A stretch of DNA of 64,000 nucleotides from the NCBI GenBank assembly GCA_030998225.1, contig JAPYXD010000696.1, forward strand, positions 744,001 through 808,000, given 5' to 3'. The notes under the pieces were generated by a model. It had not been told where the DNA came from, made no database searches, and was given only the letters and a program-made list of their open reading frames with translations. Shown here piece by piece: positions 1 to 64,000 of this stretch (position 1 is its first letter; every line of letters starts with the position of its first letter). Source of the DNA: Diplolepis rosae (Eukaryota > Arthropoda > Insecta > Hymenoptera > Diplolepididae). The translations under genes and the position numbers were made by a program.

Positions 1-230
1 GGCTGGTTAACGAACTTGTCCTTACTTTTTCGGCTCCGATAAAGTGCACCAAAGCTCAATTCAATCTGACAATTCTATCGAGAGTTATGCCGCACACGAC
101 CTACAGACAGACAGACAGACAGACAGACACTTTCGTAAAAACCATTTTTTCTGACTCAGGGGGTCTCAAAACGTAAAGATTTGATGAAATTTCGAAAGTC
201 ATTTTTCACATAAAACCAATACCTTCTCAT
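1..230 (+). repeat. Possible LINE 3' tail with (CAGA)n
   Basis: A short tetranucleotide run (CAGA, about 101-127) is followed by a unique stretch ending near 'CCAATACCTTC'. This arrangement resembles 3' tails of non-LTR retrotransposons in arthropods, but no coding sequence is present, so the assignment is a weak inference from general appearance. Confidence 0.3.
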
Positions 231-429
231 CCATGATGAGAATGTAAAAAACAGTTGCTTGTGCATCTTATAAAATTATCGCCATCACATCAAGCTCCCC
301 TATGATGTTCAAATTATAAATTCACCACGAGTGCGTTACGAACTCACTGATGAAAATCATAAAGTCACGATCATATGATACATCATCTTGAGTGCGTATC
401 TAGATCACATTGTGAAAATCGTCATGTGA

Positions 430-632
430 TTTTGGAATGAAAATCACAAATGTTATCTGGGATATGTTAATTTTCGTATATAATCCTTTATAATTTTATA
501 CTATATATGTACTTGCATCTATATCTTCACTAACATTTAGACACAAATATATACTAGTTTTTTAGTTGATGTATCTTAAAGTTACAATATGTGCTACAAT
601 TTTATTGATATTCCCAAGGAAGTTTTTAGGTA
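430..632 (+). mobile_element. Left part of Penelope-like remnant (copy A)
   Basis: Positions about 478-632 repeat, with roughly 85-90% similarity by eye, at 3755-3905. That second copy continues into a hammerhead-like core and ends in CAACAACATCGTAT. Copy A is cut at TA (631-632) by the giant palindrome and appears to resume at 5376, running to the same type of end near 6185. No reverse transcriptase is left; the Penelope-like label rests only on the hammerhead-like motif. Confidence 0.45.
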
Positions 633-2903
633 CAGTCAAGTCTCGTTTATTTCAAGTATCCCGAAACGAGAGAGTTTTGTTTATTTCAAGTAGCGAGGGG
701 TTCCCACCACTGCCTCAGTTGCCATCAGTGATCCCAGATCGTGGGAGCTGGCGGCCCCCACCACGCTCCCATGTGGGAGCACACACAATCAAGCGCGCCG
801 TGTCGGTATGTCCCCCACTTCCTCGCTTCGATTTCACGCTTTCGTCTGTTGAGCCAAGATCGAAAATTATGTTTCTGTCGACTTCGTGTCAAAGTGGCGC
901 GAAGCAGACGACAAGTTTAAAATCACCAAATTTATCATTTAGGATATTACCTTTCTTCTTTGATATTTCCAAAATCATTCACTTAAAATGAATATCTAAA
1001 CATTTTATTTTAAATTTTAGGATGATTTAAAGACTCAAAAGATGATTTTCTATTAAAATTTAAACTCAATAAATTTTCAAAGTTTCAAAACAAAATATCA
1101 ATTTCAATATTTTTTAGCTGTGCAAATCAAATAGTTCAATTAGAAAATTATGTAGAGAATATTATATATTAAGGAATGGTAAAATATGATATTGTAGTTT
1201 AAAAAATAAAATATTAAAATACTTAAGTAATACATAAATTATATCTAGTTATACACTCGAAATTATACGATAGAGTTTCTTCTTTGGTACGAGGCAAGAT
1301 TGAAAAAAATTTCATTCAAATAAAATACTCAGAAAACTTTTTAAAATACGTAATATTATTCACATATGAATTTTATTATAAAACTGTGAATAAAAGGTTT
1401 CAGTATTTATAAAACCAAAATCACATCTAAATTTGCATACGAAATTACACTTTACGATTTCTCTTATATAAAATACAAATATTTATTTCAAATAAAATAG
1501 TTTTTAAAAAATTTTGTAGTACGTGAATCAACTATATCAATTAAAAAATTAAATGGAAAATATTTTATTTAAAAAAATAAGTAATAAGAAATTAAGGTTA
1601 AAAATCTACTTTCTTAATTACATGGTGATAGTAGATAAAAATGTTCTCATTATACGTTTTAGTGGCTTATATGCATAGACTTTTCAATGAAAAAAGCAAA
1701 CACATAAGCAAAATTTTCTAATTGATGCAGTTGATCAAATTTATAAAACCGAAACATGTTTTAATTAATATATTAATTTAAAGCTTCAAAGATTTATTAA
1801 CTTAAAATTTTACTTGGAATTTTCCAAGAATTTCACATAATCTTAAAAATGTTTTTATTAGGCGAATATTTTTACAAATATCAATAAAATTCCATAGTCA
1901 ATAAATGTTTAAAATTTCAAGTTGAGGTATTGATTGTAAATTCAGTAGCTTTGTTAGTTAACTATTTTAATCAGAAAATTCTTCATTTTCGTAGATTTTT
2001 TCAACTTTTTAATTAAAAATTTATGCATAGGCCACAAAAACGTGAGGTGAAAATTTGGAATCATCAGCCACAATTTCTAGGCAACAGAAAATTTAATTCG
2101 ATTGTGATAGGGCCCTAGCTGTTTTGCCCTGTCAGTAATCAGGTGCTGATCCATTTTTTCAAAAAAATTAAAAAAAACGAATGCGAAAAAAAATAGTTCT
2201 AATTATATAATAAATAACATTGTATGCAAGATTGTAGCCAAATCTGAAAAATATTTCTTTGAATGCAATGTATAAATAATCTTTTTTCAGAAATTTGGAA
2301 AAACATGTCGTCCTAATAATATAATGTCCGTAAATTAATAGTATTCAATAACGATCGTATTAGAATGATCAAGGTGATTGGCTGATATGCAGCAAATGCG
2401 AGTTCAAACCCCTGTACATCTACAAAATTTTTAATCGATTTTATCAAACAGCTAGGACCCTACACAATCGAATTAAAATTTCTGTTGCCTAGAAATTGTA
2501 ACTGGTGATTCAAAATTTTCACCTCACGTTTTTGTGGCCTAAGCATAAATTTTTAATTAAGAAATTGAAAAATCTACGAAAATGAAGAATTTTCTGATTA
2601 AAATAGTTAACTAACAAAGCTACTGAATTTACAATCAATACCTCAACTTGAAATTTTAAACATTTATTGACTATGGAATTTTATTGCTATTTGTAAAAAT
2701 ATTCGCCTAATAAAAACATTTTTAAGATTATGTGAAATTCTTGGAAAATTCTCAGTAAAATTCAAAGTCAATAAATATTTGAAGACTTAAATCAATATAT
2801 TAATTAAAAAATATTTTGGGTTTGAAAATTTGATCAACTGCATCAATTAGAAAATTTTGCCTTTGTGTAAAGCATTTCTTTTTTCATTAAAAAGTCTATC
2901 ATA

Positions 2904-3248
2904 CACGGAGAAAAAAAACTGTTGAATCAACAGATGTCATCTGCTGGAATAGGGACAGCAGTTTTTGGTAATATTTACAGATTTTTCTGTTGGATTCACA
3001 GATTGTTTGTAAACTCAACAGATGAACCTGTAAAATCTACAGACATGTCTGTTAGAATTGCAGATTTCAAGAAAACAGAGAAATCCGTAATTCTAACAGA
3101 CATTTCTGTAGATTTTACAGGTTCATCTGTTGAGTTTACAAACAATCTGTGAATCCAACAGAAAAGTCTGTAAATATTACAAAAAAAATCTACTGTCCTT
3201 ATTCCAGCAGATGACATCTGTTGATTCAACAGTTTTTTTTTCTCCGTG
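2904..3248. mobile_element. 345 bp palindromic MITE, termini CACGGAGAAAAA
   Basis: A near-perfect inverted repeat begins CACGGAGAAAAAAA and ends in its complement, flanked by TA (2902-2903, 3249-3250). Internally it repeats inverted motifs such as CTGTTGAATCAACAG. The opposite arm of the giant palindrome (about 1663-1690) preserves the empty site with a single TA, which proves insertion. It shares its terminal sequence and target site with the 1.1 kb element at 9501-10632. Confidence 0.85.
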
Positions 3249-3267
3249 TATAAGCCACTAAAACGTT

Positions 3268-4141
3268 AAATGAGAACTTGAAATTGGAAAAAATGTACTG
3301 AAGTTTTATATATACATAAAAACAAAGTTTTCTTAATATTATAGAGCTCAACTGAATTTTCAAAAAATGTATCTTAAAAACTACCAAACTGTAACAGAAC
3401 TTTTATAAAATTATCATAAAATTGTGTAACTGTAACTGAGTTTCAATTGCATGTGGATGAATTTTCAGTTGCATGTGAGTGCATTGAACTTCAGTTACCA
3501 AAACGTAAAATTATTCCTGTTACAAGTATCAGTATTTCCAGGTAAACATATACAGAATATTCAACACTTTGGAACTGAAGTTTAATAAAAAAAATTGTTT
3601 TTATAAATTTACTAAAAAGTAACAGAATTTCCTGAAATTCTGTCTAAATTTTGGGAGGCTGTAGCTGAATAAAACTCCACTTACATGTTCTGGGAAATTG
3701 CGGTAGAAAATTCTAACAGTGTAGAATTCGTATTAGCAATTCTAAGCTAATTTTCATAAATAATCCTTTGTAATTTTATACTACATATGTACTTACATCT
3801 ATATCATCAGTAGCATTTAGACACAAATATATACTACTTTTTAGTTGATTTACATCAGAGTTATGTGCTAGAAATTTATTTTTATTCCTAAGGAAGTTTT
3901 TAGATAATTTACCAATGTTTTCTGTACAATTTTATGTAAATTTTCTCACGATATTTTACATTTTGAAGTTTATTTCAAAATAGGGATCATATGTGTAATA
4001 TTTTATCCACTGTTTTAAAATATTAGAAATAAAGATCACTGATGAGGACTCCGATTAGATTTGGAATGTTTGAAAGTATGTGACTTCCTGAGTTATCCTT
4101 TCTGGACCCTAAAGCCAATTATTAGCAACAACATCGTATAG
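3268..4141 (+). mobile_element. Inserted Penelope-like fragment (copy B)
   Basis: Sequence absent from the opposite arm of the giant palindrome, whose matching stretch (about 1634-1660) is continuous. It contains a copy of 478-632 (at 3755-3905), a degenerate hammerhead-like core (4039-4068) and the end motif CAACAACATCGTAT shared with the 6185 terminus. No ORF. The 5' part (3268-3750) resembles nothing else in the window. Confidence 0.55.
4039..4068 (+). ncRNA. Degenerate hammerhead-like core
   Basis: CTGATGA at 4039-4045 is followed by GGACTCC, but the closing strand of stem II and the GAAAC box are lost (the text reads GGAATG). It is a decayed version of the motif at 6084-6112, in the same repeat context. 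Almost certainly inactive. Confidence 0.4.
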
Positions 4142-4226
4142 AATTTTCATCTACTATCACCATGTAATTAGGAATGTAGATTTTTAACCTTAATTTCTTA
4201 TTTAAAAAAAAATATTTTCCATTTAA

Positions 4227-4340
4227 ATATTAAAGAATTTGTAAATCTTTCTGTGGAAAAAAAGACGCTTTCGACTGTGCTGGAATTTGAGCCCAGGTCT
4301 TTCGATTGCCGGTCGACTGCTCCTAATTAATTTGAAATCA
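4227..4340 (-). mobile_element. tRNA-like short retroposon with 13 bp target duplication
   Basis: Read on the minus strand it carries a tRNA-like 3' half (anticodon arm, T-arm, then CAGTCGAAAGCGTC and a T run). It is flanked by ATTTTCCATTTAA at 4214-4226 and 4341-4353. The opposite arm of the giant palindrome (1549-1561) has this 13-mer once, so the duplication was created by the insertion. The 5' tRNA half is missing and is replaced by a segment related to 52943-52960. A duplication of this size is typical of LINE-mobilised SINEs. Confidence 0.7.
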
Positions 4341-5387
4341 ATTTTCCATTTAATTTTTTAATTGATATAGTTGATTCACATACTACAAAATTTTTTAAAA
4401 ACTATTTTATTTGAAATAAATATTTGTATTTTATATAAGAGAAATCGTAAAGTGTAATTTCGTATGCAAATTTAGATGTGATTTTGGTTTTTTGAATACT
4501 GAAACCTTTTATTCACAGTTTTATAATAAAATTCATATGTAAATAATATTACGTATTTTAAAAAGTTTTCTGAGTATTTTATTTGAATGAAATTTTTTTC
4601 AATCTTGCCTCGTACCAAAGAAGAAACTCTATCGTATAATTTCGAGTGTATAACTAGATATAATTTATGTATTACTTAAGTATTTTAATATTTTATTTTT
4701 TAAACTACAATATCATATTTTACCATTCCTTAATATATAATATTCTCTACATAATTTTCTAATTGAACTATTTGATTTCCACAGCTAAAAAATATTGAAA
4801 TTGATATTTTGTTTTGAAACTTTGAAAATTTATTGAGTTTAAATTTTGATAGAAAATCATCTTTTAAGTCTTTAAATCATCATCATTTCAAAATTTGAAA
4901 TAAAATGTTTAGATATTCATTTTAAGTGAAAGTTTTTGGAAATATCAAAGAAAGAAAGGTAATATCCTAAATGATAAATTTGGTGATTTTAAATCTGTCG
5001 TCTGCTTCGCGCCACTTTGACACGAATTCGACAGAAACATAATTTTCGATCTTGGCTCAACAGACGAAAGCGTGAAATCGAAGCGAGGAAGTGGGGGACA
5101 CACCGACACGGTGCGCTTGATTGTGTGTGCTCCCACATGGGAGCGTGGTGGGGGCCGCCAGCTCCCACGATCTGGGATCACTGGTTGCCATACCGACTGA
5201 ATGCACCTGGCCCCCACTCTTCTCACTTCTTTCGAGCGCTCCTCAGAGCGTCACGTGGCAGCGAAATAATGGGGGAGGGGAGGGGAGCATAAAACTTGAA
5301 ATACACGAGACACTCGACACGAGATAGACGAGACTTGAAATAAACAAGACTTGAAATAAACGAGACTTGACTTTAATTAAGGTAGTT

Positions 5388-6040
5388 TTCATCCACGAAA
5401 ATTAGACCTCAGGAAAAAATAGATAATTTTGCTTTCAAGAATAGCAATATTATTATTGAAGGGCTATTTGAAAGAGAAAAGATTATTTTACATGAAAAAA
5501 ATTTAAAACACAGAAAAGTAATTTTATTAATAAATTTTATTTTTGACCCAACTTTTTTTTTATCGTTTCTTTCCAAATTTTAAAAATCATGCGATTCTAA
5601 TAAATCATGAATCATTTTTTCAGAGAAAAGATTTCCCACAACTTCACCGTTTCTGATTTTTTTAAATAAATTCTTCAATGGCTGCAACCATTAAAAAAAC
5701 ATTTTCCCGAACGAAATTTTTATAAACAAATTGCTGAATTTGATAATAATTAATTCATTTTCGAAAATTGGAAATAGTTAAGTTGTAGGGAATCATTTTC
5801 TTGAAAAAGCAATTTGTAATTGATTAAAATTGCATAATTTTTTAAAATTTGGTTAGAAGCGATGAGAAAGAAAGTTGGGAAAAAAATTAAATTCATCACT
5901 AAATTAATTTTCCGTATTTCAAAGTTTTTTCATGGAAATTAATCTAATCTCTCCCAAAATAGCCCTTCAATAATAATATTGCTATTCTTGAAAGCAAAAT
6001 TATATATTTTTGCCTGAGGTCTAATTTTTGTGAATCAGCA
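5388..6040. mobile_element. Fold-back element with GACCTCAGG-type arms
   Basis: The arm 5390-5470 (AAATTAGACCTCAGG, then GCAATATTATTATTGAAGGG) is repeated inverted at 5955-6040. Weaker pairing continues toward a centre near 5715. It lies in the Penelope-like remnant. No ORF and no clear target duplication. Confidence 0.6.
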
Positions 6041-6083
6041 TTCAATATTTTGTTTTGTTTTGATATTTCAGAAATAAAGATCA

Positions 6084-6112
6084 CTGATGAAGACTCCGAT
6101 CAGAGTCGAAAC
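6084..6112 (+). ncRNA. Hammerhead-ribozyme-like core
   Basis: CTGATGA (6084-6090), a 5 bp stem II GACTC/GAGTC (6092-6096 and 6103-6107) with a CGATCA loop, and GAAAC (6108-6112) match the conserved hammerhead half CUGANGA-stemII-GAAA. Hammerheads of this kind are known from Penelope-like retroelements. The stem III/cleavage-site strand was not found adjacent, so self-cleavage is not shown. Confidence 0.5.
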
Positions 6113-6238
6113 GTTTGAAATTATGTTACCTCCTGAGTTATCATTTCTGGGCCCTAATGCTAATTATTAACAACAACATCGTATGAAATTACTATTTGAG
6201 GGTCGATACAAGTCCTATTTTATTAATTTTATCTATAT

Positions 6239-6699
6239 ATGTTATTTTACGCAATATTATTTGACTATATTCAGAAATTAAAAGATGATAGAAAGTTGTT
6301 TATTTCTGAGTTTAGTATTATTTTGAGATTTAAAAAACAAAAAAATAAACTGATCTTTGAAAGAATTTTTTTTGTTGGTATTTGTGACATTAAGTATCAC
6401 ATTCAGAAAGTATTATTAAATTTTATTAGTTCCAAAAATAGTCAAAACTACGAGAAATTTCAACTTTATACTGAAAGTATTGCATGTGTCATTTTTTACA
6501 TTATAACGTGACATGCTTGAAAACATATCTGCTATTACATTGACCTAAAATCCACAGAATTTTTATTCATTTCTTGTTGTTTTGGCATTATGTCAGTTTC
6601 TTTTTGTTTTCTTAATTTGAAAATTATTATTGGTAGATGTAAAAAACGTAAAAAGGAAGGCAAACTTTGAACATATAATATTGAACATTGAAAATATAA
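6239..6699. other. AT-rich stretch without recognised content
   Basis: About 460 bp of AT-rich sequence between the Penelope-like terminus and the tRNA-like fold-back. An open frame at 6239-6511 has low-complexity composition and no recognisable domain, so it is not called. Confidence 0.4.
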
Positions 6700-7185
6700 T
6701 ATATACAAATTTTTCTAAATCATTTCAGTCGATTATGTCAATAATTAGAACAGTGTATTATTCACCATGATAACCGAACTCTACCATATCGACCCTATCA
6801 ACCTGTGATTTAGAATTAACGTCATTTATGACCAGATGGAATATTCAATATATATTTGAACAATTTTTTCTGTGAAAAAAGGAACGCTTCCACTCCGCTG
6901 GGTAACGAGCCCAGGAACCTCCGTAGCTCAGATGATAGAGCATTCGACCGGCAATCGAAAGGTTTTGGGCTCAATACTCAGCGGAGTGGAAGCGTTCCTT
7001 TTTTCACAGAAAAAATTGTTCAAATATATATTGAATATTCCATCTGGTCATAAATGACGTTAATTCTAATTCACAGGTTGATAGGCTCGATATGGTAGAG
7101 TTCGGTTATCATAGTGAATGATACACTCTTCTAATTATCGATGTAATCGACTGAAATGATTTAGAAAAATTTGTATATAGTTCAT
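6700..7185. mobile_element. Fold-back pair built around a tRNA-like element
   Basis: The arm 6700-6900 is repeated inverted at about 6985-7185 (for example GATAACCGAACTCTACCATA versus its complement near 7090-7110), with a tRNA-like sequence at the centre. Flanks of the tRNA-like part read TTTTTTCTGTGAAAAAAGG and its complement. A related but less symmetric arrangement recurs at 14570-14945. Confidence 0.7.
6917..6988 (+). ncRNA. tRNA-like sequence, Pol III terminator follows
   Basis: It folds as a tRNA: TA at 8-9, D-stem GCTC/GAGC, a 5 bp anticodon stem TTCGA/TCGAA with loop CCGGCAA, and a partly degraded T-stem. Only about five acceptor pairs form (CTCCG/CGGAG), and position 33 is C instead of U. 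Outside the acceptor, GGAAC/GTTCC can extend the stem, and TTTTTT follows at 6999-7004. It is a member of a repeated family, not a housekeeping tRNA. Confidence 0.6.
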
Positions 7186-7240
7186 GATATATCCGTAGCC
7201 AAATAGGCGTAAATAGATTCTGTGAGAAAAGTTTTGTGGA

Positions 7241-7312
7241 ACCTCCGTAGCTCAGATGATAGAGCATTCGACTGGCAATCGAAAGGTCCTGGGCTCGATA
7301 CCCAGCGGAGTG
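7241..7312 (+). ncRNA. tRNA-like sequence (family copy), Pol III terminator follows
   Basis: This is the best preserved copy. It has D-stem GCTC/GAGC, anticodon stem TTCGA/TCGAA with loop CTGGCAA (U33 present, GGC at the anticodon position), T-stem CTGGG/CCCAG with loop CTCGATA, and five acceptor pairs. GGAAC/GTTCC extends the helix and six Ts follow at 7323-7328. GGC would read alanine, but eukaryotes normally use AGC, so a genuine tRNA is unlikely. Confidence 0.6.
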
Positions 7313-7589
7313 GAAGCGTTCCTTTTTTCACAGAAAAAATTGTTCGTAAATATAATATTCAAAATTTCTACTTCGTTAATACAATAGAAGTTTTTGTGTT
7401 CAAAACGAATAATTAACAATAAGAGTCAAGGTACTCACGTAAAAGAATTATTTCTTAGTAAATAGTGTTGCAACTTACGAACAATTGGTTCTTTTATAAA
7501 ATTTTTATAGAATCAAATAGGGAGAACAAAACATTGACATTACGCATTATGCAATCCAGAACGAGCACTCGAATTCAACCGCGAGACGA

Positions 7590-8033
7590 TTGACCTTGCA
7601 ATCAGAAGAGAGGGCAACTATAAAAAAATATATTATGAATTTAAAAGACGAAATAGCATCACAAGTTAGGCCTTTAAGACCAGCTACTGTTAATCAGGCT
7701 ATGCAAGATGCTCTCGAATCAGAAATTTGGTTTATAGAACGGAATCAAGTTAGAATGAAACCTCAGCACAACGCCGGCACAAGGTCTCATACACAACAAT
7801 TACCTCAGCACTCAAGACCGACTTCTTCAAACCTCGTAAAATATCCACCTCTAAATAGCCTGCCGAACCACTCAATGTCTCTACAGCAGAGACTGCAACT
7901 GTTCTGCAACTTTTGTAAAAGACCTGGTCACTCGGACATACAATGCTTTTCAAATACAAAAAATGGTCAAAGGGGGAGTTCAACAAACCAACCTCCGGAT
8001 CGCATAAATTACCTACAGGTAGAAAACCCATAG
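7590..8033 (+). pseudogene. gag: Gypsy element 1: gag C-terminal fragment with zinc knuckle
   Basis: A 147-codon fragment with a CCHC zinc knuckle near residues 108-121 (C-X2-C-X4-H-X4-C, starting CNFCKRPGH), as in nucleocapsid regions of Ty3/gypsy Gag. The capsid part is missing or unreadable upstream. It precedes the pol fragments at 8130 onward on the same strand. The element's start and LTR are not visible. Decayed; no function expected. Confidence 0.75.
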
Positions 8034-8129
8034 GCGGACAGCAAGTGTCAAGAAATAGTCGACAGTGGAGCATCCCTCAACGTAATAAAAAACAGTGCCA
8101 TTCAAGAAAACTACCCAAGGTGCCACCAC

Positions 8130-9498
8130 ATGACAGTATTTTATATGGGAAACGATAAGCACGAGGCTAAAGAAACCGCCATCCTGACGTTAGAAAATAA
8201 AAGGCATACCTTTGCCGCAGTCCACGACGATTTCCCAATGCCAGAAGATGGAATCGTTGGAAATCTATTTATCCATTCCTACAAATTTAACTTGAGCAAC
8301 AAATCCTTAGAATTTGACGGTAAAATTTACCTGTTAGAGGATAATGGGACCGTAATACCCAAGAATTCGGTAAAGATAATCACCCTGGAAACCAGAAAGG
8401 AAAAAGGAGAGGTTATAATCGAAAATAGTCCATACATTCCCGACTTGATTTATTCCATCCGCAATTCAAAAATAAGGATTCCTATAAACATAGAATCCGA
8501 CAGTGATATAAAACTTGCTACGGATGACATCAAGTACAGATGCATTATCACTAATTTGGTCAATAAGCGGATAAATTATGTTACAGAGAAAGAATTCAGT
8601 ACAAGACTGAGATTGTTGAAAGAAAATACCAGATTATCACACATCGAACAGGACGAGAGAGTCTTAATCGTAAAGATTATAACGAGTTACCATGACGTTT
8701 TCTCACTTCCAGGATATCCACTTCCATGTACTAAATTATTCTCACACAGAATAGTTCTAAAGGACCAGAAGCCCATAAACATTCGACAATACATGCACCC
8801 CGAATGTCACAAAGAAGAAATCTCAAACAAAATCGATGAGATGTTAACAAAAACGGTGATTTCTCATTCAGATTCACCTTATAACGCCCCCCTCTGGGTA
8901 ATTCCAAAGAAACGTGATGCGTTTGGAAAAGGTAAATGGAGAATTGTGGTCTTTTTTCGTAAACTCAATGAAAAAACCGACTAAGACGTCTACCCACTTC
9001 CTGTCATAGATGACATTTTGGACCACCTTGGAAAAGCGAAAATTTTTCGGCTTTTGATCTCAGTTCAGGATTTCGCCAAATTCCAATGAACGGTGCCTCA
9101 AAGAAATACACAGCATTCTTGACAGACGAAGGGCATTTTCATTTTAACTAAATGGCCTTTGGACTTAAGAACGCCCCAGCCACATTTCAACGAATGATGG
9201 ACACATCGATAAGAGGATTAATTGGAAAAGTATGTTTCGTATATCTGGACGATATTGTAATCTTTGGAAGCTCTTTAAAAGAACATAATGAAAACCTAGT
9301 CACGTTAGCCGAACGACTGAGGACAACAGGAATGAAACTACAACCCGACAAATGTGAGTTCTTGCAACCAGAACTCGAATGCGTAGGCCATTTGATCACA
9401 GAGAAAGGAGTAAAACATTATCCCAAAAAATTGGAATCAATAAAGAACTTCAAAGAACCGCCCAATGCAACTGAGGTTAAATCCTTTCTTGGTTTGAG
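8130..9498 (+). pseudogene. pol: Gypsy element 1: protease tail and reverse transcriptase, broken
   Basis: The frame at 8130-8984 carries a retropepsin C-terminal part (IVGNLF near residue 43), a linker and the start of RT (SPYNAPLWVIPKK). It stops at 8982-8984 in the RT fingers, where an invariant Asp is replaced by Phe (RIVVFFRKLN). About 9001-9150 is frameshifted. From 9152 the palm continues with FGLKNAPATFQRMMD and the catalytic FVYLDDIVIFG (near 9236-9268). The frame is then cut at 9499 by a TA-flanked TIR element; on the far side, at 10635, the same reading frame continues. Non-functional. Confidence 0.85.
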
Positions 9499-9500
9499 TA

Positions 9501-10632
9501 CACGGAAAAAATTTGTCGCTTAAAAAGTCATCGACTTTGTGTAATACTCGTGGATAGGTTAGAAAGTCAACTAAATATTATGAGCCTCCTTATTGAAGAA
9601 TATGATAGATAGTCGCTGAAAATGTAAAACGTAAATTCGAAAGTTTAAGTGACAGTCGCGGAAAATTTAAAACACCGTGGGTTGGGTTCCATTGTCTCTA
9701 AACCCTCTAAACCAGACATCGAAAGTCTAAGTGACAGTCGAAGAAAATTTTGAACAGTGTAAAAAGGAAAATATTATTTTCCTGCACTTATATAGTTAAT
9801 TATTTTTCACTTTTACATTACCTATATAATCCTAATATGAACTTACCATTATATTTAACACTGTACATTACAGAAACGCAATTTTTTATAAACACTTCGC
9901 AGCACCGAGAATCGAACGCTCGCACGCACGCACGCATCCTAACCTAATTCTAATCGCACGCCTTAACCCGCATAGCCGATACATGTCATGGAGACTTGTG
10001 TAAAATATTTGGATCACATTCAGAGTTTGAAGGCAAATCTAAAATAATAGATAAATTTCAAATTTGACGTAATACACTTTATCAAGGTAAACATATACTT
10101 ACTCGGAACTAATTCTTCAATGTACGCTTCAATCCAGATTCAAACGAAACCAAACGACACGTAATCTCAAAATCTAACCAAAATTATTACAAAAACATAA
10201 AGCTGAGCTGCATTGTCTGCTGTGCGATGCTACGAATTACGTTTCTGCGCATCGCTTTTTGCGACTGTCGAAGAAATTTTAGAAGACGGCATATAAAATC
10301 TGATGGACTTTAGAATACAATTTACAAAACTATTTGTTTGAATTACTTTAATTTCAAATTATTCGATAGTCTTTTAAAATCTATGACAAATGAATCCAAA
10401 GATTATGAAACTTTTCATTACTTCTTAGAAAAGATCAGTTAGTGTTTAAAATACTTTTATAATAGTAAATACGCGACATTTTTTCTTCGACCTGGTTTTC
10501 TAAAAGTTATTCGACTTTTTTCTACTATTTCCTAAAAGTCATTGAAACCTTACAAGACTTTCTCCGATTTTACTTTCTGTCCACGACTCTTCGAATAGTC
10601 TGTTAAATTTTAAGCGACAAATTTTTTCCGTG
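9501..10632. mobile_element. 1.13 kb TIR element, termini CACGGAAAAAATTT
   Basis: The termini CACGGAAAAAATTTGTCGCT (9501-9520) and their inverted copy (10613-10632) are flanked by TA (9499-9500, 10633-10634). The insertion splits the RT of gypsy element 1. The interior holds short repeats of the form AAGTxTAAGTGACAGTCG (near 9640 and 9725) and no transposase frame, so it is non-autonomous. Terminal similarity links it to the MITE at 2904-3248. Confidence 0.85.
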
Positions 10633-10634
10633 TA

Positions 10635-11313
10635 GATACTATAGAAAATTCATCAGAGTTTTTTCAACTATCGCTAAACCACTCACCGAGTTAACAAAAC
10701 AAAAATCGACCTTATTATTGGACTCCAGAATGCGAGACAAGCTTCCAGAAATTGAAAAATACAGCACTACCGAAAAGGAACTTCTTGCGATAGTTTGACT
10801 GTAAAAACATTGCGCCAATACTTGTTAGGTAGAGGGTTCCTAATTCAAACGGACTATCAAGCTCTGAAATGGCTATTTAACGTGAAGGATCCTTCTTCAA
10901 GATTAGTAAGATGGAGGCTCAGACTCGAAGAGTATAGATATAAAATCGAATACAAGAAAGGGAAAGAATCCAAAATCGTTCTCAATGAAACGAATAGTGA
11001 AAGATTGCCTTACGAGGATAATGAACCTATAGCTGTAAGGTTACGAAAGAAGAAATCGAATGATGAGGAGAAAATTTTCGAGGAATACTGCACATGGAAA
11101 AGTAACCGTCCGCCACTAAAAATAAAATCCAAACCAACAACCAATGGAAAAAACTGGATTAAAATCAGCAAGCAAAACATCTTCTTGGTATTACGCATTC
11201 AGGTACCAGATTTCAATGAAGAAATTTGGATGAAGTTGTTATACCATATTGTAACTTTATTTTCTTCTGACCATATGGGTAGCGGAAGAAAATATGAAAT
11301 TAATTAAACATAT
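10635..11313 (+). pseudogene. pol: Gypsy element 1: RT connection and RNase H
   Basis: Coding similarity resumes after the TIR element with the YYRKFI region, then a gap and frameshift. At 10795-11307 it carries an RNase H segment recognised by the FLIQTDYQALKWL and KDPSSRLVRWRLRLEEY motifs. The text after residue 60 is diverged. Stops and small deletions show decay. It is interrupted near 11314. Confidence 0.8.
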
Positions 11314-12363
11314 TATGTGAGATATAATAAATTGTGGTTTCGGCTACGTGAGGAGAAGTGAAGACCCAATCTATCTATAAACCATTTATTTTTACCGTGA
11401 GATTTATCTTCTTACAGATAGGGAATTTGGATTAATTATTAATCTTTGGAAATTTTTCACTTATGAAGATAAATCTCCTACATCATCCTTTAGTGTTGTG
11501 ATTGTTAAAATTAACATAAAATTTCTTCGCTTACATACGTTCATAAAATCTATGAAAACCGTAAGGCACCTGATAAATCTAAGTGAAGCGCTTTGACTCC
11601 TATTAGTTTAAAACCATTAGAGCAATTTCATAAGACATTCTAAAATACGCGACCATCCTGTGGTTCTTAACTTATAGCTATTACATGATATGACACTCTG
11701 TATAAAATATTCTTACAATCTGCGGTTAATTGAGAGAAGAGGAACTCGTAAAATTAATTCTAATTACACTATCCTATTTCTACCCTTACTATCGAAAAGG
11801 CAAAGTCCGATAAGCCTTATATTATTTACCTAGCACTGCGCTTAGTGGTTCAAATTGTGCGCGCCTATGATTCTACCTATCTATCTTTCTAATGAGAGAG
11901 CCTAACGGTATACCTGAGTGTCTCGTCAAAACGCGCGGCGTGCCACAAGCGTTAGGTTGTGTGCACCGAACTCATATAAGGCGTAAAATCCATTATCCTG
12001 CCCAGTACTCCACAATTGCAGAGACCCCTCGTTCTACCTGGAAAGCGTCTCAAGAGCTGAATTGAGACTCGGACTAAGACGTAAAACCTCTTAGCCTGCC
12101 TCGAGAGCAACTCTAGATGGCTTGTGGCTCGCTTTCGAGCCACCGACTCCCCATTCCGGTGTCAACATCCCCTTTTAATAGCATCTCGCTCATCTCCCAC
12201 TCTGGTCCATTTATCTCGGGAGGGGATGCTGGGCTTGCGCGTTGAGATTCAGCCGGATGCTGAGCTTCCCTACTTCTTGCCTGTAGAGCGATTAGCACAG
12301 TTGCCATTCTACAGGGGCTAGTCTAATCTCTTATATTTATAGGGCTTATGACGTCCGCTTACA
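11314..12363 (+). repeat. Interposed LTR-like segment in gypsy element 1
   Basis: About 1.05 kb separates RNase H from the integrase part. Its left end reads TGTGAGATATAATAAATTGT (from 11316) and its right end CGTCCGCTTACA (to 12363), so it has TGT...ACA ends as a solo LTR would. A TATAAA-like box occurs in its first 70 bases. No convincing target duplication was found, so solo LTR is a guess. No coding sequence. Confidence 0.35.
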
Positions 12364-12935
12364 ATATATAAAATTAAAAGTCTTTACATTCAATAAAAAT
12401 TGGAAGATATTAAAATTCCACTTAGAAGATCCTTCAATCACAAACACAGAGAAAGTTAGAATCAGGAATATGTAAGATTTCTTGTTACAAAGAAAATTCG
12501 AAGATCATGAATTTTTCCTTTGTGAAAACCTGGATAAGACATTAAGCGAAGAGGAAAAACAGGTTTTGTTACAAGAAGCACACAGGAATATAGCCACCGG
12601 TCCCTTTGAAAAAAATAAAACTATCCAAAGATTACGCGAACAGACACATTGGGAAAATATGGAAAGAGACGTTATCGAGTTTATAAAAAATGTAAAACTT
12701 GCCAACATGAGAAATTAACAAGGATTAGGTCTGAAGTAGAAGCAGTAATCCCAGAGACGCCAACAAAACCAAATGATAAAATCGCCATGGATATAGTTGG
12801 ACCATTAGGTCATACACAATCAGGAAATAATTACATTTTATGAATTCAAGATGTTTTCACTAGAAAAGAAAATGGGGCATCTCAGGCTGTGGGTCATGCA
12901 ACTAATAATCGAAGTGCTGTTGCAATGATTTCACA
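12364..12935 (+). pseudogene. pol: Gypsy element 1: integrase N-terminal part
   Basis: Frames at 12482-12718 and 12649-12843 contain an HHCC-type zinc-binding region (the His part around EAHRNIATG and the CKTCQHEK pair) and the beginning of the catalytic core (KIAMDIVGPLG, holding the first Asp). The two overlapping frames are offset by a frameshift near 12700, and a stop follows at 12841. Similarity fades near 12935. The rest of the integrase and a 3' LTR are missing. Confidence 0.8.
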
Positions 12936-14559
12936 GGTCAGCGGTCTACGTTCCAATCTACGGACCAAAAGTGCGCAAGTTTGAACCCAGCTTGGAGCAG
13001 AATTATTTTCAAATTTCTTCAGCTTTACTACATAAATTTTTTAATTGCCTGATATAATTACTAACATTGTTTCATAATTGTGCATGGTAATAAAAGTCTG
13101 AATAATTTCTCCTTTCACACAGGTTGTCAATGATAATGATGATAAAATGAAGGTAGAAACGTGAAAAGAGAAGAAGGAAGAAGGAGAAAAGGATCGATAA
13201 AAGGGAAAAGAAATTTTCGCTTTTTTTGCGTCGAAAAAGTCTGATAAAAGAAAGGAAAAAGTCTGATAATAAACAGCAAAAATTCCGTAATCAAAACAGT
13301 GGTATTTTACTGTTTTGAAAAAGTCTTAATTAGACATTTGAGTCGAAAATTGTATGATGTTTTTTCGGAAAAAGCCCCCTATTTTATAGCACAATTTCCG
13401 ATAGTACGTAAAGTCCGATAAAAAATAGGAAAATGTTCTATAACGATTTTCTCGGGTTGAAATGCCAAAAATTATAGGAGAAATTTGCCTAAGAAAAAAG
13501 AAGGAACTAAGACATATTTTTCTCAGTGTATGTATATATATATGCCGAGTCATGTCGCCATTTGTTGGTGCCCTGAAGCAGACATAATCCGAGAATTAGA
13601 ATGGTACATTTGTTGGCGTATTTATGCTGCCGTAAAACAGGGACTGTCCCTTGCTGAACTTTCGCTATGTCATGCTGTATTGGTGCAGTCTTAAACGACC
13701 CATAAATATCATAATTCTGATGCATGAAAAAACTCTGCCTTAGGCGTTCGCATCTTAGCTCAAACATGTATACATTTTGTGCATCTGATGGCGTTTTAAA
13801 GTTACACTTAAGCCTACGATCCTGCTATCTGGGCATCGATAATGTGCACATCCTTGCTGCCAGAAACATTCGAATTTTCTAGTGCTTTTTCAAACGACTT
13901 TAAAGAAGTATTGCTATAATTAACTGAAAATAAAACGGATTCATTGTATAAAGTAAATTTATTGCACAGGATATGTTTAAATGGAATGACGCTTAAAATA
14001 GTAACATTAATTTAAATATGGCTTAAGTAAAACGAAATTTCAGGCACTGTATTTGTAGGAAAATATTGACAAAAATTTCAAACTCAACTAATTAATTGTT
14101 TTAAACATTTGAATATTAAAAATTACCTAAATGTTGATCCTTTCTATTAATACACTTGCATATTTCTTTTTCTTATTTTTTTATTAATTAAATTACCTAT
14201 TTCCTTTATGTAACTGAGTATTTTAGGTTACTTAACTTTCAAGTTATACTTATAGCACTTACTTCCCAATAAAAGTGACAAAACTACAGACTTTCCTGCC
14301 TTCTCCAAGACTTCCATATTAGTAAACTTTCGTCACTAATACCACTTTTTCATGAAGAAATATGTTAATATCACTTCACTTGAGGTTAGATTTTTTTATA
14401 ATCAATTGAATCAATATGAAGCGCGCCACGGTTAAGGTTATAAATATTTTACCCGAGTTACGTACTTTCATCACGGAATCTACGTGCGAAAACGAGCTAC
14501 ATGAATTCGTTTTTCATTAATTAATACGCTTGACATCAATGCATATGAGAATTCAAGCA
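12936..14559. other. Unannotated AT-rich stretch
   Basis: No recognisable coding region, tRNA or long repeat. Short purine-rich stretches (13140-13280) are the only visible texture. Open frames at 13326-13767 overlap one another on opposite strands and look like chance. Confidence 0.4.
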
Positions 14560-14569
14560 TTATTTACAA

Positions 14570-14945
14570 ATTTTTCCAAATGATTTCAGTCCAATATGTC
14601 GATAATTAGAAGATTGTATCACTCACTATGACTATGATAACCGAATACTACTATATCGACCTTATCAACCTGCGATTTAGAATTAACGTCATTTAAGGCC
14701 AGATGCAATTTTCAATATATATTTATATTACATTTATATTAAAAATATTTATTCTGAAAATAGACTGAAATGATTTGGAAAAATTTGTAAATAGTTCATG
14801 ATATATCCGTAGCCAAATTGGCGTAAATAGATTCTGTGAGAAAAGTTTTGTGTAACTTCCGTAGCTGAGATGATAGAGCATTCGACTGTCGATCGAAAGG
14901 TCCTGGGCTCGATACCCAACGGAGTGGAAGCGTTCCTTTTTTCTC
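14570..14945 (+). mobile_element. tRNA-like short element, second locus
   Basis: 14570-14720 is a diverged copy of 6710-6850 and 14770-14945 a copy of 7160-7330, so the same composite (arm, then GTAGCCAAATTGGCGTAAAT, then the tRNA-like part) recurs here. It ends in a T run after GCGTTCC. Confidence 0.6.
14855..14926 (+). ncRNA. tRNA-like sequence (anticodon position GTC)
   Basis: Same fold as the 7241 copy, with D-arm GCTGAGATGATAGAGC (one mismatch), anticodon loop CTGTCGA (GTC), T-stem CTGGG/CCCAA with a terminal mismatch and acceptor TCCG/CGGA. A T run follows the extended stem. Degenerate family member. Confidence 0.55.
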
Positions 14946-14970
14946 TTTTCAGAATCTGATTGGCTGTAAC

Positions 14971-15217
14971 TGTGGAGCGGGTTGAAACAGCGACTTTCAA
15001 CCCTAGGGTTGAAAATCGTAGTTTCAACCCGCTCTACAGGTACCGAAAATCGTATTTTCAAAGGAGGCGCTATGAAAATTATTATTTCATCCGATTTTCA
15101 GTACCTGTAGAGCGGGTTGAAACAGCGACTTTCAACCCTAGGGTTGAAAATCGTGGTTTCAACCCGCTCTACAGGTACCGAAAATCGGATTTTCAAAGGA
15201 GGCGCTATGAAAAATAG
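14971..15217 (+). repeat. Tandem pair of near-perfect hairpins
   Basis: A palindromic unit centred on AACCCTAGGGTT occurs at 14972-15037 and again at about 15091-15188. Each is followed by the same CGAAAATCG...TTTTCAAAGGAGGCGCTATG segment (15045-15074 and 15179-15210). Stems are about 30-45 bp (GAGCGGGTTGAAAC and complement). The second copy is the more perfect palindrome. No coding potential beyond shadow frames. Confidence 0.8.
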
Positions 15218-15319
15218 TATACATTACTCGAAACAAAACACACCGAAAGCATTTCGCGTGATTGCAGCCCTCGTTTCACTCGGGCAGCAAACTTCACACT
15301 CATGCAATCGCTCTGTTTC

Positions 15320-15535
15320 GCCCCTTGTAATGTAATATACTATTTCATTCCTATTTCAACTGAATCTTTAGTCAATTTTGTATTTAATTTAATTTTGTAT
15401 TTGTATTTAATGAATGTAGGCCCTGAAGAGGAAGACTCTGTGTCTTCGAAACGTTGGCCCTATATTAATAAACAACAACATCTGACATATCTAGTCCAGC
15501 TCGGTCATCTTCTTACCTTCCTGAACTAATAACGA
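15320..15535 (+). ncRNA. Penelope-like 3' fragment with hammerhead-like core
   Basis: CTGAAGA (15423-15429), a 6 bp stem GAAGAC/GTCTTC (15431-15436, 15442-15447) with a short loop, and GAAAC (15448-15452) fit the CUGANGA...GAAA hammerhead half. Downstream, AACAACAACATCTGAC resembles the terminus near 6171. No reverse transcriptase is nearby. The cleavage-site strand was not identified. Confidence 0.5.
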
Positions 15536-18500
15536 ACTGGACATACTTTCAAACAAATCTGAATTAATAATTCTTGTTTACGAAAAATTAAAGTTCTCAA
15601 TATTTTAATTTAGTCAACAATAATATTTTTAGTTCAACTTAAATTAAAAGTCTTATAAACATTTAACATTCTTAAAATTTGAAATAAATCAACATCAATA
15701 TTTATATTTGAACTGAAATTATACCATTTATGTACAATATTATTACAATATGGTTTCAGACAATAATAAAATTTTGATTTGAATGGAAATTATAACGGAA
15801 AAGTTAACTATTTATGAAAACTTCCACGTAAAATTAAAAATAGTGAATTAAAACGAATAATTAGAAGGAATAATTAAAACAAATATACGGAACAGACACC
15901 GAAATTGTTTTGAAACATCAGCTGATGTATCTCAGGAGCAAAACAACCCAAAATACATCGGCGAATAACAGAATGCTGCACTTTTTATGACCACCGACCA
16001 TAAGGGCCCTTTTCTTTTTTTTAAACTGAATATACACCCACTTCTGGTTGCATCTGAAACATGAGTATAATGCCGATAGATTCAGTGTGAGTCATAGTAT
16101 CATCCCAGACACAAATCTGAACAAATTTTCATGTGGGCGCCCACAAATATTTATTATTTAAAGATTTTCAGCCAATACTGCGATTTTTGTAAAAAAATTC
16201 GTTTGTTTTTTGTTAATAAAAAAAGAGCTTTAAATGAAAAAAATCCTCTGATTAAAGACTGTTTTTTTTTCATATTTAAGAAAAAAGTGACTAGCTTGAA
16301 ATAGATAAGTTCAGTGACTTTAGAGAAATTCTACTCGCCGACTTTGAAACCATCGTTTTAAGAAAAATGGATTTGAAGATCAAGATACTATTTACATGCA
16401 AATAAAATTTTTCTTTTCTTGCTTACACGAATTTTGGACCACCCTAAATTGTGCAGCTACAAGTACACGGTAAATTCGAGATAGCAAAAATGTACTAAGT
16501 TTAATTAACGTACTTGCAAATAAGAAAACAGTCTCAACTTCAAGTTTGAATAATATTGCCATGTTTTATCATAAATATTCCAGATTAATTGTATTTTATC
16601 AGTCATACCTTCTTCTACTTAAATCAATTGGAAACATAAATTATTACTCAAGTAGGCTAAAAATCTCAGTAAGTATAGTAATTTCCTTCCTAGCTACAAT
16701 GATAAAATATATAACTCTATCATATTTAGACTCTTGGGGTCGAATCATGTCAAGATATGTCAAATAATCATGATTTATAATTAAGAGTAGAAGAATTGTT
16801 GTCAAATATAGCATTCTTATAAGAATTTGATTTCTTATAATATTATTTACAAGTTAGGGATACAATTTTTTTTCAGTTGTTCTAGGTGAGAAGTTGGCCT
16901 TACGATCGAAGATCGAATGAGGGTAAAAACAATAACCGTTCTTTCGTAAACTCCAAGACTTTCCAATATTCTGGAAGAGATATCTCGTTGTAGATTTAAC
17001 AAGTCTGTGGGTGTTCGCTGAGTAAGTGTGGGTATTTAAGGGGTGGTTTCAGAGGCAGGGATGTTTATTTGAAGTGAAACCCTCTTCAACCTTAATCCGC
17101 GAACTCTCTAGGGAGAATCAACAGAAGATGGAAAACGGCAGGAAGATTCGTACACTCTGCTTGGAAATATTAGGAAAGAATGTGCTGAAAGAATAGATAC
17201 GGTGATATTCTTGTCTTTTGATTTTATTATAATTTAAAATTTTAATTTTCTAGTTAAGATATTTTATCAAGAAAATAAATTCAAATTAAAACAAAAAAAT
17301 TTGAAAAACAATTTACTGACCAAACAGAACTGATATAAATGTACTTCGAAAACATGCTACTTGTTATCTTTAGTGACAAAATAAGTTTGAATTTAGATTC
17401 AGTTAAATAGTTGATAATGACAAAATTGAGTAACGTTTAAGAATTATTGCAATAAAGGAATTTAATCTATAAAAAAAAAAAATATTTTACATATCTGCGA
17501 AGGTATTTTAAGTGGTAACATCACAATTCAATTATACTTTCATTCTGTAATATTAATTGCAAGATTTTCTTTTAATGGTTATCTATATTTGTTGTGATGT
17601 ACAGTAATATGACATTATTTTATTTTGTAAAAACATGCAGCACTGTAGATTTTGAAGCAAGAAACAATGAAAATAAAATGACGTAAGTTAATATACTATT
17701 CACAATTGCTAAACAAGGTTGGATAGAAAAGGACAGACAAAATGAATATGAAAATGGCACGTGACACAGAAAAGGCTCACGATGACACGTGACTCACAAA
17801 AGGCATAGTCATGGATTGATTGCGAGAAGCGCATTACCAGAGGACAATAATATCAAAGGGGTCGACATATCGCGATGTGTCTCATGGTAATACATTCCAC
17901 GCAACTTGTCACGCTTATGCTTTCATTTTTGTTCAAAAACGTCGAACAAATTTAGTAATAAATTTGAACTTTTTATTCGATTGTGATTATTTTCTGTTAC
18001 ACATGATTTTTATAAATCATCAAAATTTCACTCGCAATTACATATATTATCTTATATTTTTATTCAGATAATTAATATCGCAATTTTTAATCATCTCACT
18101 TTTCATTTCCAAATATTTAAATCAAATCAACCAGGAATCTTTATGGAAAATATATTTCTGAGAGATTTAATAAGGAAATTCAAAACAAATGTTCACTCTG
18201 AATTTGAATTAGTAAAAATTCGACTAAACTAAACTTAGTGACCTATTTTTGAATACACAACTAGTCATTTTTCATTCAAAACATAATAGTTTCACTATCT
18301 AAATTGACAATTTTTCAAAACGTATTAATTGCAATGTGTTTCCTTTGATTCAAGATAATGCATAATTTTCCAATTTAATCATGAATTGAGGAGTTTTATC
18401 GATCCCTCACGAGAGTAGAAGTATCTTGCGCCAAATTTTTGTTGCACTGAAATACGTTCACAAAGTTATGTATTTTGTAGGCATAGAGAAATATATTACT

Positions 18501-19080
18501 CAGATAATTTTTTTTCCAAATCATACAAATGTTCTTGATATTGAAACTGTTATTATATTCATATTTTTCCACCACACATATAAATGATAATTAAATAGTT
18601 ATATCAATATTAACAACATCATCTTTAAAAATATTTTGATAATTTTGACATATTTATGTAAATTAAATTTTATTGTGACTTGAGTTCGAAAGTTTTATCT
18701 GAATAAAAAAATTGTATAATTTTTTAATACGAAGAAAATAGTGAAAATAAAAAAAGAATCCTGATTCCATTAAGGTCACCCACTTAGACAAGTAATCCAC
18801 AAACTCTTGGAACCATATCAAATCCGTATTCGAATAATCTGTTTCACAATCACAAAAATTCTAATTACATAATGAGACACACTCTAGAAAATAAGACATT
18901 TCATAAAAAAATTTGCCGTTTTTCTATACAATGAAACGAAAGTTTTTAAACCACTACCATCACCATTATCGAGATATCCTCAAAACCACAATTCACCGGA
19001 ATTATAAAATCCCTGAATTTTTTTTCTAATAATTTTAATTTATCTTCAGAATTTTAAGGATGTAAATTGAACCTCATTTA
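15536..19080. other. Non-coding AT-rich region
   Basis: About 3.5 kb without recognised genes or repeats. At 17755-17800 two CACGTGAC-containing segments occur about 30 bp apart (E-box-like). Frames at 16546-16767 and 17820-18071 lack any domain signature and are not called. Confidence 0.4.
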
Positions 19081-19109
19081 TATTTCACTCACCAATAATT
19101 AAGTCCAGA

Positions 19110-19335
19110 TCGTGAAAATTGCGAAGCGGGTTCGAAAACGCGGGGTACGCGACGGAAAACGTTTTGACGAAGTCCTGATTCTTATCTAGTAGAGCTGGTT
19201 GCAGTCCTCCAGGCGCCGGCGTCAATTGTCAGTGAGCTGCTATTGGTCCAATTTCACGACGCATCGATATCACTGGCTAAACCTCCACAGGCGTACCCCT
19301 TTCAGATCTACCCCAGGCGGAGCTTTCCTGCTCAT
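19110..19335. promoter_or_regulatory. GC-richer island with inverted CCAAT motif
   Basis: An abrupt change to CpG-containing sequence (GCGAAGCGGG, GGCGCCGGCGTC) with ATTGGTCCAAT, which reads as CCAAT on both strands. In an otherwise AT-rich tract this could be a promoter or a conserved regulatory block. No adjacent exon was identified, so the call is tentative. Confidence 0.25.
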
Positions 19336-20390
19336 TTTTTTACAAAAACAACTATTTTCCTCATGATGACAATCTTTTAGCCCTTGCAACATCCATAACC
19401 AACGTAAGCCAGGTTCCACATTTGTCGATGCAACGTACCCTGAGTAAATTCATAATTCGTAAAATTACGTTTTCAAGGCTTTCCATATTCATTTCCTCAT
19501 AAATATGTCTTAATTATCATGTGAAAAAGAATCTTAAATTATCAAATCAAAGTCGAAAACAGTTTTGAAATCATTAGATTAGAATACACAGTAATAAAAA
19601 GTTTAAAACTGGTATCAGTTAACAGACGATTTTGGCCTACATTTAGCCACTGAATGTGTAAGCACACAAGACTGTCCTTTTCTAATAGTCTAGTTTGTGT
19701 GAAATTTTTAACTCATCCGACTTTTAGGCGTGAAATAAAACATTCATACACGGTGAGAACTTTACGTGCCTTGTGAATTTTAATCATCAGTATTTTGATT
19801 AATTTCGGAGACTCATTTCTATATTCTATATTCTATATTCTATATTAATTTAAGAATACTTTACCCAATATTTTCTCCTATACTTTCTTCAATAGTTCAT
19901 CCAATACTTTTTTCATAAGGGTAAGTTGCTTCTTACAATAGAGGTAGAGTGCTAGAAATCCAGCTACCAGTGTTTCTTGTTTATTGTAAATGAATATATT
20001 TTGATTAAAAATCTATTCATTTGGTTGTAGATTTAATCAGGCACGATAGTTGAGTAAACCTTCAACTCAATTAGTTTACTGAATGCAACTTTATTGAATA
20101 ATAATGAAAACTGATTAAAAATATCGCTTGCCATTAAAACTTCAGTGAGATTTTCAACTCAAAAAATCCCATTGATACAAAACTGACACGAGTATTCGTG
20201 TATCCTATAAAAGTATTCTACTTTCGAATCTTTGACAAGATCATCGACCAAACCGACCGCATGACTAGTTTTCTTCCTTACCTGTATTTCAATTTGTGTA
20301 ACCCTATTTCCGTGCAAAATTAGATATCTACTTGAAAATTTGTAAAATAAAATAAAATCTACTCAAATAGATCTGTCTGATCATGAATGT
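19336..20390. other. No recognised content
   Basis: AT-rich sequence with a short pentamer-type repeat (TATTC runs at about 19818-19845). No coding or structural signal. Confidence 0.4.
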
Positions 20391-20394
20391 TCAT

Positions 20395-20520
20395 ATTATA
20401 TATATATATATATATATGTTGTATATGATGTATATTTGTATATTTGCATGTATATGATATGTTGATTAAATATGTTATGCAAACCTGACTTGAATTACAA
20501 TTATATGTATATATATATAT

Positions 20521-20562
<42 letters not shown>

Positions 20563-20580
20563 TATATATATAATTATATA

Positions 20581-20622
<42 letters not shown>

Positions 20623-20625
20623 TTT
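20395..20625. repeat. (TA)n microsatellite tract
   Basis: Three clusters of TA dinucleotides (about 20396-20417, 20508-20560, 20576-20622) interrupted by T runs. The open frame across it on the minus strand is Ile/Tyr low complexity and not a gene. Confidence 0.95.
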
Positions 20626-22512
20626 TGTTTTGTATAGAATATATCAGAATATGCGTAAAAACACTTAAAATGCATATGACACAAAAAATCGGTAAAATTG
20701 ATATAATATAAGATGTTGGAGGATCGAGCAGACCTATAGGTGCGTTTATTTTTTCCTTACTTTTTACTGTACGGTCAGTCAGTTGACGCAAATATTCTAA
20801 TTTCTAGGAGAATGACCACATTTTGAAAATAAATTCTCATTTCAAGAAGAATATTCTCATTTTAATAAAAAAATGATGATCTGAAAAAGATTATTCTATC
20901 TTTGGTTAGGAAATATTTTTCAAGTAAGAATTCCATTAATTTATTCGACGATAATAATAATAATAACTATTATTATAGAAAACCACTGCATAATTCTGAA
21001 TATTTCGTTGCCAAATATCTTGTATATATATTCCCTATACCCTGAGCCCATACATATAAATTTCCATGCTACAATATCCCTAGACATTAAGAAAATAATG
21101 GAAGCCATGTATAGGATCCCACATGCAGATTCCCAAATAGATTCATATGTAGAGATTTTCAGTAGAGACAAATGATTTAAAATTTCCTAATAACCCTGAT
21201 ATATTCGATCCTATATACCCAGGAGGGTGATGCTTATCAATTACGCTGGGTGCATTTAGAGATAACGAGAGGGAAATCCAAGTTGTTTGCAGGGAAAAGC
21301 ATTTATGAACGGTCTAAGCAGAGATAAGGTTGCCGACCATTGAACGAAACAGCATCCGTTCTCCCTGCAGATCGATACTTCCTGGCAACCGCCAACGGTT
21401 TTTTACCTCCGCCCCCTCCGTCCACGAATTCTGACTGTGTATGGAACAATGTGAGTTAACCCATAATATCTAGCGATGGCTTTGAGTTGTCATTGATGAC
21501 TGAGCTATTATTATACTATATTATTTATTGAGACGTATATGTAGCTCTTAAGATTGTCGATAAACTTAACTTGTTGGCCAACTTCTATAACGGTGTAAAG
21601 GCTAATTGAATTCCTTTCAAAAAATTGAGATTAAATTATCAATTACAAAATGTAAGTAAGTTTAAAGAAATTGTAAATAATTCAGCAGTATGGAAAACAA
21701 TAAAAATATCCACAAAATTCCAGTGTACTAGGAGACCTTATTTTAGATTTTCTCCTGAACTACATTTCAAATAAGAAGAAGTGGGTCGTAGTGAGATTTT
21801 TTATTTTATAGAAAATTATTATTTTTTATTCATATTAGTATAGAAATGAGGTTTCTCATCACAAATTCCTACCTTATCGACGTAGCAAGGTTCCAGAGCC
21901 TCAGATTGGTTCTGTTCCAGCTGAATCTGGAAAGTTCTAGAAAGCTGTAAAGTCACCTCCGTTCAAGAACAAAGGGGTAGGTTGTCGAATGGGTTGAAGG
22001 AAAAATATTTTTTAGAATTGTAGAGTGGGGTTATAAGAATGCAGTTGATATTTTTTAAGACGTAGGATGTGGACAAGTATTTTCAAGAATTTTATAACGT
22101 TATTCAATAAAGAACAGGTATTTTGATAGATGATTATAATGTATTCATTGAAGAATAACTGATGAAAATAATATTTCTTGAAAATAAGGAACAGGGGTAT
22201 AAGAATGATATTGCTTAGCACTGATGTTTATTCTAATAAATTAAATATGAAAATTGTCAAAGTGAAGGAAAAACGATGACAAGAATATTTCTCAAATTCG
22301 AGAGTGGGAGTATGAGAATGATATGTTTTTGTTTGGCACTCAGAATGTGAGGGGTATGAGAATGCATCTTATGGTGTTTAACGATATTCATGTTTGTTAA
22401 AATATGAATATGACTTCCTTTATTAAAACGCTACTGTTGTTTATGAGGTAATAAGTGTTATTATTCTCACTCCTGTCACATTTTCATCACTATTATTATT
22501 ATTCAAACTCAA
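20626..22512. other. Non-coding stretch
   Basis: No gene recognised. 21220-21450 is somewhat more GC-rich with GATAA motifs (GAGATAACG, AGAGATAAGG) and could be regulatory. 21960-22400 contains four loose repeats of 'GAGTGGG-TATAAGAATG' type. Confidence 0.35.
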
Positions 22513-23497
<985 letters not shown>

Positions 23498-23783
23498 TCC
23501 TCAAATTAGATTAGAAATAGTTACTCAACGGTTTTCGAGGTCGCTGATTACGATTATGTAGTCATAATATCGGAATCCAAGACGGCGGTTCCCATATGGC
23601 GGATTTATGCCAAACGTTCCAGCGTTCAGTGACTCCAATTGCTGAAATCGGCTTGTGAATGAATGCTAGAAGATTTTCGTAGTCGTTGATTGAGATTCTG
23701 CCGTCAAAATATCAAAATTCTACATGGCGGATCTAATATGGCGGATCTAATTTGGAATCTGTGTAACGATGATTCAGATCCCC
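23498..23783 (+). repeat. Short tandem segments with GGCGGAT motifs
   Basis: Two related segments (about 23528-23600 and 23680-23760) share TCGxTGATTxxGATT...GTCA.AATATC and end in ATGGCGGATxTA. A third weak relative lies near 24636-24660. Non-coding; nature unknown. Confidence 0.45.
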
Positions 23784-24586
23784 CTAGAGGACCCGGTTGT
23801 GAGAACGGTCAGAGAATACACTGACCATTCTCCGACCTCGCATTATTGTGGCTACCCAGGAAAAAAAACGATAGAACGCGCGTCTCTTTGAATTGTGTAT
23901 CTGTCATTTGCATATGCAGGAAATAAAAATTCAATCGGATGGTGACACTTGGAATCTGCCATTTGTGCGCAATGTTTTAAATCTGCCATTCGACATTGGT
24001 TAAATCGTTAAGTGAATAAGGTTGAATAAGACTGATTAACCTCAAATAACTTCTAATGGCAATGTACGATTCATTGATGTTCGGATGAATCGGTTGAAAT
24101 TCCAAATGAAATGGAAGTCTTAAAAGGTCACTCTGAATAAGAGAAATACAATAAAAACAGAATACGAATTGTATTGTAAACGATTGTTCACTTTAAATAC
24201 ATTATTTTCTATCGGAAATATTGGTTTTCAATCTGTTAATGCTGAAATTCCAGTGACAGATACGCAATTCAGAACACCTCAAAGTCCATTCAAATTTAAC
24301 GCAAGTGAATGGTTTTTTGTTTCCTGGGTAAGAACAGTAAAAAAACATTTAAAGCATTACAATTATGATTCTGTGGCAAAATTTGAATTAGAATTTGTAG
24401 GAATAAACACAATAATTTTATTTTTCTGCGTTAAAAACTAGAAAAACATTGTATATCTGTCATTGAAAGCAGAGTAGTGGAACGTTTCCACCGCCAGGAT
24501 TGGCCATTGGTAGAAGTGAGATGAGATGAGTGACTACTTAGTTGTGTCTCACGTCTCTAACCGTACTTTCAACCGGGTCCGCTAGG
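23784..24586. mobile_element. TIR element, termini CTAGNGGACCCGGTTG (copy 1)
   Basis: The left end CTAGAGGACCCGGTTG (about 23785-23800) and right end CAACCGGGTCCGCTAG (about 24570-24585) are inverted repeats. Subterminal GAGAACGGTCAGAGAATAC and CCTCGCATTATTGTGGC recur at 54371-54770 and 58306-58780. CTAG at both outer ends may be the target duplication or part of the TIR. No transposase. Confidence 0.75.
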
Positions 24587-27120
24587 ACTGGCAACACAAG
24601 TTGTTCAATTGGGGTTGGAAATGATTGCTTGGTGGTTTTTAAGGTCTCTAATTGCGATTCCTCACTTGTTACCTCTGGAGAAACAATTGAGGATCACTAA
24701 GACCGAAGTTCACTTGCTCTCTCTGAAAAAAGGACTGAGTAGTCCAGTCGATTTAGTGAAAAGCGCGATGTTTTCTTGGAGCAGGCTGAAAAATTGAGTT
24801 TAGGCGTCAAAAAATAAGTGAAGCTGAGGAAATGAGAGAAACGCGAAAGCAAAATTAAAATGGTCTACATCTAAATATCGCGCTTCATAACATTTTAATT
24901 CAAATAAATCGAGATCCTAGCTGTAAGCAATACCACTAAGAACCTAGGATAGGCATTATATGCTGCAGTATAATTATACGTGTTATCATCTGTTATAATG
25001 TATGCATCATCTACAGTGTGTGCATACATTACAATTATATAAATTAAGTAAGATCAAATGCGAGTGTGTATGAAAGAAAAATAGAATGATAGACAGCGTA
25101 AGGATGAATGGGGAGAGAAATACGTATGAGAACGGAGCATGAAAAGAGGAAGATAATTCATTCATAATTCATTAATAAGATAATAACAGCGACGTCGCGC
25201 TTATGAGAGTTGCTCGAGAGGAGAGAATGAAAAGGAGCGCGAGAGAGAATTAATGCCAGCGGAGAAAGGAAGAAAGTGAGAGTTATTCCCTTACAGTGCA
25301 AGTAAGCGAACATTGTATGTCATCACAGCTTTTTGTCGTTTGCCAATTCCTCTTTTCGTTCCCCCATGCACATGCCCAATATACCGGTCTCTTTAAGAAA
25401 TATCTTGATGTGCTCTGCTGTACATCGCGAGGCTGCTATGCATTCTATAATCATGTCTCCTTCTCGTGTGCCTATCCTTGCTTAGATGCTTTAGCTAGCT
25501 GATCTTCCATAACAAAGATCACGTGCTTTTTGTAATTGAAACCTGAGACTCATCTGAATACTTAAATGATTATGTTAAGCCTTTTGATCCATATAATGAT
25601 TATAAGCCTATACTAATTATATATTTTTTAATTCACTCTGAAATATATTGGAAGGTACAATCGTTTCTACAATTTGATGACCATGTCAAATATAAAAAAT
25701 CGATGAGCGCATTTCCTTTCTCACGATAAGTGTGGAAAAAAGAAGAGAAATATTTGACAGCTGAAAATCAGCATTGCAAAAAAACCATGTCAAAATTTTC
25801 CAAAATTGCGGCGTTATTCATGGTAGACTGGGATGCCTCGCGACTGGAGTAGTTGAACGGCGTGCAGGATAGGGTTCGTAATTTTTGTCTGAAATCAATG
25901 AAATGTTTTTTCTATTCAGCACCCTTGTTTATTCTATATGAGCCACTAAAAAGTCAAAAACAATAGAAATTCACTATTTTGTTCTGCTAAAATCAAAATT
26001 TACGATTTTCCGCAGTGAAATTTGTAAATATTGTTGCATAAACAGTGTGAAAAATTGATAATGTTATGAATATCTGTGGTTCACATACAATAGTTTTTTA
26101 TTATTAACAAAATAAAATGTAGTTGAGGTCAATTGGTTGAAAACTTTTCGTGTAGTCCTGCACGCCAGTTTAAAAAATGTGGTTTTGAGAAAACGCGCTT
26201 CAAAGCTTTTGTATGTTGTTTTTTCAGGTTTTCATGAGGCGACCCCCTTAATCATCACAAAACCTGACCAAGTTCACCTCGCAATGAAACAATAAAACAG
26301 ATCAACGTCAAACAAAGTTTTTATGAACGAAAATACGGAACCAAAATTCCATTATCTGCAAATAAAATGAAAAATAATTTACGAACAGTTTATATTTTCA
26401 TGCACACATGTTCAGAAAGACAATAAAAGTATTTCCTACATAGAAGCTCGCTGGTAGTCAATTGATCGCAAGTATCAATAGTGTGTTGCGACCTGGAGCT
26501 AAAAATCGACTTAGTTAAATACTAACTAGCTAAGAAAATCTACATCTCCATGAATCTCAAAACGTTTATTTTCTTATAACCAGAAATAGGTTTATTGTGA
26601 GACAAGAGTGGCGAAGGACAGGCAATTTAAAAGTACTGCCTCCCTTCTAATTAAAAACTGCCTATCTCTTCCTTACATTAAAACTATCAGGTTGAAGCAA
26701 AGAAAAAGGGTGTGTGCGAAGGTGAACCGCGTGAGGACAAGAATGGTTTCTTTTTGGGATCGCGACTACATCAAATCAAGTTTGGCCCAGATAACCCAGA
26801 ACTTCAGCAATGAGATCGCGTTCTCTTCCTTGCTCCTGCTTTCCAGAGATCTGGTAGAATTAAGAATCTAGGACTAGACATACTGATGAATAAAATGTAT
26901 TGAAGCTAATTCTTTTAAACTCTTTATATTTTATTTAATTTAATCTTACCCGTACATAACTATTCCATCGTAAAATTATTTGTTAATTTATTTATAAATT
27001 GTGTTAAAATATAATAAGTGATTCACGCAGGGATGTAACCCTTAGGCTAACCTAAGTTAGTTATAACTTTATAACACTGAGTTGCTTCATAGGCTAAATT
27101 CGTCTGCTTATCCGTCTTTC
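24587..27120. other. Non-coding stretch
   Basis: No recognised gene. 25060-25290 is strongly purine-rich on the plus strand (GAGA-type runs). 26608-26871 is open but has no domain. Confidence 0.4.
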
Positions 27121-28031
27121 TCAACGATCGGACTTTAGGGTTGCTACCCGGTAAGTGTCACCAGGTAATACTTGGCCCCGGATACATTTTAAAAGTTTCG
27201 TGTAGTCTCCAGTGTTGATGGCCGCAGGTTTCATCACCACAATGTCCTCCTCCGAGGAGATCACGGTCGAAGTATAGTTCTCATCGTAGCGTGCCATATA
27301 TCGAGGCTGTTCTCCCAAGATTTTTACCCATCCCGATCCTCTGCACGCTTATACTGCGCTTCATCTTCAATGGATAGTTTTCGAAATTCTTCATCATGGC
27401 GATTGACAAAACCGAATAGGAGTTTGAATGGACTATTGTTCGTCGTTTGATTTGGTAATTCGTTTAAATTTCTTTGGACTTCCTTTAGTCAATGGTCCCA
27501 GTCCGTTTTCTCGATTATATAAAATTTCATTTATACACTTGTAGTCTTTCTCGCCCGCTCGATGCACGATCTTGAAAGCGAATTCGCTGAGTATGTTGAA
27601 ACACCTGACAACCTGAGGCTTCTTCGTCTTTTGTGTGCTTTAGTAAAGCAGGGCTTGACAATCAGTGATTAACTTCAACTTCTTGATTGGTATTTCTTTT
27701 CTACTTCGCGTGTGCGACGACTAATTTCGTAGACCAGATGACATTTCAAATCTGTTTCCTTTTGAAATAGCATTGCCGCGAGGCCATGCGAGCTCAGAAT
27801 CTTCAGTCCAACTATGAAGAAAATTCGCTCGTAGTAATGCGTATAGAGGATTCCGCGAACTTGTGAACAAAATGCCTTAAAAATCTCGCGAATCCCTTTC
27901 ATCATTGAGAAGACCGGAGATATTCTTCCTTTTGAAATCATGAATCCCAAATACTTTATTCGCCTTCGGAGGAAAGCACACTTTGATAAATTAATTGTAA
28001 GTTTAGCCTGCTTTAAGGCACTGAGGACCAT
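27121..28031 (-). pseudogene. pol: Gypsy fragment 2: RT end, RNase H piece, integrase C-terminus
   Basis: On the minus strand, 28031-27675 holds the RT thumb region (LTINLSKCAFLRRRIKYLGF) followed by connection and RNase H-like text. A frameshift leads into KLKLITDCQAL (RNase H, about 27690-27655). A large deletion then joins to an integrase C-terminal part (about 27480-27121, NNSPFKLLFGF). Multiple stops. Differs from the other gypsy copies in sequence, so it is a separate lineage. Confidence 0.65.
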
Positions 28032-29122
28032 AATCAGTTATTCCCTAAGATCCGACCGTGCTATTCATAAAAATTATTTGAAATACTGATCAAGTCCTCT
28101 ATATCTTTTTGGACTTCGTAATTCGTTATGTTGACATCCTTACGCTCAGTGGGTTTTTGTTCAGCAGTAGGTATTACTACTGAAACCGCTTCCAAGTCGT
28201 CTCAAACAATCTTGTCTCCTTTGACGACTTTGTTAACACATGAATTTATATTTAGAATACGAATTACATGCTCATACCCCGAGCTTACCACGTTTACCAG
28301 ATTAATCAAATGAGCCGGTAATTTAATGTCAGAACTTGCGAATACACTTCTGGTTCACACTTCGGCAATAGGGTCTTATCATAAAAAAAAAAATTTTACA
28401 TTTTTCATTCTAATAATAGAGAATTGACATTTTTATGCACTTTTACAATAGGAAATACGTGTAAAGTTACTCATGATTGTTTTACATGAAATTAATGATC
28501 ACGGTATTTTCAAATATTTCAACATGATCGTAAACGCCACGCGATGGGTTCGAGTTGCAACTGACTTAACAAACATAGTCACGTGAGTTTTGTTGATGTA
28601 AACGCATAGGAAATTGAAGTTCATCGATCTTTTTTACTGCGAAGTGATAACTTTTTACCTTTTTGAATGGCCAATAGATTAGACCCAGGCTTTATGAAGG
28701 CAGATTCATTAAATCTGCCCGAAATAGATGTATTTATGGTGGCGGGATATGTGAAAAATTGTGATTTTTTCAACCAAGCCGAAGTTCGCAATGTCAAATT
28801 GCAAAGGTAGGAGTAAAATTTTAATGCACTATTGATTAATAAATTACGAAGTAACGTATTTACTCTCCAATATATATTATTGTGGATCTTGTCGCGAGAA
28901 TCACGGTGATGAAGTAGTAGGTTATGTCTGCTTGCGAAGTGACCAGTCTGTTTGCACTGTGAAATGCAGAGTAACTTCTGAACATAATGTTCGTTCTTCA
29001 TCCTACGCTGTTATGATAAAAATTGATGAGGAAAAAAAATGTGTTGCGCGTCGAGTGCTTCGGTATCGCTTGTGCAGCCTCTGCAGGTTCAATCAAATTT
29101 TTGAACAATATTTTAATGCTAC
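28032..29122. other. Non-coding stretch before the provirus
   Basis: No recognised gene. Open frames at 28621-29001 (-) and 28932-29165 (+) overlap on opposite strands and show no domain. CTAC at 29119-29122 is the provirus target-site copy. Confidence 0.4.
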
Positions 29123-29340
29123 TGTTACGTCCCGAGCTAAGGCGAGGGTAGGTTGGGAAAATTAGGAAAAGGGAGGAAAGTTTGCTGATTAAATCAGAGT
29201 GGTAAATTCTGATTATTTATATTTTTGTGGGATCGTGGTCACTAGTCAAACCTATGCGGCTCGAGTTGTTCACAATAATAACAAATTTGATTATATTGCG
29301 GTGTACAAGCTTTATTAAATAAAAGGTAGGTATACAATAA

Positions 29341-29715
29341 GTTTTGAGATGCTTATGTGTATGACTTATACTACTTCTCAGGATGAGAAGGCAATATTAA
29401 GGGTTTTATGCGTTTATGAGTTAGTAATACAGGTTTTGAGATGCCTATATATGTAACTCACGCATTAAAAGTGTGCGTCTATATAAGTCAATAATACAGG
29501 TTTTGAGATGCCTATATATGTGACTTCCGCGTTTAAGTGTGTGCGTCTACAAGTTATTAATACAGGTTTTGAGATGCCTATATATGTAACTTGTACGTTT
29601 TTATGCTAGTATACTAGGTTTTGAGATGCCTAGGTATACAACTCACGCACTACAATTGGCGTTATAGTTAATATAATAAGTTTTGAGATGCTTATATATA
29701 TAACTTACGCTTTTT
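29341..29715 (-). repeat. Six-copy tandem repeat inside the LTR
   Basis: Copies of GTTTTGAGATGCCTATATAT start at 29341, 29433, 29500, 29566, 29618 and 29680 (plus-strand reading), spaced 52-92 bp, each followed by GTAACTCACGC-like text. The position, after the TATA box in element orientation, puts them in the transcribed part (R/U5). They may bind a host or viral factor; function unknown. Confidence 0.85.
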
Positions 29716-30156
29716 CCTTGCTCGAGAAGGCAAGAGAAAGAGTTTTGTCGTATATTTCTCCTTGTTGATAGCTGGATAACGGCACAATCCTGGCTGGAGT
29801 TAAGTAGTGCTAGTCAAGTAGTACAGGAAGCGTATCAGACAATCCAACCTGCTTGCTAAACACTGGTTAAGTTCGTTTTCTGTAGATTTAACTCTCAGAA
29901 CTCGACTTAATACGACGATACACGTATTTAACGGCACTTATTAATTCACGACCACGGGACTTGCACCACTTAAGGACCAGGGATTTTATTTACCAAGTAC
30001 CGAGGTATTCCTTGTGTAAGATACCGATTTACGAATATCGAAGGGTCAATTCGTGACACCGACAGTATGACTTGCGGACGGAGTGATTACCGACGTTAAG
30101 ATCTTGAAGACTGAACAGCTACTAGCGAAAAGACAACCTCCAGAGGTAAATCTGGG

Positions 30157-30166
30157 GTTTATATAT
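30157..30166 (-). promoter_or_regulatory. LTR TATA box
   Basis: On the minus strand the text reads AATATATAAACCCC, a good TATA box, about 740 bp into the 3' LTR. The corresponding part of the 5' LTR is missing, so the provirus lacks this promoter at its 5' end. Confidence 0.6.
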
Positions 30167-30711
30167 TATTGATTATTCCTATAGTGGGAGAGCATTCATG
30201 TTTTCGTGGATCGGCACGTACCTTGCTACTCGATGGATCGGCACGCGTCTGGCAGCAGTGTCATTGACCATACTTGCTGACAATCGCGTAAATGCATGAA
30301 CTCGCGGCGCGTTCCCACACAGGTCATACTATCGGGATCAAAGTTCATTCACGCTCAATGCGGTACATCTTTCTCTTGTCTTTTCAGCTATGCTACATAA
30401 TATGTATATGTTGACAGGTCGGTGCAGTTGTATTGAGTTACAAATGCACTGACTCATCTATTATTTTATACATTAGTTTTTAATCTTATTTTCTTATAGT
30501 ATTTATGTAATACATAATCTTCTAGCGTCTATATTTTGAAACATTATTTACGTTATCTTGCGAATCCCCAATAATGTGATTGATGTTATTGATTATCCAT
30601 TATTGGTCCTAGTGTTTGATTATTATTAATAACTATTTAACGACAATAATGAATTTTATTGTTATTTATTTTGTTAAATGATTATTAATGTTACTTATCT
30701 GATTTCCTACA

Positions 30712-30772
30712 TTACCGACGGCAAGGCAGTGTTCTTGGTCTATGCAACTCGACTGCCTTGTCGGTCTCAGAT
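30712..30772 (-). promoter_or_regulatory. U3 hairpin
   Basis: ACCGACGGCAAGGCAG and CTGCCTTGTCGGT form a roughly 13 bp stem with a small bulge and a 23-base loop. The same hairpin is present in the other LTR (about 44535-44595). Possible protein-binding or RNA-processing element. Confidence 0.5.
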
Positions 30773-30905
30773 AATTTCTGACAGGTGTTTCCTACTATCA
30801 GTGTTGTAATGAGGAGACATGTATCAGTTATATCCCTGAGCGTTTACAGAGTTGCCTAGGCACAGGCGAGAGGAATTAAAATTTTAAAATATCAGGGATG
30901 TAACA

Positions 30906-30918
30906 GTCCTCCCTTCTT
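30906..30918 (-). other. Polypurine tract next to the 3' LTR
   Basis: Minus-strand AAGAAGGGAGGAC immediately precedes the LTR start TGTTACATC. Its position and purine content fit the primer for plus-strand DNA synthesis and fix the element's orientation. Just upstream lies a hairpin (30925-30942, 7 bp stem ATCATCG/CGATGAT). A near copy of both lies at 33913-33949. Confidence 0.85.
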
Positions 30919-31173
30919 AGATTAATCATCGTCCCCGATGATAATGTTATTTATTTATCTTCCCCTTTTTCCTTTCAGATTTAATTAATTAATTTAATTA
31001 TTATTATTTTTTTTTTATTTTTAATTTACTTGGCTATGACAACAGGAGAGGCACCGCGTCGGTTTCGAATTCCAAGTGATATTAATTTCTGTCTCTTGCT
31101 GGATTGTGTATTTCTCGTGTAATTGATCATGTGTTGTGTCTATAGTGAACTTCTGATTCTCGGATTGACATAG

Positions 31174-31294
31174 GTGAGTATGATTCATCCTTGATTCTTA
31201 ACTTATGTTTCCCTGGATTGTCGTTTCTTTTTATTTTATTTTCTTTTTTTTTTTTTTTTTTTATTTTCTCTCTTCTTGTTTTGCATAGGTAAGT
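31174..31294 (+). promoter_or_regulatory. Donor site and recursive-type splice point of antisense gene
   Basis: A strong donor ATAG|GTGAGT lies at 31173/31174. At 31236-31288 a long T/C-rich tract ends in TTTTGCATAG followed at once by GTAAGT (31289-31294). A polypyrimidine tract-AG|GTAAGT junction is the form of a recursive splice site. It could equally be an ordinary acceptor of a leader exon. It lies upstream of the first coding exon candidate. Confidence 0.35.
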
Positions 31295-31349
31295 TTTAAC
31301 GTCTGTCATCAATTTTTGTGTGGCTGGGCAGCTGCTCTTTTGTTTGAAG

Positions 31350-32075
31350 ATGCGTTACTTCATTAGTTCTTTTAACATCATGGCAGGACAAGCTTCATCA
31401 TCCAGTGGTTCCCGGACGATTCCTTACTCGCAGTGGTACCTAAACAACGCCCATGAGGCCAACGATTTGACCATGGATCGTGGAGAACTTCGACCTCACG
31501 GTGAGTTTTTAATTTCTTTGAGTCATCAGTTTTTGTGATTGTTGGTGGGGTGTTTTCGTATTTAATAGGTCTTCTGGGTTGGGTCTCTTACATTTCAGTG
31601 CGCGATGTCTGAACCCCGTGAGAGTAATTTCCGTTCCGTGTTAATCGACGAGTGTATCTCGGGCCAGTCCTCTTCTTGCCTTACCGGGTCCGATAGTCAA
31701 TTTTATTTAGATAATTTTGATTGTAACTTATTTGAATCGGGTCCATCTTTTCCGGATCATTCCCGCGGTACTCTGTCTACTCTCCCAGTAACTGAGAGTT
31801 TATCGTCTCGGATTTCCGCGCTTGAGGATTCAGCGGGGATACATCAGTTTTTTGTTTGGCGTGTGCCGGTCTGTCGAGTTGTTCCGGTGCTCGTTTCGTT
31901 GGCAAGGGAGCTCCTTGGATTATCGGTGACGGACTCGGATTTCTGTATTGTTCATCGATTGAAGAAATCTTATAACGGGGTGTTAATCCGCGTTTCTTCT
32001 GGTAAAATTAAGGATAGTTTTCTTGCTCAGCGTTCTATGCTCGCGCTAAGGGGTTGTTTTGTTGATCTCGCGTAG
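31350..32075 (+). CDS. Antisense cassette gene, 5' exons (exon 2 FP/L1-ORF1-like)
   Basis: Two exon candidates on the strand opposite to the provirus. Exon 1 has ATG at 31350 or 31380, encodes a Ser-rich start and then SRTIPYSQWYLNN, and ends at a good donor (CACG|GTGAGT, 31500/31501). Exon 2 starts after TTTCAG (31598), opens with ATG at 31605 and encodes 156 residues. Residues about 85-150 (WRVPVCRVVP, LARELLGLSVTDSDF, HRL, VRVSSGKIKDSFL) resemble the baculovirus FP / L1-ORF1 type nucleic-acid-binding fold. A donor GC|GTAGGT (32071/32072) would remove the terminal TAG. Joining exon 1 to exon 2 at these sites meets an early stop, so exon 1 may be a leader ORF. The function is not recognised. 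Confidence 0.5.
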
Positions 32076-32153
32076 GTTAGAGTCCTTGTTCTTGTTGTGT
32101 TTCCAATTTTTAATGTATGGTGTTTTATTCTCTTTTTTTTTTTATTTTTGCAG

Positions 32154-32909
32154 ATTCCTATCAACGGGCTCCGCAGGTTCCTGCTCCAGGGTTGCTGAGG
32201 CAGGTGTCGAACCTGGTGGATACCCTGGTGCCCTGGGTACGACTGATGTGGTTCCTTATCCAGGAGCGACAGGTGGGTCCACCAGAGGCCGAAGAGGGTC
32301 CGTCCTGGCGCATTCCTGCGTCAACTGCAGATCCATCTGCTATGGAGGCGGCATCGGCGGATCATGTGATTCGTGAGGCGTGTCAGGAGACCTATAATCT
32401 CTGTGAGGAGCTTCATAGCATGGTGTCACGGGATATCTCGCCCTTACCTGCTCAAGCGTCTCGTTGCTGTTCTCACTCAGCACCCTCAGCTTATTGTTTG
32501 GGGTAGGTTTGCCTAATTTCATCCTCTTTCTTTTTTGTTATATATTTATTATATTTTTCTTCTTGTTTTTCTCTTCCTTTGATTAATCGATTTTATCTTA
32601 TTTTTCAGGATACAGGGCACTGAGGAACGTTTTTGCCGGTGTGGGCGATTCATCCGGTTACCACACTCGAGAGACGTCACGAGATGCACCTGTGGCTCGG
32701 CTCTGGTGTCCTATGAAGGTTAGTTTTTTTTTTCCTTGGTTCTTATATTTATTTCCTTTTTTAAATTTTTGTCCTGAAGATCTTTTATTAAAATTTTTTG
32801 AAATTTTGTTTCAGCTCCTAGGTCCGTGGTTGTATATCGCAGGCGTCCGATCCTGAGGGGTTATCGTCGGGTTCCAGCTCGTGGAATGCCATACCTGCCT
32901 CGCGTGTGA
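32154..32909 (+). CDS. Antisense cassette gene, 3' exons with CxC...CxC zinc motif
   Basis: Three exons fit GT/AG borders and one continuous frame: 32154-32502 (acceptor TTTTTGCAG, donor GG|GTAGGT), 32609-32718 (acceptor TTTTTCAG, donor GAAG|GTTAGT) and 32815-32909 (acceptor TTTCAG, TGA at 32907-32909). Phases agree at both junctions. The first encodes a helical-looking segment (LLRQVSNLVDTLVPWVRLMW, later CQETYNLCEELHSMV). The second carries a zinc-ribbon-like CRCGRFI...RCTCGSAL. The third is an Arg-rich basic tail (YRRRPILRGYRR). The link to the upstream exon at 32071 does not keep this frame with the first acceptor; a downstream AG near 32200 would. The product is unknown; nuclear or nucleic-acid binding is an inference. 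Confidence 0.65.
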
Positions 32910-33065
32910 CGTGTTTTTGTGTATATTTTTGTATATATATATATATATTTTAGTGTATATGTATCATTAGGCGTAATTATATGTTGTGTGTTTTGTTTAT
33001 TATGTATTTTTAATGTGAGCTTGTGTGTGAGTGTATTTCTTTTTCTGTTAGATGTTTATTTTACC

Positions 33066-33071
33066 AATAAA
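33066..33071 (+). terminator. Poly(A) signal of antisense gene
   Basis: AATAAA 157 bases after the TGA of the last exon. An imperfect inverted repeat (GAGATTAGTGAAATTGG at about 33099 with its complement near 33155) follows just downstream. Confidence 0.5.
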
Positions 33072-33109
33072 TTTTATGTTATTCCAATTGAAATGGGTTG
33101 AGATTAGTG

Positions 33110-33912
33110 AAATTGGTCCTCCGATCAATTTGTTTTTGCTTTATTTTGGCAGTAATTTCACCAATCTCAGGAATTTTTTCTTGATTTTTGTTTTCCTCAA
33201 ATCCTTCTCCTGTCATTATTAGTGTTAGTTTTGTCAAAAATTGCTTTATCAGCAAGTAAATTTTTATATCTACTATTTCAATTTCTTTTGCTGAGAATTT
33301 ATTTTTATTTTAATAGTTAACTAATTGGAATTCTCTCGGAATTTCTGATTCAGGTCTTCTCATTTCTTATAATTGATTATTAATCATTATTATTAAAACC
33401 TATGAATTCGTGAAATTTAAATATTTATTCATAACACTGGTATTCTAATTTGGTCATTCTGATCAGGAACTTGCTAGTTTAGTATTAATATTGATCCTTT
33501 TTGATTTTCTGAATTTCACCTAAAATTATTAATAATTTTTAATAATTGAATTGCGAGTTTCTGATCAGGAATACATAACCTTCAATCTGGTTGGTGACGA
33601 TGATGGGCATGATTGTCATCTTGTCGCTTCCATTGCCATTGAGAGGTGTATCGTTGCTCTTCATCTATTCTGCGGTGTCAGGTTACATGCTCGGTGCCAT
33701 ACTGCTTCTTCGTATGATTATTTCTCGCGCTAGCCATTTTGTCGGGAGCGGCTTATCTCATTGAGGTAAGTTTATCCTGCTGGACTGCGTAAATGCTTCG
33801 CAGGTTAATCTAATTACAGGCGTCGCTGACTGGTACTGTAGAGTTCTTTCATTTTTATTTATTTTTTGATGAAAAAATTTTTTTTTTTTTTTTTTTTTGT
33901 ATAACTTTCCGT
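33110..33912. other. Remainder of the antisense cassette
   Basis: AT-rich sequence between the antisense poly(A) signal and the inner PPT, with a T run at 33875-33898. No convincing ORF. Confidence 0.4.
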
Positions 33913-33949
33913 GTCCTCCCTCCTTAGATTTGTCAGCGTCCTCGGTGAC
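33913..33949 (-). other. Second (inner) polypurine tract with upstream hairpin
   Basis: Minus-strand AAGGAGGGAGGAC (33925-33913) copies the PPT at 30906-30918; AATCTAAG[A/G]AGGGAGGAC matches at 17 of 18 positions. Upstream of each lies a hairpin with a four-base loop: GTCACCG AGGA CGCTGAC here (33932-33949), ATCATCG GGGA CGATGAT there. One stem pair has changed on both sides. It lies 16 bases after the env stop codon. Confidence 0.7.
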
Positions 33950-33964
33950 ACAGGAGGTGGTATT

Positions 33965-35935
33965 TTAGGCAATTCGGATATTTCTAATTGGAAATTTAGT
34001 AGTTTCTGTTTGTAATCGAATTTCGGGGATGTTTACTGGCTGTAAGTATTGTAGTTCTCTTGGTGCCTCTTCCTTTTGAGGGGTTCTTTTTGGGTTTTTT
34101 AAACATTTTAGGATTGGATTTTTTCCAAAATAAATCATAATTATTGTTACTATGATTATTATTGCACTAGATCCTCCTGTCCAGTATTTATTATGTAATT
34201 GTTTATTAAAATTTTGTTCTTCGAATTCTGTCAATTGTTCCTCTATGGTTGAAAGTGATTCGTCTGTGTGTAGCCTTTTCCAATTTCCTATGTGAGATTT
34301 TTCCCACGTAAAAGGTTTTATTTTAGGAAGTGGTTGAATTGTGTCCAACTTTGGAAGAATTTCAGCTATATGGAAAGTAAAATTAGGGTTGTAAATATAT
34401 TCTTCTGTCCTTTTATTAATCTGAGTTCCGGTTAGGGTGGTATATTTCGTCCTTGCAGTACATCCTGTACCTAATCGGAGTAGTCCTGAATTGCTGAGGT
34501 AGCCTTTTTCCAGTTTTCCTTTTATGCAGTTGATGCTTATTGGCTCTGGATTTTTTGTTGAATAAATCCAGGCAGATAACGAAGGGATGTAGTTCCAATA
34601 CATTTCTTCTTCTATTTTCATCCTGATGTCACAAAGGTGAATGGTATCTTTTGATGGTCTTATTAACATCAAACATTCGCATGAGTTGGTTGTGGAAACT
34701 TCGTGCTTGGGCTGGGTGTTTTCACAGATGGTGTTGTAAAAGGTTTTTTGACAATTATCATAATATTCTTTGCTTACGAGAAAGAATTTTCTTTCATCAT
34801 GTGCCAGGGCAATATACGGAGTTTTTGGTGTTATATAAATAGATTCTGTTGTATTCGGAGATATTTGTTGATACACTGGATGTGCATAAATTTCATAAAG
34901 CTGATACCCTGCCTTATCTAGTAAGGGTATGTCGACGGCGATAAGCAGTCGTCCAGAGCTGATTCTAACATCTGTTTTTCCTAATTTTGATAGTTCTTCT
35001 GTTCGAACATGTAAAGTGGTTATTGGAAATTCATTTTCACTTAATTTAAAATGTATTTCGGTAATGATTTCTTGGAGTTGTTCTTTAGTGAGAAGGAGTG
35101 GATGTAACCTTTTTTCTCGTGCTGCTTCTACTATTTTTATAAATTGTTTTAAACTTTCGGCTAAGTGATTAAGTTTTATCTCAATATGGTCAGCCCATTG
35201 TCTTATTTTTCTGAAATATATGATGTTACTCCAGAATTGGTTATGCGATTCTAGGTTTTTGATGGTCTCGTTTAGTTGTTGTTGTATGTTGGCGATCTCT
35301 TGCGATTTTTGATTCAATTCTAGGTGAGTGTTGTTGATTTCTGATTTGACAATGTGGGTCTGTTTTCTCAAAATTTTGCTAAGGTTATTTTGTCTGTCAT
35401 GTAGTTCGTTGATAGCGTTATCATATTCTTCTGCGTCGTCGGAAGTCATCACTCCTATCACTGGTCCAATAATTGATCCGATAAAGCCTAATAGGGGTGC
35501 TCTTCGTTTCTGCATACTTGGGGGTGGGTTTTCTGCTTCTGGTGTATCTTGCTTTATTTCTGTTAACATATTTTTTAATTCTTCATAATTATTTTCGATT
35601 TGTTTGACTTTTCCATTCAACAGGTCTACTCTAACTTCACTTCTGCAGTCTTCTTCTAGGGATTGGTCCAAACATGTTGAATATACGTTGTTTATATCAG
35701 TTGATATGTTTTTAGATTGGAGATGAGCTTGTAGGTGCTGTGGATCCATATACACGACAATCCTCCAATATGTATTGGTAATACGCAAGGGCTCAACTTT
35801 GGCGTAAAATAGTCCAGGGTTGTTTCTCAATGGTTGAATTTCATATTGTGTTGGGGTGACTGGGGTTGCAAAAATAATGACGATCAAGATCCAGGTCCAT
35901 TTTTCTCGGCCTTGGGTGGGGTTTAGTTGGTCCAT
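33965..35935 (-). CDS. env: Envelope fusion glycoprotein (errantivirus Env / baculovirus F-like)
   Basis: An intact 656-codon frame. Residues about 14-27 form a hydrophobic signal sequence. A furin-type site QKRR (142-145) is followed by a Gly-rich fusion peptide beginning APLLGFIGSIIG, then a long heptad-rich coiled coil (about 165-275). A transmembrane segment rich in Ile (about 586-603) precedes a 53-residue basic cytoplasmic tail. This order is that of errantivirus Env and baculovirus F proteins, class I fusogens acting at the cell or virion surface. CAG lies immediately before the ATG and could serve as an acceptor for a spliced env mRNA, as in gypsy. No stops or frameshifts are seen. 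Receptor and fusion activity cannot be judged from sequence. Confidence 0.93.
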   Translation of the reverse strand: MDQLNPTQGREKWTWILIVIIFATPVTPTQYEIQPLRNNPGLFYAKVEPLRITNTYWRIVVYMDPQHLQAHLQSKNISTDINNVYSTCLDQSLEEDCRSEVRVDLLNGKVKQIENNYEELKNMLTEIKQDTPEAENPPPSMQKRRAPLLGFIGSIIGPVIGVMTSDDAEEYDNAINELHDRQNNLSKILRKQTHIVKSEINNTHLELNQKSQEIANIQQQLNETIKNLESHNQFWSNIIYFRKIRQWADHIEIKLNHLAESLKQFIKIVEAAREKRLHPLLLTKEQLQEIITEIHFKLSENEFPITTLHVRTEELSKLGKTDVRISSGRLLIAVDIPLLDKAGYQLYEIYAHPVYQQISPNTTESIYITPKTPYIALAHDERKFFLVSKEYYDNCQKTFYNTICENTQPKHEVSTTNSCECLMLIRPSKDTIHLCDIRMKIEEEMYWNYIPSLSAWIYSTKNPEPISINCIKGKLEKGYLSNSGLLRLGTGCTARTKYTTLTGTQINKRTEEYIYNPNFTFHIAEILPKLDTIQPLPKIKPFTWEKSHIGNWKRLHTDESLSTIEEQLTEFEEQNFNKQLHNKYWTGGSSAIIIIVTIIMIYFGKNPILKCLKNPKRTPQKEEAPRELQYLQPVNIPEIRLQTETTKFPIRNIRIA

Positions 35936-36220
35936 TCTGCTACTGGATGATGCTGCGTATCAGAAAATATATATAAGTACTTTTCAAGATAGGTTTTATT
36001 TAATCTTATCCCTTTACTCTGTTAAATTACTGTATTGTTGAGTTTGGGGTTTTTGATTTATCAAAATTAAATTTTATGATTTTAATATATTTTATTTTGA
36101 TCATTTTGAATATTCTACATGTGGTTACAGGGTCTATAGGTGTTATTATAACATATATATGTATTGGATATTATGCCTATTACAATGTGTTTATTAAAGT
36201 TCGAGTAGTGTGTGAGACAT

Positions 36221-36814
36221 TTATTGAGTGATATAAATTAAATTTGGATTTTTAATGTTATCTACAGGATCCCAAAAATCTTCTTCCGTAACAGTGTAAT
36301 TTTCTTTAAAATTTTTATTACGTTTTATTATTCTTGAACAATTTTCTACTTTATGTCCTCGTAAATAACAATATTCGCAACATTGTTCCCACTTATATAG
36401 CTTAATGAGCATCCTACTTTCTTTGTCTTGACACGAAACAAAAATATCTTCTACTTCATTATTAATATTTCGCTCTTCGCTAAAATAATAATTATCCTCT
36501 AGTTTTTTTAGAATTTTCCTTGCTGCCTCATGTTCAGCATTTTTAAGTTTGTTTTCGCCATTACTACTTTCTGAAAAAATCTTATTACGTTTACAATCTT
36601 TTATAGTGCATGATGCGTAAAAGGTCCTATTATGAGCTGGTCCTTCTGACATTATTAGGATATAAGAGGGTTTGGTAAATCCGTATTCGGCTGATAGCTC
36701 TTCCAACGCTCCCTTTGGATTCTTGAGGTGTTCCACATCTCCTTTGGGATGTATGTATGTGGGATAGATTTGTCCTCTGGGGAGTGGTGAGTCCAATGTT
36801 GTGAAACCAGACAT
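36221..36814 (-). CDS. dsRNA-binding-domain plus zinc-knuckle accessory protein
   Basis: A 197-codon intact ORF between pol (stop 45 bases upstream) and env (285 bases downstream). Residues about 32-106 follow the dsRBD pattern: an N-terminal helix with NPKGALEELSAEYG, the strand PSYILI then SEGPAHNRTFYASCTI, and a last helix KNAEHEAARKILKKLE. The usual GxGxSKKxAK stretch appears as NGENKLKNAE. A CCHC knuckle follows (C146, C149, H154, C159). Gag of this element shows no such knuckle. dsRBD proteins of unrelated insect viruses bind dsRNA and suppress RNA interference, so a silencing-suppressor or RNA-packaging role is an inference. Known gypsy-type errantiviruses are normally described with gag, pol and env only. 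Expression probably needs splicing or reinitiation. Confidence 0.8.
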   Translation of the reverse strand: MSGFTTLDSPLPRGQIYPTYIHPKGDVEHLKNPKGALEELSAEYGFTKPSYILIMSEGPAHNRTFYASCTIKDCKRNKIFSESSNGENKLKNAEHEAARKILKKLEDNYYFSEERNINNEVEDIFVSCQDKESRMLIKLYKWEQCCEYCYLRGHKVENCSRIIKRNKNFKENYTVTEEDFWDPVDNIKNPNLIYITQ

Positions 36815-37905
36815 GTGCTTCCTATAATAAGAAGACTATTAGTTTTTAATATTAAGTGATTATTCGTAAGCTATTTTGAGTTTGTCTACGTGTTTTTGGT
36901 ATAGGGTTTCGTTTTTGTCTTTCAAAATCGCTGTGTGTTTATCCAAGAGTTTAATAATTTCGAAAGGTCCATAATATTTGCTGTCTAATTTACCGTGTGT
37001 TTTTACTTCCTTTTGTACATAGACTTTATCTCCTACTTTTCCAAGGAACGATCTTGCTTTAGCGTCGTAATTTAGTTTGGAGTTTTGTTTTGCTTTTATC
37101 AAATTGTCAGCTGCCATATTTTTAATTTCTGTTAATCTGCAGATTAATTCTTGTAAATATGAGCCATAGGTCTCTAATTTTTCGTAATTGGGGAATGAAC
37201 TAGGGGTACGGGCTATTTTTCCGAACACTAATTCGAATGGGGTGAATATTGTCGCACTGTGGACAGATGTGTTGTAAGCAAACATGGCGAAGGGTAGCAG
37301 TTGATCCCAGTCGTCATAGTTTTCTGCATAGGCTCTAACATAATCCATTAGTACGGCATGGCTCCTTTCTAGTGAACCATTAGATTGTGGTCCATAGCCT
37401 GAGGTGGTTATTTGTTTTATTCCAAATATTTTTGATAAATTACTCAATAGGTTGTTCAATAATCCTTTTCCTTTATCGGTGAGAATTGCCTTTGGTGCTC
37501 CATACTGAGAAATAAGGTTTTTTGCTAATGCATGGGCTATTGTTGCTGCTGAGATGTCTGGAATTGGTACTGCTATGCAGTATTTTGAAAGGTTGTCCTG
37601 CATGGTTAATATGTGCTTATTGCCGTCTGGGGTGGTTGGTAATTTACCTACAGTGTCTAAAGAAACTTTATCAAAGGTATCCAGGGGTGTATCTGTTATC
37701 AACATGGGTTCATGAATTTTGGCTCTTACAATTTTTTGTTCTTGACAAATTTTGCATTTTCTTACAAAATCAGTGACTTGTTCCTTGATTCCTCGCCAAA
37801 AGTACCTTTCTCGAATTATTTGGTACGTTTTGTTAACTCCTTTATGGCCTCCGATCTTACTATTGTGGTTTTCAGAAATTATTTCTAGACGTGACCTCTC
37901 AGGGG

Positions 37906-38326
37906 GTGTACTTACATTTCCGTAACACATACTTATCTTTATATTACTGTTTTCAAACTCGTTGATTATCATTTTGAGCAGTTCTTCCTTCGTCAGGTCG
38001 TCTGTCAAGTCTCCTTGTCGCGAAATACGAAATTCGGTGATGTTTTCTCTGAATAGGGCCACTCTTAAATTATGGAGGGCTGTTTGGAGAATGGTTTTAT
38101 CTATGTTGTCGAAATGTCGGTTTTTTATTATCAGTGAATATACATTATATTGTCCTCTGGGGGTAATCAATACTTCTCCTGTTTTTGGCTGTTTAATTTT
38201 TAATTCCTGTGGGTCTATTGCTCCAATGTCGATTAGTAATCTTCCTACAGGGGTGGTTACTTCAACATCCGCAGAAAGAAAATGTACATAATTATTCCTT
38301 AAATATGTTAAGTTTTCTCTGCAGCT
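37906..38326 (-). other. Macro-like domain between RNase H and integrase
   Basis: About 140 residues: NYVHFLSADVEVTTPVGRLL, then KTGEVLITPRGQYNVYSLII, an amphipathic helix (LQTALHNLRVAL), NITEFRISRQGDLTDDL, a helix and IKISMCYG. The order of elements matches TARG1-type (OARD1) macro domains. The loop that in active enzymes is a Gly-rich PxIGxGL type is altered here to ISRQGDL, so ADP-ribose binding or hydrolysis may be lost. The copy in gypsy element 3 is closer to consensus in that loop. Confidence 0.6.
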
Positions 38327-38329
38327 AAG

Positions 38330-39640
38330 AACTTTGGAGTTTGTCGTAGGGGCGTTTGAGCTACAACCGGTGGGTAATCCTGGAGGGATGCTGGTGATAA
38401 GCTTAGAAGTGTTTTTAGTCTTGTCATTATGTGTGTTTTCAGAGATTTTTTCCGAAAATTGAGGAATTTCCATGTCCATTCTGCGTGGCTTGTATCTAGT
38501 GGATGAAATTACTGTATTGGGGTGGTCTTCTTTATTACTTGAATATGGGGTTGATATCGCTTTAGGTTGTTTGAATGTTGAAGGACTAACGTTTGCTAGC
38601 ATGATGGGTGTTGCATGTATCTCAGGTCCAAAAGTTACGCTTTTCCGGGTCCGCAGAGGTGGATTGGGGGTAGGTTGATCTTCTTCATCAGAAGATGGGA
38701 TTCCGGGGTCCAAATTTTCCTTTGTTTCTGGGTTCACCTCCTTTCCCATTTTTTGTGTTTCTTTCATCAATTTCTGTGCTGTTTCAATTGCTGTTTTAAT
38801 TCGGTTATCAAATTCAGTTTCACTTTCTGGTTCTAGTTCTTCAATGGCTTCTAGGAGTTCCTGATTGTCTTCTCCTTCCGAAACGGCTGTGATCTCGAGG
38901 ATAGGGGCATCTTTTTTAGTGTTTTCTTTGTCTAGCCAATTTTCGCGAGCCTTTAAAGATTTTTCAAACAATAAAAATGAGTTTTCCAGGCTCTCTTTTG
39001 ATGGCTTAGGTTTACTTTCTTCTGTATGTTTATTGTCATCATCACTAGGACTATCTTCACTATCGCTTATAGGTGGACTCACGATTTTTATAGGTCCTTC
39101 TTGTTGTTGTACTGTAAGAATTGGTTCTTCTTGTTCCTCAAAAGGGAATTCAGTTTCAGCCTGTGGTACATTTGCTGGGGCACTTTTAGGTATGGTTGAG
39201 GGTGGATAAGCTGCGGGGGGTAGATCTAAACTGGGTAGTAAACTTTTTCTTTTTCGCAGAATTGGAGGTGGTTCCAAGTCTTTTTCTGTATCATCAGAGC
39301 TACTGTCTTCTTTATAGTCAGGTTTTATCTGGACTCTTTGTTCTTCTGCTCGTCGACGGATCAGGCGTTTACTGATGGTACTTTTATCTACTTCTGCTGT
39401 AGTAGAAGTACTGGATTTAGATCGAGATAGAGTGGGGTTGGGCTGCTTCGAAGTAGATGGGTTTGAAAGTTCACCCTTTAGCTTCGCTCCCTTTCTGGTG
39501 AAAATTGAGGGCTTGTTCAGTAGGCCAGAGACTGAGGTTTTTGTTTGAGGTTTAGTGCTGGATTCTATTTTTCTAGACTGTCGAGTGAACATTGGCATTA
39601 TTCTGGTGGGTAATTCTTGTATCTGTTTTAATGCTGCTGC
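38330..39640 (-). other. Long disordered acidic Ser/Pro-rich linker in Pol
   Basis: About 435 residues of low-complexity, charged text (clusters such as DSSSDDTEKD, SDSEDSPSDDD, SSDEEDQP; basic patches KRLIRRRAEEQR and LRKRKS). No catalytic motif. Such an insert between RNase H and the integrase-side domains is much longer than the usual short tether of gypsy Pol. Confidence 0.7.
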
Positions 39641-41787
39641 GTTATTTTCTACTCGATTTCGAGACAGGGCGTCGGAATTGATGTTTAGTTTGCCCGGTTT
39701 ATACTTAAATGTGTATTCGTAGTCTTGTAACTTTAAGCGCCATCGAATCAGTCTTTGCCCTGGGTCCTTGACTGAGTCTATCCAGTTTAGTGGCTCATGA
39801 TCGCTCATAAGAGTGAATTTTCTTCCATACAAATAGGGTCTGAATTTTGCTATTGCATATAACACTGCTAAACATTCTTTTTCAGTGGTTGAATAATTTA
39901 ACTCGGGTCCAGTTAGCGCTCGTGATAGGTACGCTATTGGTAGGTCCATATTTTGGACTTCTTGGCTTAATACAGCGCCAATTGCGAAACCTGATGCATC
40001 TGTTGTTACTATAAATGGTTTATTAAAATCTGGATATTGTAAAATAGGGCTATTACATAGGGCTTGTCTTAATATTTTGAAACTTTCTTCTTCTTCTTTT
40101 CCCCATTTAAATACTGCGTCCTTTTTCAAAAGATTCGTTAAGGGTTTTGCTATTGCGGAGAAGTCTTTTATAAATCTCCGGTAGTATCCTGCTAGCCCTA
40201 GGAACTATTTGATATTTTTAGGGTTCTTGGGTTGCGGAAAACATTGTACAGCCTCGATCTTCTTTGGATCGGGTTTTACACCTTCGCTGCTAATGATGTG
40301 ACCCAAGTAAGCTATTTCTTTAAATAGAAATTCACATTTTTCGGGTTGCAGAGACAGGTTTGCTTCTTTTAATCGTTTCAAAAGTCTTCTTACCTTTTTT
40401 CCGTGTTCTTCTAGATTGTTTGCGTATACAACTATGTCGTCTAGGTATACGAATAGTTCTGTTCCTTGCAGTCCTATTAACACTTGATCCATTAGCCGTT
40501 GGAATGTGGCTGGTGAATTTTTTAATCCCATGGGCATTCTGACATATTCATAATGCCCATTTAATGATGAGAAAGTTGTCTTAGGTCTGTCCGCAGGGTC
40601 TAGTTCTATCTGGTGAAATCCACTCGCAAGGTCAAATACTGAAAAATATTGGGCCCTACCTAAATGATCAAGAATTTCAGAAATATTTGGCAGAGGGTAA
40701 GCATCGCCAATCGTCTTTTCATTGAGAAGGCGGAAGTCGATCACTATTCTCCATTTTCTTTTTCCGGTGTGGTCCAATTTTTTAGGTATAATTAGTAATG
40801 GAGAGTTGTAGGGTGACTTTGAATTTTGAATGGCTCCTTCAGTTTTCATTTTAGTTATGACGCGTTCTATTTCTTCTTTCTGAGCTGGTGAAAACCGGTA
40901 AGGGCGGGTGTTTATCGGTATTTCGTCTGATGTATGTATTTTATGTTGTACCAGATGTGTAGAGGTTAGTGGTTCCCCAGGCAGATAAAAGCTATCTGGA
41001 AACTCTCGCACTATTTCTATAACGTGCTCCTTTTCTTCTTGATTGAGATGATCTAACTGTAATTTGTCAATTACTTCCTCTATTTTGCCTCTTTCACATT
41101 TGAAATTTTCAGCTAAAAAATATTCGTCTGAATCTTCTCCTGGTAAATTATAATATTCGAAGGGTATTAATTCTTGTGGGGGTATTTCAATGCTTAAATC
41201 TTTTTCAGTTGTGTTGATTGCTAATACGTGGCAAATTCCGTTTGCGTTTGTTACAGCTGCTTCACCCACTAGTACTCCTTCTGTAGTTTTAATTAAGGGT
41301 AGATAACCTTCTTTTAATTCTGTATTTGTGACTTCTACGGGGATTACTCGTTTAGTTCTGGCTTTGATCTGGATAGGTCCTAATGATGTCCCTTTGTAGC
41401 CTTCCATATTTTCCTGGGCTATTTTGGATTCTTCGTCTACAAATGGTACAGGTTTGGTTGGGTTGGAATGAGTGACGATTGTGTTGTGCCAAAATGAAAT
41501 CTCTACCTTTTCTTGTCGGAGGTATTCTCTTCCTAAAATCCCGTCGGTGTTGATAGGAAAATCTGGTTCTGTGACGTGAAAGGTCACTATTGAGTTTTTA
41601 ATTTTTATTTGAACGGTTCCAAGGGTTGAAATCTTATTCTGGGTTATACCAGCTATTTCAATTGCTTCATTGTGTGATACCATTATGTCTTCGTCGAGTG
41701 AGCTTAGCTTAATTATGTTTACGTCTGCTCCAGTGTCAACTAGTAATTGGGCCTTGTTTTCTTTAAAATTGGGTGAGCTGATCTCTA

Positions 41788-42912
41788 CTACTGGTGATTC
41801 TCTCCTAAATTTTGTGCACAGGACTTTCTTTGCTGCATTAATATCCTCACACTGCTTTGACGCTCTTTTTGGTCTGTGCTCGTCGTCGCGTCCTCTCGGC
41901 GAGCAAGGCTGGAGTTTAAATGTTCTGTCTTTGATGGAGATGGGGATGGCGTACGAGGGGGGTTGGTGGGGTTCGTATAGGGGTAGTTAGGGTTTGGATA
42001 TGGAATAGGGTGATTTGGGTAATAAGGATATGGTTGATAGGGTGGATAAGGGGGGTATGGATAGGGGTGGGGGAAACTGCTGGGGTAGTTTTGTTCTGTT
42101 GGGAAATGGTTTCGTCTATTTAATCTAGGTGAATTTTGCCTATCTTCATTGGGTCTATTTCTTTCTGGGGAGGCCGCAAATCGGACATGCGGACTAGGGC
42201 TGCGATCACGCATTCCTGAATATGCAGGTTGAGCAAAATTTCTGTCATAAAAATTATTATGTGGGGATTGAGGGTTTAACTGATGTCTTGATTCGTATTC
42301 TATGGCATATTTTAGAGCTGCTTCTATTGAATTTGGATTTCGGCTTTCTACTGCTCCTGAGAGTTCATCTGGAAGTCCACGAATAAAAGATTCTAACGCA
42401 CAATCGTTGAGAGGAGCTAACAATAGATCCGCGTTATCGTATTTATCTTCTAGTGCGGCTTGCGCACCAGATTTTAATAATGTAAGGCGATCGTAGTATT
42501 CACTTACACTTTCGTTACGGGTCATTTTGATGTTCGAAATTTCGTGTGTGTACCAGGTATATGACTTGTGAGGAGCAAACCGTTGTTTGAGGTGGTCAAT
42601 CAAGTCCTTCATGGAGAAAAAACTTTTTCCGTGTGTGCTGTCTCTTGCTGCTCCTTTTAGTCGGGAGAGAACCGCCCTGATATACTGTTTTTCACAGTTG
42701 GCAGGTATGCTGGCTTCTCCGTTTATCACGTCCTGAATAAAGTCTCTTACTGGCATATTTTTACCATTAAATATCGGCACATTCATTATGCCTTGTTGAA
42801 TAGCAAAACATTCTGCCATGGATGTTACCATTGCGTCGTTTAAGGTACGTGAGATGTCGCCGGTAAAATCGGTTGCTCCGGTCTTGTTTGATCGAATGCT
42901 GTCTTTGGGCAT
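41788..42912 (-). CDS. gag: Gag polyprotein
   Basis: An intact frame; the first ATG gives a 408-codon ORF from 43014, but the ATG at 42912 (MPKDSIRSNK) is a plausible start too and is used here. Residues after the start contain a retroviral capsid-like region (FNGKNMPVRDFIQDV; an AVLSRLKGAARD segment; FIRGLPDELSGAVE). The C-terminal third is rich in Tyr-Pro-Asn repeats (PYPPYPPYQPYPYYP) and Ser-Pro. There is no CCHC knuckle, as in several errantivirus Gags. It overlaps pol and ends at TAG 41790-41788, seven codons past the slippery site. Confidence 0.88.
   Translation of the reverse strand: MPKDSIRSNKTGATDFTGDISRTLNDAMVTSMAECFAIQQGIMNVPIFNGKNMPVRDFIQDVINGEASIPANCEKQYIRAVLSRLKGAARDSTHGKSFFSMKDLIDHLKQRFAPHKSYTWYTHEISNIKMTRNESVSEYYDRLTLLKSGAQAALEDKYDNADLLLAPLNDCALESFIRGLPDELSGAVESRNPNSIEAALKYAIEYESRHQLNPQSPHNNFYDRNFAQPAYSGMRDRSPSPHVRFAASPERNRPNEDRQNSPRLNRRNHFPTEQNYPSSFPHPYPYPPYPPYQPYPYYPNHPIPYPNPNYPYTNPTNPPRTPSPSPSKTEHLNSSLARREDATTSTDQKERQSSVRILMQQRKSCAQNLGENHQ
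41806..41812 (-). promoter_or_regulatory. -1 ribosomal frameshift heptamer A AAT TTA
   Basis: In the gag frame the text is A_AAT_TTA, an X_XXY_YYZ heptamer, placed so that a -1 slip enters the open pol frame (AAA TTT AGG). The gag stop lies 16 nt downstream and the protease DTGA codons about 70 nt downstream. I did not find a strong pseudoknot by eye. Confidence 0.75.
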
Positions 42913-43089
42913 GTTGATGGTTTTTTTTAAACGCTTGAAAATTATCAATGAGTGCTCTGAACTGGCACTATTATTATGTTTGATGTAATCTCGACGTCTG
43001 TATTTAATGCTCAATCCAAATCTCTATTTTTGGAAATTTATGGGCCTAAAATTGAATATGAATTACAAGTTTACCTTTATCAATTTTGT

Positions 43090-43440
43090 CTATTTGACTA
43101 AATCCGGAATAGGAAGATTCAATTTAGAAATAAAGGATTTTCCAATTACTCCTGCGATACCTGTACCTTTTTCGTGTTTAATTATGTTGAATTTAATTGA
43201 ATTACGCAAAATTGGGATTTCTACTGATCCTACTGTTGAAAGAGTGGCGTTATGTAGTATGTAGATTTTTAAATGGTTTATTTTGACTTCGGGGTTTATT
43301 TTATCCTTTTGGATTAAATTGATATTTAGTGTTGGACCGTACAAGAAATCTCCTATTTTATTTCTTAATAGGTCAGAATATACTGAAATTATAATATTGG
43401 TTTGATGTTTTATTATTATTTGAGTTTGGTTAGTTGTCAT
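43090..43440 (-). CDS. Small ORF resembling a retropepsin without catalytic Asp
   Basis: 116 codons on the provirus strand, upstream of gag. FLYGPTLNINLIQ occupies the place of the DTGA active-site strand, and TVGSVEIPIL...GIAGVIGKSFI matches the flap and C-terminal GILG-type part of the element's own protease. Asp and Gly of the active site are not in register, so activity is unlikely. It could be a captured protease paralogue with a structural role, or a relic of another element. Confidence 0.5.
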   Translation of the reverse strand: MTTNQTQIIIKHQTNIIISVYSDLLRNKIGDFLYGPTLNINLIQKDKINPEVKINHLKIYILHNATLSTVGSVEIPILRNSIKFNIIKHEKGTGIAGVIGKSFISKLNLPIPDLVK

Positions 43441-44054
43441 ATAATGTAGACAACTTTATTATTATTATTTTGTATAACAATCGATTTGAATTTCAATTTG
43501 TTTTTGTTAAAGAATTTACGCTGTAGTTTTAACGCACTGTCGATTTTGATCGCGATGTATGCAGGTACTCTACGTTCTTAGCCTTGAATGCTATGATTTC
43601 AGTGATGCAAAGGGGGTCAAGTCAGACGTATTTAATATTCGCCTGAGTGAATTTTACACCTGTTATTTTAATAGTTGTTTAAGAGAATTAACAAAAATTA
43701 TTTTGAACGATATGAAATTGGACAAGTTAGATTTAATGAAAATGCGCGAACAATTCTGACAATTATAAAATTTGTTTATTGCTAACAAATAACAGAATTG
43801 TTTATTTTTACAGAATTTTAGTGATGTAAGATTGGACAAACTAGACTCAAGCACAATTTTTGGACAATCTTCACATTCAAATATATTCTGTTAGTTAAGT
43901 AAGTTGAAAATTGCAGTTTATAAACAATACAATACGAGCACTTCAAATTTTGCCTTACCCAATGATCGAAATCACTGGTGACCGTTCAACGTACCTAAAA
44001 AGGACTTATACTCTTGAAGGCTGTTTTTTGTTTGTATTAAACTCAATCTAAAAT
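43441..44054. other. Sequence replacing R/U5 and leader of the 5' LTR
   Basis: 614 bp with no similarity to the matching part of the 3' LTR (30231-29123). No primer-binding site or promoter was found. It lies where the end of the 5' LTR and the tRNA primer site should be, so it marks a rearrangement. Confidence 0.6.
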
Positions 44055-44728
44055 GATGGATCGGCACGCGTCTGGCAGCAGTGTCATTGACCATGCTTGC
44101 TGACAATCGCGTAAATGCATGAACTCGCGGCGCGTTCCCACACAGGTCATACTATCGGGATCAAAGTTCATTCACGCTCAATGCGGTACATCTTTCTCTT
44201 GTCTTTTCAGCTATGCTACATAATATGTATATGTTGACAGGTCGGTGCAGTTGTATTGAGTTACAAATGCACTGACTCATCTATTATTTTATACATTAGT
44301 TTTTAATCTTATTTTCTTATAGTATTTATGTAATACATAATCTTCTAGCGTCTATATTTTGAAACATTATTTACGTTATCTTGCGAATCCCCAATAATGT
44401 GATTGATGTTATTGATTATCCATTATTGGTCCTAGTGTTTGATTATTATTAATAACTATTTAACGACAATAATGAATTTTATTGTTATTTATTTTGTTAA
44501 ATGATTATTAATGTTACTTATCTGATTTCCTACATTACCGACGGCAAGGCAGTGTTCTTGGTCTATGCAACTCGACTGCCTTGTCGGTCTCAGATAATTT
44601 CTGACAGGTGTTTCCTACTATCAGTGTTGTAATGAGGAGACATGTATCAGTTATATCCCTGAGCGTTTACAGAGTTGCCTAGGCACAGGCGAGAGGAATT
44701 AAAATTTTAAAATATCAGGGATGTAACA
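44055..44728 (-). repeat. Truncated 5' LTR (first 674 bp of U3)
   Basis: Essentially identical to 30905-30232, with one difference seen (A at about 30271 versus G at about 44094). It ends at GATGGATCGGC, beside a short direct repeat GGATCGGCACG present twice in the other LTR (30207 and 30236). TATA, R and U5 are missing, so normal transcription from this end is not expected. Confidence 0.85.
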
Positions 44729-45074
44729 CTACATATATTTCGATTAATCTATAATTCATTTATTTGTACAGTTATTAATTTTCCTACAATATATTGTTTC
44801 TGATTGCAAATTCAATTATTAAACAACATTATTTACATATTATTTACAGGTGGGTGTAAACATTCTATAGCATTTCTTATGTGACAAATTATCTCGCGTC
44901 GGAACAACACTACCTTTTTTAAAAACGTCTGATCTTTGTAATAAGATAACTTAATTAACTTAAATCACTTAATTAACTTGATTAACTTAAATAAAATTAA
45001 TTAACTAAAATTAACTTAATTCATGCGGTTTTCTCTCAAAATTTGAACGTTTCTTTAGAAAAACATGTACAATA

Positions 45075-45345
45075 GTATTATTCAAAAACAGCGGGGGCCA
45101 GTAGAAATCGCATCGGGGCCTGCACCCGCGGTCTTGCGTCTTCGGCGGACTTGGCTGTCCGCGTCGACCGGGGGAGGAATATTTTTATTCCTCCTCTGGT
45201 TGGCGCGGCTAGTCGGCCGCCTAACGGGCGTGTGGCTGCGGATTGGGAGTCCTGGGCCAACGGATGACGGAAGAGTCGTACGCGACTTTAAGCTGGAACC
45301 ATCTGCCCGCGAAGTTTAAAGCCGAAAGGCGGTTCCGACAAATAA
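45075..45345 (+). repeat. Fragment related to the 61.4 kb retroposon
   Basis: GGGGCCAGTAGAAATCGCAT...AAAGCCGAAAGGCGGTTCCG matches 61500-61755 with scattered differences. GC-rich in an AT-rich setting. No poly(A) or target duplication here, so it is a truncated copy. Confidence 0.7.
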
Positions 45346-45349
45346 AAAG

Positions 45350-46030
45350 TCTGACACTGAACTAATTATTATACTGAATGTCTTAATTGATGATCGAGAT
45401 GAACAAATTAAACACTGATCTAATTATTATGCTTAATGTTTAAATAATATTTAAAATAAACAAATTAAACGCACAAACGCTGAACTAGTTATTCTGCTTA
45501 ATGTTTTGATTGATAATCTAGATAAACAAATTGAACACTGAACTAATTATTATACTCAATGTTTGAGTAATAATCAAAATAAAAAAATTAAACGCACCAA
45601 CACTGAACTAATTATTTGCTCGATGCTTAAATCAATAATTGATATAAACAAATTAAATACACTAACAATGAGCTAATTAAATTGCTGAATGTTTAGATTG
45701 ATGATTGATACAAACAAATTAAACGCACTAAGACTGACCTATCTGGATTGCACAATGTGTTATGAAAATTTCGTAATGAACAAATAAAACGCAATAACAC
45801 TGAACAAATTATTTGCTCAATGTTTAATTAATAGTTGAAATAAACAAATCAAATACACTCACACTAAACTAATTGAATTGCTCAATGTTTAATTAAGAAT
45901 ATTATTATAAACAAATTGAACAACTTCACTGAACTAAATAAACTGGTCAATGTTTAATTCAGAATTTTATTATAAACAAATTAAACAACTCCACTGAACT
46001 AAAAAATTGCTCAATGTTTAATGAATTCGA
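45350..46030 (+). repeat. Minisatellite, about 11 units of 55-70 bp
   Basis: Diverged tandem units with core CACTGAACTAATTATT...GCTCAATGTTTAAT...ATAAACAAATTAAAC. The array begins right after the GC-rich retroposon fragment. The units differ by 20-30% by eye, so it is an old array. Confidence 0.85.
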
Positions 46031-47820
46031 GGAAATCTTTAAGTAAATTTTTCATTGAAAATCTGTGCGTTAAACGACTTAAAATATTAAAATAAAAAAT
46101 AGAAATTTATTTTCTAAAGTAGAAGTTCTGATACATTTTGTTTTTTTATTGGGGTCAATGAGGTCTTGGTAGCACAAATTTTAGAATCGCCTGGATTAGA
46201 GATTTGAAAAAGCTTGATATGGGACTAAAGCCCTAGTTGAACAGATTTTCCATGAAAATTGTCGCCGTATTTATATGGTTTGTTTCCCATATGTTCTATG
46301 AGTAAGACAAAGAGAGCATGAGGGCTGTTTTTGTTTATACCGGGTGTCCTCATATTAACCTTGCCTTTTACAAAATTTTTCAAAAATAAGCCTAATTTCT
46401 TAGATTTTCTTATATTTGAAGTCCTATCCGATAAATTTCATATAAGTTTAACAGGAGTTACTAATTTATTTATTCGCATTCGTGAATTTCACCCCTTTCT
46501 CGTTTGCTTTTGTACTTATAAATTTAACTTATTCTTTAACGATACTATTTGCTTATTTATTGTTTATTTTATGTTCACATATTTTCTGCATGCAAAATTT
46601 AACATAGGTGCTCTATATTTGATGTGAACTCTTTTCTTATACATTATTTTCTTATCCTTAATCTAAACTTAAAGAACTAGAATAAAATTTTGTCACATCC
46701 TTGAACATATAATTTGAAGTTCTTTTGATTTTGCGCGACTTTATCGATAAAGTATTTCAAATAAAAGAAAATTAACAAAATATTATTTTGAAGAAAATCT
46801 GTGAAAATCTGTAAGAAATTTAGAGAGTACTCTAAGTGCAATGCCTTGAGACTAGGGACTAGGGTAGCGTCCTTATCGTGCACTTTGACATATTTATCGC
46901 ACTCCTGCAGTTAGAGTCAGCTGCATTCAAGTGTCTATTTCCCGTATATACTATGTAGCCGAAAATTTTCAAGAATCGCTATATTAATTTCCTATTCTAC
47001 ATGAATATTAATAATTTTAACTTATGCAGGATGTAACACACCTATCTATTAGTTTACATAGTTTATGTTTATTATATACTTACCCTTATTCTGATTCTAG
47101 ATTTGATTCGGAATTTAATTAATGCATTTCCGCTTGAGCAACATTTATAAAAACAATGTTAGAATTTCGGTATCAAACTTCCATTGCATGTAATGGAACT
47201 TTTTCTCAGTGACGTGCAATAAATCTAAAGTACTTCCGCTGAAAACAAACTCCTATTTGAATCTTAGTACACATATGCATATGATTCCATAACGTTTATT
47301 ACTTTTAATATATGCAACCGTGATTTTTATTCATTAAATTATTTAAAATCACATAGGGCAACACTGCCAGATGAATATAGGTTACTTTCAGAATGTTATT
47401 ACCCGTATTTATTTAATCAGCAAAACAAAGTTTTGGGCGCCAGACTTACCTTCGCCAATTGACAAAATAATATAAAATACAACAAAGTCCCAAAATTAAA
47501 CAATTAATCAAATCTCTATTAATTTACAGATTATAACATTCTGGAAAATTGAATTGGCTAGTCAGGCCCTTTCTGGATAATAGTAGAGTGAGTGGTTCTT
47601 TACTAAGGGAAAAGATAATCAAAAGAATATTACTAATTACTAAAAATTAAACTAAATGAACAGTTCAATTTTTACATTTATTCAAAATAACAATAATAAG
47701 TTGAATTCTAGGTACATTGTTTGAAAATAAAACGAGGTTACATTGATTCATTACATGAATAATAATTAAAAGGATCTTGAGGGGAAATTTATATGATATA
47801 ATTTATCAAATGACATAAAT
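46031..47820. other. Non-coding AT-rich stretch
   Basis: Nothing recognised. Open frames at 46331-46627 (+) and 46677-46883 (-) have no domain. Confidence 0.4.
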
Positions 47821-48165
47821 GGGGCAAAATTCGTCATGTGTAGCCGCCTAAAAACTTTTTGTCTCCGATTTCCTTGAAAGACCGCGAAATTATAGTCCTA
47901 GTGAACCTCTTTTAATTCCCCTAAGAGGACGTCTCTAGTACGACGGGTTGTCAGTATACAGGGGCTCGAATTTTCAACCTTTTACCGCGCACGCTGATAC
48001 TCAATTAAACATAACTTCTACTTCATTTTTTAATTTTAAACATATTTTTGAGTTTTTCTCCAAGTGCGGCCGCTAATTTTTTTTCTAAGATTATGTTTAA
48101 AAAAAAGCTTGACTTTTTCCATTTAAAATGAGCCATGGTCGAAAATGGGGCTAAAGAAATTGGTG

Positions 48166-48207
<42 letters not shown>

Positions 48208-48586
48208 TAAACATAATCCTGGAAAAAAAATTAGCGGCCGCACTTGGAGAAAAACTCAAAAATATGTTTAAAATTAAAAAATGAAGTTCAAATAATTTTT
48301 TTATCTAAAACCATTGCTTTCGGCGTAAAGCTGATGAAAAAAGGTTTCCAAGACCTCCATAAAAAAATTAATTTGGAGAACTTTTGTAGAAGTTATGGTT
48401 AATTGAGTATCAGCGTGCGCGGTAAAAGGTTGAAAATTCGAGCCCCTGTATACTGAAAACTCGTCGTACTAGAGACATTCCCTTAGAGGAATTAAAAAAG
48501 GTTCACTAGGACAATAATTTCGCGGAGTTTCAAGGAAATCGGAGACAAAAAGTTTTTAGGCGGGTACACTTGACGAATTTTGCCCC
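47821..48586. mobile_element. Fold-back element, termini GGGGCAAAATTCGTCA
   Basis: The arm 47821-48025 (GGGGCAAAATTCGTCATGTG... to TCAATTAAACATAACTTCTA) is inverted at 48380-48586. A second nested inverted pair around GTGCGGCCGCTAATTTTTTT (48063-48082 and 48224-48244) flanks a TA microsatellite (48170-48202). No ORF; target duplication unclear. Confidence 0.85.
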
Positions 48587-49911
48587 TAATATATTAAGGT
48601 AAGAAAGGGGAGAACTAACTTAAATAGCTAGGACCTTTCCGTCCGATATTCAAAACTTGGACAATTAAATTTGATTTTATAAATTTGGGAGATTGGTTCT
48701 TTATAAAATTTATAATTCACAGGATTGTAAATTAATGAGGGACAAAAGGATCTGTAATATAAAAATTTAGATATTCTTTAAACAGGCATGCTTGGGATTT
48801 TATAACACTTATTAGTTATTAATTAACACTATTTATTAGAGTTCAATCGAGGAATTTGTGACGTATTTGTCGAACTAAATGATTCATTCTAAAGACACTA
48901 AATCTCTAAAATAATCTTGACATTTTAAGAGATTAAATCTCTACAATACAGAACACAATTACACAGAAAATAAAAGCTCGACTGTATTTGATTAAACTTC
49001 TCAATCAGATCACAAGAAAATCAAATCTTACCGAAGCAGATTGATTCCAGTGAAGCTAACTTCTTTTGATAGAAAATTGAGGCCTGTAACAGGAACTTAA
49101 TTTACTTACTGGCAAAAAAGAATCTTTAATAGGATACTTAATAAAGGGAATTTTAAACTCAATGTTCAAACTTTGGAAGCTGCCTACGAAAAGGTTAAGG
49201 ATTTCTAACTTTATTTATTTCCCTGGACGACCGTCAACAGAAAATTCATAACATATAGCTTGAATATAATGATAAAACCACGGGGGTGATGCTGCATGTT
49301 AAAAATTGGAAACAAATATTTTCAATATGGCCGGTTATGGAGCGACATGTGCACAACATGTGAGGCCTGGGGGAACTAACATCGCAAGCAGGCGTGTGAG
49401 CGGGATATTTGAATTTGAAATATTGTACTTATTATTAATGTCAATAATTTAAAAAACCGTTTATTGAAATTATTACATACATTGAAGTACACAATAATAT
49501 CAATAAATGGCATTATAAATTATTGCCAACGTTATTGGTAAATAGAATTTGATAAAAATAATTTTAAAAATCAATAAACAAAGATTCTGAGCATGGGTTT
49601 TTATTCGACATATATCACAGAAGTTTTTAAAAATGTTTTCTTAAAATATACAATATTGTCTAACGCATCCTAAAGAAACATTGTTTTAAATTATGGAACG
49701 GAACAATAAATAGATTTATTAGAAGAACATGTGGCTTTGTTGAACCAATTTTTATAAATGCTTATAATTAACATCGTTTTGAACGAACGTGATAACAAGC
49801 TCTTTGGAGCATAAAACATTTATTAAGAATAAGTAGAATCTGAACAGTACATATATCTAATTGAATTTTCAACCCAATGTCATTAAAAAATAATGTTTAC
49901 AATTATCAACA
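48587..49911. other. Non-coding stretch
   Basis: Nothing recognised beyond AT-rich sequence. Confidence 0.4.
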
Positions 49912-50877
49912 TCAAAATCTTTTAAATTCAGATTTTAAATTGATCGAAGATTCGTTTTCAACCTGCGGGAAAGACAAATTTTCGTCTTGAAGAAAAATAA
50001 TTTTTTGTTTTCTACTTCGTGACCGATTTATCGGTTTTACCTTGCTTTGAATATTATGCGTCTGTACTTCAACGAGGTTTTCGTGGTTTTCATTTGAGAA
50101 TTGAACTATTTTTCTTTTTTTACATTTTTTTTCAATATCAATCGAATCAATATTTTCTTTTGAGATTTTATTCGCTCTTCTTTTAACTTCAATACTATCA
50201 TTGCGAAGACTTAATACTTTGCGTTTTACATAAGAATTTGGAATACTATCATAACGAAGTTTAGTAATTTTTGGTTGAATAGAAGAATTTGGATTCGCAT
50301 AGCTTTTAAGTTGCTGTATATATTCTGCACTAACATTTCCTATTTTTATAGAATTAATGTGAGGTTTAGCAGGCCGCGATTCTTTTGTATTGGATTCTAT
50401 TTTAAGATTTGTATCGTTTTTATTTCTGCAATCAAATTTTGTCTTTTGAACGTGACTTAATGAACTTTTGGCGAACACTTGCATTTTATTTAGCTGTTTA
50501 GCACTTTTCTTATGTTCTTTTGGAATATTTTTCGGTTTTTTTGATTGAATATAATCGTAAATTATTTGTTTAACGCATTTGTTAATGACCAAGTTTTCCG
50601 GTAAATGTTCACAACAAAAAGTGATGTCATTAGTTATTTCTTTTCTGAAAGCAGATATGAAAATATCTTCGATTGGGTAAACGTGCCCCCTTATATCGAG
50701 GAAAGATTTCAATTTATCGCTTATGTTCTTAATTAGTACTTTAACTTTGTCACTCGCATTTGTCGAAGAATAATCAGTGTCGCAATTTTGAAGTAAAATA
50801 TCTTGAACAGTTGGTACAAACGAAAATAAACTAGATTTGCAACTGATGCAGTTTTTAATTGGTAGATCTATTAGCAA
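49912..50877 (-). CDS. 321-codon ORF, possible transposase C-terminal relic or host exon
   Basis: A long uninterrupted frame. Residues 10-13 form a CxxC (CISC), residues about 40-115 are predominantly helical with FCCEHLPENLVINKCVKQI, and the rest is Lys/Arg/Asn-rich (IKIGNVSAEY, KKCKKRKIV). The CxxC...C...H layout is loosely like the C-terminal part of P-element or THAP9-type transposases. That is a weak resemblance only. No domain upstream in frame; an intron before residue 1 is possible (the minus-strand text upstream is AT-rich). It could be a real host coding exon. Confidence 0.4.
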   Translation of the reverse strand: MLIDLPIKNCISCKSSLFSFVPTVQDILLQNCDTDYSSTNASDKVKVLIKNISDKLKSFLDIRGHVYPIEDIFISAFRKEITNDITFCCEHLPENLVINKCVKQIIYDYIQSKKPKNIPKEHKKSAKQLNKMQVFAKSSLSHVQKTKFDCRNKNDTNLKIESNTKESRPAKPHINSIKIGNVSAEYIQQLKSYANPNSSIQPKITKLRYDSIPNSYVKRKVLSLRNDSIEVKRRANKISKENIDSIDIEKKCKKRKIVQFSNENHENLVEVQTHNIQSKVKPINRSRSRKQKIIFLQDENLSFPQVENESSINLKSEFKRF

Positions 50878-51032
50878 TGAATTAGCAAACTATTTGATAT
50901 ATATTGTAAAATTAAGCCATTTTTCGGAGGGAATTTTCGACAACCTTTCGACGATCTGTAAATTAATACATAGTATTAGTACAATTGTTATGCTGTTTAA
51001 AAATATACCGTGTGTTCTCCAAACAATGTAAA

Positions 51033-51402
51033 AACAGAATGAATTGCCTGCTGATAGGCGACGCACCAAAAATAATAATTTTTAATTTAAAAAGTACGTA
51101 AAACGAAAATAAAGACGCAGAATTTAAATTCCTTTCGATAAACAGGGAAAAAGTTGATCATTTGGTTGAAAATAGTAAATAAAAATATTGCGTTAAAAAC
51201 GTTATTTGCGGTCGGTAACAACGTTATTTAACACAGAGATTTTATTTACTATTTTTGTCCACATAACTAATTTTTTCTGTTTATCGAAACGAATTCAAAC
51301 TCTGTGTCCTTATTTTCGCAGAAGCACTCCGTTTAACGCACTTTTTTTAAATTAAGATTATTATTTTTGGTGCGTCGCCTTTCAGCAGGCAATCCGTTCT
51401 AC
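51033..51402. mobile_element. Fold-back MITE with GCGACGCACCAAAAATAATA arms
   Basis: ATTGCCTGCTGATAGGCGACGCACC (about 51043-51066) recurs inverted at about 51370-51393. Further inverted similarity (TTTTCGATAAACAG / CTGTTTATCGAAA) continues inward to a centre near 51210. No ORF. Confidence 0.8.
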
Positions 51403-51801
51403 TTTTTCGTCTCCGGAGAAGGCGGTACATCTTTCAAGAATAAAAACAGCTTTTATTTACCGCAGTTTGGTTTTTCATGTCGCTAAGTATCGATATAGCT
51501 AACGGTTCTTGGGAACTATAACCGACCAAGGTCGGATTTATCATCGGTCCTATTTCATTCTGAAAAACTTGTGAATAAAACAGTGTATATTAGAAGTCTA
51601 CATTAAAGCAGTTTGAAATACGACAATATACACTCAGACACCAACAAATCACATTTAAAAATTTTTTAAATTCTTCACTTTTAACAGCTTTTATTCTCGA
51701 TATATTATATTTTCCTGTTTTTAAGTGGATTAAATTTATAATAATTTATAACCGATAAAACCTTTACTACAAAATGTATCGCCCTACTTTTATTGCATTT
51801 A

Positions 51802-52106
51802 TAGCATTTTCCACTGGCAGCACCAATTCTTGCACTCGGAGTAAGAATTTTTTGAAACCGTAATTTTTTATTTTTGGTTATGCTGGGAGCCTAGAAATAA
51901 CCAATAAAATATCTGAAAAGTTCTTTACCCCACCTTCTTAAGACCGTGTAAAAGAATGGAATGAGTGTAACAAAGTGTGAAACTTTTTTTTTGGTCAAGT
52001 TATTGGTTTTTTTCAGGCATTCAAAATAACCACAAATAAATAATTATTTTTGCAAAAAAATTCTTGCACCGAGTGCAATAACTGGTGCTACCAGTAGAAA
52101 ACGCTA
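51802..52106. mobile_element. 305 bp MITE with GCACTCGG arms
   Basis: The left arm (51802-51860: TAGCATTTTCCACTGGCAGC, later TTGCACTCGG and AAGAATTTTTT) is matched inverted by the right arm (52052-52106). The interior is AT-rich. No ORF. Confidence 0.75.
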
Positions 52107-53138
52107 TTAGAGACATAATTTTTAAACTCATTTATCCATATAAATATTAATTGGCTCTTACCTTATTAATTGTTCCATTTTTTCCATTTGGCTATTAGAA
52201 TTGACGGCTGGCTTTGCCGCTTTTGCATTTGTTTTTGCCGTAACATCAGTGCTACAACACTAACGATTTCAAAACTCACTACATTTCCGCAAACTGAATA
52301 TTTTTAAAGTCCCTAGAAAGGACCCCAGATCGACCTGGGCCGGAAGTTAGATTTTTGTTACCGGAAGTTCCTATGCTAGTTTCACCCCCGTGGATAAAAC
52401 TATCCAAGGACATGGGATCTTGAATTTCACGCCAGGTGAAGAAGTCATTTTAAACCAAGGCACCAGCAAATGTACAAATGGCATTTCAAAATTTACCAGT
52501 AACTCCTTGGGTACGACCAGAAGTAATTCACATCTACACTTGAGATAGGTTAGGACAGGATGGCGGGATTATTCAAATAGAAAAAGAACACAGGAAGTAG
52601 GAGAAAATTCAATTAAATATTTTCTAAAGCCATTTCAGATCTTTTCTTATACTTCTTTTTCTTCTAAATTCAGCCTTCATGTCAGAATTTTATAAAATAA
52701 AGAGAATACAAACGGAATTAGTACTTAAAATTAAAGGACCTAAAGTATGTCCAAATATTGAAACACCGTGCAGCTTCCAAAATTGCAAAATGTAATCTCT
52801 TTTATATAATATCCAAAATTTTCTAACATATTTCAATTAGACAAATCAAGAAAATAATTTATTAATTGAGGAAAACAATTTTTGTGAGTTGCAAAATTTT
52901 GCAACGTCACATATGCTGTGATTGAAAAGTTATTAGATTGAATGATTTCAAATTAGTTAGTTGAGTTCGAAATTTTTGCCACTGCCTAAATTAACGGGGG
53001 ATCATTAGTCGCGTATCAAATAGGATACGTTGCCGATATGTGTCCTCGGAGACAATTTTAAACTCTCATATCGCAATAATGCAAATTAAATTCAAATTTA
53101 AAGAATTTCAAATCTTCCTATGGAAAAAAGACGCTTTT

Positions 53139-53210
53139 GACTGCGCTGGGATTCGAACCCAGGTCTTGCGATTGCGGGTCGATTACTCTAAGCAACTGAG
53201 CTACGCAGGC
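53139..53210 (-). ncRNA. tRNA-like sequence (minus strand)
   Basis: Minus-strand reading: acceptor CTGCG/CGCAG, TAGCTCAG A-box region, anticodon loop CCCGCAA with a weakened stem, T-arm CTGGG TTCGAAT CCCAG. Outside, GACGC/GCGTC can extend the helix. U33 is lost. Confidence 0.55.
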
Positions 53211-53559
53211 GTCCAACATCTCCTTCTCCACAGGAAGATCTCTTTATATCGCCTAGCGGCACAGCCTTACGGCTGTGGCTGTAAATGGTTTCAAATTAGT
53301 TAGTTAAGTTCGAAATTTTTGCCACTGCCTACATAATCGGAGGATCATTAGTCGCGTATCAGATAGGATACGTTGTCGACAGGTATCCTCGTAGACAATT
53401 TCAAACTCTTGTAGCGAAATAATGCAAATTAAATTCAAATTTCTGGTGGCAAAAATTCGAATTCAACTAACTAACTTGGAATCATTTACAGCCATAGCCG
53501 TGAGGCACTGCCACTAGGCGACATAAAGAGGTCTTCCTGTGGAGAAGGAGATGTCGGAC

Positions 53560-53631
53560 GCCTGGGTAGCTCAGTTGGTTAGAGCAGTAGACCGGCCATT
53601 GAAAGACCTGGGCTCGAATCCCAGCACAGTC
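53560..53631 (+). ncRNA. tRNA-like sequence (plus strand), terminator follows
   Basis: D-arm GCTCAGTTGGTTAGAGC, anticodon loop CCGGCCA with a mismatched stem, T-arm CTGGG CTCGAAT CCCAG, weak acceptor. GACGC/GCGTC extends the helix and TTTTTT follows at 53641-53646. Confidence 0.55.
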
Positions 53632-53856
53632 GAAAGCGTCTTTTTTCCACAGATAGATTTTAAATTCTTTAAAGTTGAATTTTTATAAGATGTATATTTT
53701 TTTATTCAAAAAAATTGTTTGTTTCAAAGAGGTCTATGGATTTTTACTCGCAGGGGGCATAAAATGCATTTTTTGACCTGCTAATAGAAGGAATAGTATA
53801 TTGTCCCATGACCCATACAATTTTTTTTCGTGCGGGTATGAATATAGTGAATATAT

Positions 53857-54031
53857 TATGCTTGTAAGGAGGGACAAAACTACGAGTGAAGTAAGGAATA
53901 ACGAAAGTAAAAATAATGACGTAATATAAGTTACATTGCGAAAATTATTTTTACTCCCAAGGGACTGTTTTATTTCCGCTACTTCCCACTGAGAACCAAG
54001 GTCGTTTCTTGCCCCGGCTTACAAGCATGAA
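53857..54031. mobile_element. Short TIR element (ATGCTTGTAAG)
   Basis: ATGCTTGTAAGGAGGGACAA (about 53859) and its imperfect complement (about 54002-54030) define a 175 bp inverted-repeat element. No ORF. Confidence 0.55.
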
Positions 54032-54370
54032 AATGAACAAAATTTATACCTGCTTGAAAAAAATGCTATTATAAATCAAAAATCTATATAAATATAAAAT
54101 TCTGGTAGTACTAGTGTTAAAAGCATTCAAGTATCCCTGGTAACAAGCGTTGAATTTGAAAGAACCCATTTGGAAAAGCAGATGTACAAAAGGATGTACA
54201 AAAGGATGCATAAAAGTATGTACGAAAGAACGTATAAAAAGACGTATGGAAGTTCAATTAAAAGGACGTACAGTTTTGACGTTATATTAAATGATGATTA
54301 GAATATTTTAGTTTTACTTTTTTCCTCCACTTCGAACGTTAATATCAGCTTTGCTTTATTTTAATAAAGT

Positions 54371-54770
54371 ACACTAGCGGACCCGTGTGAGAGAACGGTC
54401 ATAGAATACTTTGACCGTTCTCTGACTGTTCTATGACCGTTCTATGACCTCGCATTATTACGGCTAAGATCGGTAGAAAAGAAATTAAAAGCTTTGCAAT
54501 TATGATTCTGTGGCGAAATTTGGAATAGAAGGTGAAGCAATAAATACAATTATCTTGTTTTTCAGCGATAAAAACTAGAAAAACATAATACCTGTCATTG
54601 AAGGCAGTGCAGTGGTTCACAATTGGCGGAACGTCTCCACCGTGAAGGTTTACTATTGGTGGAGACGTTCCGCGAATGGTGAACCACTGCACTGCCTTCA
54701 ATGACAGGTATATGATGTATTCCTAGTTTTTATCGCTGAAAAATAAGATAATTGTATTTATTGCGTACGT
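54371..54770. mobile_element. TIR element of GGACCCGGTTG family (copy 2, partial)
   Basis: Starts CTAGCGGACCC with a duplicated TGACCGTTCTCTGAC-type block. The centre is a strong hairpin with arms of about 55 bp (GGCAGTGCAGTGGTTCAC, 54594-54710). The right terminus is missing; similarity to copies 1 and 3 stops near 54765. Confidence 0.7.
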
Positions 54771-56045
54771 CCAGCCCCTTGCATCTCAGCCAGAATGCAC
54801 GTAATCCGCGAAACGAAACTGTCACAAGAATTGGCCGTGGCCGCTAGGGGCGCTAATTGTTAATGAGGCCTGAATTCATTTTAATGCTTGGGAAAAATGC
54901 ATGAATTTGGGCGAAAATTGTCTTTGTAATTCTGGCTGGAAATTGAAATCAAAGTTCTGTTATCTTCGTTTTAACATTAATATTTACATTGTGATTATTA
55001 AATAAAAGTACAATATTTATTTATATTATCAATATTATTGATATTATATCAGTCTTACATATTATAATAGAAAAATTGGCCATTAAAATTCCATCAAATT
55101 GAATTATAATACGGGTATTAATTATATCATCTTGATTTTTTTAGAAAAATTAGATTTTATTATAGGACATTTTGCATTTTATATTTTAAAACTTCTCAGT
55201 AATTGAAAAAATTACATTTTTATGAACAAAACTTTCACATAAGGAATGAACGTATATTTGAAAAAGTAAAAAATATAAAGAAATCATAAAATTCCTTTAT
55301 AAGTATTTGAAAACATAAAGAACAAAGATGTTTGTAATGAATAATAATCAACATAATATACTATATTTCATAATAATATAATGGATATTTAGATCTCATA
55401 TGCACATCATTTATAAAGTGTATTTTATCTATAATAACTTAAGTTCAGTCAGTCAGCTTTGTTGATTTTTTTATTCAAAGCGTTTTAAATTTAGTATAGA
55501 TTAAATTTTAATAAGTTAAAGGCGCTCATGATAAATAAACCACAAAACAATGCACTTTTTCAGAGCATGACGTGTAGCCTGTTTTGCAACCTACAGCAAC
55601 ACATTCCCGCATTTGCACTTGAATTTTTATATCACCGACTGTTAAAATCATTCCAATTTACCCAAAAAGCATACAAAAGCACTGCAGCACCAATTTTTCA
55701 CAAAAAACGTTAAATTTCAATGTTCTATAATGCTAATCTGTATAAGGTCGGCCTCATGAACAGCCAGCGCCACGGTGGCCAACGGTCAACATCTGTGACA
55801 TTTTCAACTCCAGAGATTCCTGGGGCTGGGTACGTCCTTTTATACGTACGTTTTCGGTACTAGCTATAAAGGGTTCTAGCACCCTTTGACTAATTACTAA
55901 ATCCGTTGGTAAGAGCGCGGTAAGAATTACCGACCGATAGAGCGCGAGGATTCAAACCTAATAAAGCAAAATAAGCCGTTTATTCAATATCTGCGAATAC
56001 TAATGCGCAAATAAGGTTAACGTAGTTCCTTTACCTCTATTGCAA
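54771..56045. other. Non-coding stretch
   Basis: AT-rich. At about 55905-55965 a segment with TTGGTAAGAGCGC and GGATTCAAACC could be a badly decayed tRNA-derived piece; not called separately. Confidence 0.35.
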
Positions 56046-56804
56046 TGTTACGACTAGTTGCTACGATGCAGAATTATGAAACACGTGCAAGAATGCTAGG
56101 AATGCGAGAGATTACGTCATTGTTATGGTTAGGGATGACTCATATAGCTATTTATAGTAGCAGGACGTGCTTTAGGCTCGAAAAGGACCGGATGTAATGT
56201 TATAAACATTCTTAGGAATTTCAACCTCTAGACTTTTGATGTTTGTATTGTCAATTATCGAATGACTCATTCTGCGACTTAATTTAAATAGGCGGTCCTT
56301 CGTGACCCTTTCACTCATTCGTCGAGTGAACATAAAATTGTGTCACGTCAGTGTTATGATTGACTGAAGGCTATAGAGAGATGGTAAAATCCCACCTAAA
56401 TTGCTCATTATAAATATAGCTGCAGAGCTCAAAAACAGCAGATTTTACATCTCGAAAAAGGCGTTTGGAGCTTAGAACTTGCGATACTACATCACTCGAC
56501 TTAGAATTTTTTCCAACGACGAACTTAGGATTTGTCGGGGTGGTCAGGCGAGCAATTCCTGACATTGTATAACAATTAATTGTAATAGTGGCAAGATATT
56601 TTGGAAGGTAATTGTACACAAATGGAACGAAATACATGCAAACTTTAGAGTGAATAGTGCTTCAGATTTAATTTTATTTAAATCCCTCCTGTCGGGTGCT
56701 CGTTTCAACGAGTCAACGACAGCAACGGATTCCACAATCAACGAATCAGAGCTCAGAAACGTAATCCAACGTAGGAATTTACGACTGCAGCGCTGGGTTG
56801 TAAC
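56046..56804 (+). repeat. 5' LTR of gypsy element 3, 759 bp
   Basis: Begins TGTTACGACTAG and ends GGGTTGTAACA, so the termini are inverted (TGTTACxAC). A TTTATAG box lies near 56147-56155. A primer-binding-like sequence follows six bases after the end. The 3' LTR is not in the window, so boundaries rest on these internal features. The ends resemble those of the provirus LTR. Confidence 0.6.
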
Positions 56805-56808
56805 AAAT

Positions 56809-56828
56809 TTAGTGACAGCGGTGGGATC
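56809..56828 (+). other. Primer-binding-like site
   Basis: TTAGTGACAGCGGTGGGATC is close to the complement of a leucine-type tRNA 3' end (TGG-GACAGCGGTGGGAT form). The first bases are changed. It supports the LTR end at 56804 and the plus-strand orientation. Confidence 0.45.
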
Positions 56829-57390
56829 TGCTGTACCGAATAGGGAGGATTTTTTCGATGCTCAACCTGGCAAACAAGGCCAAGCTAAGGAACATTGTCT
56901 GACTGCTTTTTTTCGGCCCACCAAGTTTGAACTCAAGCTGACGAGTAGTTTAAAGGAGAAGAGAAGCCATGACCTTCCTCCAGGGTTTTTGCCGTGGTTT
57001 TTACACACGGAGACGAAGGATGTAGATAAAGCACCAGGGTCATAAGGTAGTTTGACGGGACCACTGAAATAACCCCCGGAACAATCAAGGCTAAAGATAG
57101 AAAAAAGCATCAGGATAAGCAACCAGCTCGTGAAGAGTCACGGCAACGTGGGACCTCAAAGTACGGAAGAAGGACATCTAGGATCAATTACTGAGAACTC
57201 CAGAACGAAGAAGACTCAAGGTCAGAATATGTAGCTGTACATCAGGAGCAACAAATAAGAAGTGAAGTGAAAATTTGTACAAGAAATAACTAATGCTTAG
57301 TACAAGCTTTGGATTATTGTGCAACAAAAGAGTAAGTCCTAGAAAATAAGATAATTTTTGTTAATCCAAATTAATATATTTTAAGACAAG

Positions 57391-57612
57391 ATGCCAAAAG
57401 CACGACGTCAAACATGGGCTGCTAGGCTCAGAAATGAAAGCCAACCTTTAGTTAGCGGAAACTTTATAAATCTAGGTAACAAAGGTGTTGTAAGGGTAAC
57501 GAGAGGGATGAGTCGTATAAGTTTCGAAAATCCGAGTACTAGCAGTGCTAACATCGTGGTTAGAAACGTTGTTCGTAATAATGTTACTATTAGCAATAAT
57601 ATCGATACTTGA
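57391..57612 (+). pseudogene. gag: Gypsy element 3: probable gag N-terminal fragment
   Basis: 74-codon frame starting MPKARRQTWAARLRN, basic as Gag N-termini often are, 560 bases after the primer-binding-like site. No domain recognised; the assignment is by position. Stops follow. Confidence 0.4.
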
Positions 57613-57829
57613 CTGGAACAATGTAGAGATTTTACACTCGGAAAGTAATAAGGGAAAAAGAGAATTTATGGAAATGTTATATATAAAAAGAGAGGGAACA
57701 TGTTCTATAAATTTAAAAACAGATTTGGATAAGTACAATGGATGTTATGGCAGTATGATAAGTTATCTCTAATGACAATGTTACTAGTAAATATCCTTGA
57801 TTTTTCTAGATTCTGCGAAACAATTTACA

Positions 57830-58060
57830 ATTTATTGAATGACCCTTGGGGTCTTTCAGGTGCTTGGGAGGGAGGGATGCACGGGGTCTTGTATCAGTTT
57901 CCTGTTGGGGTTCCGTGGAGGAGGGTCTGCGTCCCCATGGAGGGTGATAGGAGACAATTTTATTTAAATATTTCTTTTCTGAAGAGGGTGCTGGAAGAGC
58001 ACCAAAACGTCGGCAAAAATTTAAATTTTATTTATGTAAATGGTGCTGAGTAATAAAAAC
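57830..58060 (+). ncRNA. Penelope-like fragment with hammerhead-like remnant
   Basis: CTGAAGA (57979-57985) and a 6 bp stem GGTGCT/AGCACC (57987-57992, 57998-58003) are followed by AAAAC in place of GAAAC. Loss of the catalytic G predicts no activity. It interrupts the gag region of gypsy element 3. Confidence 0.4.
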
Positions 58061-58305
58061 AAAAGAGTACGAAAGAAAGAAAAAGAAGGAAGGGGTTTTG
58101 GACGGTTGCCTTCTTTTTTCTTTCCTCCTTTTTTTTTGTTTTTCTCACGGTTCGTTTTCTAGTGTTCTGTTGAGGTGTGCTACAAAATCAAGTGAGTGAA
58201 CTATCTTTACGGGAAACGCGACATCCTGAAAAAATTTCAAAAGTAGTACACGATCTGATTCCGGAATTTAATGGTAGGAATATGTCCGTGGGAATATTCG
58301 TTCGT

Positions 58306-58780
58306 CCCCTACAGAATACTCTGACCGTTCTCTGACTGTCCTCTGGCCGCGCATTATTATGGCAATAATTTTAATTTTTAGCGAAAAAAGTTAGAAAAAC
58401 AACATATGCCTGTTTTTAAAGGCAGTGCAGTGGCTCACCATATGCAGAACGTCTTCACCATCAGGATTGGCTATTCGTAGAAGTGAGATAAAAAGTATTT
58501 GCGTCTCACTTCAACCAATGGTCAATCCTGACGGTGAAGACGTTACGAAAATGGTGCACCACTGCACTGCCTTCAATGAAAGGTATATGATATTTTCTTA
58601 GTTTTTATCGCTAAAAAGTAAAAGTATTGTATTTATTTCTACACCTTCTATACCAAATTTCACCACGGAATCACAATTGCAATACTTTAAATGTTCTTTT
58701 TTCGTTCTTAGCCATAATAGTGCGAGGTCAGAGAATGGTCAGAGTATTCTCTGACCGTTCTCTCAACCGGGCCCACTAGG
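58306..58780. mobile_element. TIR element of GGACCCGGTTG family (copy 3)
   Basis: Right end CAACCGGGCCCACTAG (to about 58780). Inner blocks AGAATACTCTGACCGTTCTC (58313) and their complement (58722-58765) form arms, and the central arms (GGCAGTGCAGTGG, GTCTTCACCATCAGGATTGG and complements) complete a fold-back. The left terminal GGACCC is eroded. It lies in the gag region of gypsy element 3. Confidence 0.75.
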
Positions 58781-58799
58781 GTCATTGCAGGGCAGCTCT

Positions 58800-59440
58800 T
58801 TCAATGGTATTGCCGCAAGAAATACCGTATTTAACGATGCTTATACTTACTAAAATAACCGGTGAAGCACGAAAACTCATTCAAGATAGTCCAGATATTA
58901 TTCTAAATGAAACCTTGAAACTTTTAGAACAAGTATATAGATTTTGAATTAATTAATTAATCATGTGTTAGAAAATACATCTGGTGAAAGAGGTTTTGTC
59001 TGATGTGAAGCTTTTAAGGAAACCGCAATCGGTAATTTTCTGCGTGGCCTAGAACGTGAAATTTTTGTACAAATTTCAGAAAAGGGATTGAATACCCTTG
59101 AACAAGCTCTTGCGCTAGCCACAAAGGCGAAATTGCGTTCGAAAAGTTGGGAATGGATGCATAACAAAAATCAGCCCCCAACGTCCGAATATTCGTAAGC
59201 GTAAGTTTGCGAGAGAAGATGAAGAGCAAGGCTGTCATTATTGTTATAAACAAAATCACAAATTTGAGAATAGTCGTATGAAACAGAAACACGACCAAGA
59301 ACGCGCAACTTCAAAAAGGTTTAAAACTGAGAATTTAAACTTCAAACTGGGTCGTTTGAACGAGAGCACGATGACCTCCAACCCAAGTCTCTCACAGAAT
59401 GTCGAGTTGTCTTCAAACTCGACGAACACAAAAATTTAGG
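58800..59440 (+). pseudogene. gag: Gypsy element 3: gag C-terminal half
   Basis: Frameshifted fragments with capsid-like text (ITGEARKLIQDSPDIIL near 58855; NFLRGLERE near 59038; LNTLEQALALATKAKLRS near 59090) and a knuckle CHYCYKQNHKFENS in which the last Cys is Ser (about 59232-59275). Several stops. Decayed. Confidence 0.65.
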
Positions 59441-60190
59441 GCCAGCCCCATTAGTAAAGTTAGAAAACTCAGCATTTTCTCCAGAAGAGACCATTTTTCT
59501 TGTAGACGTGGGATCATGTGTAAATTTAATCAAGAAATCATCCTTAAAATCACTAATTTGGGTAAATAGGAATCAAATCCTCAAATTAGTCGGTGTAGGT
59601 TCAAATACAATACTGACACTTGGTGAAATTAAAATCACGATTGGAAATGTGGAATCCACATTTCACATTGTTTCTAGGTCCTTTTCAATCGCACAAGATG
59701 GGATTCTTGGAGTAGGCTTCTTGAAAAATCATTGAAGCAATTCTGAATTTTGATGACAACTGTTTTCTTATACAGGGTGAAAGGTATCCTCCTTTTGGAT
59801 ACACGAGCATTCATGTACCTGCAAGAACGAAAAAAACAAATTCAAATGAAATTGAAAAATACTAATTTGCGTGAAGGTTATGTAAGAAGAATACTCTGCG
59901 GTCCAGGGATTTTTCTTGGCGTATTTTCGGTTCGGAATCAGAATAATATGGTGAAAGTTTTTATTATTAATTCAACAACAAAGGAGGTAGATTTAACAAT
60001 ACCCCCATTTGAACTTGGATTCAACTTGGTTGAACATAGGATTCCATCCTATGTCCGTTCCTTTAACGGTGTTGAAACCCTAGAAAAACAAAAACAATTA
60101 GGTTTGAGATTGGCAAAAGTTTAAAAAAATTTTAATTTGACTGAATTAAGTGAAGAAGAAAGGGAAAGCCTTATCCCCATTCTTATATTC
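59441..60190 (+). pseudogene. pol: Gypsy element 3: protease and linker to RT
   Basis: Protease active site altered to DVGS (LVDVGSCVNLIK, near 59499-59534), followed by the flap and GILGVGFL (about 59700). The 59750-60124 frame (REGYVRRILCGPG, later STTKEVDLTIPPFEL) corresponds to the protease-RT linker also seen in the provirus. A frameshift lies between the two. Confidence 0.75.
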
Positions 60191-60400
60191 TTTAAATATT
60201 TGAATTTAATTGCACTATTTGCGATATACGAGTTTAAAATTGTCTAAAAGGACACCTGTCAACAACGTATCCTATCTGATACGCGACTAGTGAACCTCCG
60301 ATAATATAGTCAGTGACAAAATTTTTAAACTCACCTAATTAATTTGAAATAATTTGATAATTATTGATAAACAACCTATTTATACCAAACAATATCGTTT
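60191..60400 (-). repeat. Inverted fragment of the 53 kb repeat
   Basis: CAACGTATCCTATCTGATACGCGACTAG (60267-60292 region) is the complement of the block at 53003-53035 and 53348-53375. It interrupts gypsy element 3 just upstream of RT. Confidence 0.65.
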
Positions 60401-61252
60401 TCCCCCCATTCACAGAGATGAAATCAGGAAGCAGACAGAACAATAGATTAATTAAGGTATTGTACAACCTTCGACTTCACCTTATAATTCTCCCTTATTA
60501 ATAGTCCCTAAAAAATCAGATTCTTTAGGTAATAAAAAGTGGAGAATGGTAATTGATTATAGGGCGTTAAATGAAAAAACAGTAGGTGACGCGTACCCAC
60601 TCCCAAATATAACGGAAATTTTGGATCAATTAGGAGGCTCTTAATATTTTTCTATAATGGACTTAGCCTTTGGTTTTCATCAGATCCCTATGGTTTCGGA
60701 ATCGAAAGAGTAAACTGCTTTTTTAACTCCTTACGGACATTTGGAAATTTAACCGAATGCCGTTTGGATTGAAAAATGCACCTGCTACTTTTCAGAGAGT
60801 AATGGATCAAGTTCTTACAGGTCTTTAAGGCATTGAACTCTTCGTTTACATGGATGACATAGTCATCTATGCGAGTTCTTCGGAGGAACATTCTCGAAAA
60901 TTGAAATCGTTGTTAGGACGTTTGAAAACCGCTGGGTTAGCACTTCAACCAGAGAAATGTTATTTCAAGACTATTGTTGCAGTATCCTGATTTTACGAAG
61001 TCGTTTATAGTTACGAGTAATGCTTCAAATTATGCTTTAGGTGGAGTTTTACATTTTAGTCCTTATTTATATGGTCGGAAATTTACTTTGGTAACGGACC
61101 GTCGTCCTTTGGTCTGGCTTCACAGTTTGAAAGATCCTGCTTCTAGATTGGCTCGGTGGCGGATTAAGTTAAGCAAATTTGAATATGATATCGCTTATAA
61201 GCCTGAAAGAGTCAATTCGAATGCAGATACATTATCACGGAATTCTTCCTGA
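60401..61252 (+). pseudogene. pol: Gypsy element 3: reverse transcriptase and RNase H, deleted
   Basis: RT text in shifting frames: [14 protein letters not shown] (about 60541), LAFGFHQIP, FGLKNAPATFQRVMD, and the catalytic YMDD near 60847-60858. After LALQPEKC a deletion removes the RT thumb/connection and part of RNase H. RNase H resumes at 60974 (YPDFTKSFIVTSNASNYALGG, where Asp of TDAS is Asn) with a further internal gap, and ends NADTLSRNSS. Non-functional. Confidence 0.85.
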
Positions 61253-61426
61253 GGAGATGGTTGACAGTGGCTTTTTCGGAAACGACTATGAATGTGGGCC
61301 CATGTTTGAAAAAACTAATGGGAACGAGAGTGTTCCCATGAAAAATGGTATATTAAATACCGTCGCTCAGGCTAACGAACGAAATTCTTGGGTAAAGAAT
61401 AAGACTCAGTGTAATGATGCAATGCC

Positions 61427-61878
61427 ACGCTCATCGAGTCATTCCTCACACTTGCGATGAAGACGAGAGAACTTGATGGGCGTCAAGAGCGAAACAACGG
61501 GGAGGGCCAGTAGAAATCGCATCGGGGCCTGCACCCGCGGTCCTGCGTCTCAGGCAGACTTGGCTGTTCGCGTTGTTCGGGGGAGGAATCTGTTTGTTTC
61601 TCCCCTGGGTGGCACGGCTAGTCGGTTTGCCTAGTGGGCGTGTGACCGCGGATGGAAGTTCCGAGCGAACGGATGACGGAAGAGTCGTACGCGACTTTAA
61701 TGGAACCAACCATCCGTGAAGTTCAAAGCCGAAAGGCGGTTCCGCAGGTGGTGTATTGGTTCGAGAGAGGGGGCTCTTTGGTTTTAACAGGTATGCCTAG
61801 ACCCGTCCTAGGAGAGTCCTGGACAACGTCTATAAAAGATTTTGCCATGTCTCCTCCTCACCAAAAAAAAAAAAAAAA
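61427..61878 (+). mobile_element. 452 bp poly(A) retroposon with 14 bp target duplication
   Basis: AATGATGCAATGCC occurs at 61413-61426 and 61879-61892, and the insert ends in about 16-18 A. The GC-rich body (61500-61755) matches 45075-45345. It has no tRNA head and no long ORF, so it is a SINE-like or internally deleted LINE copy. It lies between RNase H and the macro-like domain of gypsy element 3. Confidence 0.9.
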
Positions 61879-61892
61879 AATGATGCAATGCC

Positions 61893-62400
61893 TAGAACTT
61901 GTGACGAGACTTATACATCGGAATCAGAAGTTTCTTCTTTCAGGGAAGGTGACCTTCGAGTATAACTACGTAACATATAGTGAAGATAAAGTTTTTATGG
62001 GTAAAGGACACCTAGTACATTTCGAACATGCGCAATGCGAAATAAACTCATAAGGCAATAAAAACCTGGTAAATAAAAACTTGTTGGAAATTGAGGATTT
62101 GAGAAAAGATAACTCAAAGCCCGGTGACGTACTTACGTTTATCCGAAATGGTCGATATGTCTTCAGTCTCATTGTAAAAGATAAGCAAGCTGATAAGGTT
62201 GATATCAATATCATTTCGGATGTTGTTCAAGCATGGAGAAATGCCATTGTTACCTTGGGTGTGAAAATTGTTAAGGTCTCTAGTGTAGGGAATGGTCTGG
62301 AAGATCTTTCCTGGTCAACAGTTGAACAGGTATTCAAACAGCATTTTTTGAATACAGGTCTCTTCATAATAGTATGTTCAGTGGAGGTGATTATTCCTCC
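61893..62400 (+). pseudogene. pol: Gypsy element 3: macro-like domain
   Basis: Frames 61893-62053 and 62081-62400, separated by a stop at 62051-62053. MGKGHLVHFEHAQCEIN, then KPGDVLTFIRNGRYVFSLIV, then a helix, VKIVKVSSVGNGLEDLSW and a last helix plus FIIVCSV reproduce the element order of TARG1-type macro domains. GNGLEDLSW keeps the Gly-x-Gly-Leu loop that binds ADP-ribose in active relatives. It continues straight into integrase. Confidence 0.65.
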
Positions 62401-62994
62401 TGTAAATCAAAGAAAAGAAATTATTAAAGAATTTCATGAATCTGTGGTAGGTGGTCATAAAGGTGCGTCAAAAACTTATTGGAAGATAAGGTCAATTTAT
62501 TTTTGGGAAAACATGAAATCAGACGTACAAAAAATCGTTAAAAGTTATAAGAATTGTCAGAGGAATAAGCACGTTAGGCAAGGAAATCGTCAGCTTATGC
62601 TTATTACTGATACTCCCAAACAAACCTTTGAAAAAATTCAAATAGATATGGTAGGACCGTTACCGGTCACAGTTCGAAAAAATGCTCACATTTTGACAAT
62701 TCAATGTGTATTCTCAAATTATTCCGACGCTTATCCACTTCAGAATACAGATACAGTAACAATAGCACAGGTCCTAGCTGAGCAATTCATCACTCGCTAT
62801 GGTTGTCCATAGATTATACATAATGATCAAGGGGCGAATTTTATGAGTCAGATAATAAAAACCTTCTGTAAAATTTTCAAAATTGAGAAAATTCAATCAA
62901 CTGCTTACCACCCTCAGAGTTTGGGTTCTTTAGAACGTAGTCATCAAACTCTAATCGAATATTTTCGCCACTTCCAAAATAATCAGAATTGGGA
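62401..62994 (+). pseudogene. pol: Gypsy element 3: integrase, truncated by mariner
   Basis: HHCC-like finger (FHESVVGGHKGASKTYW; the CxxC appears as SYKNC, so one Cys is lost), core with IDMVGPLP, HNDQGANF and LGSLERSHQ supplying the three acidic positions. A stop occurs at 62810-62812. The sequence ends where the mariner relic starts; the C-terminal domain is missing. Confidence 0.85.
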
Positions 62995-63600
62995 CTCACG
63001 AACCTATCGGTTGCTTGCTGACATCTGCCGGACGCAAAGTTCGTGCGCAGCGTGTCTTTGTTTACAAAGCTATTTTTGAGTTCGGCGGATTTTGTGATTG
63101 TTAAAAATAACTAAAAAACAAGATCAACGAATTTGCATCAAATTTTGTTTCCAACTCGGAAAAACGAGTTCGGAAACTATTCAGATGATGTAGAAGGCCT
63201 TTGGGAATGAGTGTATGAGCAAAACACGAAACTTGTGCAGCAGTTTCTGAGTAAACACAGCATCGCATTGCTTCGACAACCTCCGTACAGTGCCGACATA
63301 GCCCCCTGTGACTTTTGGCTGCTTCCAAAACTCACAAAACCACTCAAAGGACAGAGATTCGATGACAAAAGGATGGTTGAAAATAATGCGACGAGCGTAT
63401 TCAGGACCATCCCTAAAAGTGAGTTACAGGACTGTTTCGAGAAGTGGAAACGTTGTTGGAACAGTGTTATTCAATCAAGTGGAGATTACTTTGAAGGATG
63501 CCACCCGCCTCATGATGAAGAAAAAAGCCAGCGCGGAGATATAAAGGTAGGCCCGATACTTTCCGGACAAACCTCGTATACGTCCTTTTGTACGTCCGCT
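62995..63600 (+). pseudogene. Internally deleted mariner transposon
   Basis: N-terminal mariner text (RICIKFCFQLGKTSSETIQ near 63122-63180) is fused to the C-terminal part (LVQQFLSKHSIALLRQPPYS, then ADIAPCDFWLLPK, where the last catalytic Asp of DD34D lies, then YFEGCHPP). The catalytic middle is lost. The left end reads CGAACCTATCGGTTGC; the right terminus is near 63560-63600 and uncertain. Non-functional. Confidence 0.8.
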
Positions 63601-64000
63601 TTTTTCAGTGAGAATAAAAACAAAATGTAAGTGTGTCTACCACTAAATTTCCGCTTGTGGTATTAAACGATACTGGAAAAAATACCGTCGTGGAGGTAAA
63701 TTAAATTAAACTATTTCAAGACATAACCTATTCCAGTTCTGAGCGTTGAAAATTCAAGGCAAAAACAGGTATTGAATGGTATTAAGAAACCACGTTTCGG
63801 CACTGATGTTAGAATTTTTTAATTCTTTTCAATTCAGCGCTTGTTATCGGGTCTCTAATTTTTCTTCAACAAAATTATTATAGATATTCCAAAATTAATT
63901 TTCAGGTAAAAATCAGGGTATTACTGACTTTAAAAATACAGCAACATTCAGTCGGGATTTCCAAAGTGCACAAAATTTTATGTGTGATACTGAGCACATG
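63601..64000. other. Window end, nothing recognised
   Basis: AT-rich sequence after the mariner relic. Whether it is the continuation of gypsy element 3 or flanking DNA cannot be told. Confidence 0.3.

What the first reader, a model, noticed from the sequence alone, without database searches (positions are those of the whole stretch)
36221..36814. dsRNA-binding-domain protein encoded between pol and env of an endogenous retrovirus
The ORF shows a full dsRBD pattern (SEGPAHNRTF strand-loop, KNAEHEAARKILKKLE helix) followed by a CCHC knuckle, is intact, and lies in the provirus as its own gene. Typical gypsy/errantiviruses are described with only gag, pol and env. In unrelated insect viruses dsRBD proteins suppress RNA silencing, so this retroelement may carry its own anti-RNAi factor. 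Packaging of genomic RNA is an alternative, since Gag here lacks a knuckle.
Basis: partly seen in the sequence, partly recalled or inferred. Interest (0 to 1): 0.88.

Follow-up and report, generated by a model that had tools for sequence, protein, structure and literature searches.

The report
RNA-binding accessory gene in endogenous retrovirus
An insect-type endogenous retrovirus carries, between its polymerase and envelope genes, an extra gene for a small protein with a double-stranded-RNA-binding fold and a zinc knuckle; selection has kept it in two or more virus lineages, so it does something for the virus, possibly against the host's RNA-based defences, but that job is untested.

Summary
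ORF 36221-36814 (minus, 197 aa) encodes a real dsRBD (residues 33-105; Pfam E=1.9e-9; AlphaFold, Foldseek and VIA agree) and a CX2CX4HX4C knuckle. It lies between pol and env of a young 14.5-kb provirus (LTRs differ at 1 of 674 bases). The host genome gave 150 scored matches; families A and B (about 50% identical) share the order gag-pol-dsRBD-env. Deep pairs of intact copies show dN/dS about 0.2 (shifted frames 1.0-3.4). A splice-acceptor-like site lies 7 nt before the ATG in 50 of 52 intact copies and a donor-like site in the leader, so the protein is probably made from a spliced mRNA, like retroviral accessory proteins; no RNA data exist here. Eight examined copies of a sister env-bearing lineage (D) lack the gene. 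Anti-RNAi function is plausible but unproven: the last lysine of KKxAK is Glu in 51 of 51 copies, and family B lost the GPxH loop. Packaging as a stand-in for a Gag knuckle is weakened: D has neither. The element also has a TARG1-like macrodomain in Pol and a conserved pre-gag ORF. Novelty is unchecked against the main survey (Chary & Hayashi 2025, not held).

The parts
36221..36814 (-). dsRBD-knuckle accessory ORF, 197 aa
   Evidence: 150 scored genome matches; dN/dS about 0.2 in deep pairs
36500..36718 (-). dsRBD, residues 33-105
   Evidence: Pfam PF00035 E=1.9e-9, AlphaFold, Foldseek/VIA
36338..36379 (-). CX2CX4HX4C zinc knuckle, residues 146-159
   Evidence: sequence; C146 51/51, C149 49/51, H154 49/51, C159 50/51 intact copies
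36822..36823 (-). AG of predicted splice acceptor, 7 nt before the ORF's ATG
   Evidence: pyrimidine tract plus AG|GA in 50 of 52 intact copies, families A and B; splicing not observed
43957..43958 (-). GT of predicted splice donor (TGG|GTAAGG) in the leader
   Evidence: found in 18 of 22 leader stretches examined, A and B
43810..43891 (-). conserved leader hairpin just downstream of the donor, so expected only in unspliced RNA
   Evidence: found in 17 of 18 leaders; RNAalifold on 10 of 11 distinct sequences -17.2 kcal/mol; weak covariation
43090..43440 (-). conserved ORF upstream of gag, 116 aa, protease-like by a weak match
   Evidence: open in 18 of 18 leaders with the donor, 3 of them cut by the stretch end; 58-63% A-B identity; BLASTP to pol PR E=0.002; no Pfam match
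41788..43014 (-). gag ORF (likely ATG 42912), no CCHC
   Evidence: Pfam Retrotrans_gag; CCHC scan
36860..41683 (-). pol, two ORFs interrupted by a stop in this copy: protease, RT, RNase H, macrodomain, integrase
37850..38380 (-). stretch of pol between RNase H and integrase with TARG1/OARD1-like macrodomain
   Evidence: phmmer to 2l8r/4j5r E about 2e-5; no Pfam macro match
33965..35935 (-). env, Baculo_F-type fusion protein, 656 aa
   Evidence: Pfam PF12259 E=4.1e-48
35953..35954 (-). candidate splice acceptor AG for env
   Evidence: sequence by eye only
44055..44728 (-). 5' LTR
30232..30905 (-). 3' LTR, one mismatch in 674 to the 5' LTR

Best explanation
The ORF is an accessory gene of a 'complex' env-bearing Ty3/gypsy (errantivirus-like) retrovirus lineage. 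Its protein is most likely made from a spliced mRNA that joins a leader donor to an acceptor just before the ATG. It is a small RNA-binding-type protein: a Dicer-partner-like dsRBD plus a C-terminal zinc-knuckle region. SHOWN: fold, position, presence in at least two families, purifying selection, conserved splice-type signals. INFERRED: splicing itself, RNA binding and function. Committed mechanism: it antagonises host small-RNA silencing, by binding dsRNA/siRNA and/or engaging Dicer-partner dsRBD proteins. In family B, where RNA-contact residues are eroded, protein contact is the likelier route.
For: dsRBD closest by sequence to Dicer-partner dsRBDs (TARBP2, Loqs), which are also among the top structural matches. 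Nearest viral model is a DRBM protein of an invertebrate iridovirus (Foldseek E 9.8e-6, but rmsd 14.9 over 162 columns). IIV-6 340R has a similar layout (30-aa N-term, 70-aa dsRBD, 73-aa C-term that is needed) and suppresses RNAi (PMC4231766, abstract and section 17). Own ORF with splice-type acceptor and donor kept in A and B. Mean dN/dS 0.20 over the dsRBD and 0.15-0.17 over knuckle and tail in deep pairs; 0.57 (A) and 0.38 (B) over the whole ORF in near-identical pairs, as expected if selection acts during spread and copies then decay. A-B divergence like env (about 50%), unlike RT/IN (76-77%). Absent from 8 of 8 examined lineage-D copies, as accessory genes often are.
Against: No functional data. 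KKxAK lysine 5 is Glu in 51 of 51 copies; the matching residue in 340R is probably K89 (my inference from spacing, not aligned), whose mutation abolishes suppression of siRNA-induced RNAi. Family B lost GPxH and its dsRBD is nearly neutral (median charge +1 against +5 in A). Knuckle and tail are better conserved than the dsRBD (57% against 48% in one A-B pair), which fits a general RNA-handling role as well. Env-bearing gypsy elements are known targets of piRNAs (PMC13172572, passages), which are not made from dsRNA (recalled). RNA-binding and protein-binding dsRBDs tie in the structure comparison. No retroposed spliced copy was found.
Confidence: 0.43

Rival explanations
1. It handles the element's own genomic RNA: a Rev/CERV-like factor that binds unspliced RNA, for example at the conserved leader hairpin, through the knuckle and a dimerising dsRBD, and aids export, translation or packaging.
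For: A conserved hairpin lies just downstream of the predicted donor, so only in unspliced RNA. Knuckle and tail are the best-conserved part. CERV of Cer1, made from a spliced mRNA, needs a Cys loop for genomic RNA export (PMC10309623, abstract and section 15).
Against: Sister lineage D lacks the gene (8 of 8 copies looked at) and in two copies also lacks a Gag knuckle. Leader covariation is weak. No nuclear signal was tested.
Confidence: 0.32
2. The dsRBD is a protein-interaction (type-B-like) domain that no longer binds dsRNA; the protein is a partner or adaptor for a host dsRBD protein outside silencing, or for Env/Gag.
For: Altered RNA-contact residues while the domain stays under selection in B; interaction-type dsRBDs are among the top structural matches, tied with RNA-binding ones.
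Against: Family A and the database proteins P0018 and P0022 keep GPxH; basic residues at positions 89 and 91 are kept in nearly every copy.
Confidence: 0.17
3. Passenger ORF without function: a captured fragment carried along.
For: Absent from lineage D copies examined; this copy's pol is interrupted.
Against: dN/dS about 0.2 in both families, shifted frames 1.0-3.4; conserved acceptor. The copies tested were chosen mostly among stop-free matches, so they do not measure how often the ORF is intact.
Confidence: 0.03

Closest known systems
Invertebrate iridescent virus 6 340R (viral suppressor of RNAi)
   Same: Small stand-alone viral protein: N-terminal ~30 aa, one dsRBD, C-terminal region; nearest viral structure match is an iridovirus DRBM protein
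   Different: DNA virus; no knuckle mentioned in the section read; has lysines K86 and K89 that matter, while lysine 5 of KKxAK is Glu here
TARBP2 / Loquacious dsRBDs
   Same: Closest dsRBDs by sequence and among the closest by structure
   Different: Host proteins with several dsRBDs and no knuckle (recalled); 13-33% identical in the structural alignments
Env-bearing Ty3/gypsy (errantiviruses, e.g. gypsy, ZAM)
   Same: gag-pol-env order, Baculo_F-type env; env typically spliced (PMC12992720, passages)
   Different: Extra dsRBD gene, macrodomain in Pol and a pre-gag ORF; the plain gag-pol-env plan is from passages read and recall
CERV of Cer1 (C. elegans LTR element)
   Same: Extra protein of an LTR element made from a spliced mRNA, with a Cys-rich possibly RNA-binding loop (abstract and section 15)
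   Different: Large, no reported similarity to retroviral proteins; role is genomic RNA export
Bdelloid rotifer LTR elements with captured ORF3
   Same: Extra non-env ORFs after pol, said to be expressed from spliced messages (PMC5408684, passages)
   Different: GDSL esterase or DEDDy exonuclease, not dsRBD

Membership tests
dsRBD (Pfam PF00035) | alpha-beta-beta-beta-alpha fold and profile score over the cut-off | tested here: met
   38.4 bits against cut-off 23; model; Foldseek and VIA
dsRBD (Pfam PF00035) | canonical RNA contacts: GPxH loop | tested here: inconclusive
   P59 26/27 and H61 26/27 in A; 0/24 in B
dsRBD (Pfam PF00035) | canonical RNA contacts: KKxAK | tested here: not met
   [LI][KR]xAE in nearly every copy; position 5 is Glu in 51/51; motif recalled and seen in the TRBP alignment
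Viral dsRBD suppressors of RNAi (340R type) | one dsRBD with N-terminal and C-terminal flanks | tested here: met
   layout by sequence; whether the C-terminal part is required was not tested
Viral dsRBD suppressors of RNAi (340R type) | suppresses RNAi, binds long dsRNA and siRNA | not testable with these tools
   needs protein assays
Env-bearing Ty3/gypsy (errantivirus-like) | LTRs, gag, pol in PR-RT-RH-IN order, fusion-type env | tested here: met
Env-bearing Ty3/gypsy (errantivirus-like) | RT phylogeny within the errantivirus clade | not tested
   no reference RTs aligned
Rev/CERV-like export factor | made from spliced mRNA | tested here: inconclusive
   conserved donor and acceptor signals; no RNA data; junction patterns found no spliced copy
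Rev/CERV-like export factor | required for genomic RNA export | not testable with these tools
   needs cell assays

The most novel reading that the evidence does not exclude
Insect Ty3/gypsy retroviruses include 'complex' lineages with an accessory gene set comparable in kind to that of lentiviruses: a spliced dsRBD-knuckle antagonist of host RNA silencing, a TARG1-like macrodomain in Pol that may counter host ADP-ribosylation, and a protease-like pre-gag protein. This would be the first dedicated silencing suppressor of an LTR retroelement that I know of.
Probability: 0.3. Interest if true: 0.92.

Novelty: new variant of a known kind. Interest (0 to 1): 0.7.

Why it matters
Transposable elements are main targets of small-RNA silencing, yet I know of no LTR retroelement with a dedicated suppressor (recalled; the rows listed by searches showed none, but only the top rows of long lists were seen and the main survey is not held). 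A conserved dsRBD accessory gene, present in some env-bearing lineages and absent from a sister lineage in the same genome, makes that question directly testable. It also suggests that insect retroviruses can be complex, with spliced accessory genes.

Tried and rejected
Retroposed spliced copies: the A junction pattern gave one match with 2 mismatches, which lies in sequence without similarity to the leader or the ORF region; the B pattern gave none. Related loci in viral contigs and genome contigs: none confirmed. dN/dS between A and B: synonymous sites saturated, so only within-family values are used. Leader ORF structure: AlphaFold failed (pLDDT 33), so 'protease-like' rests on one BLASTP match, E=0.002. 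Env homologs with organism names to identify the host: three unnamed hits; the host is not identified, and 'insect' rests on the kind of elements seen. 'The knuckle moved from Gag to this protein': not supported, as lineage D has neither in what I examined. Upstream ATGs in exon 1 were not resolved because the transcription start is unknown. Pfam found no macro domain where the PDB search did.

Literature: all ten searches used. Occurrences of the dsRBD terms were 0 in every listed row (20 of 45 papers listed; 15 of 146; 15 of 332; 2 of 2); one search found no paper; one search listed one unrelated paper. One search (10 of 496 listed) showed no macrodomain mention. Chary & Hayashi 2025 (eLife 108449) is not held, so absence from print is not established. 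Passages only were read of PMC6338049, PMC13172572, PMC12992720, PMC5408687, PMC5408684, PMC12440569 and PMC12859917; abstract/outline plus one section of PMC4231766 and PMC10309623.

Dropped rows and bias: copies fetched for the selection test were chosen mostly among matches without internal stops. Of 61, 9 failed my intact filter; L066, L070 and L072 failed only because the match began at residue 9-12. L027 (fused by a deletion) was dropped before the selection and residue counts, leaving 51; the window copy is not among them. In one search I transcribed 147 of the 150 dsRBD places, and that list is itself capped. The hairpin pattern missed L079, and L096 (deletion) was left out of the fold. 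Copy pairs are not independent.

Full report
OBSERVATION. Pfam finds a dsRBD at residues 33-105 (PF00035, E=1.9e-9, 38.4 bits against a cut-off of 23). By sequence the best solved relatives are TARBP2 and Loquacious. An AlphaFold model made with an alignment of 14 sequences has the alpha-beta-beta-beta-alpha order with block-mean pLDDT 73-92 over residues 31-110; most of the rest is poorly predicted. Foldseek and VIA place dsRBDs at the top; RNA-binding and protein-binding dsRBDs are tied, so the fold does not tell which this is. A zinc knuckle CX2CX4HX4C follows at residues 146-159, the only one found in the gag, pol and env regions of the element.

SETTING. The ORF belongs to a provirus of about 14.5 kb on the minus strand (LTRs 44055-44728 and 30232-30905, one mismatch in 674 bases), hence a recent insertion. 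I did not find a clear target-site duplication or primer site. Order: leader, gag, pol, dsRBD ORF, env (Baculo_F, E=4.1e-48). Pol of this copy is interrupted by an in-frame stop. A 3-kb stretch between env and the 3' LTR is part of the element in 3 of 3 other family-A copies checked.

NOT A ONE-OFF. The host genome (757.7 Mb, unnamed) gave 150 scored matches from 1882 candidates: family A (about 72-100% identity in near-full-length matches) and family B (about 44-52%). The B copies looked at have the same gene order, gag-pol-dsRBD-env. Further proteins with the same layout appear in the public protein database (P0018, P0020, P0022; 47-54% identity). A-B identity is 76% in RT, 77% in integrase, 53-67% in pieces of gag, 49-50% in this ORF and 49-53% in env. 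Of 72 env loci found with PF12259, 40 have a listed dsRBD ORF upstream on the same strand, 39 of them 313-756 bases away (capped list). I looked upstream of 16 of the other 32: 3 carry a degraded B-type gene, 8 belong to a sister lineage D (integrase 54-60% identical to A) with no match to it in 1.5 kb, and 5 have deleted or other sequence there. So the gene was gained or lost at the lineage level; which, I cannot tell.

SELECTION. Among 51 intact copies (27 A, 24 B; L027 left out; chosen mostly among stop-free matches), pairs with dS above 0.15 have mean dN/dS 0.21 in A (154 of 351 pairs) and 0.20 in B (176 of 276); pairs with dS up to 0.1 have 0.57 (167 pairs) and 0.38 (91 pairs). In deep pairs the dsRBD alone gives 0.20 in both families, knuckle and tail 0.17 and 0.15. 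Reading four pairs in shifted frames gives 1.0-3.4. This is the pattern of a gene selected while the element spreads and then decaying in place. Pairs are not independent, so I give no significance value.

EXPRESSION SIGNALS. Just before the ATG there is a pyrimidine tract and AG|GA, with a branch-point-like ACTAA(T/C) in many copies; tract and AG are kept in 50 of 52 intact copies although the sequence further upstream hardly aligns by eye between A and B. The two exceptions are deletion copies. In the leader a donor TGG|GTAAGG lies in a conserved block in 18 of 22 leader stretches examined. Env has its own candidate acceptor (seen by eye). [quoted passage not shown] Direct proof for this ORF is missing: a search for retroposed spliced copies found none, and I have no RNA data.

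WHAT IT MAY DO. For the silencing-antagonist reading: a Dicer-partner-like dsRBD; the closest viral model is a DRBM protein of an invertebrate iridovirus (E 9.8e-6, though with rmsd 14.9 over 162 columns); 340R of IIV-6 has a similar layout and blocks Dicer-2 processing and siRNA loading (abstract and section 17). Against: the fifth position of the basic patch KKxAK is Glu in 51 of 51 copies, and family B has replaced GPxH (0 of 24) while A keeps it (26 of 27 at P and at H). 340R loses suppression when K89 is mutated; that K89 matches this position is my inference from the K86/K89 spacing. Median net charge of the dsRBD is +5 in A and +1 in B. Selection on the B dsRBD despite this points to protein contact there. 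For the RNA-handling reading: knuckle and tail are the most conserved part (57% in one A-B pair against 48% for the dsRBD), and a conserved hairpin sits just downstream of the predicted donor, thus only in unspliced RNA (RNAalifold -17.2 kcal/mol; z -2.2 to -3.0 against mononucleotide shuffles in three sequences). CERV of Cer1 is a precedent. Against: lineage D manages without the gene, and its Gag, in two copies, also lacks a knuckle, so the gene is not a general substitute for a Gag knuckle. I put silencing antagonist at 0.43, genomic-RNA handling at 0.32, and a protein adaptor without RNA binding at 0.17.

NOVELTY. Accessory ORFs in LTR elements are known (bdelloid GDSL and DEDDy ORF3; CERV). 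The rows listed by searches showed no dsRBD gene in one, but the main survey of env-bearing gypsy elements (Chary & Hayashi 2025) is not held. I therefore file it as a new variant of a known kind.

OTHER FEATURES. Pol carries a TARG1/OARD1-like macrodomain between RNase H and integrase (E about 2e-5), also present in a second gypsy-like element at 62081-62812 (E=1.1e-6); Pfam did not report it. A 116-aa ORF before gag is open in 18 of 18 leaders that have the donor (three are cut by the end of the fetched stretch) and is 58-63% identical between A and B; it weakly resembles the element's own protease. Together these suggest a retrovirus lineage with several added functions.

Noticed in passing
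window 37850-38380 minus; 62081-62812 plus: TARG1/OARD1-like macrodomain inside gypsy Pol between RNase H and integrase, in two different element families; no Pfam match.
   Followed up: partly
window 43440-43090 minus; L077-L079, L081-L083, L086-L094, L096, L031: Conserved ~116-aa ORF upstream of gag, weakly protease-like; DTG of the pol protease seems to correspond to DPx here (by eye).
   Followed up: partly
window 43891-43810 minus: Conserved leader hairpin just after the predicted splice donor; further hairpin-like units follow in family B.
   Followed up: partly
window 30906-33964: Three-kb stretch between env and the 3' LTR, part of family A copies (3 of 3) and not matched in two B stretches, with antisense ORFs at 31605-32506.
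   Followed up: partly
L110-L117, L118, L119: Sister env-bearing lineage D without the dsRBD gene, with knuckle-less Gag and its own two pre-gag ORFs of 104 and 134 aa in two copies.
   Followed up: partly
L112:199-465: ORF with an RNase H1-like motif (by eye) upstream of integrase in lineage D, possibly a second RNase H.
   Followed up: no
L102-L105: Env copies whose upstream region lacks intact pol, possibly deletion derivatives that keep env.
   Followed up: no
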